From assembly GCF_014195545.1 (NCBI RefSeq), contig NZ_JACIBX010000023.1, forward strand, positions 1 through 35,171: a stretch of DNA of 35,171 nucleotides, written 5' to 3'. A program made the translations under genes and the position numbers. This stretch comes from Limimaricola variabilis. GTDB taxonomy: Bacteria > Pseudomonadota > Alphaproteobacteria > Rhodobacterales > Rhodobacteraceae. The notes beneath the pieces are model-generated. The model was not told the origin of the DNA. It saw only the letters and a list, made by a program, of their open reading frames with translations, and did no database searches. Shown one piece after another: positions 1-35,171 of the stretch; positions within the stretch are counted from its first letter, which is position 1, and the number at the start of each line of letters is the position of its first letter.

Positions 1-42
1 TTGACCGAACGTTAGCGTCGATTCTGCCGGCCAGTCAATAAA

Positions 43-59
43 TAAATCCAGTTGATTTA
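43..59. promoter_or_regulatory. AT-rich inverted repeat, possible operator of the ROK regulator
   Basis: Two 6-base arms (TAAATC and GATTTA) are separated by CAGTT in an AT-rich stretch, in contrast to the GC-rich surroundings. It lies about 40 bases before the ROK gene start and overlaps the likely promoter. ROK repressors commonly bind AT-rich palindromes and control their own genes, so an autoregulatory operator is plausible. The repeat is seen; its function is inferred. Confidence 0.35.
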
Positions 60-101
60 ATAATTGAATGTGCTGCATGATGGGGGCAGGGAGGAGATCG
101 G

Positions 102-1301
102 ATGGACAAATCCGAAGTGCGCAGCCTTGCGGGCGGCGCGAACCAGCGCGGATTGCGCGACCACAACGAAAGGCTACTGCTCAGCCTGATGCAGCGACAT
201 GGCCCCATGCCCGGCAGCGATCTCGCCCGGCATTCGGGCCTGTCGCCGCAGACTGTGTCAGTGATCCTGCGCCGTCTCGACGAGGACGGGATGATCACGC
301 GCGGTGCGCCGCAGCGCGGTCGCGTCGGCAAGCCGCGCGTGCCCGTGGGGCTCGACCCGGACGGGGCGTTTTCGATCGGCCTCAAGATCGGTCGACGCAG
401 CGCCGATCTGCTGCTGGTCGATCTGCACGGACAGGTGCGGGGCGGGCTTCAGGACACTTATGGCTACCCCGATCCGGCCCGCGTTCTGGGCTTCCTCGAA
501 CATGGGGTGGCCGAGCTGGCAGGGCGGCTGCGGCCGAGGCTCCGCGAACGGATCGCCGGCATCGGCGTGGCGCGTCCGCATGAATTGTGGATCTGGCCCG
601 AAACCATCGGCGCACCGCCCGCCGCGCTCGACGGCTGGCGCGAGTTCGACTTCCAGGTGGAGATCGCGCGCTTCTCGCCGTTGCCGGTCTGGGTCGAGAA
701 CGATGCCACCGCCGCCTGCCGCGCCGAGCACATCTTCGGCCGGGGGCGCGAGTTTCGCGATTACGCCTATCTTTTCATCGGCTCCTTCATCGGCGGCGGG
801 GTGGTGCTCAACCATACCGTGCTCGAGGGGCCGCATGGCAATGCGGGGGCGATGGGCTCGCTGCCGACCCGCGACGCGCAGGGCCGCCCGGCGCAGCTCA
901 TCGATACCGCGTCGCTGCATCTGCTCGAGCGGCGGCTCGTCGCCGCAGGGCACGATCCGGCCCAGCTCTGGGCGCTGCCACAGGATTGGTCGGGCATGGA
1001 GGAGGTACTCGAGCCTTGGCTCGACGAGGTCGCAGAGGAACTCGCGCGCGCGGCTGCGACGGTTTGCGCGGTGATCGATTTCGAGGCGGTGCTGATCGAT
1101 GGCGGCTTTCCCGAAACCGTGCGCGCGGCCCTCGTGGGGCGGGTTCGCGCCGCGCTGGGCCGGGTCGACCTGCGCGGGCTGATCGTGCCGGAGATCGAGG
1201 CTGGTGCGGTCGGGGGCAACGCACGTGCGCTCGGCGCCGCCTGCGCGCCGATCGTCGCGCAATTCCTGCTCAACACCCATTCGGGGTTCACACCCGGCTG
1301 A
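102..1301 (+). CDS. ROK family transcriptional regulator (kinase-dead type)
   Basis: This is a 399-residue protein, the usual length for ROK repressors of the NagC/XylR type. Residues about 20-67 form a winged helix-turn-helix (LLLSLMQRHGPMPGSDLARH, then the recognition helix SPQTVSVILRRL). The rest is an ROK/actin-like sugar-kinase fold with the conserved VENDATAA segment and the glycine-rich IGSFIGGGVV stretch. The phosphate loop normally reading DIGGTK is degraded to KIGRRS, and the cysteine zinc motif of ROK proteins is absent (the stretch after GAMGS has no cysteines). It is therefore a DNA-binding sensor, not a sugar kinase. A strong ribosome binding site (GGGAGGAG) precedes the ATG at 102. 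It lies upstream of otsBA on the same strand, but a hairpin and a separate promoter follow, so it is probably its own unit. The ligand is unknown; a sugar or sugar derivative is likely. Confidence 0.9.
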   Translation: MDKSEVRSLAGGANQRGLRDHNERLLLSLMQRHGPMPGSDLARHSGLSPQTVSVILRRLDEDGMITRGAPQRGRVGKPRVPVGLDPDGAFSIGLKIGRRSADLLLVDLHGQVRGGLQDTYGYPDPARVLGFLEHGVAELAGRLRPRLRERIAGIGVARPHELWIWPETIGAPPAALDGWREFDFQVEIARFSPLPVWVENDATAACRAEHIFGRGREFRDYAYLFIGSFIGGGVVLNHTVLEGPHGNAGAMGSLPTRDAQGRPAQLIDTASLHLLERRLVAAGHDPAQLWALPQDWSGMEEVLEPWLDEVAEELARAAATVCAVIDFEAVLIDGGFPETVRAALVGRVRAALGRVDLRGLIVPEIEAGAVGGNARALGAACAPIVAQFLLNTHSGFTPG

Positions 1302-1355
1302 CATCGGCGGGTCGCGCTTGTCAAGCGACGCAACTTGGCAGACAAACAGAAGGGA

Positions 1356-1374
1356 GCCTGCCGCGACGGCAGGC
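1356..1374 (+). terminator. Hairpin after the ROK gene
   Basis: A perfect 8-base-pair GC stem (GCCTGCCG / CGGCAGGC) with a CGA loop lies 55 bases after the ROK stop codon and before the otsB promoter. No T run follows, as is common in GC-rich alphaproteobacteria. It probably ends or slows ROK transcription. Confidence 0.45.
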
Positions 1375-1393
1375 CATGGATCGGCACCGCGCG

Positions 1394-1419
1394 GGAACCT
1401 GCCTAGGCGTGCAATGGTT
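1394..1419 (+). promoter_or_regulatory. EcfG-type promoter of otsBA
   Basis: GGAAC at 1394-1398 is followed after 17 bases by GGTT at 1416-1419. This matches the general stress sigma factor promoter pattern of alphaproteobacteria (GGAAC, 16-17 bases, C/G-GTT). The predicted transcript start is near 1426, giving a leader of about 68 bases before otsB. Trehalose genes are known members of EcfG regulons, and ecfG itself lies at 5990-6547. The leader also holds a small inverted repeat (GGCCC/GGGCC, 1461-1474). Confidence 0.6.
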
Positions 1420-1493
1420 GTGCCGGCAAGCCATGCCCCGCGCCCGCGGGACGCATGCCAGGCCCTTGAGGGCCCGTAAATTGGAGACAGGGA

Positions 1494-2276
1494 ATGTACT
1501 ACGAGATGATCGGCTTTCACGGTGAACACCAAAGCGAGCACACCGCCGATGGCGTGCCGGAGCCGAAGCTCGACCGCTCGACATTGTTTCTCGACTTCGA
1601 CGGCACGCTGGTCGATCTGGCGCCGCGGCCCGATGCGATCGAGGTCGATCCCGGTCTTGGCGACCTGCTTCGCTCCCTTTCCGAGCGGACCGAGGGCCGG
1701 GTGGTGATCATCACCGGCCGCGCGATCGAGGACGTGACGCAGTATCTGCAAGGCTTCGACGGCCCGATCATCGGCGGCCACGGCGCGCAGGAGCGGATCG
1801 AGGGTGAGATCCGCAACCACGAGTTGGCCAACCCCGAGACCGTCAAGCGACTGGGCGAAATGACCACTGCCTTTGCGGCGACCCATCCGGGGCTGATCTG
1901 CGAACAGAAACCCACCGGCGTCGTGCTGCATTTCCGCCAGAACGAGGATCTCGCCTCGCAGGCCTATGCCTTCCTGCGGGCCCTGTCGGAAACCCATGAA
2001 GGCTTCGACCTGCACCATTCCAAGATGGCCTATGAGCTTCGCCCGCAGGGCATCGGCAAGGACGTGTCGATGAAGCGGCTGATGGAGAGCGAGAAGTTCA
2101 AGGGCACCATGCCGATCTTCTTCGGTGACGACGTGACCGACGAGCCGGCGCTGCATTGGGTGGCCGAGCAGGGCGGCATCGCCGTCAAGGTTGGCGAGGG
2201 CGAAACCGCTGCCGGTTGCCGGCTGGGGGATCCGCAGGCGGCGCGGAGGACGTTGCGGCGTTGGGTCGAGGCCTGA
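1494..2276 (+). CDS. otsB: Trehalose-6-phosphate phosphatase
   Basis: The protein (260 residues) removes phosphate from trehalose 6-phosphate to give trehalose, a compatible solute and stress protectant in the cytoplasm. It is a HAD-superfamily phosphatase: motif I is LFLDFDGTLVDLAP (nucleophile D34, acid/base D36), motif II is VVIITGR, and the C-terminal metal-binding motif is FFGDDVTDE. The GGHGAQ segment is typical of OtsB. The ATG at 1494 has a good ribosome binding site (GGAG, 7 bases away). The stop is only 2 bases before the otsA start, so the two genes are a translationally coupled pair. An EcfG-type promoter lies upstream. Confidence 0.95.
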   Translation: MYYEMIGFHGEHQSEHTADGVPEPKLDRSTLFLDFDGTLVDLAPRPDAIEVDPGLGDLLRSLSERTEGRVVIITGRAIEDVTQYLQGFDGPIIGGHGAQERIEGEIRNHELANPETVKRLGEMTTAFAATHPGLICEQKPTGVVLHFRQNEDLASQAYAFLRALSETHEGFDLHHSKMAYELRPQGIGKDVSMKRLMESEKFKGTMPIFFGDDVTDEPALHWVAEQGGIAVKVGEGETAAGCRLGDPQAARRTLRRWVEA

Positions 2277-2278
2277 GC

Positions 2279-3658
2279 ATGGCTGACGGACGCCTCATCG
2301 TCGTTTCCAACCGTATTCCCACCGAAGAGGCCCCGTCAGGCGGCCTCGTCGTCGCCTTGCACGACGCGCTCAAGGAGCGCGGCGGGGTCTGGATCGGCAA
2401 TTCCGGCAAACGGGTCGCGTCCGAGGAGGCGCAGAAGGGCCTGACCCGGATCGCCGAGACTCCCTATGCTCGCTACAGCTTCGACCTCACCGAAGAGGAA
2501 CATGCGGGCTTCTACCTGGGCTACGCGAACTCCACGCTCTGGCCGCTGTTCCACCACCGTACCGACCTCTTGGCCGTCGATCCCGATCAGGCGCGCATCT
2601 ATCGCGAGGTCAACGACCGCGTGGCGGGGCTGATCGCCGAAGTGGTGCAGCCGGGCGATGCGATCTGGGTGCACGACTACCATTTCCTGCCGTTGGCCGA
2701 GGCGCTTCGCAAACGCGGCGTCGCCAACCGGATCGGCTTCTTCCTGCATATCCCGTTCCCCAACCCCTCCGACATGCCTGCCTTGTCGGAACGCAAGCTG
2801 ATGCCGGGCTGGCTCTCGGCCTTCGACCTGATCGGCCTGCAGACCCGGCGCGACGTGTCCAACGCGCTCGATTTCCTGCGCGACAACGGCGCCGAACTGC
2901 TGCTGCGCGGCAAGATGAAATATGGCGACCGCAGTTTCGAGATCGCGAGCTACCCGATCGGCATCGATGTCGATGCCTTCGTGCGCGCCGCCGAGGAACA
3001 CGCGGATTCCGGCGAGCATCTGCGCTTGTCGCCGGGCGAACGGCTCGTGCTCGGGGTCGACCGGCTCGATTATTCCAAGGGACTGCCGCAGCGCTTTGCG
3101 GCCTTCGGCGAATACTTGTCGAACCGCCCCGATCCCAAGATCCGCGCCACCCTGCTGCAGATCGCGCCGCCCTCGCGCGAAGATGTCGAGGCCTACAAGG
3201 AGATCCGCCAGGAACTCGAGACCATCACCGGCCGCGTCAACGGCGAGATGGCAGAGCTCGACTGGACACCGATCCGCTACATCCGCCGCAACATCCAGCG
3301 CGACATCCTGGCGGGGCTCTATCGACGTGCCGACGCCTGCCTGGTGACGCCGCTGGCCGACGGAATGAACCTCGTCGCCAAGGAATTCGTCGCCGCGCAG
3401 GATGGATCCGATCCCGGTGTGCTGATCCTGTCGCATTTCGCCGGAGCGGCGGAGCAGATGGAAGCGGCGCTGATGGTGAACCCCTATGATCCGGGCGAGA
3501 CCGCTCGCGCGATCGAGCAGGCGCTGTCGATGCCCCTGCACGAGCGTCAGGCCCGTCATCTGAGCCTGATGCAGACCATCCGCGCCACCGATATCGGCTG
3601 GTGGACGCGCACCTATCTTTCGGCGCTTCTGCAGCGCGAGGAGAAGGCGTCGCACTGA
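2279..3658 (+). CDS. otsA: Trehalose-6-phosphate synthase
   Basis: This 459-residue GT20 glycosyltransferase makes trehalose 6-phosphate from a nucleoside-diphosphate glucose and glucose 6-phosphate in the cytoplasm; OtsB then removes the phosphate. Family signatures are the N-terminal LIVVSNRIP and SGGLVVAL, VWVHDYHFLPLA, FFLHIPFPNPS, DRLDYSKGLPQRF for donor phosphate binding, and the C-terminal DGMNLVAKEFVAAQ. The frame is open further upstream inside otsB, but the ATG at 2279, giving MADGRLIVVSNR, matches the family start and sits 2 bases after the otsB stop. Synthesis and phosphatase are thus encoded as a compact otsB-otsA operon, probably induced by the general stress response. Confidence 0.96.
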   Translation: MADGRLIVVSNRIPTEEAPSGGLVVALHDALKERGGVWIGNSGKRVASEEAQKGLTRIAETPYARYSFDLTEEEHAGFYLGYANSTLWPLFHHRTDLLAVDPDQARIYREVNDRVAGLIAEVVQPGDAIWVHDYHFLPLAEALRKRGVANRIGFFLHIPFPNPSDMPALSERKLMPGWLSAFDLIGLQTRRDVSNALDFLRDNGAELLLRGKMKYGDRSFEIASYPIGIDVDAFVRAAEEHADSGEHLRLSPGERLVLGVDRLDYSKGLPQRFAAFGEYLSNRPDPKIRATLLQIAPPSREDVEAYKEIRQELETITGRVNGEMAELDWTPIRYIRRNIQRDILAGLYRRADACLVTPLADGMNLVAKEFVAAQDGSDPGVLILSHFAGAAEQMEAALMVNPYDPGETARAIEQALSMPLHERQARHLSLMQTIRATDIGWWTRTYLSALLQREEKASH

Positions 3659-3681
3659 TTTTCAAGCGGCACATTTTTTCG

Positions 3682-3706
3682 GGAACCTTGGACGGCGAGA
3701 CGGGTT
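3682..3706 (+). promoter_or_regulatory. EcfG-type promoter after otsA
   Basis: GGAAC at 3682-3686 is followed after 16 bases by GGTT at 3703-3706, the general stress sigma factor pattern. The predicted transcript start is about 3712-3714. The next annotated coding start is at 3894, but a very stable hairpin (3752-3804) lies between. The promoter could therefore drive a short RNA, the YihY gene with a long structured leader, or both. Confidence 0.5.
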
Positions 3707-3712
3707 GGATGG

Positions 3713-3804
3713 AAGAAGAGGCGCCGTTCCCTCGCCTCTCTCATTCCCCAAGGCCGGCGGCCGCTGCTCCTGATCATTCCCTCGGGGAGCAGCGACCGCC
3801 GGCC
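3713..3804 (+). ncRNA. Candidate stress-induced small RNA with C-rich loops
   Basis: An RNA starting at the predicted EcfG promoter would be about 92 bases long. It would contain a first hairpin (3717-3739, 7 base pairs, loop CCGTTCCCT), a single-stranded linker with ATTCCCC, and a long second hairpin (3752-3804, loop TGATCATTCCCTCGG). The loops share TTCCCT and the linker carries TTCCCC, a pattern seen in alphaproteobacterial small RNAs that pair with ribosome binding sites through C-rich loops. No convincing reading frame fills the space. Promoter, hairpins and repeated motif are seen; the existence of a discrete RNA is inferred. The alternative is an otsA terminator plus a YihY leader. Confidence 0.35.
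3752..3804 (+). terminator. Long stable hairpin downstream of otsA
   Basis: Arms 3752-3770 and 3786-3804 are 19 bases each and complementary with a single mismatch, closing a 15-base loop that contains a TGATCA palindrome. No T run follows. It lies 93 bases after the otsA stop and would end the otsBA transcript, the candidate small RNA, or both. Confidence 0.6.
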
Positions 3805-3868
3805 ACCCCATTTCCCCGGCACACTTCACAACTTCCGGCTGCCATGCCATCTTCGCCGTGAGCGAAAT

Positions 3869-3888
3869 TCCGCTCGGATAGAGCGGAG
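3869..3888 (+). promoter_or_regulatory. Hairpin covering the YihY ribosome binding site
   Basis: TCCGCTC (3869-3875) pairs with GAGCGGA (3881-3887) around a 5-base loop, with a possible extra wobble pair. The right arm contains most of the GGAG ribosome binding site (3885-3888) that precedes the ATG at 3894. Folding would hide the site and could make translation conditional. This is inferred from sequence only. Confidence 0.35.
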
Positions 3889-3893
3889 CCCGC

Positions 3894-4805
3894 ATGCCCA
3901 TTCTTTCGGCCCGGACGCGCCTGACCTTTCGCCGGTTCATAAAGTTGCTGGGAGGGTTGTGGACGTTGGCCGGCGACGTGCAGTTGGGGCTGATCGCGGC
4001 GGGTGTCGCCTTCTATTCGATCTTTGCCATCTTCCCCGCGATCGCGGCGCTGATCGCGGTATTCGGCCTTCTCGCCGACCCCACGGTCATCGAGGCGCAG
4101 CTCGAACTGATGCACGAGATTATTCCCGTCGAGGCCTATGGCCTGTTGCGCGACCAGCTCAACCTGATGCTGGCGACGCGGCCGGAGACACTGGGCTTCG
4201 CGACGATCCTTTCGACGCTGGTGGCGTTGTTCTCGGCCCGCAACGGCGTGGCCTCGCTGATCCTTGGGCTGAACCAGATCTATGGCCGTCCCAACCGCAA
4301 CGGGGTGCGACAGATCCTCGTGGCGCTGTTGCTGACCGTGTCGCTGATCGCGATCGCCGTCCTAGCCATGCTGGTGGTGGTGATCGCGCCGATCCTGCTG
4401 GCAGTGCTGCCCCTCGGCCTGCGGGTCGGCTGGGCGCTCGAGGCGGTGCGCTGGATCGCGGCCTTCGGGGTGGTGCTGGCCGGGCTCGGGGTGATCTACC
4501 GCTTCGGGCCGAACACGCGCGGCATGCGCGGTCGCTGGATCACGCCGGGCGCCTTCCTCGTGATCCTGTTCTGGCTCGCCGCCTCGGCCGGGTTTTCCTA
4601 CTACCTATCGCATTTCGGCAAATACAACGAGGTCTACGGCTCCATCGGCGCCGTGGTGGCGCTGCTGATGTGGCTCTATATCTCGGCTTGGCTGGTGCTG
4701 CTGGGCGCGGCTGTCAACGTGGTCTGGGCGCGCGTGCTGCGCGCCGAGACGCCGTCACGGCCGCAGCCCTCTCCGATCGAACATCGGCCGATCCGGATCG
4801 GATGA
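3894..4805 (+). CDS. YihY/BrkB family inner-membrane protein
   Basis: This 303-residue multi-pass membrane protein has about six hydrophobic segments (roughly residues 34-60, 100-125, 140-170, 180-205, 220-245 and 250-280). Family signatures are the first-helix GVAFYSIFAIFPAI and the downstream ARNGVASLILGLNQIYGRP, SLIAIAV and YGSIGAVVALLMWLYISA segments. It was once called ribonuclease BN by mistake; the family's function in the inner membrane is not settled. The ATG at 3894 has a GGAG site 5 bases away, partly buried in a hairpin. It follows an EcfG-type promoter and converges with phyR, so a link to envelope stress is possible but unproven. Confidence 0.9.
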   Translation: MPILSARTRLTFRRFIKLLGGLWTLAGDVQLGLIAAGVAFYSIFAIFPAIAALIAVFGLLADPTVIEAQLELMHEIIPVEAYGLLRDQLNLMLATRPETLGFATILSTLVALFSARNGVASLILGLNQIYGRPNRNGVRQILVALLLTVSLIAIAVLAMLVVVIAPILLAVLPLGLRVGWALEAVRWIAAFGVVLAGLGVIYRFGPNTRGMRGRWITPGAFLVILFWLAASAGFSYYLSHFGKYNEVYGSIGAVVALLMWLYISAWLVLLGAAVNVVWARVLRAETPSRPQPSPIEHRPIRIG

Positions 4806-4808
4806 ATG

Positions 4809-4832
4809 CGGCCCGGCGCGATGGCCGGGCCG
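4809..4832. terminator. Bidirectional hairpin between YihY and phyR
   Basis: CGGCCCGGC (4809-4817) and GCCGGGCCG (4824-4832) form a perfect 9-base-pair stem with a GCGATG loop. It lies in the 37-base gap between two convergent genes and is symmetric, so it can serve both strands. Confidence 0.65.
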
Positions 4833-4842
4833 TGGTCTGTCC

Positions 4843-5655
4843 TCAGCCGTGCAGCGGACCGGTCGAGGAGAAGAACATCGCCTGGCTGACCGCCGAACGC
4901 ACCTGCTCTTCGCCGTAGGGCTTGGAGATCAGGAAGGCCGGCTCGGGGCGCTCGCCCGTCAGCAGTCGCTCGGGGAAGGCGGTGATGAAGATCACCGGCA
5001 GGTTGCCATGCGCCTCGAGGATGTCGCGCACCGCGTCGATGCCCGAGGAGTTGTCGGCCAGCTGAATGTCGGCCAGCACGAGGTCGGGCTTCTCCTGCTG
5101 GGCGAGCTTGACCGCGTCGTCGCGGGTCCGCGCGACGCCGGTGATGGCGTGACCCATGTCGGAGACGATCGACTGCAGGTCCATGGCGATGATCGCCTCG
5201 TCCTCGATGACCAGGATCCGGCCCGAGATGCTGTCTTCCATCTCCTGCCGGGCGATCTTCACCAGATGCTCGACCTCGTCGATGTCGATCTGCATGATCT
5301 CGGCGATCTCCTCGCTGGAGAAATCCTCGATCGTGTGGAGAAGCAGCGCCTCGCGGGTGTTCGGGGTCAGCTTGGCGAGATGCGCCTGCGCCGCGGCGGC
5401 GAGGCCGCTTTCGTCACCCGAGACGGGCGCGCCGGAGCTGATCCAGATGGTATGGAACACCCGGAACAGCGCGGTGCGCGGAGAGGCGTCCGTGTCGAAG
5501 ACCGAGCGATCCTCGAGGATCGCCTCGAGCGTCGCCGCGGCATAGGTGTCACCGCTGTTCTGGCTCCCTGTCAGTGCGCGTGCATAGCGGCGCAGGTAGG
5601 GCAGCTCGTGCCCGATCACCGTGGCGAGGTCGGGTGCGGTGGTGGTTGTCGTCAT
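4843..5655 (-). CDS. phyR: PhyR, anti-anti-sigma response regulator of the general stress response
   Basis: The protein (270 residues) has a sigma-factor-like N-terminal domain (about 10-140, with a sigma4-like part including REALLLHTIEDFSSEEIAEI) fused to a receiver domain (about 146-262). In the receiver, acidic residues E151/D152 start the fold (ILVIEDEAIIAMDL), D196 in LVLADIQLAD is the phosphate acceptor, and ITAFPE and AFLISKPY are typical of PhyR-type receivers. Phosphorylated PhyR binds NepR and frees EcfG. The ATG at 5655 gives the usual PhyR length; the frame stays open upstream, but those residues do not resemble the family. It is divergent from nepR-ecfG across 117 bases, and an EcfG-type promoter faces it. 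Confidence 0.95.
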   Translation of the reverse strand: MTTTTTAPDLATVIGHELPYLRRYARALTGSQNSGDTYAAATLEAILEDRSVFDTDASPRTALFRVFHTIWISSGAPVSGDESGLAAAAQAHLAKLTPNTREALLLHTIEDFSSEEIAEIMQIDIDEVEHLVKIARQEMEDSISGRILVIEDEAIIAMDLQSIVSDMGHAITGVARTRDDAVKLAQQEKPDLVLADIQLADNSSGIDAVRDILEAHGNLPVIFITAFPERLLTGERPEPAFLISKPYGEEQVRSAVSQAMFFSSTGPLHG

Positions 5656-5692
5656 CGGCTGAGAGTCCCCAAATTCATTTTTTCTGGAACCG

Positions 5693-5718
5693 AACGTGCC
5701 CATCGGCATTGTGGTTCC
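5693..5718 (-). promoter_or_regulatory. EcfG-type promoter of phyR
   Basis: Read on the minus strand, GGAAC (5718-5714) is followed after 17 bases by CGTT (5696-5693), a full match to the EcfG pattern. The predicted transcript start is about 5686, giving a leader of about 30 bases before the phyR ATG. It implies positive feedback of EcfG on phyR. Facing it, GGAACC at 5686-5691 on the plus strand forms an outer inverted repeat with GGTTCC at 5713-5718, but no GTT box is correctly spaced for the nepR direction. Confidence 0.65.
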
Positions 5719-5772
5719 ATGATGCGGCCATGCTAAGCGAGGCTGCCGATAATGACGAGGGTATAAGCGGGA

Positions 5773-5988
5773 ATGACACAAAGGGACCAGGGAAGCGCGC
5801 GTGGCGATATCGACGCCCACCTCAAGCGCGCGTTCCAGCAGCTCACCGACGAGGCCTTGCCGGACCGGTTCACCGATCTGTTGGCGAGACTGAAAGCCGG
5901 TGAGGGTGCGGAAGCCGCATCGTCCGAGGCCGACCAGCCGTCGCCGGACCGGGAAACCGCGCATGCAGGCAAGGTGGGCAGGGGCTAG
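5773..5988 (+). CDS. nepR: NepR, anti-sigma factor of EcfG
   Basis: This 71-residue protein carries the NepR core at residues 12-45 (IDAHLKRAFQQLTDEALPDR, then FTDLLARL), two short helices joined by the conserved P-D-R-F turn. NepR binds EcfG and keeps it from core RNA polymerase until phosphorylated PhyR takes NepR away. The tail (residues 46-71) is polar and probably disordered. The stop is 1 base before the ecfG ATG, so the anti-sigma and sigma factors are made in tight coupling. No EcfG box was found with proper spacing for this direction. GATAAT at 5748-5753 could be a housekeeping -10 element, but no clear -35 was seen. Confidence 0.9.
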   Translation: MTQRDQGSARGDIDAHLKRAFQQLTDEALPDRFTDLLARLKAGEGAEAASSEADQPSPDRETAHAGKVGRG

Positions 5989-5989
5989 A

Positions 5990-6547
5990 ATGAGCCATCA
6001 AGATCCGAGAGATGAACTGGTCGGGCACCTCCCGGCCATGCGAGCCTTTGCGCTGTCGTTGACGCGCAATGGCGCCCAGGCCGACGACCTCGTGCAGGAT
6101 ACGGTGGTCAAGGCTTGGACGAATTTTGACAAGTTCAAGCCGGGGACCAATCTGCGTGCTTGGCTGTTCACCATCCTGCGCAACACCTTCTACTCGGGAC
6201 GCCGCAAGGCGCAGCGCGAAGTGGCCGATGTCGACGGCGTGTTCACCGCGTCGCTGGCGGAAAAGCCCGCGCATGATGGCCGGCTGCAGATGAACGACTT
6301 TCTGCGGGCCTTTGCCCAGCTGCCAGACGAACAGCGCGAGGCGCTTGCGCTGGTCGGCGCGTCCGGCTTCTCCTACGAGGAGGCGGCGGGCATGTGCGGC
6401 GTGGCGATCGGCACGATCAAGAGCCGTGCCAATCGCGCAAGGGTGCGCCTCGCAGAGCTGCTCGAGCTCGAGGACGAAGACGGGCTCGGGATGACCGACG
6501 AGGCGACGATGGCGGTGCTGGCAGCCCATGGTGGGCCGCACTTGTGA
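5990..6547 (+). CDS. ecfG: EcfG, general stress response sigma factor
   Basis: This 185-residue ECF sigma factor directs RNA polymerase to GGAAC/C-or-G-GTT promoters. Region 2 lies at about residues 12-75 (DDLVQDTVVKAWTNFDKF, then LRAWLFTILRN). Region 4 lies at about 105-160 (LPDEQREALALVGASGFSYE, then GTIKSRANRARVRLAELL). The ATG at 5990 follows AGGGG. The frame is open further upstream through nepR, but those residues are not sigma-like. The stop overlaps the GTG start of the next gene, a histidine kinase. The neighbours phyR and nepR make the assignment to the EcfG group firm. Confidence 0.95.
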   Translation: MSHQDPRDELVGHLPAMRAFALSLTRNGAQADDLVQDTVVKAWTNFDKFKPGTNLRAWLFTILRNTFYSGRRKAQREVADVDGVFTASLAEKPAHDGRLQMNDFLRAFAQLPDEQREALALVGASGFSYEEAAGMCGVAIGTIKSRANRARVRLAELLELEDEDGLGMTDEATMAVLAAHGGPHL

Positions 6548-8289
6548 CGCAAAGCATTGGCGAGCGGGACCGGGCGGCGCGGGCCGGCGGCTGGTTCAGC
6601 GCGCACGGATTGGTGCTGCGGGTGGTCGCTTTCCTGACCATCGCATTGATGCCGATCGGCCTGATCGCGATCTACCAGACCGCCGAGTTCCAGCGCGAAA
6701 CGCTGCGGCGGTCCGAACTGTCATTGCTTGCGCTGACCGCGCAGGCCGGCGCGCCGGTGGAACAGACCATCGAGCGCGCCTTCGGCGTGGCCGAAGCGCT
6801 GGGCGTGGTGATCGACGAGCTCGACGATCCTGCCAGCTGCTCGGCTTATCTCAATCGCTATATCGAGGGCCGCAAGCTCTACGCGATGATCGGCTTGGTC
6901 GATCCCGACGGGATCATGCGCTGTTCCTCGCGGGCGGACTCGCTCGACATGCGCGGCACGCGCATCTGGGAGCAGATGGACATCGCCCCCAACGCGATCG
7001 TCACCCTGAGCCAGCGCCCCGAGATCGCCGAAGAGCCGGTGATCAACGTAGCCAGCCCGATCGTCGAGGACGGCGCGCTGGTGGGGTATGTCCAGCTGGC
7101 GATCCCGCAGCGGCGCATCGCCTCCCCGGTCACCACGCTGCAGGCGGAACGGCAGCCGATGCAGCTCGTCACCTATAACGAGCTGGGCGAGATCCTGACC
7201 ATCCAGAACCCCGACCGCCCGCTCGAAACCCTTCTGCCGGAGGGGTTTGACCTCGCCAGCAAGACCGGTCTGCGCGCCACCGCGACCGCCGCGCGCTCGC
7301 CTTCGGGCGAGCGTCTCGTCTATGCGGTGACGCCCCTGGTTACCGGGGCGGTCTTCGCGCTGGGCGTCTGGCCCGCCTCCGAGGGCTTTGCCTCGCCGCT
7401 GCTGCCGAGCCTGTTCCCGGTGCTGATGTGGGCGGCGAGCCTGCTGGTCGCCTATTACGCCATTCATCGCCTCGTGATCCGCCATGTAAGCCGGCTGGGT
7501 CGCTCGATGCGCCGTTTCGGCGCCAACCGGCAATTGCCGCCGCGCGGCAGCGCCAGCGACATGTCGCGCGAGCTGCGGGAGATCGAGGGCGAGTTCGTGC
7601 AGATGGCCGGCAACATCCTGCAGGACGAGGCCCGGCTCGAAGATCAGCTGCGCGAGCGGGGCATCCTGCTCAAGGAGGTGCATCACCGGGTCAAGAACAA
7701 CCTGCAGCTCATCTCTTCGATCATGTCGATGCAGATGCGGCGGACCCGCGACGCCACCACGCGCGAGATCCTGAGCCGGCTGCAGGACCGGGTGCTCGGG
7801 CTGGCGACGATCCACCGCACGCTATATGAAAGCGAGGATGTGGGCCGGGTGAACGCGGCCCGGCTGCTGCGCGAGATCGTGGCGCAGCAATCGGGCGGGG
7901 CAGGCACGCGGGCCGACCTAGCGGTCAAGCTCGACCTCGAGGATCTGGAACTGTTGCCGGATCAGGCCGTTCCCCTCTCGTTGCTGACATCCGAGGCCCT
8001 GGCCAACGCGTTGGCCAATGCCGCACCCGATGCCGAGGGCGCGGTCTGGATCTCGGTGGCATTGCGGAGGGAGGAGAACGGCATGGCCTGTCTCGAGATC
8101 GCGAACTCCGCAGCAGCGCGCGACGCAGCCTCCGCCGGGCCGAGGGGGCAGGGGCTCGGCATGAACCTGATCCAGGCCTTCGCCGCGCAGCTCGGCGGCC
8201 CGAGCGAGACCCGCCACGAAGCGGGTGTCTACCGTCTCACCACGCGTTTCGCGGTACGCGAGATGCAATACGACCCGCAGGATTACTGA
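6544..8289 (+). CDS. Membrane sensor histidine kinase of the HWE/HisKA_2 type, likely PhyR kinase
   Basis: This is a 581-residue membrane sensor. A first membrane helix (about 23-44) and a second (about 290-315) enclose a periplasmic domain of about 245 residues with two cysteines (in ASCSAYL and MRCSSRA). A HAMP-like linker follows, then the HisKA_2 phosphoacceptor helix LKEVHHRVKNNLQLISSIMS (H380 or H381) and an ATPase domain with TSEALANALANA and GQGLGMNL. Kinases of this class phosphorylate PhyR in other alphaproteobacteria. The chosen start is GTG at 6544, which overlaps the ecfG stop (GTGA); the frame is open upstream but runs inside ecfG. The stop overlaps the next start by one base, so it is cotranscribed with ecfG and the phospholipase D-like gene. 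The periplasmic ligand is unknown. Confidence 0.92.
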   Translation: MTQSIGERDRAARAGGWFSAHGLVLRVVAFLTIALMPIGLIAIYQTAEFQRETLRRSELSLLALTAQAGAPVEQTIERAFGVAEALGVVIDELDDPASCSAYLNRYIEGRKLYAMIGLVDPDGIMRCSSRADSLDMRGTRIWEQMDIAPNAIVTLSQRPEIAEEPVINVASPIVEDGALVGYVQLAIPQRRIASPVTTLQAERQPMQLVTYNELGEILTIQNPDRPLETLLPEGFDLASKTGLRATATAARSPSGERLVYAVTPLVTGAVFALGVWPASEGFASPLLPSLFPVLMWAASLLVAYYAIHRLVIRHVSRLGRSMRRFGANRQLPPRGSASDMSRELREIEGEFVQMAGNILQDEARLEDQLRERGILLKEVHHRVKNNLQLISSIMSMQMRRTRDATTREILSRLQDRVLGLATIHRTLYESEDVGRVNAARLLREIVAQQSGGAGTRADLAVKLDLEDLELLPDQAVPLSLLTSEALANALANAAPDAEGAVWISVALRREENGMACLEIANSAAARDAASAGPRGQGLGMNLIQAFAAQLGGPSETRHEAGVYRLTTRFAVREMQYDPQDY

Positions 8290-9968
8290 TGGCCGGAGAC
8301 CCGGATGAAGGCGACGTGTTCCCGTTGCGCGAGCGACGCGGCACGCCGCTGACCGACACCGACTACGCCGAGAATAATCCCGCGCATGAGCGTTGGGGCC
8401 GGGCAGTACTGCCCGACCCCGTCCTGCCGGCGGATGCCGAGACGCCGATGCCGCTGATCACCGCCGAGCAGGCCTATCCGGTGTTGGAGCGCTGCTTTCT
8501 CGAGGCCCGCGACCGTGTCCGCATGTCGTTTCGGGTATTCGATCCCTTCACCCAGCTGCACAGCGTCTCGGCCCGCAAGATCGGCGATATCTGGTTCGAC
8601 CTGATCGCGCACAAGCTGCGCGAAGGGTTGAAGGTCGAGATCGCCATCACCGATTTCGATCCGATCGCCGTCAACGCAATGCACGCCATGACTTGGGACG
8701 CGATGCGCGGGCTGATCGCGGCGGGCGAGGCTTCGGGCCATCCGGAGCGGCTGACCGTACGTGCGGCGATGCATCCCGCCCGCGTCGGCGCGGTGCCGCG
8801 GGTGCTGATGTGGTACAAGACTTGGAGCGAGCTGCGCCTGACCGCGCGGCGGCTGAACGGGATGCCGCGCGAAGAGCGCGAGGAGATGCTCAGCCTGCGC
8901 CCTGGCCTCGGAAATCACCTTACCGAACGTGGCGGCAAGCTGGTGGCCCGGCTCTGGCCGATCCCGGAGCTTTATCTGGCCACCCATCACCAGAAATTCG
9001 CGGTGTTCGACGACAAGTGGCTCTATATCGGCGGGCTCGATCTCGACGACCGGCGCTACGACACGCTGCGTCACGATCGACCCGCACAGGAGACCTGGCA
9101 CGACGTGCAGCTCTTGATGGGCGGCGACGCGGTCGTGGCCGATGCGCACCGCCATCTCGACAGTTATCTCGCGATCAATTGCGGAGCGCAGCCGCAGCCC
9201 ACCGGACGCATCCTGCGCACGATCTCGGCCCATCGCCGTCCCGCCATTCTGCGGATGTCGCCCAAGCGCAAGGTGGGCGAGCTGTTCGAGGCGCATCGCG
9301 ACCTGTTCTCGAAGGCGCGCGACCTGATCTACATCGAGACCCAATTCATGCGCGACCGTGACCTTGCGCGCGATCTCGCGCGGGCGGCGCGGGCGAATCC
9401 CGGTCTCGGTCTCGTCATGGTCCTGCCGGCAGCGCCCGAGGACGCGGCCTTTTCCAAGGCCCGTGTCGACGCGCGCTACGGCGACTATCTGCAGGCGCGT
9501 TGCATCCGCAAGATCCGCCGCGCCTTCGGCGATCGGGCGCTGATCGTCTCGCCGGCCGTGCCCCGCCGTGCCGATGCCAAGGATCAGGGGCCTCGGGCGC
9601 GGATCTGGCGGGCGCCGATCATCTATGTCCACGCCAAGGTGACGGTCGCGGATGGCCGCGACGCGATCGTCTCGTCGGCCAATCTCAACGGGCGCTCGAT
9701 GCATTGGGATACCGAGGCAGGGGTGCGGCTCGACGGCGGCTCGGCGCTGCAGCTGCGCGATGCCTGCATGCAACATTGGCTGGGCGAGGATGCGCCTCCC
9801 GCACCGGGCGAAACCGGGCCCGAGCTGGTGGCGCGCTGGCGCGGCATCGTCGAGGCCGACCGCGCCCGCGTGCCCGAGCTGCGCCAGCACAAGCTGCTGC
9901 CCTATCCGCTGCGCCCCGCCTGGCGTCTGGGCCGCAACCTGCCGGGCGTGCCCGAGGCGATGGTCTGA
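8289..9968 (+). CDS. Phospholipase D-like protein with two HKD motifs
   Basis: This 559-residue protein has two catalytic HxK(x)4D motifs: H234-K236-D241 in THHQKFAVFDDKW and H448-K450-D455 in YVHAKVTVADGRD, each followed by the expected glycine/asparagine segment (GGLDLDDR, SSANLNGRS). Two intact motifs support phosphodiesterase or phosphatidyl transfer activity on phospholipids. No clear signal peptide or membrane helix was seen, so it may act on the inner leaflet or in the cytosol. The ATG shares one base with the stop of the kinase gene, placing it last in the nepR-ecfG-kinase operon. This points to a role in membrane lipid remodelling under stress, which is inference. Confidence 0.9.
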   Translation: MAGDPDEGDVFPLRERRGTPLTDTDYAENNPAHERWGRAVLPDPVLPADAETPMPLITAEQAYPVLERCFLEARDRVRMSFRVFDPFTQLHSVSARKIGDIWFDLIAHKLREGLKVEIAITDFDPIAVNAMHAMTWDAMRGLIAAGEASGHPERLTVRAAMHPARVGAVPRVLMWYKTWSELRLTARRLNGMPREEREEMLSLRPGLGNHLTERGGKLVARLWPIPELYLATHHQKFAVFDDKWLYIGGLDLDDRRYDTLRHDRPAQETWHDVQLLMGGDAVVADAHRHLDSYLAINCGAQPQPTGRILRTISAHRRPAILRMSPKRKVGELFEAHRDLFSKARDLIYIETQFMRDRDLARDLARAARANPGLGLVMVLPAAPEDAAFSKARVDARYGDYLQARCIRKIRRAFGDRALIVSPAVPRRADAKDQGPRARIWRAPIIYVHAKVTVADGRDAIVSSANLNGRSMHWDTEAGVRLDGGSALQLRDACMQHWLGEDAPPAPGETGPELVARWRGIVEADRARVPELRQHKLLPYPLRPAWRLGRNLPGVPEAMV

Positions 9969-9986
9969 CCGGCGCCGCGTCGCGGC

Positions 9987-10011
9987 GGAACCTCACAGCG
10001 TAGGCCGCGTT
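9987..10011 (+). promoter_or_regulatory. EcfG-type promoter of a small membrane protein gene
   Basis: GGAAC at 9987-9991 is followed after 16 bases by CGTT at 10008-10011, a full match to the EcfG pattern. The predicted transcript start is about 10018, 25 bases before the ATG at 10043. The sites, spacing and following ribosome binding site form a complete short gene start. Read-through could also reach clpP, but a strong hairpin intervenes. Confidence 0.62.
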
Positions 10012-10042
10012 GGGCGACACACGACTTGACCGAGAGGACGCC

Positions 10043-10129
10043 ATGACCATCGCTGCGATGGTGGCCGCCCTTGCGGGTCTGGTGGTGGTTGCGTTCCTGA
10101 TCTTCGTGCTGACTGGCGGAGACGACTGA
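10043..10129 (+). CDS. 28-residue single-span membrane microprotein, probably stress-induced
   Basis: The reading frame encodes 28 residues: a short start (MTIAAMVAALAG), a continuous hydrophobic stretch (about residues 3-23) forming one membrane helix, and a short acidic end (TGGDD). A good ribosome binding site (GAGAGGA) lies 4 bases before the ATG, and an EcfG-type promoter lies just upstream. I recognise no family. Arguments for a real gene are promoter, ribosome binding site, membrane helix and lack of any other gene in the gap. Against it is that so short a frame can arise by chance. Such microproteins often modulate a membrane partner; the partner here is unknown. Confidence 0.55.
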   Translation: MTIAAMVAALAGLVVVAFLIFVLTGGDD

Positions 10130-10131
10130 GC

Positions 10132-10278
10132 ATGCAGGGACGGACCATGGCCGTTTCGCTGCCGGACGGTCACCGGGCCGTCGCCCCGCCCGGCGCTGCC
10201 GGCGGCGCGGCGGTCCGAACCGCCGCGCCGCGCCAGGTGCAGTTGAAACCCCCCAAGCGGACAACTAAGACTCTGTGA
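10132..10278 (+). CDS. Possible 48-residue reading frame before clpP
   Basis: This frame starts 2 bases after the stop of the 28-residue gene and encodes 48 residues rich in alanine, proline and basic residues, ending [10 protein letters not shown]. It contains a perfect GC hairpin (10202-10231) that explains its composition, and the nearest upstream purine-rich stretch (GGAGACGAC, inside the preceding frame) is a poor ribosome binding site. It may simply be untranslated leader. I list it because it would be coupled to the preceding gene if translated. Confidence 0.15.
10202..10231 (+). terminator. Strong GC hairpin between the microprotein gene and clpP
   Basis: Arms 10202-10214 and 10219-10231 form a perfect 13-base-pair stem with a CCGA loop. 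No T run follows. It probably ends the short stress transcript that begins near 10018; alternatively it is a structured part of a clpP leader. The 9969-10325 gap therefore holds a promoter, one or two tiny reading frames and this hairpin. Confidence 0.6.
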
Positions 10279-10325
10279 GGACAAGATCCGCACGAGACGC
10301 AAGCGTTCCCGAAAAGGCAGAGCAG

Positions 10326-10967
10326 ATGCACGATCCCGTTGAGACCTACATGAACCTCGTCCCGATGGTGGTCGAGCAGACCAGCCGCGGCGAGCGCGCC
10401 TACGACATCTTCTCGCGCCTGCTGAAGGAGCGCGTGATCTTCGTCAACGGCCCGGTGCATGACGGCATGAGCCAGCTCATCGTCGCGCAGCTTCTGCACC
10501 TCGAGGCCGAGAACCCGAAGAAAGAGATCTCGATGTACATCAACAGTCCCGGCGGTGTCGTCACCTCCGGCCTGTCGATCTACGACACCATGCAGTACAT
10601 CCGGCCCAAGGTTTCGACGCTGGTGATCGGCCAGGCGGCCTCGATGGGCTCGCTGCTGCTCACCGCCGGCGAGAAGGGCATGCGCTTCTCGCTGCCCAAC
10701 TCCCGCGTCATGGTGCACCAGCCCTCGGGCGGCTATCAGGGCCAGGCGACGGACATCATGATCCACGCCGCCGAGACCCAGAAGCTGAAGAACCGCCTGA
10801 ACGAGATCTACGTCAAGCATACCGGCCAGCCGCTCGAGAAGGTCGAGGCCGCGCTCGAGCGCGACAACTTCATGTCGCCCGAGGAGGCGCGTGACTGGGG
10901 CCTGATCGACGAGATCCTGACCAACCGTGATCAGGGCGACGACAAGACGCCCAACACCGCCGGTTGA
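10326..10967 (+). CDS. clpP: ATP-dependent Clp protease proteolytic subunit
   Basis: This 213-residue serine peptidase forms the 14-subunit chamber that degrades proteins fed by ClpX or ClpA. The catalytic serine is S106 in [10 protein letters not shown] and the histidine is H131 in [12 protein letters not shown]; the aspartate is probably D180 in LERDNFMSP. The N-terminal segment [20 protein letters not shown] is typical of alphaproteobacterial ClpP. The ATG at 10326 matches the family start (AAAGG/AGAG upstream); an in-frame upstream extension to 10275 is unlike the family. clpX follows after 146 bases with a hairpin in between, the usual clpP-clpX order. Confidence 0.97.
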
Positions 10968-10975
10968 GGCGACGC

Positions 10976-11005
10976 GCGGTCACCCCGTCAATCCGGGGTG
11001 ATCGC
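10976..11005 (+). terminator. Hairpin between clpP and clpX
   Basis: GCGGTCACCCCG (10976-10987) pairs with CGGGGTGATCGC (10994-11005), 12 base pairs including one G-T wobble, with a 6-base loop. A short pyrimidine run follows (TCTCC). It probably reduces read-through from clpP into clpX, so clpX would have its own promoter in 11006-11095. Confidence 0.6.
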
Positions 11006-11113
11006 TCTCCCGGCACCGGGATTTTGGCGTTGTGGCCGCGAAATGGCTGCCCTATCGTTTGGAGAAGGGCAGTCCGAGAGAGATAAGCAGGGCCGATGGC
11101 CCGGGGGTTCGAT

Positions 11114-12379
11114 ATGGCAAGCACGTCCGGCGGCGACAGCAAGAACACGCTCTACTGCAGCTTTTGCGGCAAGAGCCAGCACGAGGTGCGCAAGCTCATC
11201 GCGGGGCCGACCGTGTTCATCTGCGACGAATGCGTCGAGCTGTGCATGGACATCATTCGCGAGGAGACGAAGGGCTCTGGCCTGAAATCCTCCGAAGGGG
11301 TGCCAACTCCGCGCGAGATCTGCGACGTGCTCGACGATTACGTGATCGGCCAGCTGCATGCCAAGCGCGTGCTCTCGGTCGCGGTCCATAACCACTACAA
11401 GCGGCTCAACCACGCGGCCAAGTCCTCGGACATCGAGCTGTCGAAATCCAACATCATGCTGATCGGCCCGACCGGCTGCGGCAAGACGCTGCTGGCGCAG
11501 ACGCTGGCGCGGATCCTCGACGTGCCCTTCACCATGGCCGACGCAACCACGCTGACTGAAGCCGGCTATGTCGGCGAGGATGTCGAGAACATCATCCTCA
11601 AGCTGCTGCAGGCTTCGGAGTACAACGTCGAGCGGGCGCAGCGCGGCATCGTCTATATCGACGAGGTCGACAAGATCACCCGCAAGTCCGACAATCCCTC
11701 GATCACCCGCGACGTCTCGGGCGAGGGCGTGCAGCAGGCGCTGCTGAAGATCATGGAAGGCACCGTCGCCTCCGTGCCGCCGCAGGGCGGGCGCAAGCAT
11801 CCGCAGCAGGAGTTCCTGCAGGTCGACACCACCAACATCCTGTTCATCTGCGGCGGCGCCTTCGCCGGTCTCGACAAGATCATCGCGCAGCGGGGCAAGG
11901 GGTCGGCCATGGGCTTCGGCGCCGATGTCCGCTCCAGCGACGATCGTGGCATCGGCGAGATCTTCGGCGATCTGGAGCCCGAGGACCTGCTGAAGTTCGG
12001 CCTGATCCCGGAATTCGTCGGCCGTCTACCGGTGATCGCCACGCTGACCGACCTCGACGAGGACGCGCTGGTCACCATCCTGACCGAGCCCAAGAACGCG
12101 CTCGTGAAGCAGTACCAGCGGCTGTTCGAGATCGAAGACACCAAGCTGACCTTTACCGAGGACGCGCTCAAGGCGATTGCCCGCAAGGCGATCGAGCGCA
12201 AGACCGGCGCGCGTGGCCTGCGCTCGATCATGGAGGGCATCCTGCTCGACACCATGTTCGAACTGCCCAGCCTGGCGAGCGTCACCGAGGTGGTGGTCAA
12301 CGAGGAGGCAGTGGGCGACGGCAAGCCGCTGATGATCCATGCCGATGGCGCCAAAAAGGAAACCGCTTCCGCCGGCTGA
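11114..12379 (+). CDS. clpX: ATP-dependent Clp protease ATP-binding subunit ClpX
   Basis: This 421-residue AAA+ unfoldase delivers substrates to ClpP. An N-terminal four-cysteine zinc domain is present (C15, C18, C37, C40), followed by Walker A GPTGCGKT (118-125), Walker B IVYIDE (179-184), and the ClpX-specific loops ([25 protein letters not shown]). The C-terminal small domain ends with the usual [13 protein letters not shown] helix. The ATG at 11114 gives [20 protein letters not shown] and the family length; an in-frame ATG at 11096 would add six residues and cannot be excluded. The RidA-like gene starts 4 bases after the stop. Confidence 0.97.
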
Positions 12380-12383
12380 GGCC

Positions 12384-12758
12384 ATGGAGCGCTTCACCTC
12401 CGGATCGGAATTCGAGGGACGGATCGGCTACAGCCGGTCCGTCCTTTGCGATGGATGGATCTTCGTCTCGGGCACCACCGGCTACGACTACGCCACGATG
12501 ACGCTGCCCGAGGGGATCGAGGCCCAGTGCCGCAACGCGTTGGACAACGTGGCACGGGCGCTGGAGGCCGCCGGATCGGGCATGGACCGGGTGGTGCGCG
12601 TCACCTACATGCTCCCCGACCGCGGCGAGTTTCCGGCCTGCTGGCCGCTGCTGCGCGCCGCCTGGGGCGCGGCGCCACCAGCCGCGACGATGATCGAATG
12701 CGGGCTGATGGAGCCCGCCATGAGGATCGAGATCGAGGTCACCGCGCGGGCCCTCTAG
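12384..12758 (+). CDS. RidA family protein
   Basis: This 124-residue protein of the RidA/YjgF/UK114 family. RidA proteins hydrolyse reactive enamine/imine intermediates or act as related deaminases, usually as trimers. Family features are SGTTGYD, a long helix ([20 protein letters not shown]), VVRVTYML, and the C-terminal RIEIEVTAR strand. The arginine that binds carboxylates in true RidA (in an R-I-E context near the end) is present as MRIEIEV. The ATG at 12384, just after the clpX stop, is preferred over one at 12339 that would overlap clpX. Genes that follow clpX in this way are probably cotranscribed. The substrate is unknown. Confidence 0.85.
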
Positions 12759-12815
12759 ATGCTGGACCTCGCCGCGCGTTTGCGGCATGACGGGCCGCAG
12801 GACAGGAGACGGATC

Positions 12816-13199
12816 ATGAGCTTCGGCAGCACCCTCAAGCGCTTCTTCACCTGGTGGCACGGGCAGAGCTTCGGCACGCAGCTCTTCACCTGGCGCAACG
12901 GCACGAAGGTGGGCGAGGACGCGCAGGGCAACGTCTATTACCGCAACGCCGACGACTCGAAGCGTTGGGTGATCTTCAACGGCGAGATCGAGGCGACCCG
13001 CATCGATCCCGACTGGCATGGCTGGCTGCACCGGATCTGGGACCAGCCGCCGAGCGAGCGGCCACTCGTGCATCGCCCCTGGGAGAAGCCGCACCAGGAA
13101 AACCTGACCGGCACGGCGATGGCCTATGCGCCGAAGGGCTCGATCCGTCGCGCCGCCCCGGCCGAGATGAAGGATTACGACGCGTGGCAACCCGAATGA
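12816..13199 (+). CDS. NDUFA12-like accessory subunit of NADH:ubiquinone oxidoreductase
   Basis: This 127-residue protein matches the NDUFA12/B17.2 family, a supernumerary subunit of respiratory complex I shared by alphaproteobacteria and mitochondria. Telling segments are TWRNGTKVGEDAQGNVYYRN, RWVIFNGEIEATRIDPDWHG, WLHRIWDQPP, and the C-terminal PWEKPHQENLTGT with YAPKGSI. It acts on the cytoplasmic side of complex I. The ATG at 12816 follows AGGAG. The frame is open upstream to 12759, but those residues do not fit. Its TGA overlaps the ATG of the DUF2155 gene (ATGA), a tight coupling seen widely in this group. Confidence 0.93.
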   Translation: MSFGSTLKRFFTWWHGQSFGTQLFTWRNGTKVGEDAQGNVYYRNADDSKRWVIFNGEIEATRIDPDWHGWLHRIWDQPPSERPLVHRPWEKPHQENLTGTAMAYAPKGSIRRAAPAEMKDYDAWQPE

Positions 13200-13549
13200 T
13201 CCGCCTCGCCGCGCTGGCGATCGCGCTGGCGGCTCCTGCCGCTGCGCAGGAGGCCACGCAGGCGCCGGGCGGCGTGGTGCGCGTGCTCGACAAGATCACC
13301 GGCATCGTCACAGATCTCGACCTCGCCGCGGGCGAGAGCGGCACCGTGGGCCACCTGTCGATCGTGCTCGACGAATGCCGCTACCCGGCCGACAACCCCT
13401 CAGGCGACGCCTATGAGCGTCTGGAGGTGCGTTACCGCTCGGTCGAGACGCCGGTCTTCCAGGGATGGATGATTGCCTCGGCCCCGGCGCTCAACGCCAT
13501 GGACCACCCGCGCTACGACGTCTGGGCGTTGCGCTGTAAGACGTCCTGA
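13196..13549 (+). CDS. DUF2155 domain protein, exported
   Basis: This 117-residue protein starts with a signal peptide (about 1-18, IRLAALAIALAAPAAA, cut near AAAQ) followed by a DUF2155 domain. The domain shows VLDKITGIVTDLDL, ECRYPADNPSGDAY, VFQGWMIASAPALNAMDHPR and a final YDVWALRC with a paired cysteine. It is expected in the periplasm; the family has no defined function. It overlaps the upstream NDUFA12-like gene by 4 bases. Its last 37 bases overlap the end of aat on the other strand, an unusual tail-to-tail arrangement. Confidence 0.9.
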   Translation: MIRLAALAIALAAPAAAQEATQAPGGVVRVLDKITGIVTDLDLAAGESGTVGHLSIVLDECRYPADNPSGDAYERLEVRYRSVETPVFQGWMIASAPALNAMDHPRYDVWALRCKTS

Positions 13550-14169
13550 GCCGGGGCCGGAGGCCCGGGCGCAAGGAAGCTCGCCTGTGATTCGAGCGCG
13601 GTCTGCAGCTCGGCCCGGTACTCCGCCCGCGACAGCTCGACAAAGCCGAGGCTCGCGAGATGCGGCGTCAGGAACTGCGCGTCGAACAGCCTGAACCCGC
13701 CGAGCCTGAGCCGATCGACCAGCCAGACCATGGCGAGCTTCGATGCGTCGGTGGCGCGCGAGAACATGCTTTCTCCGAAGAAGGCCGCCCCGAGCGTCAC
13801 GCCGTAGATGCCGCCCACGAGCTGCCCCTGCTGTCGGATCTCCACGCTGTGGGCGAAGCCCAGATTGTGGAGTGACATGTAGAGTTCGGCGATTTCGTCG
13901 TTGATCCATGTCTCCGTGCGGTCGGCGCATCCCGCCAGCACCGCTTCGAAGTCGCGGTTCACCGCGACCTCGAACCCGCCACGGCGCATCCGCCGGGCGA
14001 GGCTGCGCGAGATGCGCAGCCGGTCGAGCGGCAGCACACCTCGCAGCCGCGGATCGACCCAGAAGATCTCCGGGTCGTTCCGGCTTTCGGCCATCGGGAA
14101 GACGCCCTGCGCGTAGCCATGCAGCAGCAGCTCGGGCGTCAGCCGGGAGTCGTCGGGCCGCGAGGACAT
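13513..14169 (-). CDS. aat: Leucyl/phenylalanyl-tRNA--protein transferase
   Basis: This 218-residue enzyme transfers leucine or phenylalanine from tRNA to proteins with N-terminal lysine or arginine. It marks them for ClpAP through the N-degron pathway. Family motifs are LLHGYAQGVFPMAE, IFWVDPRLRGVLPLD, WINDEI, SLHNLGFAHSVEI, GGIYGVTLGAAFFGESMFSR, and LFDAQFLTPHLASLG. The ATG at 14169 (MSSRPDDSRLTPELL) lies 16 bases after the accC stop, with AAGGCGGGG upstream. The open frame extends further into accC but does not resemble the family. The gene ends 37 bases inside the DUF2155 gene on the opposite strand. Confidence 0.95.
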   Translation of the reverse strand: MSSRPDDSRLTPELLLHGYAQGVFPMAESRNDPEIFWVDPRLRGVLPLDRLRISRSLARRMRRGGFEVAVNRDFEAVLAGCADRTETWINDEIAELYMSLHNLGFAHSVEIRQQGQLVGGIYGVTLGAAFFGESMFSRATDASKLAMVWLVDRLRLGGFRLFDAQFLTPHLASLGFVELSRAEYRAELQTALESQASFLAPGPPAPAQDVLQRNAQTS

Positions 14170-14185
14170 GCTGCGCGGCCCCGCC

Positions 14186-15535
14186 TTATCCCTGCAGCGT
14201 CTGCTCGAGCCAGTGCTCGAGCCAGTGGATGTTGTAGTCGCCCGAGAGGATGTCGGGCTCACCCAGAAGCGCGTGATGCAGCGGCACGGTGGTGTCCACG
14301 CCGTCCACGATCAGCTCGCCCAGCGCCCGGTTGAGACGCGCCAGCGCCTCGGCCCGATCCTGGCCATGCACGATCAGCTTGGCGATCAGGCTGTCGTAAT
14401 AGGGCGGGATCCGGTAGCCGTCATAGAGTGCGCTATCCATCCGCACGCCAAGACCGCCCGGCGCATGGTACTGCGTGATCCGGCCGGGGCAGGGGGCGAA
14501 GTTCGGCAGCTTCTCGGCGTTGATCCGGACTTCGATCGCGTGGCCGCGGATCTGCAGATCCTCCTGCACGAAGGACATCGGCAGGCCGGAGGCGACGCGG
14601 ATCTGCTCGCGCACCAGGTCGACGCCGAAGATCGCCTCGGTCACCGGATGCTCCACCTGCAGGCGGGTGTTCATCTCGATAAAGTAGAACTCGTCATTCT
14701 CGAACAGGAACTCGATCGTGCCGGCGCCGGCATAATTGATCTTGGCCACGGCGTCGGCGCAGACCTTGCCGATCCGATCGCGCAACTCGGGCGTGATGCA
14801 GGGGCCGGGGGCCTCTTCGAGCACTTTCTGGTGACGCCGCTGCAGCGAGCAGTCGCGCTCGCCCAGATGCACCGCACCACCCTTGCCGTCACCGAAGACC
14901 TGGATCTCGATGTGGCGCGGCGTGGTGAGGTACTTCTCGATATAGACCTCGTCATTGCCGAAGGCGGCCTTGGCCTCGGAGCGCGCGGTCTGGAAGGCGC
15001 GCTCGATCTCGGCCTCGGACTTCGCGACCTTCATGCCGCGACCGCCGCCGCCGGCGGTGGCCTTGATGATCACCGGGTAGCCGATCTCGGCGCCGACCTT
15101 CCGGGCCGCTTCGACGGACGGCACGCCGCCATCCGAGCCCGGCACGCAGGGTACGCCCAGCGCCTTCATCGTGTCCTTGGCGGTGATCTTGTCACCCATG
15201 ACACGGATGTGCTCGGCCTTGGGGCCGATGAAGGTCAGGCCGTGATCCTCGACCGCCTGCACGAAGGCGGCGTTCTCGGAAAGGAAGCCGTAGCCCGGAT
15301 GGATCGCCTGGGCGCCGGTGATCTCGCAGGCCGAGAGGATGGCCGGGAAGGAGAGATAGGATTGCGACGAAGGCGGCGGGCCGATGCAGATCGCCTCGTC
15401 GGCCATGCGGACATGCATGGCGTCCGAATCGGCGGTGGAATGGACGGCGACGGACTTGATGCCCATCTCGCGGGCCGCGCGCACGACGCGCAGGGCGATC
15501 TCGCCGCGGTTGGCGATGAGGATCTTGTCGAACAT
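14186..15535 (-). CDS. accC: Acetyl-CoA carboxylase, biotin carboxylase subunit
   Basis: This 449-residue ATP-grasp enzyme carboxylates biotin on AccB, the first step of malonyl-CoA and fatty acid synthesis. It begins [22 protein letters not shown]-grasp elements include the glycine loop [17 protein letters not shown], and the catalytic [14 protein letters not shown]. The ATG at 15535 matches the family. A GTG at 15544 overlapping the accB stop (GTGA) would add three residues and is an alternative. The C-terminus contains a 4-residue tandem duplication (HWLEHWLEQ). It forms an operon accB-accC-aat. Confidence 0.97.
14203..14226 (-). repeat. 12-base tandem duplication in the 3' end of accC
   Basis: GCTCGAGCCAGT occurs twice in direct succession on the plus strand and encodes HWLEHWLE near the AccC C-terminus. 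It is in frame and adds four residues beyond the catalytic fold, so it is probably neutral. Confidence 0.8.
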
Positions 15536-15540
15536 GGGGC

Positions 15541-16038
15541 TCACTCGATGATCATCAGCGGCGCGCCGAACTCGACGGGGCTGCCGTCCTCGACGAGGAT
15601 GCGCTTGACCGTGCCGGAGCGCGGGGCGGGAATCTGGTTCATGGTCTTCATCGCCTCGATGATGAGGACCGTGTCGCCTTCCTTGACCTGGGCGCCGGGG
15701 GTGACGAAGGCGGGCGAGCCGGGCTCGGCCTGCAGATAGGCGGTGCCGACCATCGGCGAGGTGACGGCACCCGGATGGCTCGCGGGGTCTTCGTTGGCCG
15801 CGGCAGCGGGGACGGCAGCCGGGCTGGGGGCCGCGGCAGCCATCGGCGCGGGATGGCTCTGCTGCGGCATGGCGACCTGCTGGACCACTTCGCGGGCGCG
15901 GCTGACGCGGACGTTCAGGCTGTCATTCTCGCCGTAGTCGCGCTTCACCTGAAGTTCGGTCAGGTCGTTCTGGTTCAGCAGTTCCGCCAGCGCGCGGATG
16001 AAGCTGACATCGCTGTCGTGGCTGGTCTTGTCGCTCAT
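15541..16038 (-). CDS. accB: Acetyl-CoA carboxylase, biotin carboxyl carrier protein
   Basis: This 165-residue carrier has an N-terminal helix region (about 8-35), an alanine/proline-rich flexible linker (about 58-88) and a biotinyl domain (about 88-165). The biotin is attached to K131 in [10 protein letters not shown], the standard site. It shuttles carboxybiotin from AccC to the carboxyltransferase. The gene starts at the ATG at 16038 and ends just before accC. The 110 bases upstream show no recognised promoter, though a distant, imperfect GGAAC site is present. Confidence 0.97.
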
Positions 16039-16148
16039 AGCTCTGGGCCCCTCGTATCACGCCCGTCCGGGCTGCAGTTCCGGGGGCTTATACGCCGGTT
16101 CGCTGGGCGAGGAAAGCAGCCGCGACCTATGCCGGGCCAGCCCCTGCG

Positions 16149-16607
16149 TCAGTCGGGCGCGGGGGGCGTCCGGGGATCGGCATGCACCTCCGCAGGCGGC
16201 TCCCGGTCCGCCGCCACGGGGGCGGGTGGCACTTCCGGAAGCGCGGCGCCGTCGTCCGGCGCGGTCCGCTCTGCTGTAGCCTCGGCTTCGGCAAGGCGCG
16301 CCGCCTCCGCCTCCCGGCGGGCTTCCGCGCTTTCGGCATCGGGCAGGATGGCCACGCCCCAGGGTTTGAGCGCCCGCTCGGGCGAGTAATCCTGCGCGGG
16401 GGAGCCTCCCGCCATCAGGCCTGCCTGCACCAGCCCGATGCTGCTCTGATCCGGCGGTCGCGGGGAGATGGGCGCGGGCGCCGCCGTCCGGGTGACGGGC
16501 GGCACGTCGCGACGCGGACGCGCGGCAGAGACCTCGCCGGTCCGCTCGGGTTGGCCGACCGCGAACACCGGGGCCGAATACGGGGAAATCGGTCTGAACG
16601 AATCCAT
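16149..16607 (-). CDS. Unrecognised proline/alanine-rich protein
   Basis: This 152-residue protein has no family I recognise. The first 20 residues (MDSFRPISPYSAPVFAVGQP) are moderately hydrophobic but not a signal peptide. The centre contains VQAGLMAGG and ALKPWGVAILPD, the best candidates for a conserved core. The region about 95-120 (SAEARREAEAARLAEAEATA) is a charged alanine-rich helix or coiled coil, and the end is proline-rich and probably disordered. The ATG at 16607 has a GGGAG site 6 bases away, within a small hairpin. It lies between the acs terminator and accB on the same strand. Codon and base use fit the neighbours. Confidence 0.6.
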   Translation of the reverse strand: MDSFRPISPYSAPVFAVGQPERTGEVSAARPRRDVPPVTRTAAPAPISPRPPDQSSIGLVQAGLMAGGSPAQDYSPERALKPWGVAILPDAESAEARREAEAARLAEAEATAERTAPDDGAALPEVPPAPVAADREPPAEVHADPRTPPAPD

Positions 16608-16612
16608 CAAAA

Positions 16613-16629
16613 GCTCCCGAATCAGGAGC
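16613..16629 (-). promoter_or_regulatory. Small hairpin covering a ribosome binding site
   Basis: On the minus strand GCTCC and GGAGC pair (5 base pairs, 7-base loop) and are followed by TTTT, then the ATG at 16607. The right arm contains the GGGAG ribosome binding site of the unrecognised gene. It can be read as a weak terminator downstream of acs or as a translational control element. Confidence 0.3.
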
Positions 16630-16678
16630 CCCCACCATGGCCGAGCATGAAGGCAATCTGTTGACCAAACGTAAGGCA

Positions 16679-16714
16679 GGCGGCAGGGGACCTGTCGAAC
16701 GGGCCCCCGCCGCC
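16679..16714 (-). terminator. Hairpin after acs
   Basis: Arms 16704-16714 and 16679-16689 are 11 bases with one mismatch, enclosing a 14-base loop. It begins 5 bases after the acs stop codon in the direction of transcription and probably ends the importer-acs transcript. No T run follows. Confidence 0.55.
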
Positions 16715-16718
16715 TCTT

Positions 16719-18683
16719 TCAGCCGCGATTCATGCGGTTGGCGATGAGATCTTCTACCACCAGTGGCTCGGCCAGGGTCGAGGTGTCGCCCAGGCTGCCG
16801 TAGTCGTTCTCTGCGATCTTGCGCAGGATGCGGCGCATGATCTTGCCCGAACGGGTCTTCGGCAGGCCGGGGGCCCACTGGATGCAGTCGGGCTTGGCGA
16901 TCGGGCCGATCTCCTTCCGGACCCAGTTCTCGAGCTCGCGCCGCAACTCGTCGGTGGCCTCGATCCCTTCCATCAGCGTGACATAGGCATAGATGCCCTG
17001 ACCCTTCACCTCGTGCGGGTAGCCGACCACGGCGGCCTCTGAGACCGCCTTGTGCGCCACCAGCGCGCTCTCGACCTCGGCGGTGCCCATCCGGTGGCCG
17101 GAAACGTTGATCACGTCATCCACGCGCCCGGTGATCCAGTAGTAACCGTCGGCGTCACGGCGGCAGCCGTCGCCAGAGAAGTAGTAGCCCTTGTACTGCG
17201 AGAAGTAGGTCTGCTCGAAGCGGTCGTGATCGCCCCAGATGGTGCGCATCTGCCCCGGCCAGCTGTCGGCGATGGCGAGCACGCCCTCGGCTTCGGTCTC
17301 CTCGATCACCGCACCCGATTGCGGGTCGAGCACGACCGGCTGCACGCCGAAGAAGGGCAGGGTGGCCGAGCCGGGCTTGGTCGCGATCGCGCCCGGCAGG
17401 GAGGTGATCATGTGACCGCCGGTCTCGGTCTGCCACCAAGTGTCGACGATCGGCACGCGGCCCTTGCCGATGACCCGGTCGTACCACTCCCACGCCTCGG
17501 GGTTGATCGGCTCGCCCACCGTGCCCAGCACCTTGAGCGACGACAGATCGCAGCCCTCGGCCCATTGCTCGCCTTTGCCCATCAGGGCGCGGATTGCGGT
17601 GGGCGCGGTGTAGAACTGGTTCACCTTGTGCTTTTCGCAGACCTTCCAGAAGCGCGAGGCATCGGGATAGGTCGGGACGCCCTCGAACATCAGCGTGGTC
17701 GCGCCGTTGGCCAGCGGGCCATAGACGATATAGCTGTGCCCGGTCACCCAGCCGACATCTGCCGTGCACCAATAGACGTCGCCGTCATGGTAATCGAAGA
17801 CGTATTGATGCGTCAGCGCGGCATAGGCCAGGTAGCCGCCGGTGGTGTGCACCACGCCCTTCGGCTGACCGGTCGAGCCGGAGGTGTAGAGGATGAAGAG
17901 CGGATCCTCCGCGCCCATCTCCTCGGCCGGGCAGTCTTCGGAGACGCCGTCCTCCATCTCGTGCAGCCAGTGGTCGCGGCCCTCGACCATCTCGACCGCG
18001 CCCCTGGTGCGCTTGACGACGAGCATCTGCGTGCCTTCGGGGCATTTCTCGAAGGCCTTGTCGGCATTGGTCTTGAGCGGGGTGTTGCGGCCGCCGCGCG
18101 GCGCCTCGTCGGCAGTGATCACCACCTTGGCGTCGCAGCCGGTGACGCGGGCCGAGAGCGCATCGGGCGAGAAGCCCGCGAAGACCACCGAATGGATCGC
18201 GCCGATCCGCGCGCTGGCGAGCATCGCATAGGCCGCCTCGGGGATCATCGGCATGTAGATGACGACGCGATCGCCCTTTTTCACGCCCATCTTCTTGAGT
18301 ACGTTGGCGAACTTGCAGACCTGCGTGTGCAGCTGCCGGTAGCTGATGTGCTGCGCCTCGGCCTGCGGGTCGTCCGGCTCCCAAATGATCGCGGTCTGAT
18401 TGCCGCGCGTAGCGAGGTGCCGGTCGATGCAGTTCTGCGCGACGTTGAGTGTGCCGTCCGCGAACCAGTTGATCGCGACCCGGCCCAGCGTGAAGTCGGT
18501 GTTCTTGACCTTGGAATAGGGCTTGATCCAGTCGAGCCGTTTGCCCTGCTCGCCCCAGAACGCGTCGGGGTCGTTCACCGATTGGGCATAGAGCCGGTCA
18601 TAGCCGGCGCGATCGATATGGGCGCGGGCGCGCACCTCCTCATTCGGCTCGTGAAGCTGCGGTGTCATGAGCTGATCCTTCAT
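16719..18683 (-). CDS. acs: Acetate--CoA ligase (acetyl-CoA synthetase)
   Basis: This 654-residue cytoplasmic enzyme activates acetate to acetyl-CoA through acetyl-AMP; related short acids can also be used. ANL-superfamily motifs are the phosphate loop [40 protein letters not shown], and the C-terminal [15 protein letters not shown] with the catalytic lysine that is commonly controlled by acetylation. The ATG at 18683 has a good site (GAGGGAGAGA); an in-frame ATG five codons later is an alternative. It follows 14 bases after the last gene of an ABC importer on the same strand, so import and activation are probably cotranscribed. Length is standard for Acs. Confidence 0.96.
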
Positions 18684-18697
18684 TCTCTCCCTCGTGC

Positions 18698-19453
18698 TCA
18701 GATCGCGAGGTAGCGCTGCCGCAATGCCTCGTCCTCGAGCACCTCCTGTGCCGATCCGTCATAGACCACCGAGCCGGTGTCAAGGATCACGGCCCGGTCA
18801 GCGAGCTTGAGCGCGGCGACCGCGTTCTGCTCCACGATGATCGTGGTAATTCCCTGATCGCGGATGATGTTCAGCGTCTTGGCAATTTCCTGCACGATCA
18901 CGGGAGCGAGACCTTCGTAGGGTTCGTCGAGCAGCAGAACCTTGATGTCGCGCGCCAGCGCCCGGGCGATGGCCAGCATCTGCTGCTCTCCGCCCGACAG
19001 CGTGACGCCTTCTTGCTTGCGGCGCTCCTTGAGCCGGGGGAACAGCCCGTAGATCCGCTCCAGGGACCAACCTACGGGGGGAGCGATCTGCGCCAGCTGC
19101 AGGTTCTCCTCGACGGTGAGGCCGGGGATGATGCGGCGATCCTCGGGCACCAGCGCGATGCCGTTGGATGCCGCCTCATGCGCCTTCATCTTGTGCAGCG
19201 GCTTGTGGTCGAGCCAGATCTCGCCATGCCGGAGCGCCGGGTTGTCGAGCCGGGCAATGGTCCGGAGCGTCGAGGTCTTGCCCGCGCCGTTGCGGCCCAG
19301 CAGCGCCAGGATCTCGCCCTCGTGGATGTCGAAGCTGACCCCCTGCACGATGTAGCTCTCGCCGTAATAGGCCTGGATGTCCCAGACGGAGAGAAACTTG
19401 GGGTGGGTCGCGGCGCTGTTGCGGTCGCGGTCGAATGTCGCTGTCTCGTTCAT
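18698..19453 (-). CDS. HAAT-type ABC transporter ATP-binding protein (LivF-like)
   Basis: This 251-residue ATPase is one of two that power the importer encoded upstream. It has Walker A GRNGAGKT, signature LSGGEQQML, Walker [14 protein letters not shown], and a late histidine-switch region in VEQN. The N-terminal about 25 residues ([20 protein letters not shown]) are an extension beyond the usual LivF start. The ATG at 19453 follows GGGAGA and lies 16 bases after the stop of the LivG-like gene. It is most similar in layout to branched-chain amino acid, urea or amide importers, but the operon partner acs suggests another substrate. Confidence 0.93.
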
Positions 19454-19469
19454 CTGCGTTCTCCCGCGT

Positions 19470-20228
19470 TCAGACCTGCGCCTCGCCCAGATAGGCTTCG
19501 CGCACCTTTGGGTGGCCCTTGATGTTCTCGGGCGTTTCCTCGACCAGCGGCGTACCTTGGGCCAGAACGGTGATCCGCTCGGCCAGCGAGAACACCACAT
19601 GCATGTCGTGCTCGATGATGCACATGGTGATGTCGCGCTTGGCCTTGATCTCCTTGAGCAGGTCGATGGTGTTGTTGGTGTCGGCCCGCGCCATGCCGGC
19701 CGTCGGCTCGTCGAGCAGCAGCAGCTTGGGCGACTGCACCAGGCACATCGCCATCTCGAGCCGACGCTTGTCGCCGCGCGACAGGCTCGAGGCGATCATG
19801 TTGCGCTTGTCGAGCATGTTGACGTCGGCGAGCATCGCCTCGGCCTGTTCGCGGATGTCCGCCTCCTTGCGCACCGTCTCGTAGGCGTGCAGCCGGAACG
19901 CCCCGTCGCGCCGGGCAAAACAGGGGATCATCACGTTCTCCAGAACGCTGAGATCGGCAAAGATCTCCGGCGTCTGGAACACGCGGCTGATTCCCATCTG
20001 GTTGATCTCGTGCGGCTTGCGCCCGAGCACCGACTGCCCGTCGAACATCACCGAGCCCGAGTCCGGTATCAGCTTGCCGACGAGGCAGTTGAGCAGCGTC
20101 GACTTGCCCGCCCCGTTGGGGCCGATGATGGCGTGGACGGTGTTCTCCCGGACCGAGAGGTTGACGTCGCCCAGCGCCTGCAGGCCGCCGAAGCGCTTGT
20201 TGACGCCCTTGACTTCGAGAATGCCCAT
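19470..20228 (-). CDS. HAAT-type ABC transporter ATP-binding protein (LivG-like)
   Basis: This 252-residue ATPase is the second of the pair. It has Walker A GPNGAGKS, a divergent signature LSRGDKRRLEMAM where most ABC proteins have LSGGQ, Walker B LLLLDEPTAGMA, and the histidine switch in CIIEHDMHVVF. The presence of the ISRVFQTPEIFADLSVLENV segment is typical of LivG proteins. It begins 10 bases after the LivM-like stop and is followed by the LivF-like gene, the usual order in HAAT operons. Confidence 0.93.
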   Translation of the reverse strand: MGILEVKGVNKRFGGLQALGDVNLSVRENTVHAIIGPNGAGKSTLLNCLVGKLIPDSGSVMFDGQSVLGRKPHEINQMGISRVFQTPEIFADLSVLENVMIPCFARRDGAFRLHAYETVRKEADIREQAEAMLADVNMLDKRNMIASSLSRGDKRRLEMAMCLVQSPKLLLLDEPTAGMARADTNNTIDLLKEIKAKRDITMCIIEHDMHVVFSLAERITVLAQGTPLVEETPENIKGHPKVREAYLGEAQV

Positions 20229-20238
20229 CTCGGCCTCC

Positions 20239-21447
20239 TTATTCCGCGGCGGCGCGCTGGCGCGCGGCGTCGGATTCCACGTGGTCGGCGTTGCGGTCGC
20301 GGCGGCGGAACAGGCGTCCCGTGCGCTGCGCGCCCTCGACGAGGCCGCCCGGCAGGAAGATCACGACCAGCATGAACATGATGCCCAGCGTCAGGTGCCA
20401 GCCCTTGCCGATGAAGGGGTGGATGACCGTCACCATGAAGTTCTCCAGCCCGTCGGGCATGAAGGCGAACCACTGGTGCAGGATGCCGTCGTTGATCTTC
20501 GAGAAGATGTTCTCGAAGTATTTGATGAAGCCGGCACCGAGGACCGGCCCGATCAGCGTGCCGGCGCCGCCGAGGATGGTCATCAGCACCACCTCGCCCG
20601 AGGCGGTCCACTGCATCCGGTCGGCACCCGCCAGCGGGTCCATCGCCGCCAGCAGCCCACCGGCGAGGCCGGCATACATGCCCGAGATCACGAAGGCCGC
20701 GAGCGTGTAGGGCCGCGAGTTCAGCCCGGTGTAGTTCATCCGCTGCTGGTTGGATTTCACCGCGCGCAGCATCATGCCGAAGGGCGAGCGGAAGATGCGG
20801 ACCGAGAGGTAAAAGGCGATGAGCATCAGCAGCGCGCAGAAGTAATAGCCGACCGAGAAATCCCAGGTCCACGGGCCGACATAGAGCGTGGTGGTGTCGC
20901 GCATCTCGGCGCCGAAGAGCGAGGTGACGGGCAGCCCGCCGCTCGAAGCGCCGTCGAGGATGCGCGGATCCGAGAGCGTCAGCTGCAGGCCGGTCTCGCC
21001 ATTGGTGACCGGGGTCAGCACCGAGTAGGCGAGGTTGTAGCTCATCTGCGCGAAGGCCAGCGTCAGGATCGAGAAATAGATGCCCGAGCGGCGCAGGCTG
21101 ACGAAACCGATCACCAGCGCGAACAGCCCGGCCATGATGATCGACAAGAGGATCGCCGGGATCACGTTCATCGACAGCAGCTTGAACATCCAGACGGCGG
21201 AGTAGGAGCCGATCCCCAGGAACGCGGCGTGGCCGAAGGAGAGGTAGCCGGTGAGGCCGAACAGGATGTTGAAGCCGATCGCGAAAATCCCGAAGATCAC
21301 GAAGCGCTGCATCAGGTCGGGATAGCCCGCGTTGAACTGCGCCAGCGCCGACCCGGCCGGGAAGGGGTTGAGGATGATCGGGGCGAGCAGGGTGATGAAG
21401 GCCACCGCGAACATCAGGAGTGTGTCTTTGCGCTCAAGTCCGAGCAT
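20239..21447 (-). CDS. HAAT-type ABC transporter permease (LivM-like)
   Basis: This 402-residue inner-membrane permease has about nine to ten hydrophobic segments. The LivM signature [20 protein letters not shown] lies near residue 65, and the ATPase-contact helix region is near [18 protein letters not shown]. The charged C-terminal tail of about 35 residues (arginine-rich) is long for the family. It pairs with the LivH-like permease, whose stop is 3 bases upstream, to form the channel. Confidence 0.93.
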
Positions 21448-21450
21448 GGC

Positions 21451-22482
21451 TTAGTCCTCCATCACGCCGCGCCGGCCCATCAGGCCGCGGGGGCGCGTCA
21501 GCAGAATGACGATGGCGACCAGGTAGATGATGATCTGGTCGATGCCCGGCAGCAGCGACTTGACCTCGTTCATCGAGGCAAAGCTCTGCAGGATACCGAG
21601 CAGGAACCCGGCCAGCACAGCGCCAGGCAGCGAGCCCATGCCGCCGACCACGACGACCACGAAGCTCAGCACCAGGAAGTCCATGCCCATGTGGTAGTTC
21701 GGGCTGAGGATCGGCGTGTACATCACCCCCGCGAGGCCGGCGACGGCGGCCGCGAGGCCGAACATCAGCGTGAACCGCTTGTCGATGTCGATGCCCAGGA
21801 GCCCCACCGTCTCGCGGTCGGCCATGCCGGCGCGCACCACCATCCCGAAGGTGGTGAACTGCAGGAAGGCGAAGACGCCGGTGATGATGGTCCCGGCGAA
21901 GAAGAAATAGACTAGCCGCCAGTAGGGGTAGATGATGGTGAAGGGGTCGAAGCCCAGCCAGACGCCGATGTCGAGGCTGCCGCGGAACGCGCTGGGCGCG
22001 GGCGTCGGGATCGGGTTGGCGCCGTAGAAATACTTGATGATCTCCTGCAGCACGATGGCGAGGCCGAAGGTCACGAGGATCTGGTCGGAATGGGGGCGCT
22101 TGTAGAAGTGCTTGATCAGGCCGCGCTCCATCACGAAGCCGACCAGCACCATGACCGGGATCGCCAGCACGATCGCCAATGGCACCGCCCAGTCGACGAT
22201 GGCGGCGCCGATCTCGGGGCCGAACCAGTTCTCCACATAGGGGGTCTGGACCTTCAGCGGGTTGCCGAGGAAGTCGGTGCGCTCGGGGTCGATGGTGGTG
22301 ACGCTGATGGTCAGAATCTTCTGCAGCGTCACGGCGCAGAAGGCGCCGATCATGAACAGCGCGCCATGCGCGAAGTTCACCACGCCCAGCGTGCCGAAGA
22401 TGAGGGTGAGGCCCAGCGCGATCAGCGCGTAGGCCGATCCCTTGTCGAGCCCGTTCAGGATCTGGATGAGTATGGCGTCCAT
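21451..22482 (-). CDS. HAAT-type ABC transporter permease (LivH-like)
   Basis: This 343-residue inner-membrane permease has about eight hydrophobic segments. It carries the LivH signature ALIALGLTLIFGTLGVVNFA near residue 20 and GGMGSLPGAVLAGFLLGILQ near residue 280. Residues about 55-85 form a soluble loop (TTIDPERTDFLGNPLKVQTP) longer than in LivH. The ATG at 22482 has GGGGA upstream; an in-frame extension to 22569 overlaps hairpins and does not fit. The 117-base gap to the binding-protein gene holds two stable hairpins. Confidence 0.92.
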   Translation of the reverse strand: MDAILIQILNGLDKGSAYALIALGLTLIFGTLGVVNFAHGALFMIGAFCAVTLQKILTISVTTIDPERTDFLGNPLKVQTPYVENWFGPEIGAAIVDWAVPLAIVLAIPVMVLVGFVMERGLIKHFYKRPHSDQILVTFGLAIVLQEIIKYFYGANPIPTPAPSAFRGSLDIGVWLGFDPFTIIYPYWRLVYFFFAGTIITGVFAFLQFTTFGMVVRAGMADRETVGLLGIDIDKRFTLMFGLAAAVAGLAGVMYTPILSPNYHMGMDFLVLSFVVVVVGGMGSLPGAVLAGFLLGILQSFASMNEVKSLLPGIDQIIIYLVAIVILLTRPRGLMGRRGVMED

Positions 22483-22523
22483 GGTCCCCGTCCGTATGTG
22501 AGGATGGTCAAGCCGCCCCGGAT

Positions 22524-22546
22524 CGCGCGCCCGGCATGGGCGCGCG
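22524..22546 (-). promoter_or_regulatory. Intra-operon hairpin, upstream of the LivH-like gene
   Basis: CGCGCGCCC (22524-22532) and GGGCGCGCG (22538-22546) form a perfect 9-base-pair stem with a GGCAT loop. It lies between the binding-protein and first permease genes and is probably an mRNA stabiliser or partial terminator that keeps binding-protein expression above permease expression. Confidence 0.6.
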
Positions 22547-22555
22547 TCGGGAGGG

Positions 22556-22580
22556 GCCGGTCGCGACATGCGCGACCGGC
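22556..22580 (-). promoter_or_regulatory. Second intra-operon hairpin, after the binding-protein gene
   Basis: GCCGGTCGCG (22556-22565) and CGCGACCGGC (22571-22580) form a perfect 10-base-pair stem with an ACATG loop, 19 bases after the binding-protein stop. Together with the hairpin at 22524-22546 it forms a tandem structure typical of operons in which the binding protein is made in excess. Confidence 0.65.
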
Positions 22581-22599
22581 GGTCTCGGGTGGTGACGCC

Positions 22600-23943
22600 T
22601 CAGGCGCCCGGGTTGCACTCGCCCAGCGCGCCGCCGGCGAACATCGGGTGGTCTGCCGCGTAGGTGACCTGCTCGGTCGGCGTGACCTCGACGATCTCCA
22701 CGAGATGGAACTCGTCCTGCGGGTTCTCGGCGCCCTTCACCACGACCACGTCCTTGAAGCACTGGTGGTCGTCGGCGCGGTAGAGCGTCGGGCCGTTGCC
22801 GAGCCCGTCGAACTCGTAGCCCTCCAGCGCCTCGACCACCGCGCAGGGGTTGAAGTCGCCGGCCCGCGCCACCGCGTCCGCATAGAGCAGCGTCTGCACG
22901 TAGCAGGTATGCGCGGCCTGCGAGGGCGGGAAGCCGTACTTCTCGCCGAAGCTCTTCACGAAGGCCTGGGTGCCGGCGTCCTCGAGTTTCCAGTCCCAGT
23001 TCTGCGAGCCGGGAATGCCCTTGATCGCCTGTCCCGCGCCGCGCGCCATCAGCTCGGAGTAGAGCGGCACGACGATCTGGAAGTCCTTGCCGTTGGCCTG
23101 CCGGTCACGCAGACCGAACTGCACCGCCTGGGTGAGCGAGTTCACCATGTCCCCGCCGTAGTGGTTGAGCACGAGGATGTCGGCGCCGGAGTTCAGCACT
23201 GGCGCGATGTAGGACGAGAAATCGCCCGCGCCGAGCGGCGTGCGCACCTTTTCGGTGGTCTCCCAGCCCATCGCCTCGGTCGCCGCCGCGATCGATTCCT
23301 CCTGGGTCCAGCCCCAGGTGTAGTCGGCGGTCAGGTGATAGGCGCGCCGGTCGGTGCCGTAGAGGTTCTGCAGCACCGGTGCCAGCGCCTGCGCCGACAT
23401 GTAGGCGTTGAAGAAGTGGCGGAAGCCGTTGGCCTTGCGGTCCTTGCCGGTGGTGTCGTTGGAGTGGGTGAGACCGGCCATGAAGATGACGCCGGCTTCC
23501 TGGCACAGGCCCTGCACCGCGATCGCCGTACCCGAGGACGAGCCGCCGGTGATCATCACCGCGCCGTCCTTCTGGATCATCGACTGGGCGGTGGCGCGGG
23601 CGACGTCGGATTTGGTCTGGTCGTCGCCGGTAACGTATTCGACCTTCTTGCCGAGGATGCCGGTACCGTCGAGCGCCTGGCTCGAGAAGGTCTGCAGCAT
23701 GCCGCCATCGCCGCCGCCATTGAGATGCTCGACGGCGAGTTCGAGCGCGCGCAGCTCGTCCGCACCCTCGTCGGCATAGGCGCCGGTCAGCGGCACGTTG
23801 AAGCCGAGCGTTACGGTCGAGCCGGTGGGCGCATTGGTGAAGGCGCGCGCCTGTGACGTGAAGATCGTTGGCAGCGCGAGCCCCGCACCGCCCACCGCGC
23901 CGGTCTTGAGCAAGCCGCGGCGCGAGAAGGTCTGTCGTGTCAT
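22600..23943 (-). CDS. HAAT-type ABC transporter substrate-binding protein, Tat-exported
   Basis: This 447-residue periplasmic binding protein of the branched-chain amino acid/urea/amide type. The N-terminus has a twin-arginine signal (SRRGLLK, then a hydrophobic stretch to about residue 30), so it is probably exported folded. Family features are VTLGFNVPLTGAYADEGADE, VITGGSSSGTAIAVQGLCQE, and LTADYTWGWTQEES. It has several cysteines in the mature part, which is unusual for the group. The ATG at 23943 follows a strong GGGAGGAG site. It heads the importer-acs operon and faces the XRE regulator. The substrate cannot be read from sequence; a short-chain carboxylate is inferred from context, while an amino acid, urea or amide is the family default. 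Confidence 0.93.
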   Translation of the reverse strand: MTRQTFSRRGLLKTGAVGGAGLALPTIFTSQARAFTNAPTGSTVTLGFNVPLTGAYADEGADELRALELAVEHLNGGGDGGMLQTFSSQALDGTGILGKKVEYVTGDDQTKSDVARATAQSMIQKDGAVMITGGSSSGTAIAVQGLCQEAGVIFMAGLTHSNDTTGKDRKANGFRHFFNAYMSAQALAPVLQNLYGTDRRAYHLTADYTWGWTQEESIAAATEAMGWETTEKVRTPLGAGDFSSYIAPVLNSGADILVLNHYGGDMVNSLTQAVQFGLRDRQANGKDFQIVVPLYSELMARGAGQAIKGIPGSQNWDWKLEDAGTQAFVKSFGEKYGFPPSQAAHTCYVQTLLYADAVARAGDFNPCAVVEALEGYEFDGLGNGPTLYRADDHQCFKDVVVVKGAENPQDEFHLVEIVEVTPTEQVTYAADHPMFAGGALGECNPGA

Positions 23944-24180
23944 GTGGTCTCCTCCCTGGATTATCGGTCGACCCGCCGGGAACCTCCTCCGCTCCTGCTG
24001 GCCGCCACACCTTCCGGTGCCTTGCAAGTATCGACGCAATGGTGAAAACCGAGCAACAAATGCTTGGCGGGCCGCCAGTTTCCTGTAAATTTCTGAACAT
24101 GGCGCGCCGAAAACCAGTCAACAATTTCTCTCGCGCGCGCAGCATCGGCGCGGCACCGACGGCGCGTATCGGGGGGCTTC
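23944..24180. promoter_or_regulatory. Divergent control region with TTGCAA-type and GC palindromes
   Basis: The 237-base region separates the importer operon from the XRE regulator. CTTGCAAG at 24021-24028 is a perfect 8-base palindrome with a TTGCAA core. This resembles the TTTGCAAA-type sites bound by RamB, a related acetate regulator in actinobacteria. TGGCGG/CCGCCA at 24065-24077 is a perfect 13-base inverted repeat. Either could be the operator for the XRE protein. No convincing -35/-10 pair was found; a local AT-rich stretch (24085-24095) could hold one. Confidence 0.4.
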
Positions 24181-25503
24181 ATGGGGCTTGAGAGGCGCGG
24201 TGCGCGGCTCGCCGGGGCGCGGATCCGGGCGCGGCGGCTCGATCTCGGGCTGGCGCAGACCGCGCTGGCGCAGCAGGTCGGGATCTCGGCCTCCTACCTC
24301 AACCTGATCGAACATGACCGGCGCCGGATCGGGGGCCGGTTGCTCAACGCCATCGCCCGCGTGCTCGATCTCGATCCGGCGCAGATTGCCCAAGGCGCCG
24401 ACGGCGCGCTGGTAGGTCGCCTCGAGGCGGCGGCGGCGCAGCACGACGTGCCCTTGGCCGATGCCGAGGTGCTGGCCGGGCGGTTTCCCGGCTGGGCCGG
24501 GCTGATCGCGGCGCAGGCGGCGCGGATCGAGACGCTGGAGGCGCAGGTCGCGGGGCTGAGCGACCGGCTGGCGCATGATCCCGAGCTGTCGGCCTCGCTG
24601 CATCAGGTGATCACCGCCGCCACCGCGATCCGTTCCACCGCCTCCATCCTTACGGGCGGCGAGGCGCTCGACCGCGACTGGCAGGCCCGGTTCCACCGAA
24701 ACATCCATGCCGAGAGCTTGCGGCTGGCCGAGAGCAGCCGCAGGCTCGCAGGTTTTCTCGAGGCCCCCGGCACCAGCGACGCGGCGCTGACACCGCTCGA
24801 CCGGGTCGAGCGGTTCCTCGACCGCATGGGCCACCACGTCGCCGCGCTAGAGGGGCCCAACCCGGCGCTGTCGCCGGAGGAGGTCGCGATGGGCGCGCCC
24901 GACCTCGACCCGGCAGCGCGCGAGGTGCTGCGCCGCTGGCTGGTGACCTACCGCGCGGATGCGCAGGCATTGCCGCTCGAGCAGGTGGCGCAGGCCTGGC
25001 GCGAAGCTGCGGATCCGCTGGGGGTCGCGGCGCGACTCGGCTGTGATTTGCCGCGGTTACTGCGTCGGCTGGCGACCCTGCCACCGGGTGCCGGGCCGGC
25101 GCAGGTCGGCTTCGTGGCCTGCGACGCAGGCGGCGCGCTGGGTCCGCGCCGGGCGCTCGACGGTCTGACCCTGTCGCGCGGCGCGGCCGCCTGTCCGCTC
25201 TGGCCGCTCTACGAGGCGCTGTCGCAGCCGGGACGCGCCCTGCGGGTGCGCGCGGCGATGCCGGGCGAGAGCGGCGCGGTGGTGCTGTGCCACGCCGTTG
25301 GTTGGATCGAGACGGGGCCGGATTGGGCCGGGCCCGCGCGGCCGCGCGCAGCGATGCTGATGCTGCGCGAGGAGGGCGGGGCGGAGACCTCCGGCGCCGT
25401 GCCGAGACGCGAGGTCGGCCCCGGCTGCCGGCTCTGCCCGCGTGACGCTTGCCCGGCGCGGCGCGAGCCGCCGTTGGTGCCGGTACGGTCCGATGCGCTT
25501 TGA
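24181..25503 (+). CDS. XRE family regulator of the short-chain fatty acyl type
   Basis: This 440-residue protein starts with an XRE helix-turn-helix (about 8-66: RRLDLGLAQTALAQQVGISA, then SYLNLIEHDRRRIGG). A long alpha-helical middle follows. The C-terminal domain ends in a cysteine cluster (GCRLCPRDACPARREPP, C at about 417, 420 and 425), the hallmark of the short-chain fatty acyl regulator family, which includes RamB-like proteins. These regulators control acetate, propionate or glyoxylate-related genes in response to acyl-CoA. The ATG at 24181 has GGGGGG upstream. It is divergent from the importer-acs operon, its likely target. Confidence 0.88.
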   Translation: MGLERRGARLAGARIRARRLDLGLAQTALAQQVGISASYLNLIEHDRRRIGGRLLNAIARVLDLDPAQIAQGADGALVGRLEAAAAQHDVPLADAEVLAGRFPGWAGLIAAQAARIETLEAQVAGLSDRLAHDPELSASLHQVITAATAIRSTASILTGGEALDRDWQARFHRNIHAESLRLAESSRRLAGFLEAPGTSDAALTPLDRVERFLDRMGHHVAALEGPNPALSPEEVAMGAPDLDPAAREVLRRWLVTYRADAQALPLEQVAQAWREAADPLGVAARLGCDLPRLLRRLATLPPGAGPAQVGFVACDAGGALGPRRALDGLTLSRGAAACPLWPLYEALSQPGRALRVRAAMPGESGAVVLCHAVGWIETGPDWAGPARPRAAMLMLREEGGAETSGAVPRREVGPGCRLCPRDACPARREPPLVPVRSDAL

Positions 25504-25542
25504 CAGTATCGCGCGGCGCGGCGATAGTGACGTCGCGGCCGT

Positions 25543-25562
25543 GGCTCCCGGGGGAGGGAGCC
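25543..25562 (+). terminator. Hairpin after the XRE regulator gene
   Basis: GGCTCCC (25543-25549) and GGGAGCC (25556-25562) form a perfect 7-base-pair stem with a GGGGGA loop. It lies 40 bases after the regulator stop and just before the ribosome binding site of the receiver gene. A weaker repeat (TATCGC/GCGATA, 25507-25526) precedes it. Confidence 0.5.
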
Positions 25563-25578
25563 GGCGGAGGAGGAACGG

Positions 25579-25947
25579 ATGGCCAGACGTGTCCTGCTGA
25601 TCGAGGACGAGCCGAACATCATCGAGGCGGTCAGCTTCATCCTGTCGCGAGCCGGCTGGACGGTGCACACCCATTCCGACGGCGCCAGCGCGGTCGAACG
25701 GGTGCGTGCGCATCCGCCTGAACTGGTGATCCTCGACGCGATGCTGCCGGGGCGGTCGGGCTTCGATATTCTGCAGGAACTGCGCCAGGATGCGGCCACC
25801 CGCGACCTGCCGGTGATGATGCTGACCGCGCGCGGTCAGGCACGTGACCGCGAGCTCGCCCTGAGCCTGGGCGCGACCCATTTCATGACCAAGCCCTTCT
25901 CCAACGCCGAAGTGCTCGACCGGGTGCGGGATCTTGCCGGGGGCTGA
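25579..25947 (+). CDS. Single-domain response regulator
   Basis: This 122-residue protein is a receiver domain only. It has the acidic pair E9/D10 (VLLIEDEP), phosphate acceptor D53 in VILDAMLPGRSG, the switch threonine in MLTARGQ, and the conserved lysine in FMTKPFS. There is no DNA-binding or enzymatic output domain. A strong ribosome binding site (AGGAGGAA) precedes the ATG. It is the first gene of a unit with a small membrane protein and the transporter/kinase fusion, so it is the likely partner of that kinase. Signal output must go through protein contact or a phosphorelay. Confidence 0.93.
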   Translation: MARRVLLIEDEPNIIEAVSFILSRAGWTVHTHSDGASAVERVRAHPPELVILDAMLPGRSGFDILQELRQDAATRDLPVMMLTARGQARDRELALSLGATHFMTKPFSNAEVLDRVRDLAGG

Positions 25948-26188
25948 GCCGCCATCGCGCCGGCCGGTCTTTCTGGCCCGGGCCTCCTACCGACGTCGAC
26001 GGCTCCACGACGCGGCGCGCCTGGTGCCCTATGTGGCAGGGTTCCTATGGGGGTTGCCGCTGCTGTGGCCGCGCGGCGAGACGCCGCTATCGCTGGTGTT
26101 GGTCTATCTCTTCGCCACATGGGCGCTGAGCCTGGTAGGGGCCTGGCTGCTGGCGCGCGCCCTGCGGCGGGCCGGGCCGGAGGACTGA
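25934..26188 (+). CDS. Small membrane protein upstream of the transporter/kinase gene
   Basis: This reading frame of 84 residues starts with a TTG at 25934 that overlaps the receiver gene by 14 bases; no in-frame ATG gives a sensible alternative. It has a basic N-terminus (ARASYRRRRLHDAARL) and two hydrophobic helices (about 31-45 and 51-75, the latter LSLVLVYLFATWALSLVGAW), ending in AGPED. The stop abuts the ATG of the transporter/kinase gene. Small two-helix proteins often precede solute:sodium symporter genes (for example DUF4212 or YjcH next to ActP), so an accessory subunit is plausible. The family is not recognised with certainty. Confidence 0.75.
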   Translation: MPGAEPPSRRPVFLARASYRRRRLHDAARLVPYVAGFLWGLPLLWPRGETPLSLVLVYLFATWALSLVGAWLLARALRRAGPED

Positions 26189-28876
26189 ATGCTGGGCTTC
26201 AACGGCCTGATCGGCATCGCGCTGGTCTATGTGGTGTTCCTGTTCGGCGTCGCCTTCGCGGCCGAGCGGCGCGCCGCCACGGGACGCGATGGCTGGCTGC
26301 GCAGCCCTTGGACCTACACGCTGTCGCTGTCGATCTACTGCACCGCCTGGACCTTCTACGGCGCGGTCGGCTACGCGGCGCGCTCAGGCCTCGAATATCT
26401 GACCATCTATCTCGGTCCGAGCCTGGTCATGCTGGGCTGGTGGTGGCTCCTGCGCAAGCTGGTGCGGGTGGGCCGCGCGCAACGGATCACCTCGATCGCC
26501 GACCTGATCTCCTCGCGCTATGGCAAGTCGACGCTCTTGGGCGTGATCGTCACGCTCCTCGCCGTGGTCGGCGTCACGCCCTACATCGCGCTGCAGCTGC
26601 AATCCATCGCCCAGTCGCTCGAGGTTTTCGCCCGGCCCGGCGCCGGAGGCTCGCCCGATGGCGGGGCCGTGGCACTCTGGTCGGCGGCCGGGCTGGCGCT
26701 CTTCACGATCCTGTTCGGCACCCGTAACCTCGACGCCAATGAACGCCACCACGGGATCGTCATGGCCATCGCGGTCGAGGCGGTGGTCAAGCTCGGCGCG
26801 CTGCTGGCGATCGGTGTCTTCGTGGTGTGGGAGCTGGGCGGTGGCCCGGCCGAGATGCTGGCGCGGATCGACGCCTCGCCCATCGCCGCTTGGGAGCAGT
26901 CCGGTGGGCGCTGGATCGGCTTCACCCTGCTGTCGGCGGCGGCGCTGCTGTGCCTGCCGCGCATGTTTCAGGTGCTGGTGGTCGAGAATGCTGACGAGGC
27001 GCATCTTGGGACCGCCAGCTGGGCCTTTCCCCTCTACCTGCTCCTGATGAGCCTGTTCGTCGTGCCGATCGCGGTGATGGGGCTGGAGCGCCTGCCCACC
27101 GGCAACCCGGACATGTTCGTCCTCACCCTGCCACTGTCCGAGGGGCGCGACGGTCTGGCGGCCTGGGCGTTCCTGGGCGGCTTCTCCTCGGCCGCCTCGA
27201 TGGTGATGGTGGCCACGATCGCGCTCGCGACCATGGTGTCGAACCACATCGTCGTGCCGCTATGGCTGCGGGCGCGAGTGCCGGGCGCGGTGATGTCGGG
27301 CGACGTGCGAGCGGTGGTGCTGACGGCGCGCCGGGTCTCGATCATCGGCGTGCTGGGCTTCGGCTATCTCTATTTCCGCCTGTCGGGCGGCGGTACCGCG
27401 CTGGCGGCGATCGGGCTCGTGGCCTTCGTCGGCGTGGTGCAGGTGCTTCCGGCGCTGCTGGGTGGGCTGTTCTGGCGCGGGGCCACCCGCTCCGGCGCGG
27501 CGGCGGGGCTGGTGATCGGCTTCGCGGTCTGGCTGTGGACCATGTTCCTGCCCAGCGTCGGCGGCGGCGGGGCGATCTCGGCGCAGGTGCTGGCGGAGGG
27601 GCCGTTCGGATTGGAGTGGCTGCGGCCGCAGGCGCTGCTGGGCACCGGCGGGCTCGACCCGGTGCTGCACGCGGCATTGTGGTCTCTGGCGCTCAACGCG
27701 GGCGCCTTCGTCGCGGTGTCGCTGATGAGCTTTCCCGGCCCGGTGGAGCGGCTTCAAGGCGCGCAGTTCGTCGGCGTGTTCGATCAGTCCGGCGGCCCGG
27801 GCCCATGGTCGCGCGGCGGGGCCGATGCCGAGACGCTTCTGGTGATGGCGCAGCGGATCCTTGGCGCCACCGAGGCACAGGCGATCTTTGCCCGCGCGGC
27901 GCGGGTCCAAGGCCGCCCCGGCGCGTTGCCTGAGGTGACGCCCGACTTCATTCGCGGTCTCGAGCGCGAGCTCGCAGGCTCGGTCGGGGCGGCCACCGCG
28001 CATGCCATGATCGGCCAGCTGACAGGCGGCGTCAGCGTTACCGTCGAAGAGCTGATCGCCGTGGCCGACGAGACCGCGCAGATCGTCGAATATTCCGGTC
28101 GGCTGGAGCAGAAATCGGCCGAGCTGGAACGGACCGCGCTGGCGCTGCGCGACGCCAACGCCCAGCTCACCGCGCTGTCGGTCCAGAAGGACGGCTTTCT
28201 CAGCCAGGTGAGCCATGAGTTGCGCACCCCGATGACCTCGATCCGCGCCTTTGCGGAAATCCTGCGCGAGGGCGGGCTCAAGGAAGAGGAGCGGCACCGC
28301 TTCGCGTCGATCATCGGCGACGAGGCGGCGCGGCTGACACGGCTGCTTGACGATCTGCTCGACCTGTCGGTGCTCGAAGCGGGTCAGGGCCGGCTGGATT
28401 GGCGGCGGGTCGAGCTCGGCAAGGTGATCGACCGGGCGCTGGCCGCGGCGCTGGTCGAGCCCGAGGCGCTGCGGCTGGTGCGCGATCGCGCGGCCGAGGC
28501 GGTCGAGATAGAGACCGACCCGGACCGGCTGGCGCAGGTTTTCATCAACCTCGTCACAAATGCCCGCAAATACTGCGACGCACCGCGTCCCGAGCTGCGG
28601 ATCGAATGGCGGCCCGATCTCAACGCCGTCGACTTCATCGACAACGGCTCCGGCATCCCGGCAGAGCAGGGCCGGGTGATCTTCGAGAAATTCTCGCGGC
28701 TGGGCGATCCGCACAAGTCCGGGGGCGCCGGGCTGGGGCTCGCGATCTGCCGCGAGATCATGACCCGCCTGGGCGGCGCCATTCGGCACCTGCCGGGCTC
28801 GGGCGGCACGACTTTCCGGGTCGAACTGCCGCGCGCCGACATGGCGTTAGCGATTGCGCAACCGGCATCTGGCTAG
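26189..28876 (+). CDS. CrbS-like sodium:solute symporter/histidine kinase fusion
   Basis: This 895-residue protein joins an SLC5-type sodium:solute symporter (about 1-520, about 13 membrane helices; DAN and similar motifs in LFGTRNLDANERHHGIVMAI) to a STAC-like helical domain (about 530-625). A coiled linker (LEQKSAELERTALALRDANA) follows, then a HisKA domain with H676 in SQVSHELRTPMTSI and an ATPase domain (NLVTNARKY, DNGSGIP, GGAGLGLAIC). It has no PAS domain that I can see. CrbS proteins of this layout control acs in gammaproteobacteria. Here acs, an importer and a short-chain acyl regulator lie next door. Its partner is probably the receiver protein at 25579-25947. Confidence 0.92.
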   Translation: MLGFNGLIGIALVYVVFLFGVAFAAERRAATGRDGWLRSPWTYTLSLSIYCTAWTFYGAVGYAARSGLEYLTIYLGPSLVMLGWWWLLRKLVRVGRAQRITSIADLISSRYGKSTLLGVIVTLLAVVGVTPYIALQLQSIAQSLEVFARPGAGGSPDGGAVALWSAAGLALFTILFGTRNLDANERHHGIVMAIAVEAVVKLGALLAIGVFVVWELGGGPAEMLARIDASPIAAWEQSGGRWIGFTLLSAAALLCLPRMFQVLVVENADEAHLGTASWAFPLYLLLMSLFVVPIAVMGLERLPTGNPDMFVLTLPLSEGRDGLAAWAFLGGFSSAASMVMVATIALATMVSNHIVVPLWLRARVPGAVMSGDVRAVVLTARRVSIIGVLGFGYLYFRLSGGGTALAAIGLVAFVGVVQVLPALLGGLFWRGATRSGAAAGLVIGFAVWLWTMFLPSVGGGGAISAQVLAEGPFGLEWLRPQALLGTGGLDPVLHAALWSLALNAGAFVAVSLMSFPGPVERLQGAQFVGVFDQSGGPGPWSRGGADAETLLVMAQRILGATEAQAIFARAARVQGRPGALPEVTPDFIRGLERELAGSVGAATAHAMIGQLTGGVSVTVEELIAVADETAQIVEYSGRLEQKSAELERTALALRDANAQLTALSVQKDGFLSQVSHELRTPMTSIRAFAEILREGGLKEEERHRFASIIGDEAARLTRLLDDLLDLSVLEAGQGRLDWRRVELGKVIDRALAAALVEPEALRLVRDRAAEAVEIETDPDRLAQVFINLVTNARKYCDAPRPELRIEWRPDLNAVDFIDNGSGIPAEQGRVIFEKFSRLGDPHKSGGAGLGLAICREIMTRLGGAIRHLPGSGGTTFRVELPRADMALAIAQPASG

Positions 28877-28930
28877 ATCCGGGATCGGGACGGGCCGTCT
28901 TGGCCGCCGCGACGGGACAGGATGACCGCG

Positions 28931-29902
28931 ATGACCCAGGAGCATTTGCTGCGCCGCCTGCTGGGCGGCGAGACGCGCCGCGCCGCGCCGCGCTTTCCGG
29001 GCGGCCCGGAGCGGCTGGCCCTGGCCCGCGCGGCGCAGGAAACGATTGGCCTGCCGCTCGGCATCCGAGGCCTGCAGCGGAAGCGCCGCGACCGCGAGGC
29101 GCTGGTCGCCGACCTGGATTCCAACGCGTTGCTGGTCGCCATTGGGCCGGGCGGCGCGGCCGCGGGACTGGCGGCGATCGAGCCGCAGCTCCGCGCGGCG
29201 GTGGTCGAGGCCCAGACGCTCGGTGCGCCGCGCGTCTCTCCGGCGCCATCGCAGCCGATCACCGGAACCGAGGCGGCGATGATGGCGCCGTTTTTGCGGG
29301 GGCTGCTCGACCGGCTGGCGACGCTTGAGGAAGACGAGCCGGCCCGTCCGCGCGAGCTTCGGCCGGGTGCCCGGCTCTCGGACGCGCGCGCGGCCGGGCT
29401 GCTCCTGCCGGAAGCGGAGTACGATCTGTTGTCTTTCGATCTGGAAATCGGCCCCGGAAGCGGACGCTATGGGGGGCTGATGCTGGCGCTGGCACGGCCT
29501 GTCGTCCCGCTCACCGAGGCGCCGCAGGTTCGCTGGGCGGAGGCGCTGCGCGGCGCCGTGTTGCAGGCGCCGGCGGAGCTGCATGTGGTGCTGCACCGGA
29601 TGCAGGTGCCTGCCGCCGAAATCGGCAGCTTCGCGATCGGTGAAAAGGTGCCGCTGCCCGGCGTCGACCTGACCGCGGTCGCGTTGGAGGACGGGCAGGG
29701 GCACCGGATCGCCTCGGTCCGGCTGGGTCAGCAGGCGGGACTTCGGGCGATACGGCTCGCCGCGCCCGAAATTCGGCCTTCGTCACCGATCGAGATACCG
29801 TCCCGACCGGGGGGCGACGCGGTTCAGTCGGCGCCAGGTTCGTCGTCTTCGGGTGGCTCGCGCAGCGCTTCGAGCTGCGGCCGCAGCCGCTCGAGATCGT
29901 AG
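28931..29902 (+). CDS. FliM/FliN C-terminal (SpoA) domain protein
   Basis: The protein is 323 residues from the ATG at 28931, where GGGACAGG is 9 bases away; an ATG at 28922 would add three residues. The N-terminal part starts MTQEHLLRRLLGG, a layout common in FliM-like proteins of this group. The SpoA domain lies at about 210-275 (AEIGSFAIGEKVPLPGVDLT, then HRIASVRLGQQAGLRAIRLA). SpoA domains build the flagellar switch and type III secretion rings. No flagellar gene is nearby. The last about 45 residues are serine/arginine-rich and overlap the TIGR01244-type gene on the other strand by 79 bases. Its role here is unknown. Confidence 0.78.
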   Translation: MTQEHLLRRLLGGETRRAAPRFPGGPERLALARAAQETIGLPLGIRGLQRKRRDREALVADLDSNALLVAIGPGGAAAGLAAIEPQLRAAVVEAQTLGAPRVSPAPSQPITGTEAAMMAPFLRGLLDRLATLEEDEPARPRELRPGARLSDARAAGLLLPEAEYDLLSFDLEIGPGSGRYGGLMLALARPVVPLTEAPQVRWAEALRGAVLQAPAELHVVLHRMQVPAAEIGSFAIGEKVPLPGVDLTAVALEDGQGHRIASVRLGQQAGLRAIRLAAPEIRPSSPIEIPSRPGGDAVQSAPGSSSSGGSRSASSCGRSRSRS

Positions 29903-30276
29903 CCGGCCTTGGCGGTGGCGGCGATGATGTCGTCGGTCTCCATCCGGCCGACCTGGCCCAGCGACCAGACGATCGAGGAGCGGGTGCCGGAGGCGCAATA
30001 GGCCAGCACAGGGCCGTCCGAGGCCTCGAGCACCTGCATCTGGCGGTCCACCGTCTCGCGGTTCAGGCCCTGATGCGTCACCGAATTGACCGCGAAGCGC
30101 AGCCCGGCGGCCTCCGCGGCGATGCGCAGCGTTTCGGCCGAAAGCTCGCTGGGCACCTCCTCGTCGGGACGGTTGCACAGCACGGTGGTGAAGCCGGCTT
30201 CGGCGATGGCGGGAACGTCATCCGGCGCGATCTGCGGGCTGACGGCGTAGTCGGGGCTGATGCGGCGAATATCCAT
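29824..30276 (-). CDS. TIGR01244 family phosphatase/sulfurtransferase-like protein
   Basis: This 150-residue protein has a dual-specificity-phosphatase-like fold, with VSPQIAPDDVPAIAEAGFTT, VLCNRPDEE, and the CxxGxRS active-site loop (AYCASGTRSS; cysteine near residue 94). Relatives are stand-alone proteins or domains fused to beta-lactamase-like hydrolases, linked to sulfide oxidation in some species (Blh). Its catalytic activity, thiol transfer or dephosphorylation, cannot be told from sequence. The ATG at 30276 has only a weak ribosome binding site (AGGCT). The 3' end overlaps the SpoA gene by 79 bases. Confidence 0.88.
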   Translation of the reverse strand: MDIRRISPDYAVSPQIAPDDVPAIAEAGFTTVLCNRPDEEVPSELSAETLRIAAEAAGLRFAVNSVTHQGLNRETVDRQMQVLEASDGPVLAYCASGTRSSIVWSLGQVGRMETDDIIAATAKAGYDLERLRPQLEALREPPEDDEPGAD

Positions 30277-30422
30277 GGCCGATGATTAGCCTGCGGCTTC
30301 GCGCGCGTAAAGCGGCGTTGCGCGGCGGTCAACGATCTCTCCTCATGGCTGCGCCGGGCCTTGCGCCGGGGCCGCGCGGCGCCGATCATGGTCCCGCAGG
30401 GGCAGCGTGCAAGGGGATGGCG

Positions 30423-31688
30423 ATGGAGGACGGGCCGGTCAGGACGCGGATCGCGGACGGGATCGTCGAAGTGACGCTCGACCACAGGCCCGGCAACGCG
30501 CTCGGCGCCGCGACCCGCAGCGCGCTCTCCGCCGCGCTGGACCGGATCGAGGCGGATATCTCAGCTTCCGGTGGCCAGGACACGCCGCGCGGTGTGGTGC
30601 TGGCCGCGGAAAACGGCGTGTTCTCAGTCGGTCTCGACCTGCGCGAGCTCGATGCTGCGAGCGACGCCCCTCACTTGCACCGGATCTGCCGCAGGATCGA
30701 GCGACTGCCCGTTCCGGTGGTGGCGGCGCTTTCGGGCAGCGCGATTGGCGGCGGCGCCGAGTTGGCGCTCGCGGCGCATTACCGGCTCGCCGCGCCCGGC
30801 GCGCGGTTCGGGCTGCCCGACATCGTGCTCGGCCTGCCGCCCGGCGCCGGCGGCGGCCAACGTCTCGCGGCGCTCTGCGGTGCCGAGGCAGCGCTCGACC
30901 TGCTGCTGAGCGGCCGTTCGGTGACGGCCGAGGCGGCGCGCGGGGCCGGGGCGATCGACGGCGTGGTCGGCGAAGATCCGGTTGCGGCCGCGCATGAACT
31001 GGCCGCCCAACTCGCCGGGGCCGGAATCCGGCCCCGTCCGGTCGCCGGGCGGCGCGAACACATGGCGGACGGGGTCGGCTGGCTCGACGCGCTGCGCCGA
31101 CGCAGGCGGGCGCTGCACGACGCGCCGTTGCGCAGCGCGGCGCGGGTGATCGACTGCATCGAAGCGGCGCTGTTGCTGCCCGCGGGCTCGGCGCTGCGCT
31201 TCGAGCGGACGGCGCATCGCGACGCCCTCGCCGATCCGCAATTCGCGGCATTGCGCCACGTCTATTTCGCGGAGCGCCGCGTCACGGGAACCTTGCTGGA
31301 GCGCGGGCCGGAGGGGCCGGTTCCGACCGCGCAGGGGCGCGGGCTTCTGGCCGCACTGGCGCGCGGCAGCGAAGGCAGGACCGGCGAGCGGCTTCGGGCC
31401 GCTCTGCTGGCGCAGGGCGCGCGGCTGCTGGCGGCGGGCCGGGTGGCGCGCAGCGCGGATCTCGACGCGCTGGCGGTGCACGGGCTGGGCTGGTCCCGCC
31501 TCTCGGGCGGCCCCTTCCACGAATCGAGGGTGCTCGGCATCGCATCGCTGGTGGCGCGGATGCAGGGATGGGCCGACGAAGACCCGGTCTTCGAGGTAAC
31601 GCCGCTGCTGCGCGCGGCGGCGCAGGCCGATGGTGATCTCGACGCGGCGCTCAGGCGCGGCCGCGTGCCCGAGGTCAGGACAGGATGA
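30423..31688 (+). CDS. Enoyl-CoA hydratase/isomerase family protein, FadB/FadJ-like but lacking the NAD-binding domain
   Basis: This 421-residue protein starts with a crotonase domain (1-195): oxyanion-hole segments FSVGLDLREL and SGSAIGGGAEL with catalytic E113 present, but D133 in FGLPDIVLG where hydratases have glutamate. Residues about 205-287 match the linker helices of FadB/FadJ (VIDCIEAALLLPAG, ALRHVYFAERR). The expected Rossmann NAD-binding domain (GxGxMG) and first dehydrogenase helical domain are missing, replaced by about 25 residues. The end (about 320-400) matches the last helical repeat of the dehydrogenase part (RVARSADLDALAVHGLGWSR, then LSGGPF). The ATG at 30423 has AAGGGG 6 bases away. 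An isomerase, lyase or scaffold role is more likely than full beta-oxidation. Confidence 0.88.
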   Translation: MEDGPVRTRIADGIVEVTLDHRPGNALGAATRSALSAALDRIEADISASGGQDTPRGVVLAAENGVFSVGLDLRELDAASDAPHLHRICRRIERLPVPVVAALSGSAIGGGAELALAAHYRLAAPGARFGLPDIVLGLPPGAGGGQRLAALCGAEAALDLLLSGRSVTAEAARGAGAIDGVVGEDPVAAAHELAAQLAGAGIRPRPVAGRREHMADGVGWLDALRRRRRALHDAPLRSAARVIDCIEAALLLPAGSALRFERTAHRDALADPQFAALRHVYFAERRVTGTLLERGPEGPVPTAQGRGLLAALARGSEGRTGERLRAALLAQGARLLAAGRVARSADLDALAVHGLGWSRLSGGPFHESRVLGIASLVARMQGWADEDPVFEVTPLLRAAAQADGDLDAALRRGRVPEVRTG

Positions 31689-31890
31689 TGCCGACGACCA
31701 CCATCATCAGTCCCAGCATCGACAGCATCAGCGCCCCGATGTTGAGCGGCACGACCCGCGCCAGCCGGGCCCGCATCTCCGCATCCTCGAGGCCCTGACG
31801 CCGGAGCCGCAGCACCGCCAGCAAGCTCCACAGGATCGCGGCGAAACCCGCGGCCGTGATCGCCGCGCCGATCCAGATGACGATCTCCAT
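31675..31890 (-). CDS. Small two-helix membrane protein
   Basis: This 71-residue protein has two hydrophobic helices (about 3-26 and 49-70) joined by a charged loop (RLRRQGLEDAEMRARLAR). No family is recognised. The ATG at 31890 has a good ribosome binding site (GGGAGAAC). Its last 14 bases overlap the end of the crotonase-like gene on the other strand. It is divergent from gapR across 160 bases. Confidence 0.7.
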   Translation of the reverse strand: MEIVIWIGAAITAAGFAAILWSLLAVLRLRRQGLEDAEMRARLARVVPLNIGALMLSMLGLMMVVVGIILS

Positions 31891-32050
31891 GCCCGTTCTC
31901 CCGGCTGATCCGCGTTCGCTGCCGGACTAGCCCTGCGGACGACGCGGCACAAGCCCGCCTGCCGCGGGGATGCATGGCGCGGGGCGCTTGATGCCGTCCC
32001 TGCCGGGCGATAGGGAAGGGGCCCGACACCCGCCCCGACAGGAGAGAGAC

Positions 32051-32314
32051 ATGAGCGACGCGTCCGTGATCGATGTGCAGAGCAACGCGGCCGGCGAGGA
32101 GCTGCGCCAGTTCATCGAGCGCGTCGAGCATCTCGAAGCCGAAAAGAAGGACATCGCCGAGCAGATCAAGGAAGTGATGGCCGAGGCCAAGGGGCGCGGC
32201 TACGACACCAAGATCCTGCGCAAGGTGATCGCCCTGCGCAAGCGCGAGCCCGACGACATCGCCGAGGAAGAGGCGGTGCTCGACATGTACAAGGCCGCGC
32301 TCGGCATGAGCTGA
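32051..32314 (+). CDS. gapR: GapR family nucleoid-associated protein (DUF2312)
   Basis: This 87-residue protein matches the GapR/DUF2312 family, which binds AT-rich, overtwisted DNA and supports topoisomerase action during replication (known from Caulobacter). The core is the long coiled coil [20 protein letters not shown] with [20 protein letters not shown], followed by [17 protein letters not shown] and a helical end. The ATG at 32051 has AGGAGAGAG upstream; the frame is open earlier but not family-like. A near-perfect hairpin follows the stop. Confidence 0.95.
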
Positions 32315-32317
32315 GAC

Positions 32318-32341
32318 TTCTCGCCGCTCAGGCGGCGAGAA
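32318..32341. terminator. Bidirectional hairpin between gapR and the convergent gene
   Basis: TTCTCGCCGC (32318-32327) and GCGGCGAGAA (32332-32341) form a perfect 10-base-pair stem with a TCAG loop. The loop and right arm contain the stop codon and last codons of the minus-strand gene, so coding and termination share the same bases. Confidence 0.75.
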
Positions 32342-33206
32342 ACCGCACCCCCTCCATCGCCGCGATCCGCTGCAGGTCCGCCTCGTAGATCGCGGTGAGG
32401 TCGGCCAGCAGCGCCGTGTCCCACCCCGGCAGGTCGATCTCGGTCTCGACCACCTCGGCGCGGGCGTATTTGTCCAGGAAAGCCGAGACCACCCTGCGCT
32501 GCTGGGCGGCATTGGCCGGCGGGTGCGAGGCGAGGTAGTCGCGCAGCCGTGCAGCACCTTCGGGGCGCATGATCTCGTCCACCAGATCGAGCCCGCCCTC
32601 GACCGGGGCATCCTCGTCGAGCCCAGCGAGTGCCCGCACCAGCTCTGGCCAGATCAACGCCGAATCCTCGTCGCACCAGACCGTCAGCCGCGCCTCCGGC
32701 GCCGCCTGTCGCAGCCGGGCCACAACGTCCGACCACAGGATCGTCCGGGGATCGAGCCCGGCCATGAACTCGTCGAAGCCGCGGCCGCGCGCCTGCTCCC
32801 AGCAGGCCGGCAGGAAGCTCGCGGGATTGCGGATGCCGAGGAACATCTCGATCCGGTCCTCGGGAAACAGTGCCGCCAGCGAGCGCGCCTTGAAACCCGC
32901 CAGCTCGTGAAAGCACCCTGCCTCGCAGATCCGGGCCGGCGTGCAGATGAAGGCCGGGTTGCCGAGCACCAGGCGCTCGGTGGTCTCGCCATGGTCGAGG
33001 ATCGCGTCGATCAGCACGTCGCGGGTGTCTGGCTCGGGCGAGCCGCCACGCAGATGCTGGATCGTCTCGCGCAAAAGCCGCCGGTAGCGCGCCGGATTGG
33101 GCACCCTTGTGCCGCGCCCCGCGAGGTTGGGCAGGTTCTTGGTCACCGATCTGAGCAGGCGGTCCTCATCGGTGCAGTTGGCGCCGATGTGAAAGGCGAT
33201 GTCCAT
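32328..33206 (-). CDS. Sulfotransferase-like hypothetical protein
   Basis: This 292-residue protein begins MDIAFHIGANCTDEDRLLRS, which resembles the 5' phosphosulfate-binding start of sulfotransferase-like proteins (HIGxxKTGTT). The loop has diverged, with C-T-D-E-D replacing the K-T-G-T-T core, so sulfate-donor binding is doubtful. Middle segments LFPEDRIEMFLGIRNPASFL resemble the second part of that fold. No signal or membrane segment is seen. The ATG at 33206 is preferred; the frame is open upstream but unlike the rest. It converges with gapR. Proteins of this type occur in related genomes without known function. Confidence 0.7.
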   Translation of the reverse strand: MDIAFHIGANCTDEDRLLRSVTKNLPNLAGRGTRVPNPARYRRLLRETIQHLRGGSPEPDTRDVLIDAILDHGETTERLVLGNPAFICTPARICEAGCFHELAGFKARSLAALFPEDRIEMFLGIRNPASFLPACWEQARGRGFDEFMAGLDPRTILWSDVVARLRQAAPEARLTVWCDEDSALIWPELVRALAGLDEDAPVEGGLDLVDEIMRPEGAARLRDYLASHPPANAAQQRRVVSAFLDKYARAEVVETEIDLPGWDTALLADLTAIYEADLQRIAAMEGVRFLAA

Positions 33207-33348
33207 GCGCGTATGGTCCTTCCACCCGCCCGGAGCGGGTCTGTTCGTGTCCGGCCCTGGCGAAGACCGGGGAGGTCGGGCGGCCGTATCCGATCCTTTA
33301 TAGTCTGTTATCTGGACAGCGAAACAGCTTTGAGCTACCGCGGCCCCC

Positions 33349-35001
33349 ATGTCCGATAAAACCAGTCAGACAAGTCCGCTCACGCGGTTTAGCCGCCCCG
33401 ACCCCTGGTCGGTCGGCGCCGTTCTGATCGCGGCGCTGGTGCTGCTGCCGGTGCTGTCGGTGATCTGGCTGGCCTTTCATCCCGACGACAATATCTGGCC
33501 GCACCTGCTGTCGACGACGCTGCCGCGCTACCTCGGCAACACCGTCCTGCTGATGCTCGCGGTCGGGGCGATCACCGCCGCCACCGGGGCAGGCGCGGCC
33601 TGGCTGGTGGTAATGTACCGGTTTCCGGGCCATGGCTGGCTGCAATGGGCGCTGCTGCTTCCGCTAGCGGTGCCGGCCTATGTGGGCGCCTACGCGCTGG
33701 TCGATTTCCTCGAATATGCCGGGCCGGTCCAGACCGGCCTGCGGGCGCTGATGGGATGGCAGGATGCGCGCGATTACGCCTTTCCGCAGATCCGGTCGCG
33801 CGGGGCGGCGATCGTGGTGCTGTCGGCGGCGCTCTACCCCTATGTCTATCTGCTGGCCCGCGCGGCGCTGCGTGAGCAATCCGGCGCCGGCTTCGAGGTA
33901 GCCCGCGCGCTGGGTGTCGGCCCCTGGGGGCGGTTCTTCCGGGTCGGGCTGCCGCTGGTCCGCCCCGCCATTGCCGCGGGCGTGGCGGTAGTGATGATGG
34001 AGACGGTGAACGATTTCGGCGTGGTCGACTACTTCGCCGTTCAGACCCTGACCACCGGGATCTTCAGCGTCTGGCTGCAGGCCGGCAATCTCGGCGGCGC
34101 CGCGCAAATCGCGACGCTGGTGCTGGCGATGATCGTCTTTCTGGTGACGCTTGAAAAACTGAGCCGCCGCCGCTCGCGGTTCTTCGGATCGGCGCGACAG
34201 CCACGGCCGGTGACGCCGGTGCGGCTCACGGGCAGGCAGGGGGCGCTGGCCTTCGCCGCTTGTCTCGCGCCGTTCCTGATGGGCTTCGTGCTGCCGGTCG
34301 CGGTACTGGCGAGCCATGCCTTCGACGCGCGCGAATGGGTCGCGCCGGGGCTGAGCCGGGCGCTGTTCCACACGCTCACCACCGGCGGCATCGCCGCCTT
34401 CGTCACCGTGCTGGCCGGGCTGTTCATGGTCTATGGCACCCGGCTCTCCGGGCATCGCCTGCCAGTGCTGCTCCTGCCGGTGACAGCGATCGGCTATGCC
34501 GCGCCGGGGGCGGTGCTGGGCATCGGCATCCTGATCCCGCTGGCGGGCTTCGACAACGCGTTGGCCGATGCGGTGCTGGCGCTGACCGGTCACGATCCGG
34601 GGCTGCTGCTGACCGGTACGGCGGCGGCGCTAGTGCTGGCCTATTGCGTACGGTTCTTCGCCATCGCGCAGGGCACCGCGGACGCGGCGCTGGGCCGGGT
34701 CTCGCCCAGCCTGCCGATGGCGGCGCGGTCCTTGGGGCAGAGCGCCGGCGGCACGCTGCGCCGGGTTCACGTGCCGCTGATCCGCGCCAGCGTCGGCTCG
34801 GCGCTGCTGCTGGTCTTCGTCGACTGCATGAAGGAGCTGCCTGCCACCCTTCTGCTGCGGCCCTTCGGCTACGACACGCTGGCGACCCGGGTGCATGCCA
34901 AGGCCAGTCTCGAGAACATCGCCGAGGCCGCCCCGGCCGCGCTGATGATCACTGCCGTCGGGCTGGTGGCGGTCGGACTTCTGGCGCGCGCGAACCGCTG
35001 A
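33349..35001 (+). CDS. Iron(III)-type ABC transporter permease (FbpB/SfuB-like)
   Basis: This 550-residue inner-membrane permease is a fused double-domain type with about 12 hydrophobic segments. Each half has an ATPase-contact (EAA) loop: FEVARALGVGPWGRFFRVGL near residue 185 and AARSLGQSAGGTLRRVHVPL near residue 465, followed by DCMKELPATLLLRPF. It belongs to the Fbp/Sfu family that carries ferric iron from a periplasmic binding protein. The binding protein and ATPase are not in this window. The upstream 142 bases hold AT-rich boxes (TTTATAGTC, CTGTTATCTGGACAG at 33305-33319, a CTGT/ACAG repeat), a possible promoter or iron-responsive site. Confidence 0.9.
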   Translation: MSDKTSQTSPLTRFSRPDPWSVGAVLIAALVLLPVLSVIWLAFHPDDNIWPHLLSTTLPRYLGNTVLLMLAVGAITAATGAGAAWLVVMYRFPGHGWLQWALLLPLAVPAYVGAYALVDFLEYAGPVQTGLRALMGWQDARDYAFPQIRSRGAAIVVLSAALYPYVYLLARAALREQSGAGFEVARALGVGPWGRFFRVGLPLVRPAIAAGVAVVMMETVNDFGVVDYFAVQTLTTGIFSVWLQAGNLGGAAQIATLVLAMIVFLVTLEKLSRRRSRFFGSARQPRPVTPVRLTGRQGALAFAACLAPFLMGFVLPVAVLASHAFDAREWVAPGLSRALFHTLTTGGIAAFVTVLAGLFMVYGTRLSGHRLPVLLLPVTAIGYAAPGAVLGIGILIPLAGFDNALADAVLALTGHDPGLLLTGTAAALVLAYCVRFFAIAQGTADAALGRVSPSLPMAARSLGQSAGGTLRRVHVPLIRASVGSALLLVFVDCMKELPATLLLRPFGYDTLATRVHAKASLENIAEAAPAALMITAVGLVAVGLLARANR

Positions 35002-35002
35002 A

Positions 35003-35040
35003 GGGCACGGCGCATGGCGGCGAGCGCGCGACGGGTGCCC
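35003..35040 (+). terminator. Hairpin after the permease gene
   Basis: GGGCAC (35003-35008) and GTGCCC (35035-35040) flank a region that can pair internally (GGCGC with GCGC), giving a long branched hairpin 1 base after the stop. It may end the permease transcript. Confidence 0.4.
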
Positions 35041-35060
35041 CCGCGGGTCGATTACGCTTC

Positions 35061-35171
35061 ATGATGTTCCGATGTCTGGTGCCGGCAGAGGGAGTTTTGT
35101 TCCCGTTGCAGGCACTTCCATCGCTGTACGCCTCAGCAAAACAAGGGGTATCCGTACTCGCGCTGGGCGGT
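35061..35171 (+). other. Possible start of a reading frame cut by the window edge
   Basis: From the ATG at 35061 (or 35064) a frame stays open to the window edge for 37 codons, starting MMFRCLVPAEGVLFPLQALP. It has no clear ribosome binding site, and base composition is less GC-rich than the neighbours. I do not recognise it. It may be a real gene, a degraded one, or non-coding sequence. Confidence 0.12.

What the first reader, a model, noticed from the sequence alone, without database searches (positions are those of the whole stretch)
3682..3804. Candidate EcfG-driven small RNA with repeated C-rich loops behind otsBA
A GGAAC-N16-GGTT promoter lies 23 bases after the otsA stop. From its expected start, two hairpins follow: 3717-3739, and 3752-3804 with 19-base arms and one mismatch. 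Their loops share TTCCCT, and the linker between them has TTCCCC. No coding frame fills the space. C-rich loops exposed on stable stems are how several alphaproteobacterial small RNAs, including stress-response ones, pair with purine-rich ribosome binding sites. Promoter, stems and repeats are visible; that they make one RNA is inference.
Basis: partly seen in the sequence, partly recalled or inferred. Interest (0 to 1): 0.72.

Follow-up and report, generated by a model that had tools for sequence, protein, structure and literature searches.

The report
Stress-response small RNA in marine bacteria
Next to the master stress-response genes of a marine bacterium lies a short stretch that looks like a real regulatory RNA: its hairpins are kept by matched mutations in relatives while its exposed C-rich loops stay the same, so it probably tunes other genes under stress, though nobody has yet shown that it is made.

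Summary
Promoter GGAAC-N16-NGTT, hairpin 1 (loop CCGUUCCCU), a UUCCCC linker and hairpin 2 (loop with AUUCCCUC) recur in 8 of 8 Limimaricola genomes and in Pseudoroseicyclus aestuarii, between otsA and yihY in 9 of 9 and beside phyR wherever the fetched DNA reaches it (7 of 9). The promoter elements and RNA body are conserved; the flanks are not. Ten base pairs change on both sides (0 of 500 shuffles); in P. aestuarii the inner part of hairpin 2 is rewritten while its loop is kept. Rfam has no match. Around phyR in some other Rhodobacteraceae, EcfG-like promoters precede unrelated hairpins with C-rich loops; in one, the next gene is convergent. Best reading: an EcfG-dependent trans-acting sRNA of about 95 nt that works like Caulobacter GsrN, pairing C-rich loops with G-rich leaders. 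GsrN or cuckoo membership is not claimed: homology was not shown, no U-run terminator was found, CCUCCUCCC is absent. No transcript, 3' end or target is shown; a structured yihY leader remains the main rival.

The parts
3682..3686 (+). GGAAC, -35 element of an EcfG-type promoter
   Evidence: sequence; invariant in 8 of 8 Limimaricola sequences and present in P. aestuarii
3703..3706 (+). GGTT, -10 element, N16 after GGAAC
   Evidence: N16-NGTT in 9 of 9 homologues; none has the strict CGTT
3712..3809 (+). predicted RNA body, about 95 nt (start inferred from promoter spacing, end inferred from where conservation stops)
   Evidence: mean pairwise column identity 0.96 (hairpin 1), 0.93 (linker), 0.87 (hairpin 2), 0.95 (tail), then 0.38 in 3810-3823
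3717..3739 (+). hairpin 1, 7-bp stem
   Evidence: one pair found as GC, AU and GU (alignment columns 15-29)
3724..3732 (+). loop 1, CCGUUCCCU, invariant in Limimaricola, likely pairing loop
   Evidence: identity 1.0; UUCCCU unpaired probability 0.85-1.0 in the window, 0.80-1.0 in P. aestuarii
3741..3751 (+). linker with AUUCCCC, partly paired in single-sequence folds
   Evidence: identity 0.93
3752..3804 (+). hairpin 2, 19-bp arms
   Evidence: 9 of its 20 counted pairs have a change on both sides
3771..3785 (+). loop 2 with AUUCCCUC
   Evidence: identity 0.95; AUCAUUCCCUCGG kept in P. aestuarii although the inner stem differs
3824..3848 (+). separate conserved element TTCACAAC...CATGC between RNA and yihY, perhaps part of yihY's own promoter
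   Evidence: identity 0.93 and 0.85 between variable stretches; the sigma-70 scan reports no promoter here
2276..3658 (+). otsA, upstream neighbour
   Evidence: PF00982, E 1.6e-107; same neighbour in 8 of 8 named homologous loci
3894..4805 (+). YihY/BrkB membrane protein, downstream neighbour
   Evidence: PF03631, E 8.6e-57; same neighbour in 8 of 8 named homologous loci
4843..5763 (-). phyR, stretch scanned (the true start is probably near 5655)
   Evidence: PF22029 E 1.6e-27, PF00072
5773..5988 (+). nepR-like small ORF
   Evidence: read from sequence; tblastn matches beside ecfG in relatives
5990..6547 (+). ecfG sigma factor
   Evidence: PF04542, PF08281

Best explanation
A small trans-acting RNA gene of the general stress response. 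When stress frees the sigma factor EcfG, encoded about 2 kb away, it starts transcription at about 3712-3715 from GGAAC-N16-GGTT. The RNA of about 95 nt folds into a short and a long hairpin that hold short C-rich single strands (CCGUUCCCU and AUUCCCUC, perhaps also the AUUCCCC linker) in the open. These pair with G-rich stretches, typically Shine-Dalgarno regions or leaders of several mRNAs, and so change their translation or stability. Shown here: promoter motif, predicted structure, covariation, synteny, conserved loops. Inferred: transcription, EcfG dependence, ends, pairing, targets.
For: Conserved in 8 of 8 Limimaricola genomes and in P. aestuarii (52.4 bits, E 7.9e-8), with the order otsB-otsA-RNA-yihY in 9 of 9 (window; eight named loci). 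Covariation on 8 distinct rows: 97.2% of cells paired, 10 pairs and 19 cells changed on both sides, 0 of 500 shuffles for every measure, slid structures 43-57% paired (this alignment is fitted to the structure). An alignment made without the structure (A4, 8 rows) already shows 6 doubly changed pairs of 32. GGAAC-N16-NGTT in 9 of 9. Sharp drop in conservation at 3810. In another Rhodobacteraceae genome (L066) an EcfG-like promoter and a C-rich-loop hairpin are followed by a convergent CRP-family gene, so there the RNA is not that gene's leader. L112 and five congeners keep two hairpins with C-rich boxes. Precedent: GsrN (PMC5869019).
Against: No transcript data. No intrinsic terminator found at 3600-4000, so the 3' end is unexplained. 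The -10 never matches strict CGTT. All nine direct homologues lie upstream of yihY in the same direction. Direct homologues were found only in Limimaricola and Pseudoroseicyclus: 2 of 295 family genomes (the own genome and one congener) and 1 of 385 class genomes (the own one) match (strict filters, few candidates scored per genome). Targets are unproven, and the telA candidate is weak.
Confidence: 0.66

Rival explanations
1. The hairpins are the 5' leader of an EcfG-driven yihY mRNA and act in cis, for example on mRNA stability or translation of YihY, possibly also releasing a leader-derived small RNA.
For: yihY follows in the same direction in 9 of 9 direct homologues with no terminator found between in the window. 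In L077 an EcfG-like promoter and a C-rich-loop hairpin also precede yihY.
Against: Conservation collapses at 3810-3823 and is low from 3849 to the start codon (0.38 and 0.57), with a separate conserved box between. Analogous hairpins elsewhere precede other genes or a convergent gene (L054, L066, L112). Pairing of the hairpins with the yihY start was not tested.
Confidence: 0.2
2. A structured RNA from this promoter that works by binding or sequestering a protein (RNA chaperone or RNase) rather than by base pairing.
For: Two stable hairpins with the same short loop motif, as in protein-titrating RNAs (inference).
Against: C-rich loops of constant sequence on variable stems fit the antisense RNAs GsrN and alpha-r14 (passages of PMC5869019 and PMC10746234). 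No protein partner was tested.
Confidence: 0.07
3. Only a transcription-end or mRNA-stabilising element of otsBA, or a chance palindrome.
For: Hairpin 1 begins 58 bases after the otsA stop; long GC hairpin.
Against: No T-run; loop sequences and a promoter are conserved, the loops more than the long stem, which a terminator does not need.
Confidence: 0.05
4. A small protein gene (MEEEAPFPRLSHSP... frame).
For: A frame of 86 codons crosses the region; four of the seven congeners have ATG at the same place.
Against: 1-base indels in the linker and in the 3' arm of hairpin 2 and a 2-base indel in loop 2 between species, no start codon at the same place in G002 and G004, and compensatory changes in the stems.
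Confidence: 0.02

Closest known systems
GsrN of Caulobacter crescentus and the proposed GsrN-like RNAs of Rhizobiales (PMC5869019; passages seen)
   Same: EcfG-type promoter; near the phyR-nepR-ecfG locus (typical of Caulobacteraceae homologues, not of C. crescentus itself); about 100 nt; exposed C-rich loop near the 5' end; C-rich loop shown there to pair with the G-rich katG leader
   Different: Loop CCGUUCCCU rather than six tandem Cs; second long hairpin with the same kind of loop; no T-run terminator found; no sequence relation shown; no transcript or target data. The paper reports BLASTN hits to GsrN only in Caulobacteraceae, and 'Rhodobacter' does not occur in its main text.
alpha-r14 / cuckoo RNAs (NfeR1, CcsR; passages of PMC10746234 and PMC10253847)
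   Same: Several hairpins that carry the same C-rich motif in unpaired regions while the stems differ in sequence
   Different: Motif UUCCC(U/C), not CCUCCUCCC (0 matches in the window); EcfG-like rather than RpoH or RpoD promoter; flanked by otsA and yihY, not a DUF1127 gene
RpoE2-dependent sRNAs of Sinorhizobium meliloti (PMC3616915; passages seen)
   Same: Small RNAs behind EcfG-type promoters: the paper predicts such motifs upstream of 23 sRNAs
   Different: No sequence comparison was made here

Membership tests
GsrN / GsrN-like RNAs | EcfG-type promoter directly upstream | tested here: met
   GGAAC-N16-NGTT in 9 of 9 homologues; the -10 is not strict CGTT
GsrN / GsrN-like RNAs | Proximity to the phyR-nepR-ecfG locus | tested here: met
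   RNA end 3809; phyR 4843-, nepR 5773+, ecfG 5990+; phyR seen in 7 of 9 loci, the other two fetched stretches end before it could show
GsrN / GsrN-like RNAs | Exposed C-rich loop near the 5' end | tested here: met
   loop 1 CCGUUCCCU, UUCCCU unpaired probability 0.85-1.0; predicted structure only
GsrN / GsrN-like RNAs | Sequence homology to GsrN | tested here: inconclusive
   The GsrN sequence was not fetched. Model R1 found only the own genome among 385 class genomes, under strict filters, and GsrN-bearing genomes could not be picked by name.
GsrN / GsrN-like RNAs | Intrinsic terminator at the 3' end | tested here: not met
   0 terminator-like sites in 3600-4000
GsrN / GsrN-like RNAs | Stress-related transcript, cleaved to a stable 5' isoform, stabilised by Hfq | not testable with these tools
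   no expression data
alpha-r14 / cuckoo (CcsR) RNAs | CCUCCUCCC motif in the loops | tested here: not met
   0 matches in the window
alpha-r14 / cuckoo (CcsR) RNAs | Association with a DUF1127 gene (CIN1 locus) | tested here: not met
   neighbours are otsA and yihY; none of the 7 window proteins scanned is DUF1127
alpha-r14 / cuckoo (CcsR) RNAs | RpoH-type (CcsR) or RpoD-type (NfeR1) promoter | not tested
   only an EcfG-like motif and a generic sigma-70 scan were examined
Any Rfam 15 family | Match at the gathering score | tested here: not met
   0 matches in the window; best sub-threshold match 22.7 bits against 60.7 needed, on the minus strand

The most novel reading that the evidence does not exclude
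[quoted passage not shown] They would be rapidly diverging or repeatedly re-invented counterparts of GsrN that repress or activate translation of many mRNAs when EcfG is on.
Probability: 0.4. Interest if true: 0.75.

Novelty: new variant of a known kind. Interest (0 to 1): 0.6.

Why it matters
EcfG activates genes; an sRNA would let the same switch also repress or fine-tune mRNAs. GsrN shows this for Caulobacter. A 2018 paper states that up to then PhyR's role in stress responses had not been analysed in any member of the Rhodobacterales and found a more specialised role in Rhodobacter sphaeroides (PMC5830050, passages). In the held library no paper holds both Limimaricola and 'small RNA', and none of the 10 papers holding both EcfG and sRNA has a title or opening abstract describing an EcfG-dependent sRNA in this order (listing only). 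A synteny-anchored locus in named Limimaricola strains, with predicted loops, makes the question directly testable.

Tried and rejected
Rfam, at gathering and permissive thresholds: nothing. The distant BLASTN hit G052/L009 lies inside a 489-aa frame: chance. The Rhizobium (L044) and Bacteroidales (L051) hits of the 21-base pattern match the model over 23 and 21 positions at 18.5 and 12.7 bits: chance. Strict three-box pattern in 295 family genomes: 2, the own genome and one congener. Model R1 on 15 loci: besides L050 it finds only L118 (E 0.006), L119 (0.05) and L115 (0.32) at the candidate place; an L075 hit (0.13) is elsewhere; the other ten loci, among them the candidates L054, L066, L077, L112/L114, L116 and L117, give nothing at E up to 1. 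So homology with the analogues is suggested at most. The L066 RNA was not found in its one congener held (1 of 2 genomes, the own one). The MAFFT alignment of L114-L119 slips in hairpin 1 and gives a poor consensus (2 doubly changed pairs of 16, many broken), so I rely on single folds there. The terminator scan of L066 flags only a minus-strand site; a GC hairpin with flanking A and T runs on its plus strand is seen by eye only. The output was cut; one search printed the best 22 of 365 motif sites, and not all others were inspected.

Target search: AGGGAACG or GAGGGAAT up to 16 bases before ATG gives 98 and 94 sites in 8 Limimaricola genomes against 20 and 3 for the reversed patterns, but such patterns are Shine-Dalgarno-like, so the excess needs no sRNA. 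Only part of the sites was inspected (loci). Best repeated case: telA (TelA, PF05816), present in 7 of 8 genomes. AGGGAACG precedes the start in 5 of those 7; G007 has GGGGAACG and G003 AGGGAACC. Duplex -15.9 to -20.8 kcal/mol, reached by 0.5-22% of single-base shuffles. The surrounding sequence is conserved too, so this is weak. P. aestuarii has telA; its leader was not examined.

Full report
WHAT WAS CLAIMED AND WHAT IS THERE. The otsA frame ends at 3658. GGAAC (3682-3686), sixteen bases and GGTT (3703-3706) follow, then a 7-bp hairpin at 3717-3739 and a 19-bp hairpin with one mismatch at 3752-3804. The motif TTCCC(T/C) stands in loop 1, in the linker and in loop 2. The strand folds much better than its shuffles (z -6.6, 0 of 200).

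WHERE IT IS. A 21-base pattern from hairpin 1 finds, in the named genome collection, seven Limimaricola records, Pseudoroseicyclus aestuarii and two chance hits. The seven records have the contig lengths of G001-G007, the window's congeners, so the window is from Limimaricola (NCBI: Rhodobacterales, Paracoccaceae); the species was not determined. Downstream lie yihY, phyR (minus strand), a nepR-like ORF, ecfG and an HWE-type histidine kinase. So the feature sits at the general-stress-response locus, about 2 kb from nepR-ecfG. In all eight named homologous loci the order is otsB-otsA-RNA-yihY; phyR is seen in six of the eight (plus the window), and the stretches of the other two (L046, L048) end before it could show.

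CONSERVATION. 8 of 8 Limimaricola genomes have the locus. Mean pairwise column identity over the eight sequences: 0.44 upstream, 1.0 in GGAAC, 0.50 in the spacer, 0.83 in the -10, 0.62 in 3707-3714, 0.96 in hairpin 1 (loop 1.0), 0.93 in the linker, 0.87 in hairpin 2 (loop 0.95), 0.95 in the tail, 0.38 in 3810-3823. This is the pattern of a promoter followed by an RNA of about 95 nt. A second conserved element (TTCACAAC, 0.93; CATGC, 0.85) follows after a variable gap and may belong to yihY's own promoter, but the sigma-70 scan does not report it.

COVARIATION. In an alignment made without structure, 6 of 32 pairs have changes on both sides. With P. aestuarii added (alignment fitted to the model, 8 distinct rows), 97.2% of cells pair, 10 pairs and 19 cells are doubly changed, and 0 of 500 shuffles reach any measure; slid structures pair 43-57%. 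In hairpin 1 one pair is G-C, A-U or G-U. In P. aestuarii the inner part of hairpin 2 has a different sequence (GGCCGTGTCGTTC / GAACGACACGGCC) around the same AUCAUUCCCUCGG. One- and two-base indels exclude a conserved reading frame. The loops are kept most strictly.

PROMOTER. All nine homologues have GGAAC-N16-NGTT. None has the CGTT used as the strict Caulobacter consensus (GGTT 5, AGTT 3, TGTT 1), a point against full certainty. EcfG itself is encoded in the window.

BROADER PICTURE. 192 of 295 family genomes have a PhyR-sigma2 match. I fetched 60 of these phyR regions, taken mostly from the top of the score list and so not a random sample. Among 1017 strand-wise hairpins (at least 12 pairs, both strands counted), 13 lie within 90 nt after a GGAAC-N16/17-NGTT motif; 6 of the 13 have a C-rich loop, against 46 of the 1004 others (Fisher p 1.7e-5). 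None of the 13 has a G-rich loop. For 89 letter permutations of the motif the mean is 0.24 C-rich hairpins, maximum 2. Limits: the C-rich rule was set after one search had shown examples; the permuted motifs occur far less often (mean 41 sites against 393), so per site the rate is about 1.5% against about 0.6%; two of the six (L081, L104) did not convince me by eye and were not tested further. The convincing cases are L054, L066, L077 and L112; L075 was seen but its C-rich hairpin has a shorter stem and is not counted. So at most a handful of the 60 regions show such an RNA near phyR; the rest show none by these rules. In the genus of G222 (locus L112), 6 of 22 genomes including G222 match; all six fold into two hairpins with C-rich boxes, five of them passing the script filter for promoter and C content. 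Downstream genes differ: yihY (L077), a PLDc_N-like small protein (L112), a DUF2945-like gene (L054) (the last two names are my reading of translations), and in L066 a convergent CRP-family gene (PF00027, PF13545). Hence such hairpins are not generally yihY leaders. Model R1 finds three of the L112 group only at the edge of significance, so common descent is unproven.

MECHANISM. The closest understood case is GsrN: SigT(EcfG)-driven, about 100 nt, cytosine-rich 5' loop, pairs with the G-rich leader of katG mRNA and activates KatG expression (PMC5869019, passages). alpha-r14 RNAs show the other parallel: identical C-rich motifs in unpaired regions on stems of differing sequence (PMC10746234, passages). 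By analogy, CCGUUCCCU and AUUCCCUC would pair with AGGGAACG- or GAGGGAAU-like sites. Such sites are common before ATG in Limimaricola, but so are Shine-Dalgarno sequences; the telA leader is only a weak candidate.

MEMBERSHIP. GsrN: promoter, position and loop met; intrinsic terminator not met; sequence relation inconclusive; processing and Hfq not testable. Cuckoo/alpha-r14: motif and DUF1127 association not met. Rfam: no family. So it works like these RNAs but is not filed as one of them.

LITERATURE. Ten searches in open-access papers showed no report of this RNA or of an EcfG-dependent sRNA in Rhodobacterales among the titles and opening abstracts listed (one search listed 15 of 71, 15 of 27). 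Subscription papers are mostly not held and supplements were not read. Of six papers I saw passages, of none the whole text.

VERDICT. A real, conserved, structured element with an EcfG-like promoter, most likely a stress-response sRNA (0.66). Transcript and target remain to be shown.

Noticed in passing
window 9987-10011 and 10043-10129 (+): A second good EcfG-like motif (GGAAC-N16-CGTT) precedes a 28-codon frame MTIAAMVAALAGLVVVAFLIFVLTGGDD, a possible stress-induced one-helix membrane peptide before clpP (gene name clpP is my reading).
   Followed up: partly
window 1394-1419 (+): EcfG-like motif GGAAC-N17-GGTT upstream of otsB (start 1494): trehalose synthesis may be in the same regulon.
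   Followed up: no
window 3824-3848 (+): Conserved TTCACAAC...CATGC box between the RNA and yihY in the Limimaricola alignment (identity 0.93 and 0.85); function unknown, perhaps a promoter of yihY.
   Followed up: partly
L066 3983-4220 (+), L054 1010-1122 (+), L075 4234-4120 (-), L112 6048-5946 (-), L077 10019-9870 (-): Other Rhodobacteraceae phyR regions with an EcfG-like promoter followed by a hairpin with a C-rich loop; not clearly related in sequence to the window's RNA.
   Followed up: partly
L103 9976-10026: Just after yihY and before a convergent gene, a hairpin of 17 pairs whose loop CCGTTCCCTCGGGAA contains the Limimaricola loop-1 sequence; probably a two-way terminator, no EcfG-like motif within 90 nt upstream.
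   Followed up: no
telA leaders, L204-L210: Shine-Dalgarno region AGGGAACGAG of telA is complementary to loop 1; 5 of 7 telA genes keep AGGGAACG.
   Followed up: partly
60 phyR regions L054-L113: GGAAC-N16/17-NGTT occurs 393 times against a mean of 41 (maximum 116) for 89 letter permutations: the phyR surroundings seem dense in EcfG-like promoters.
   Followed up: no
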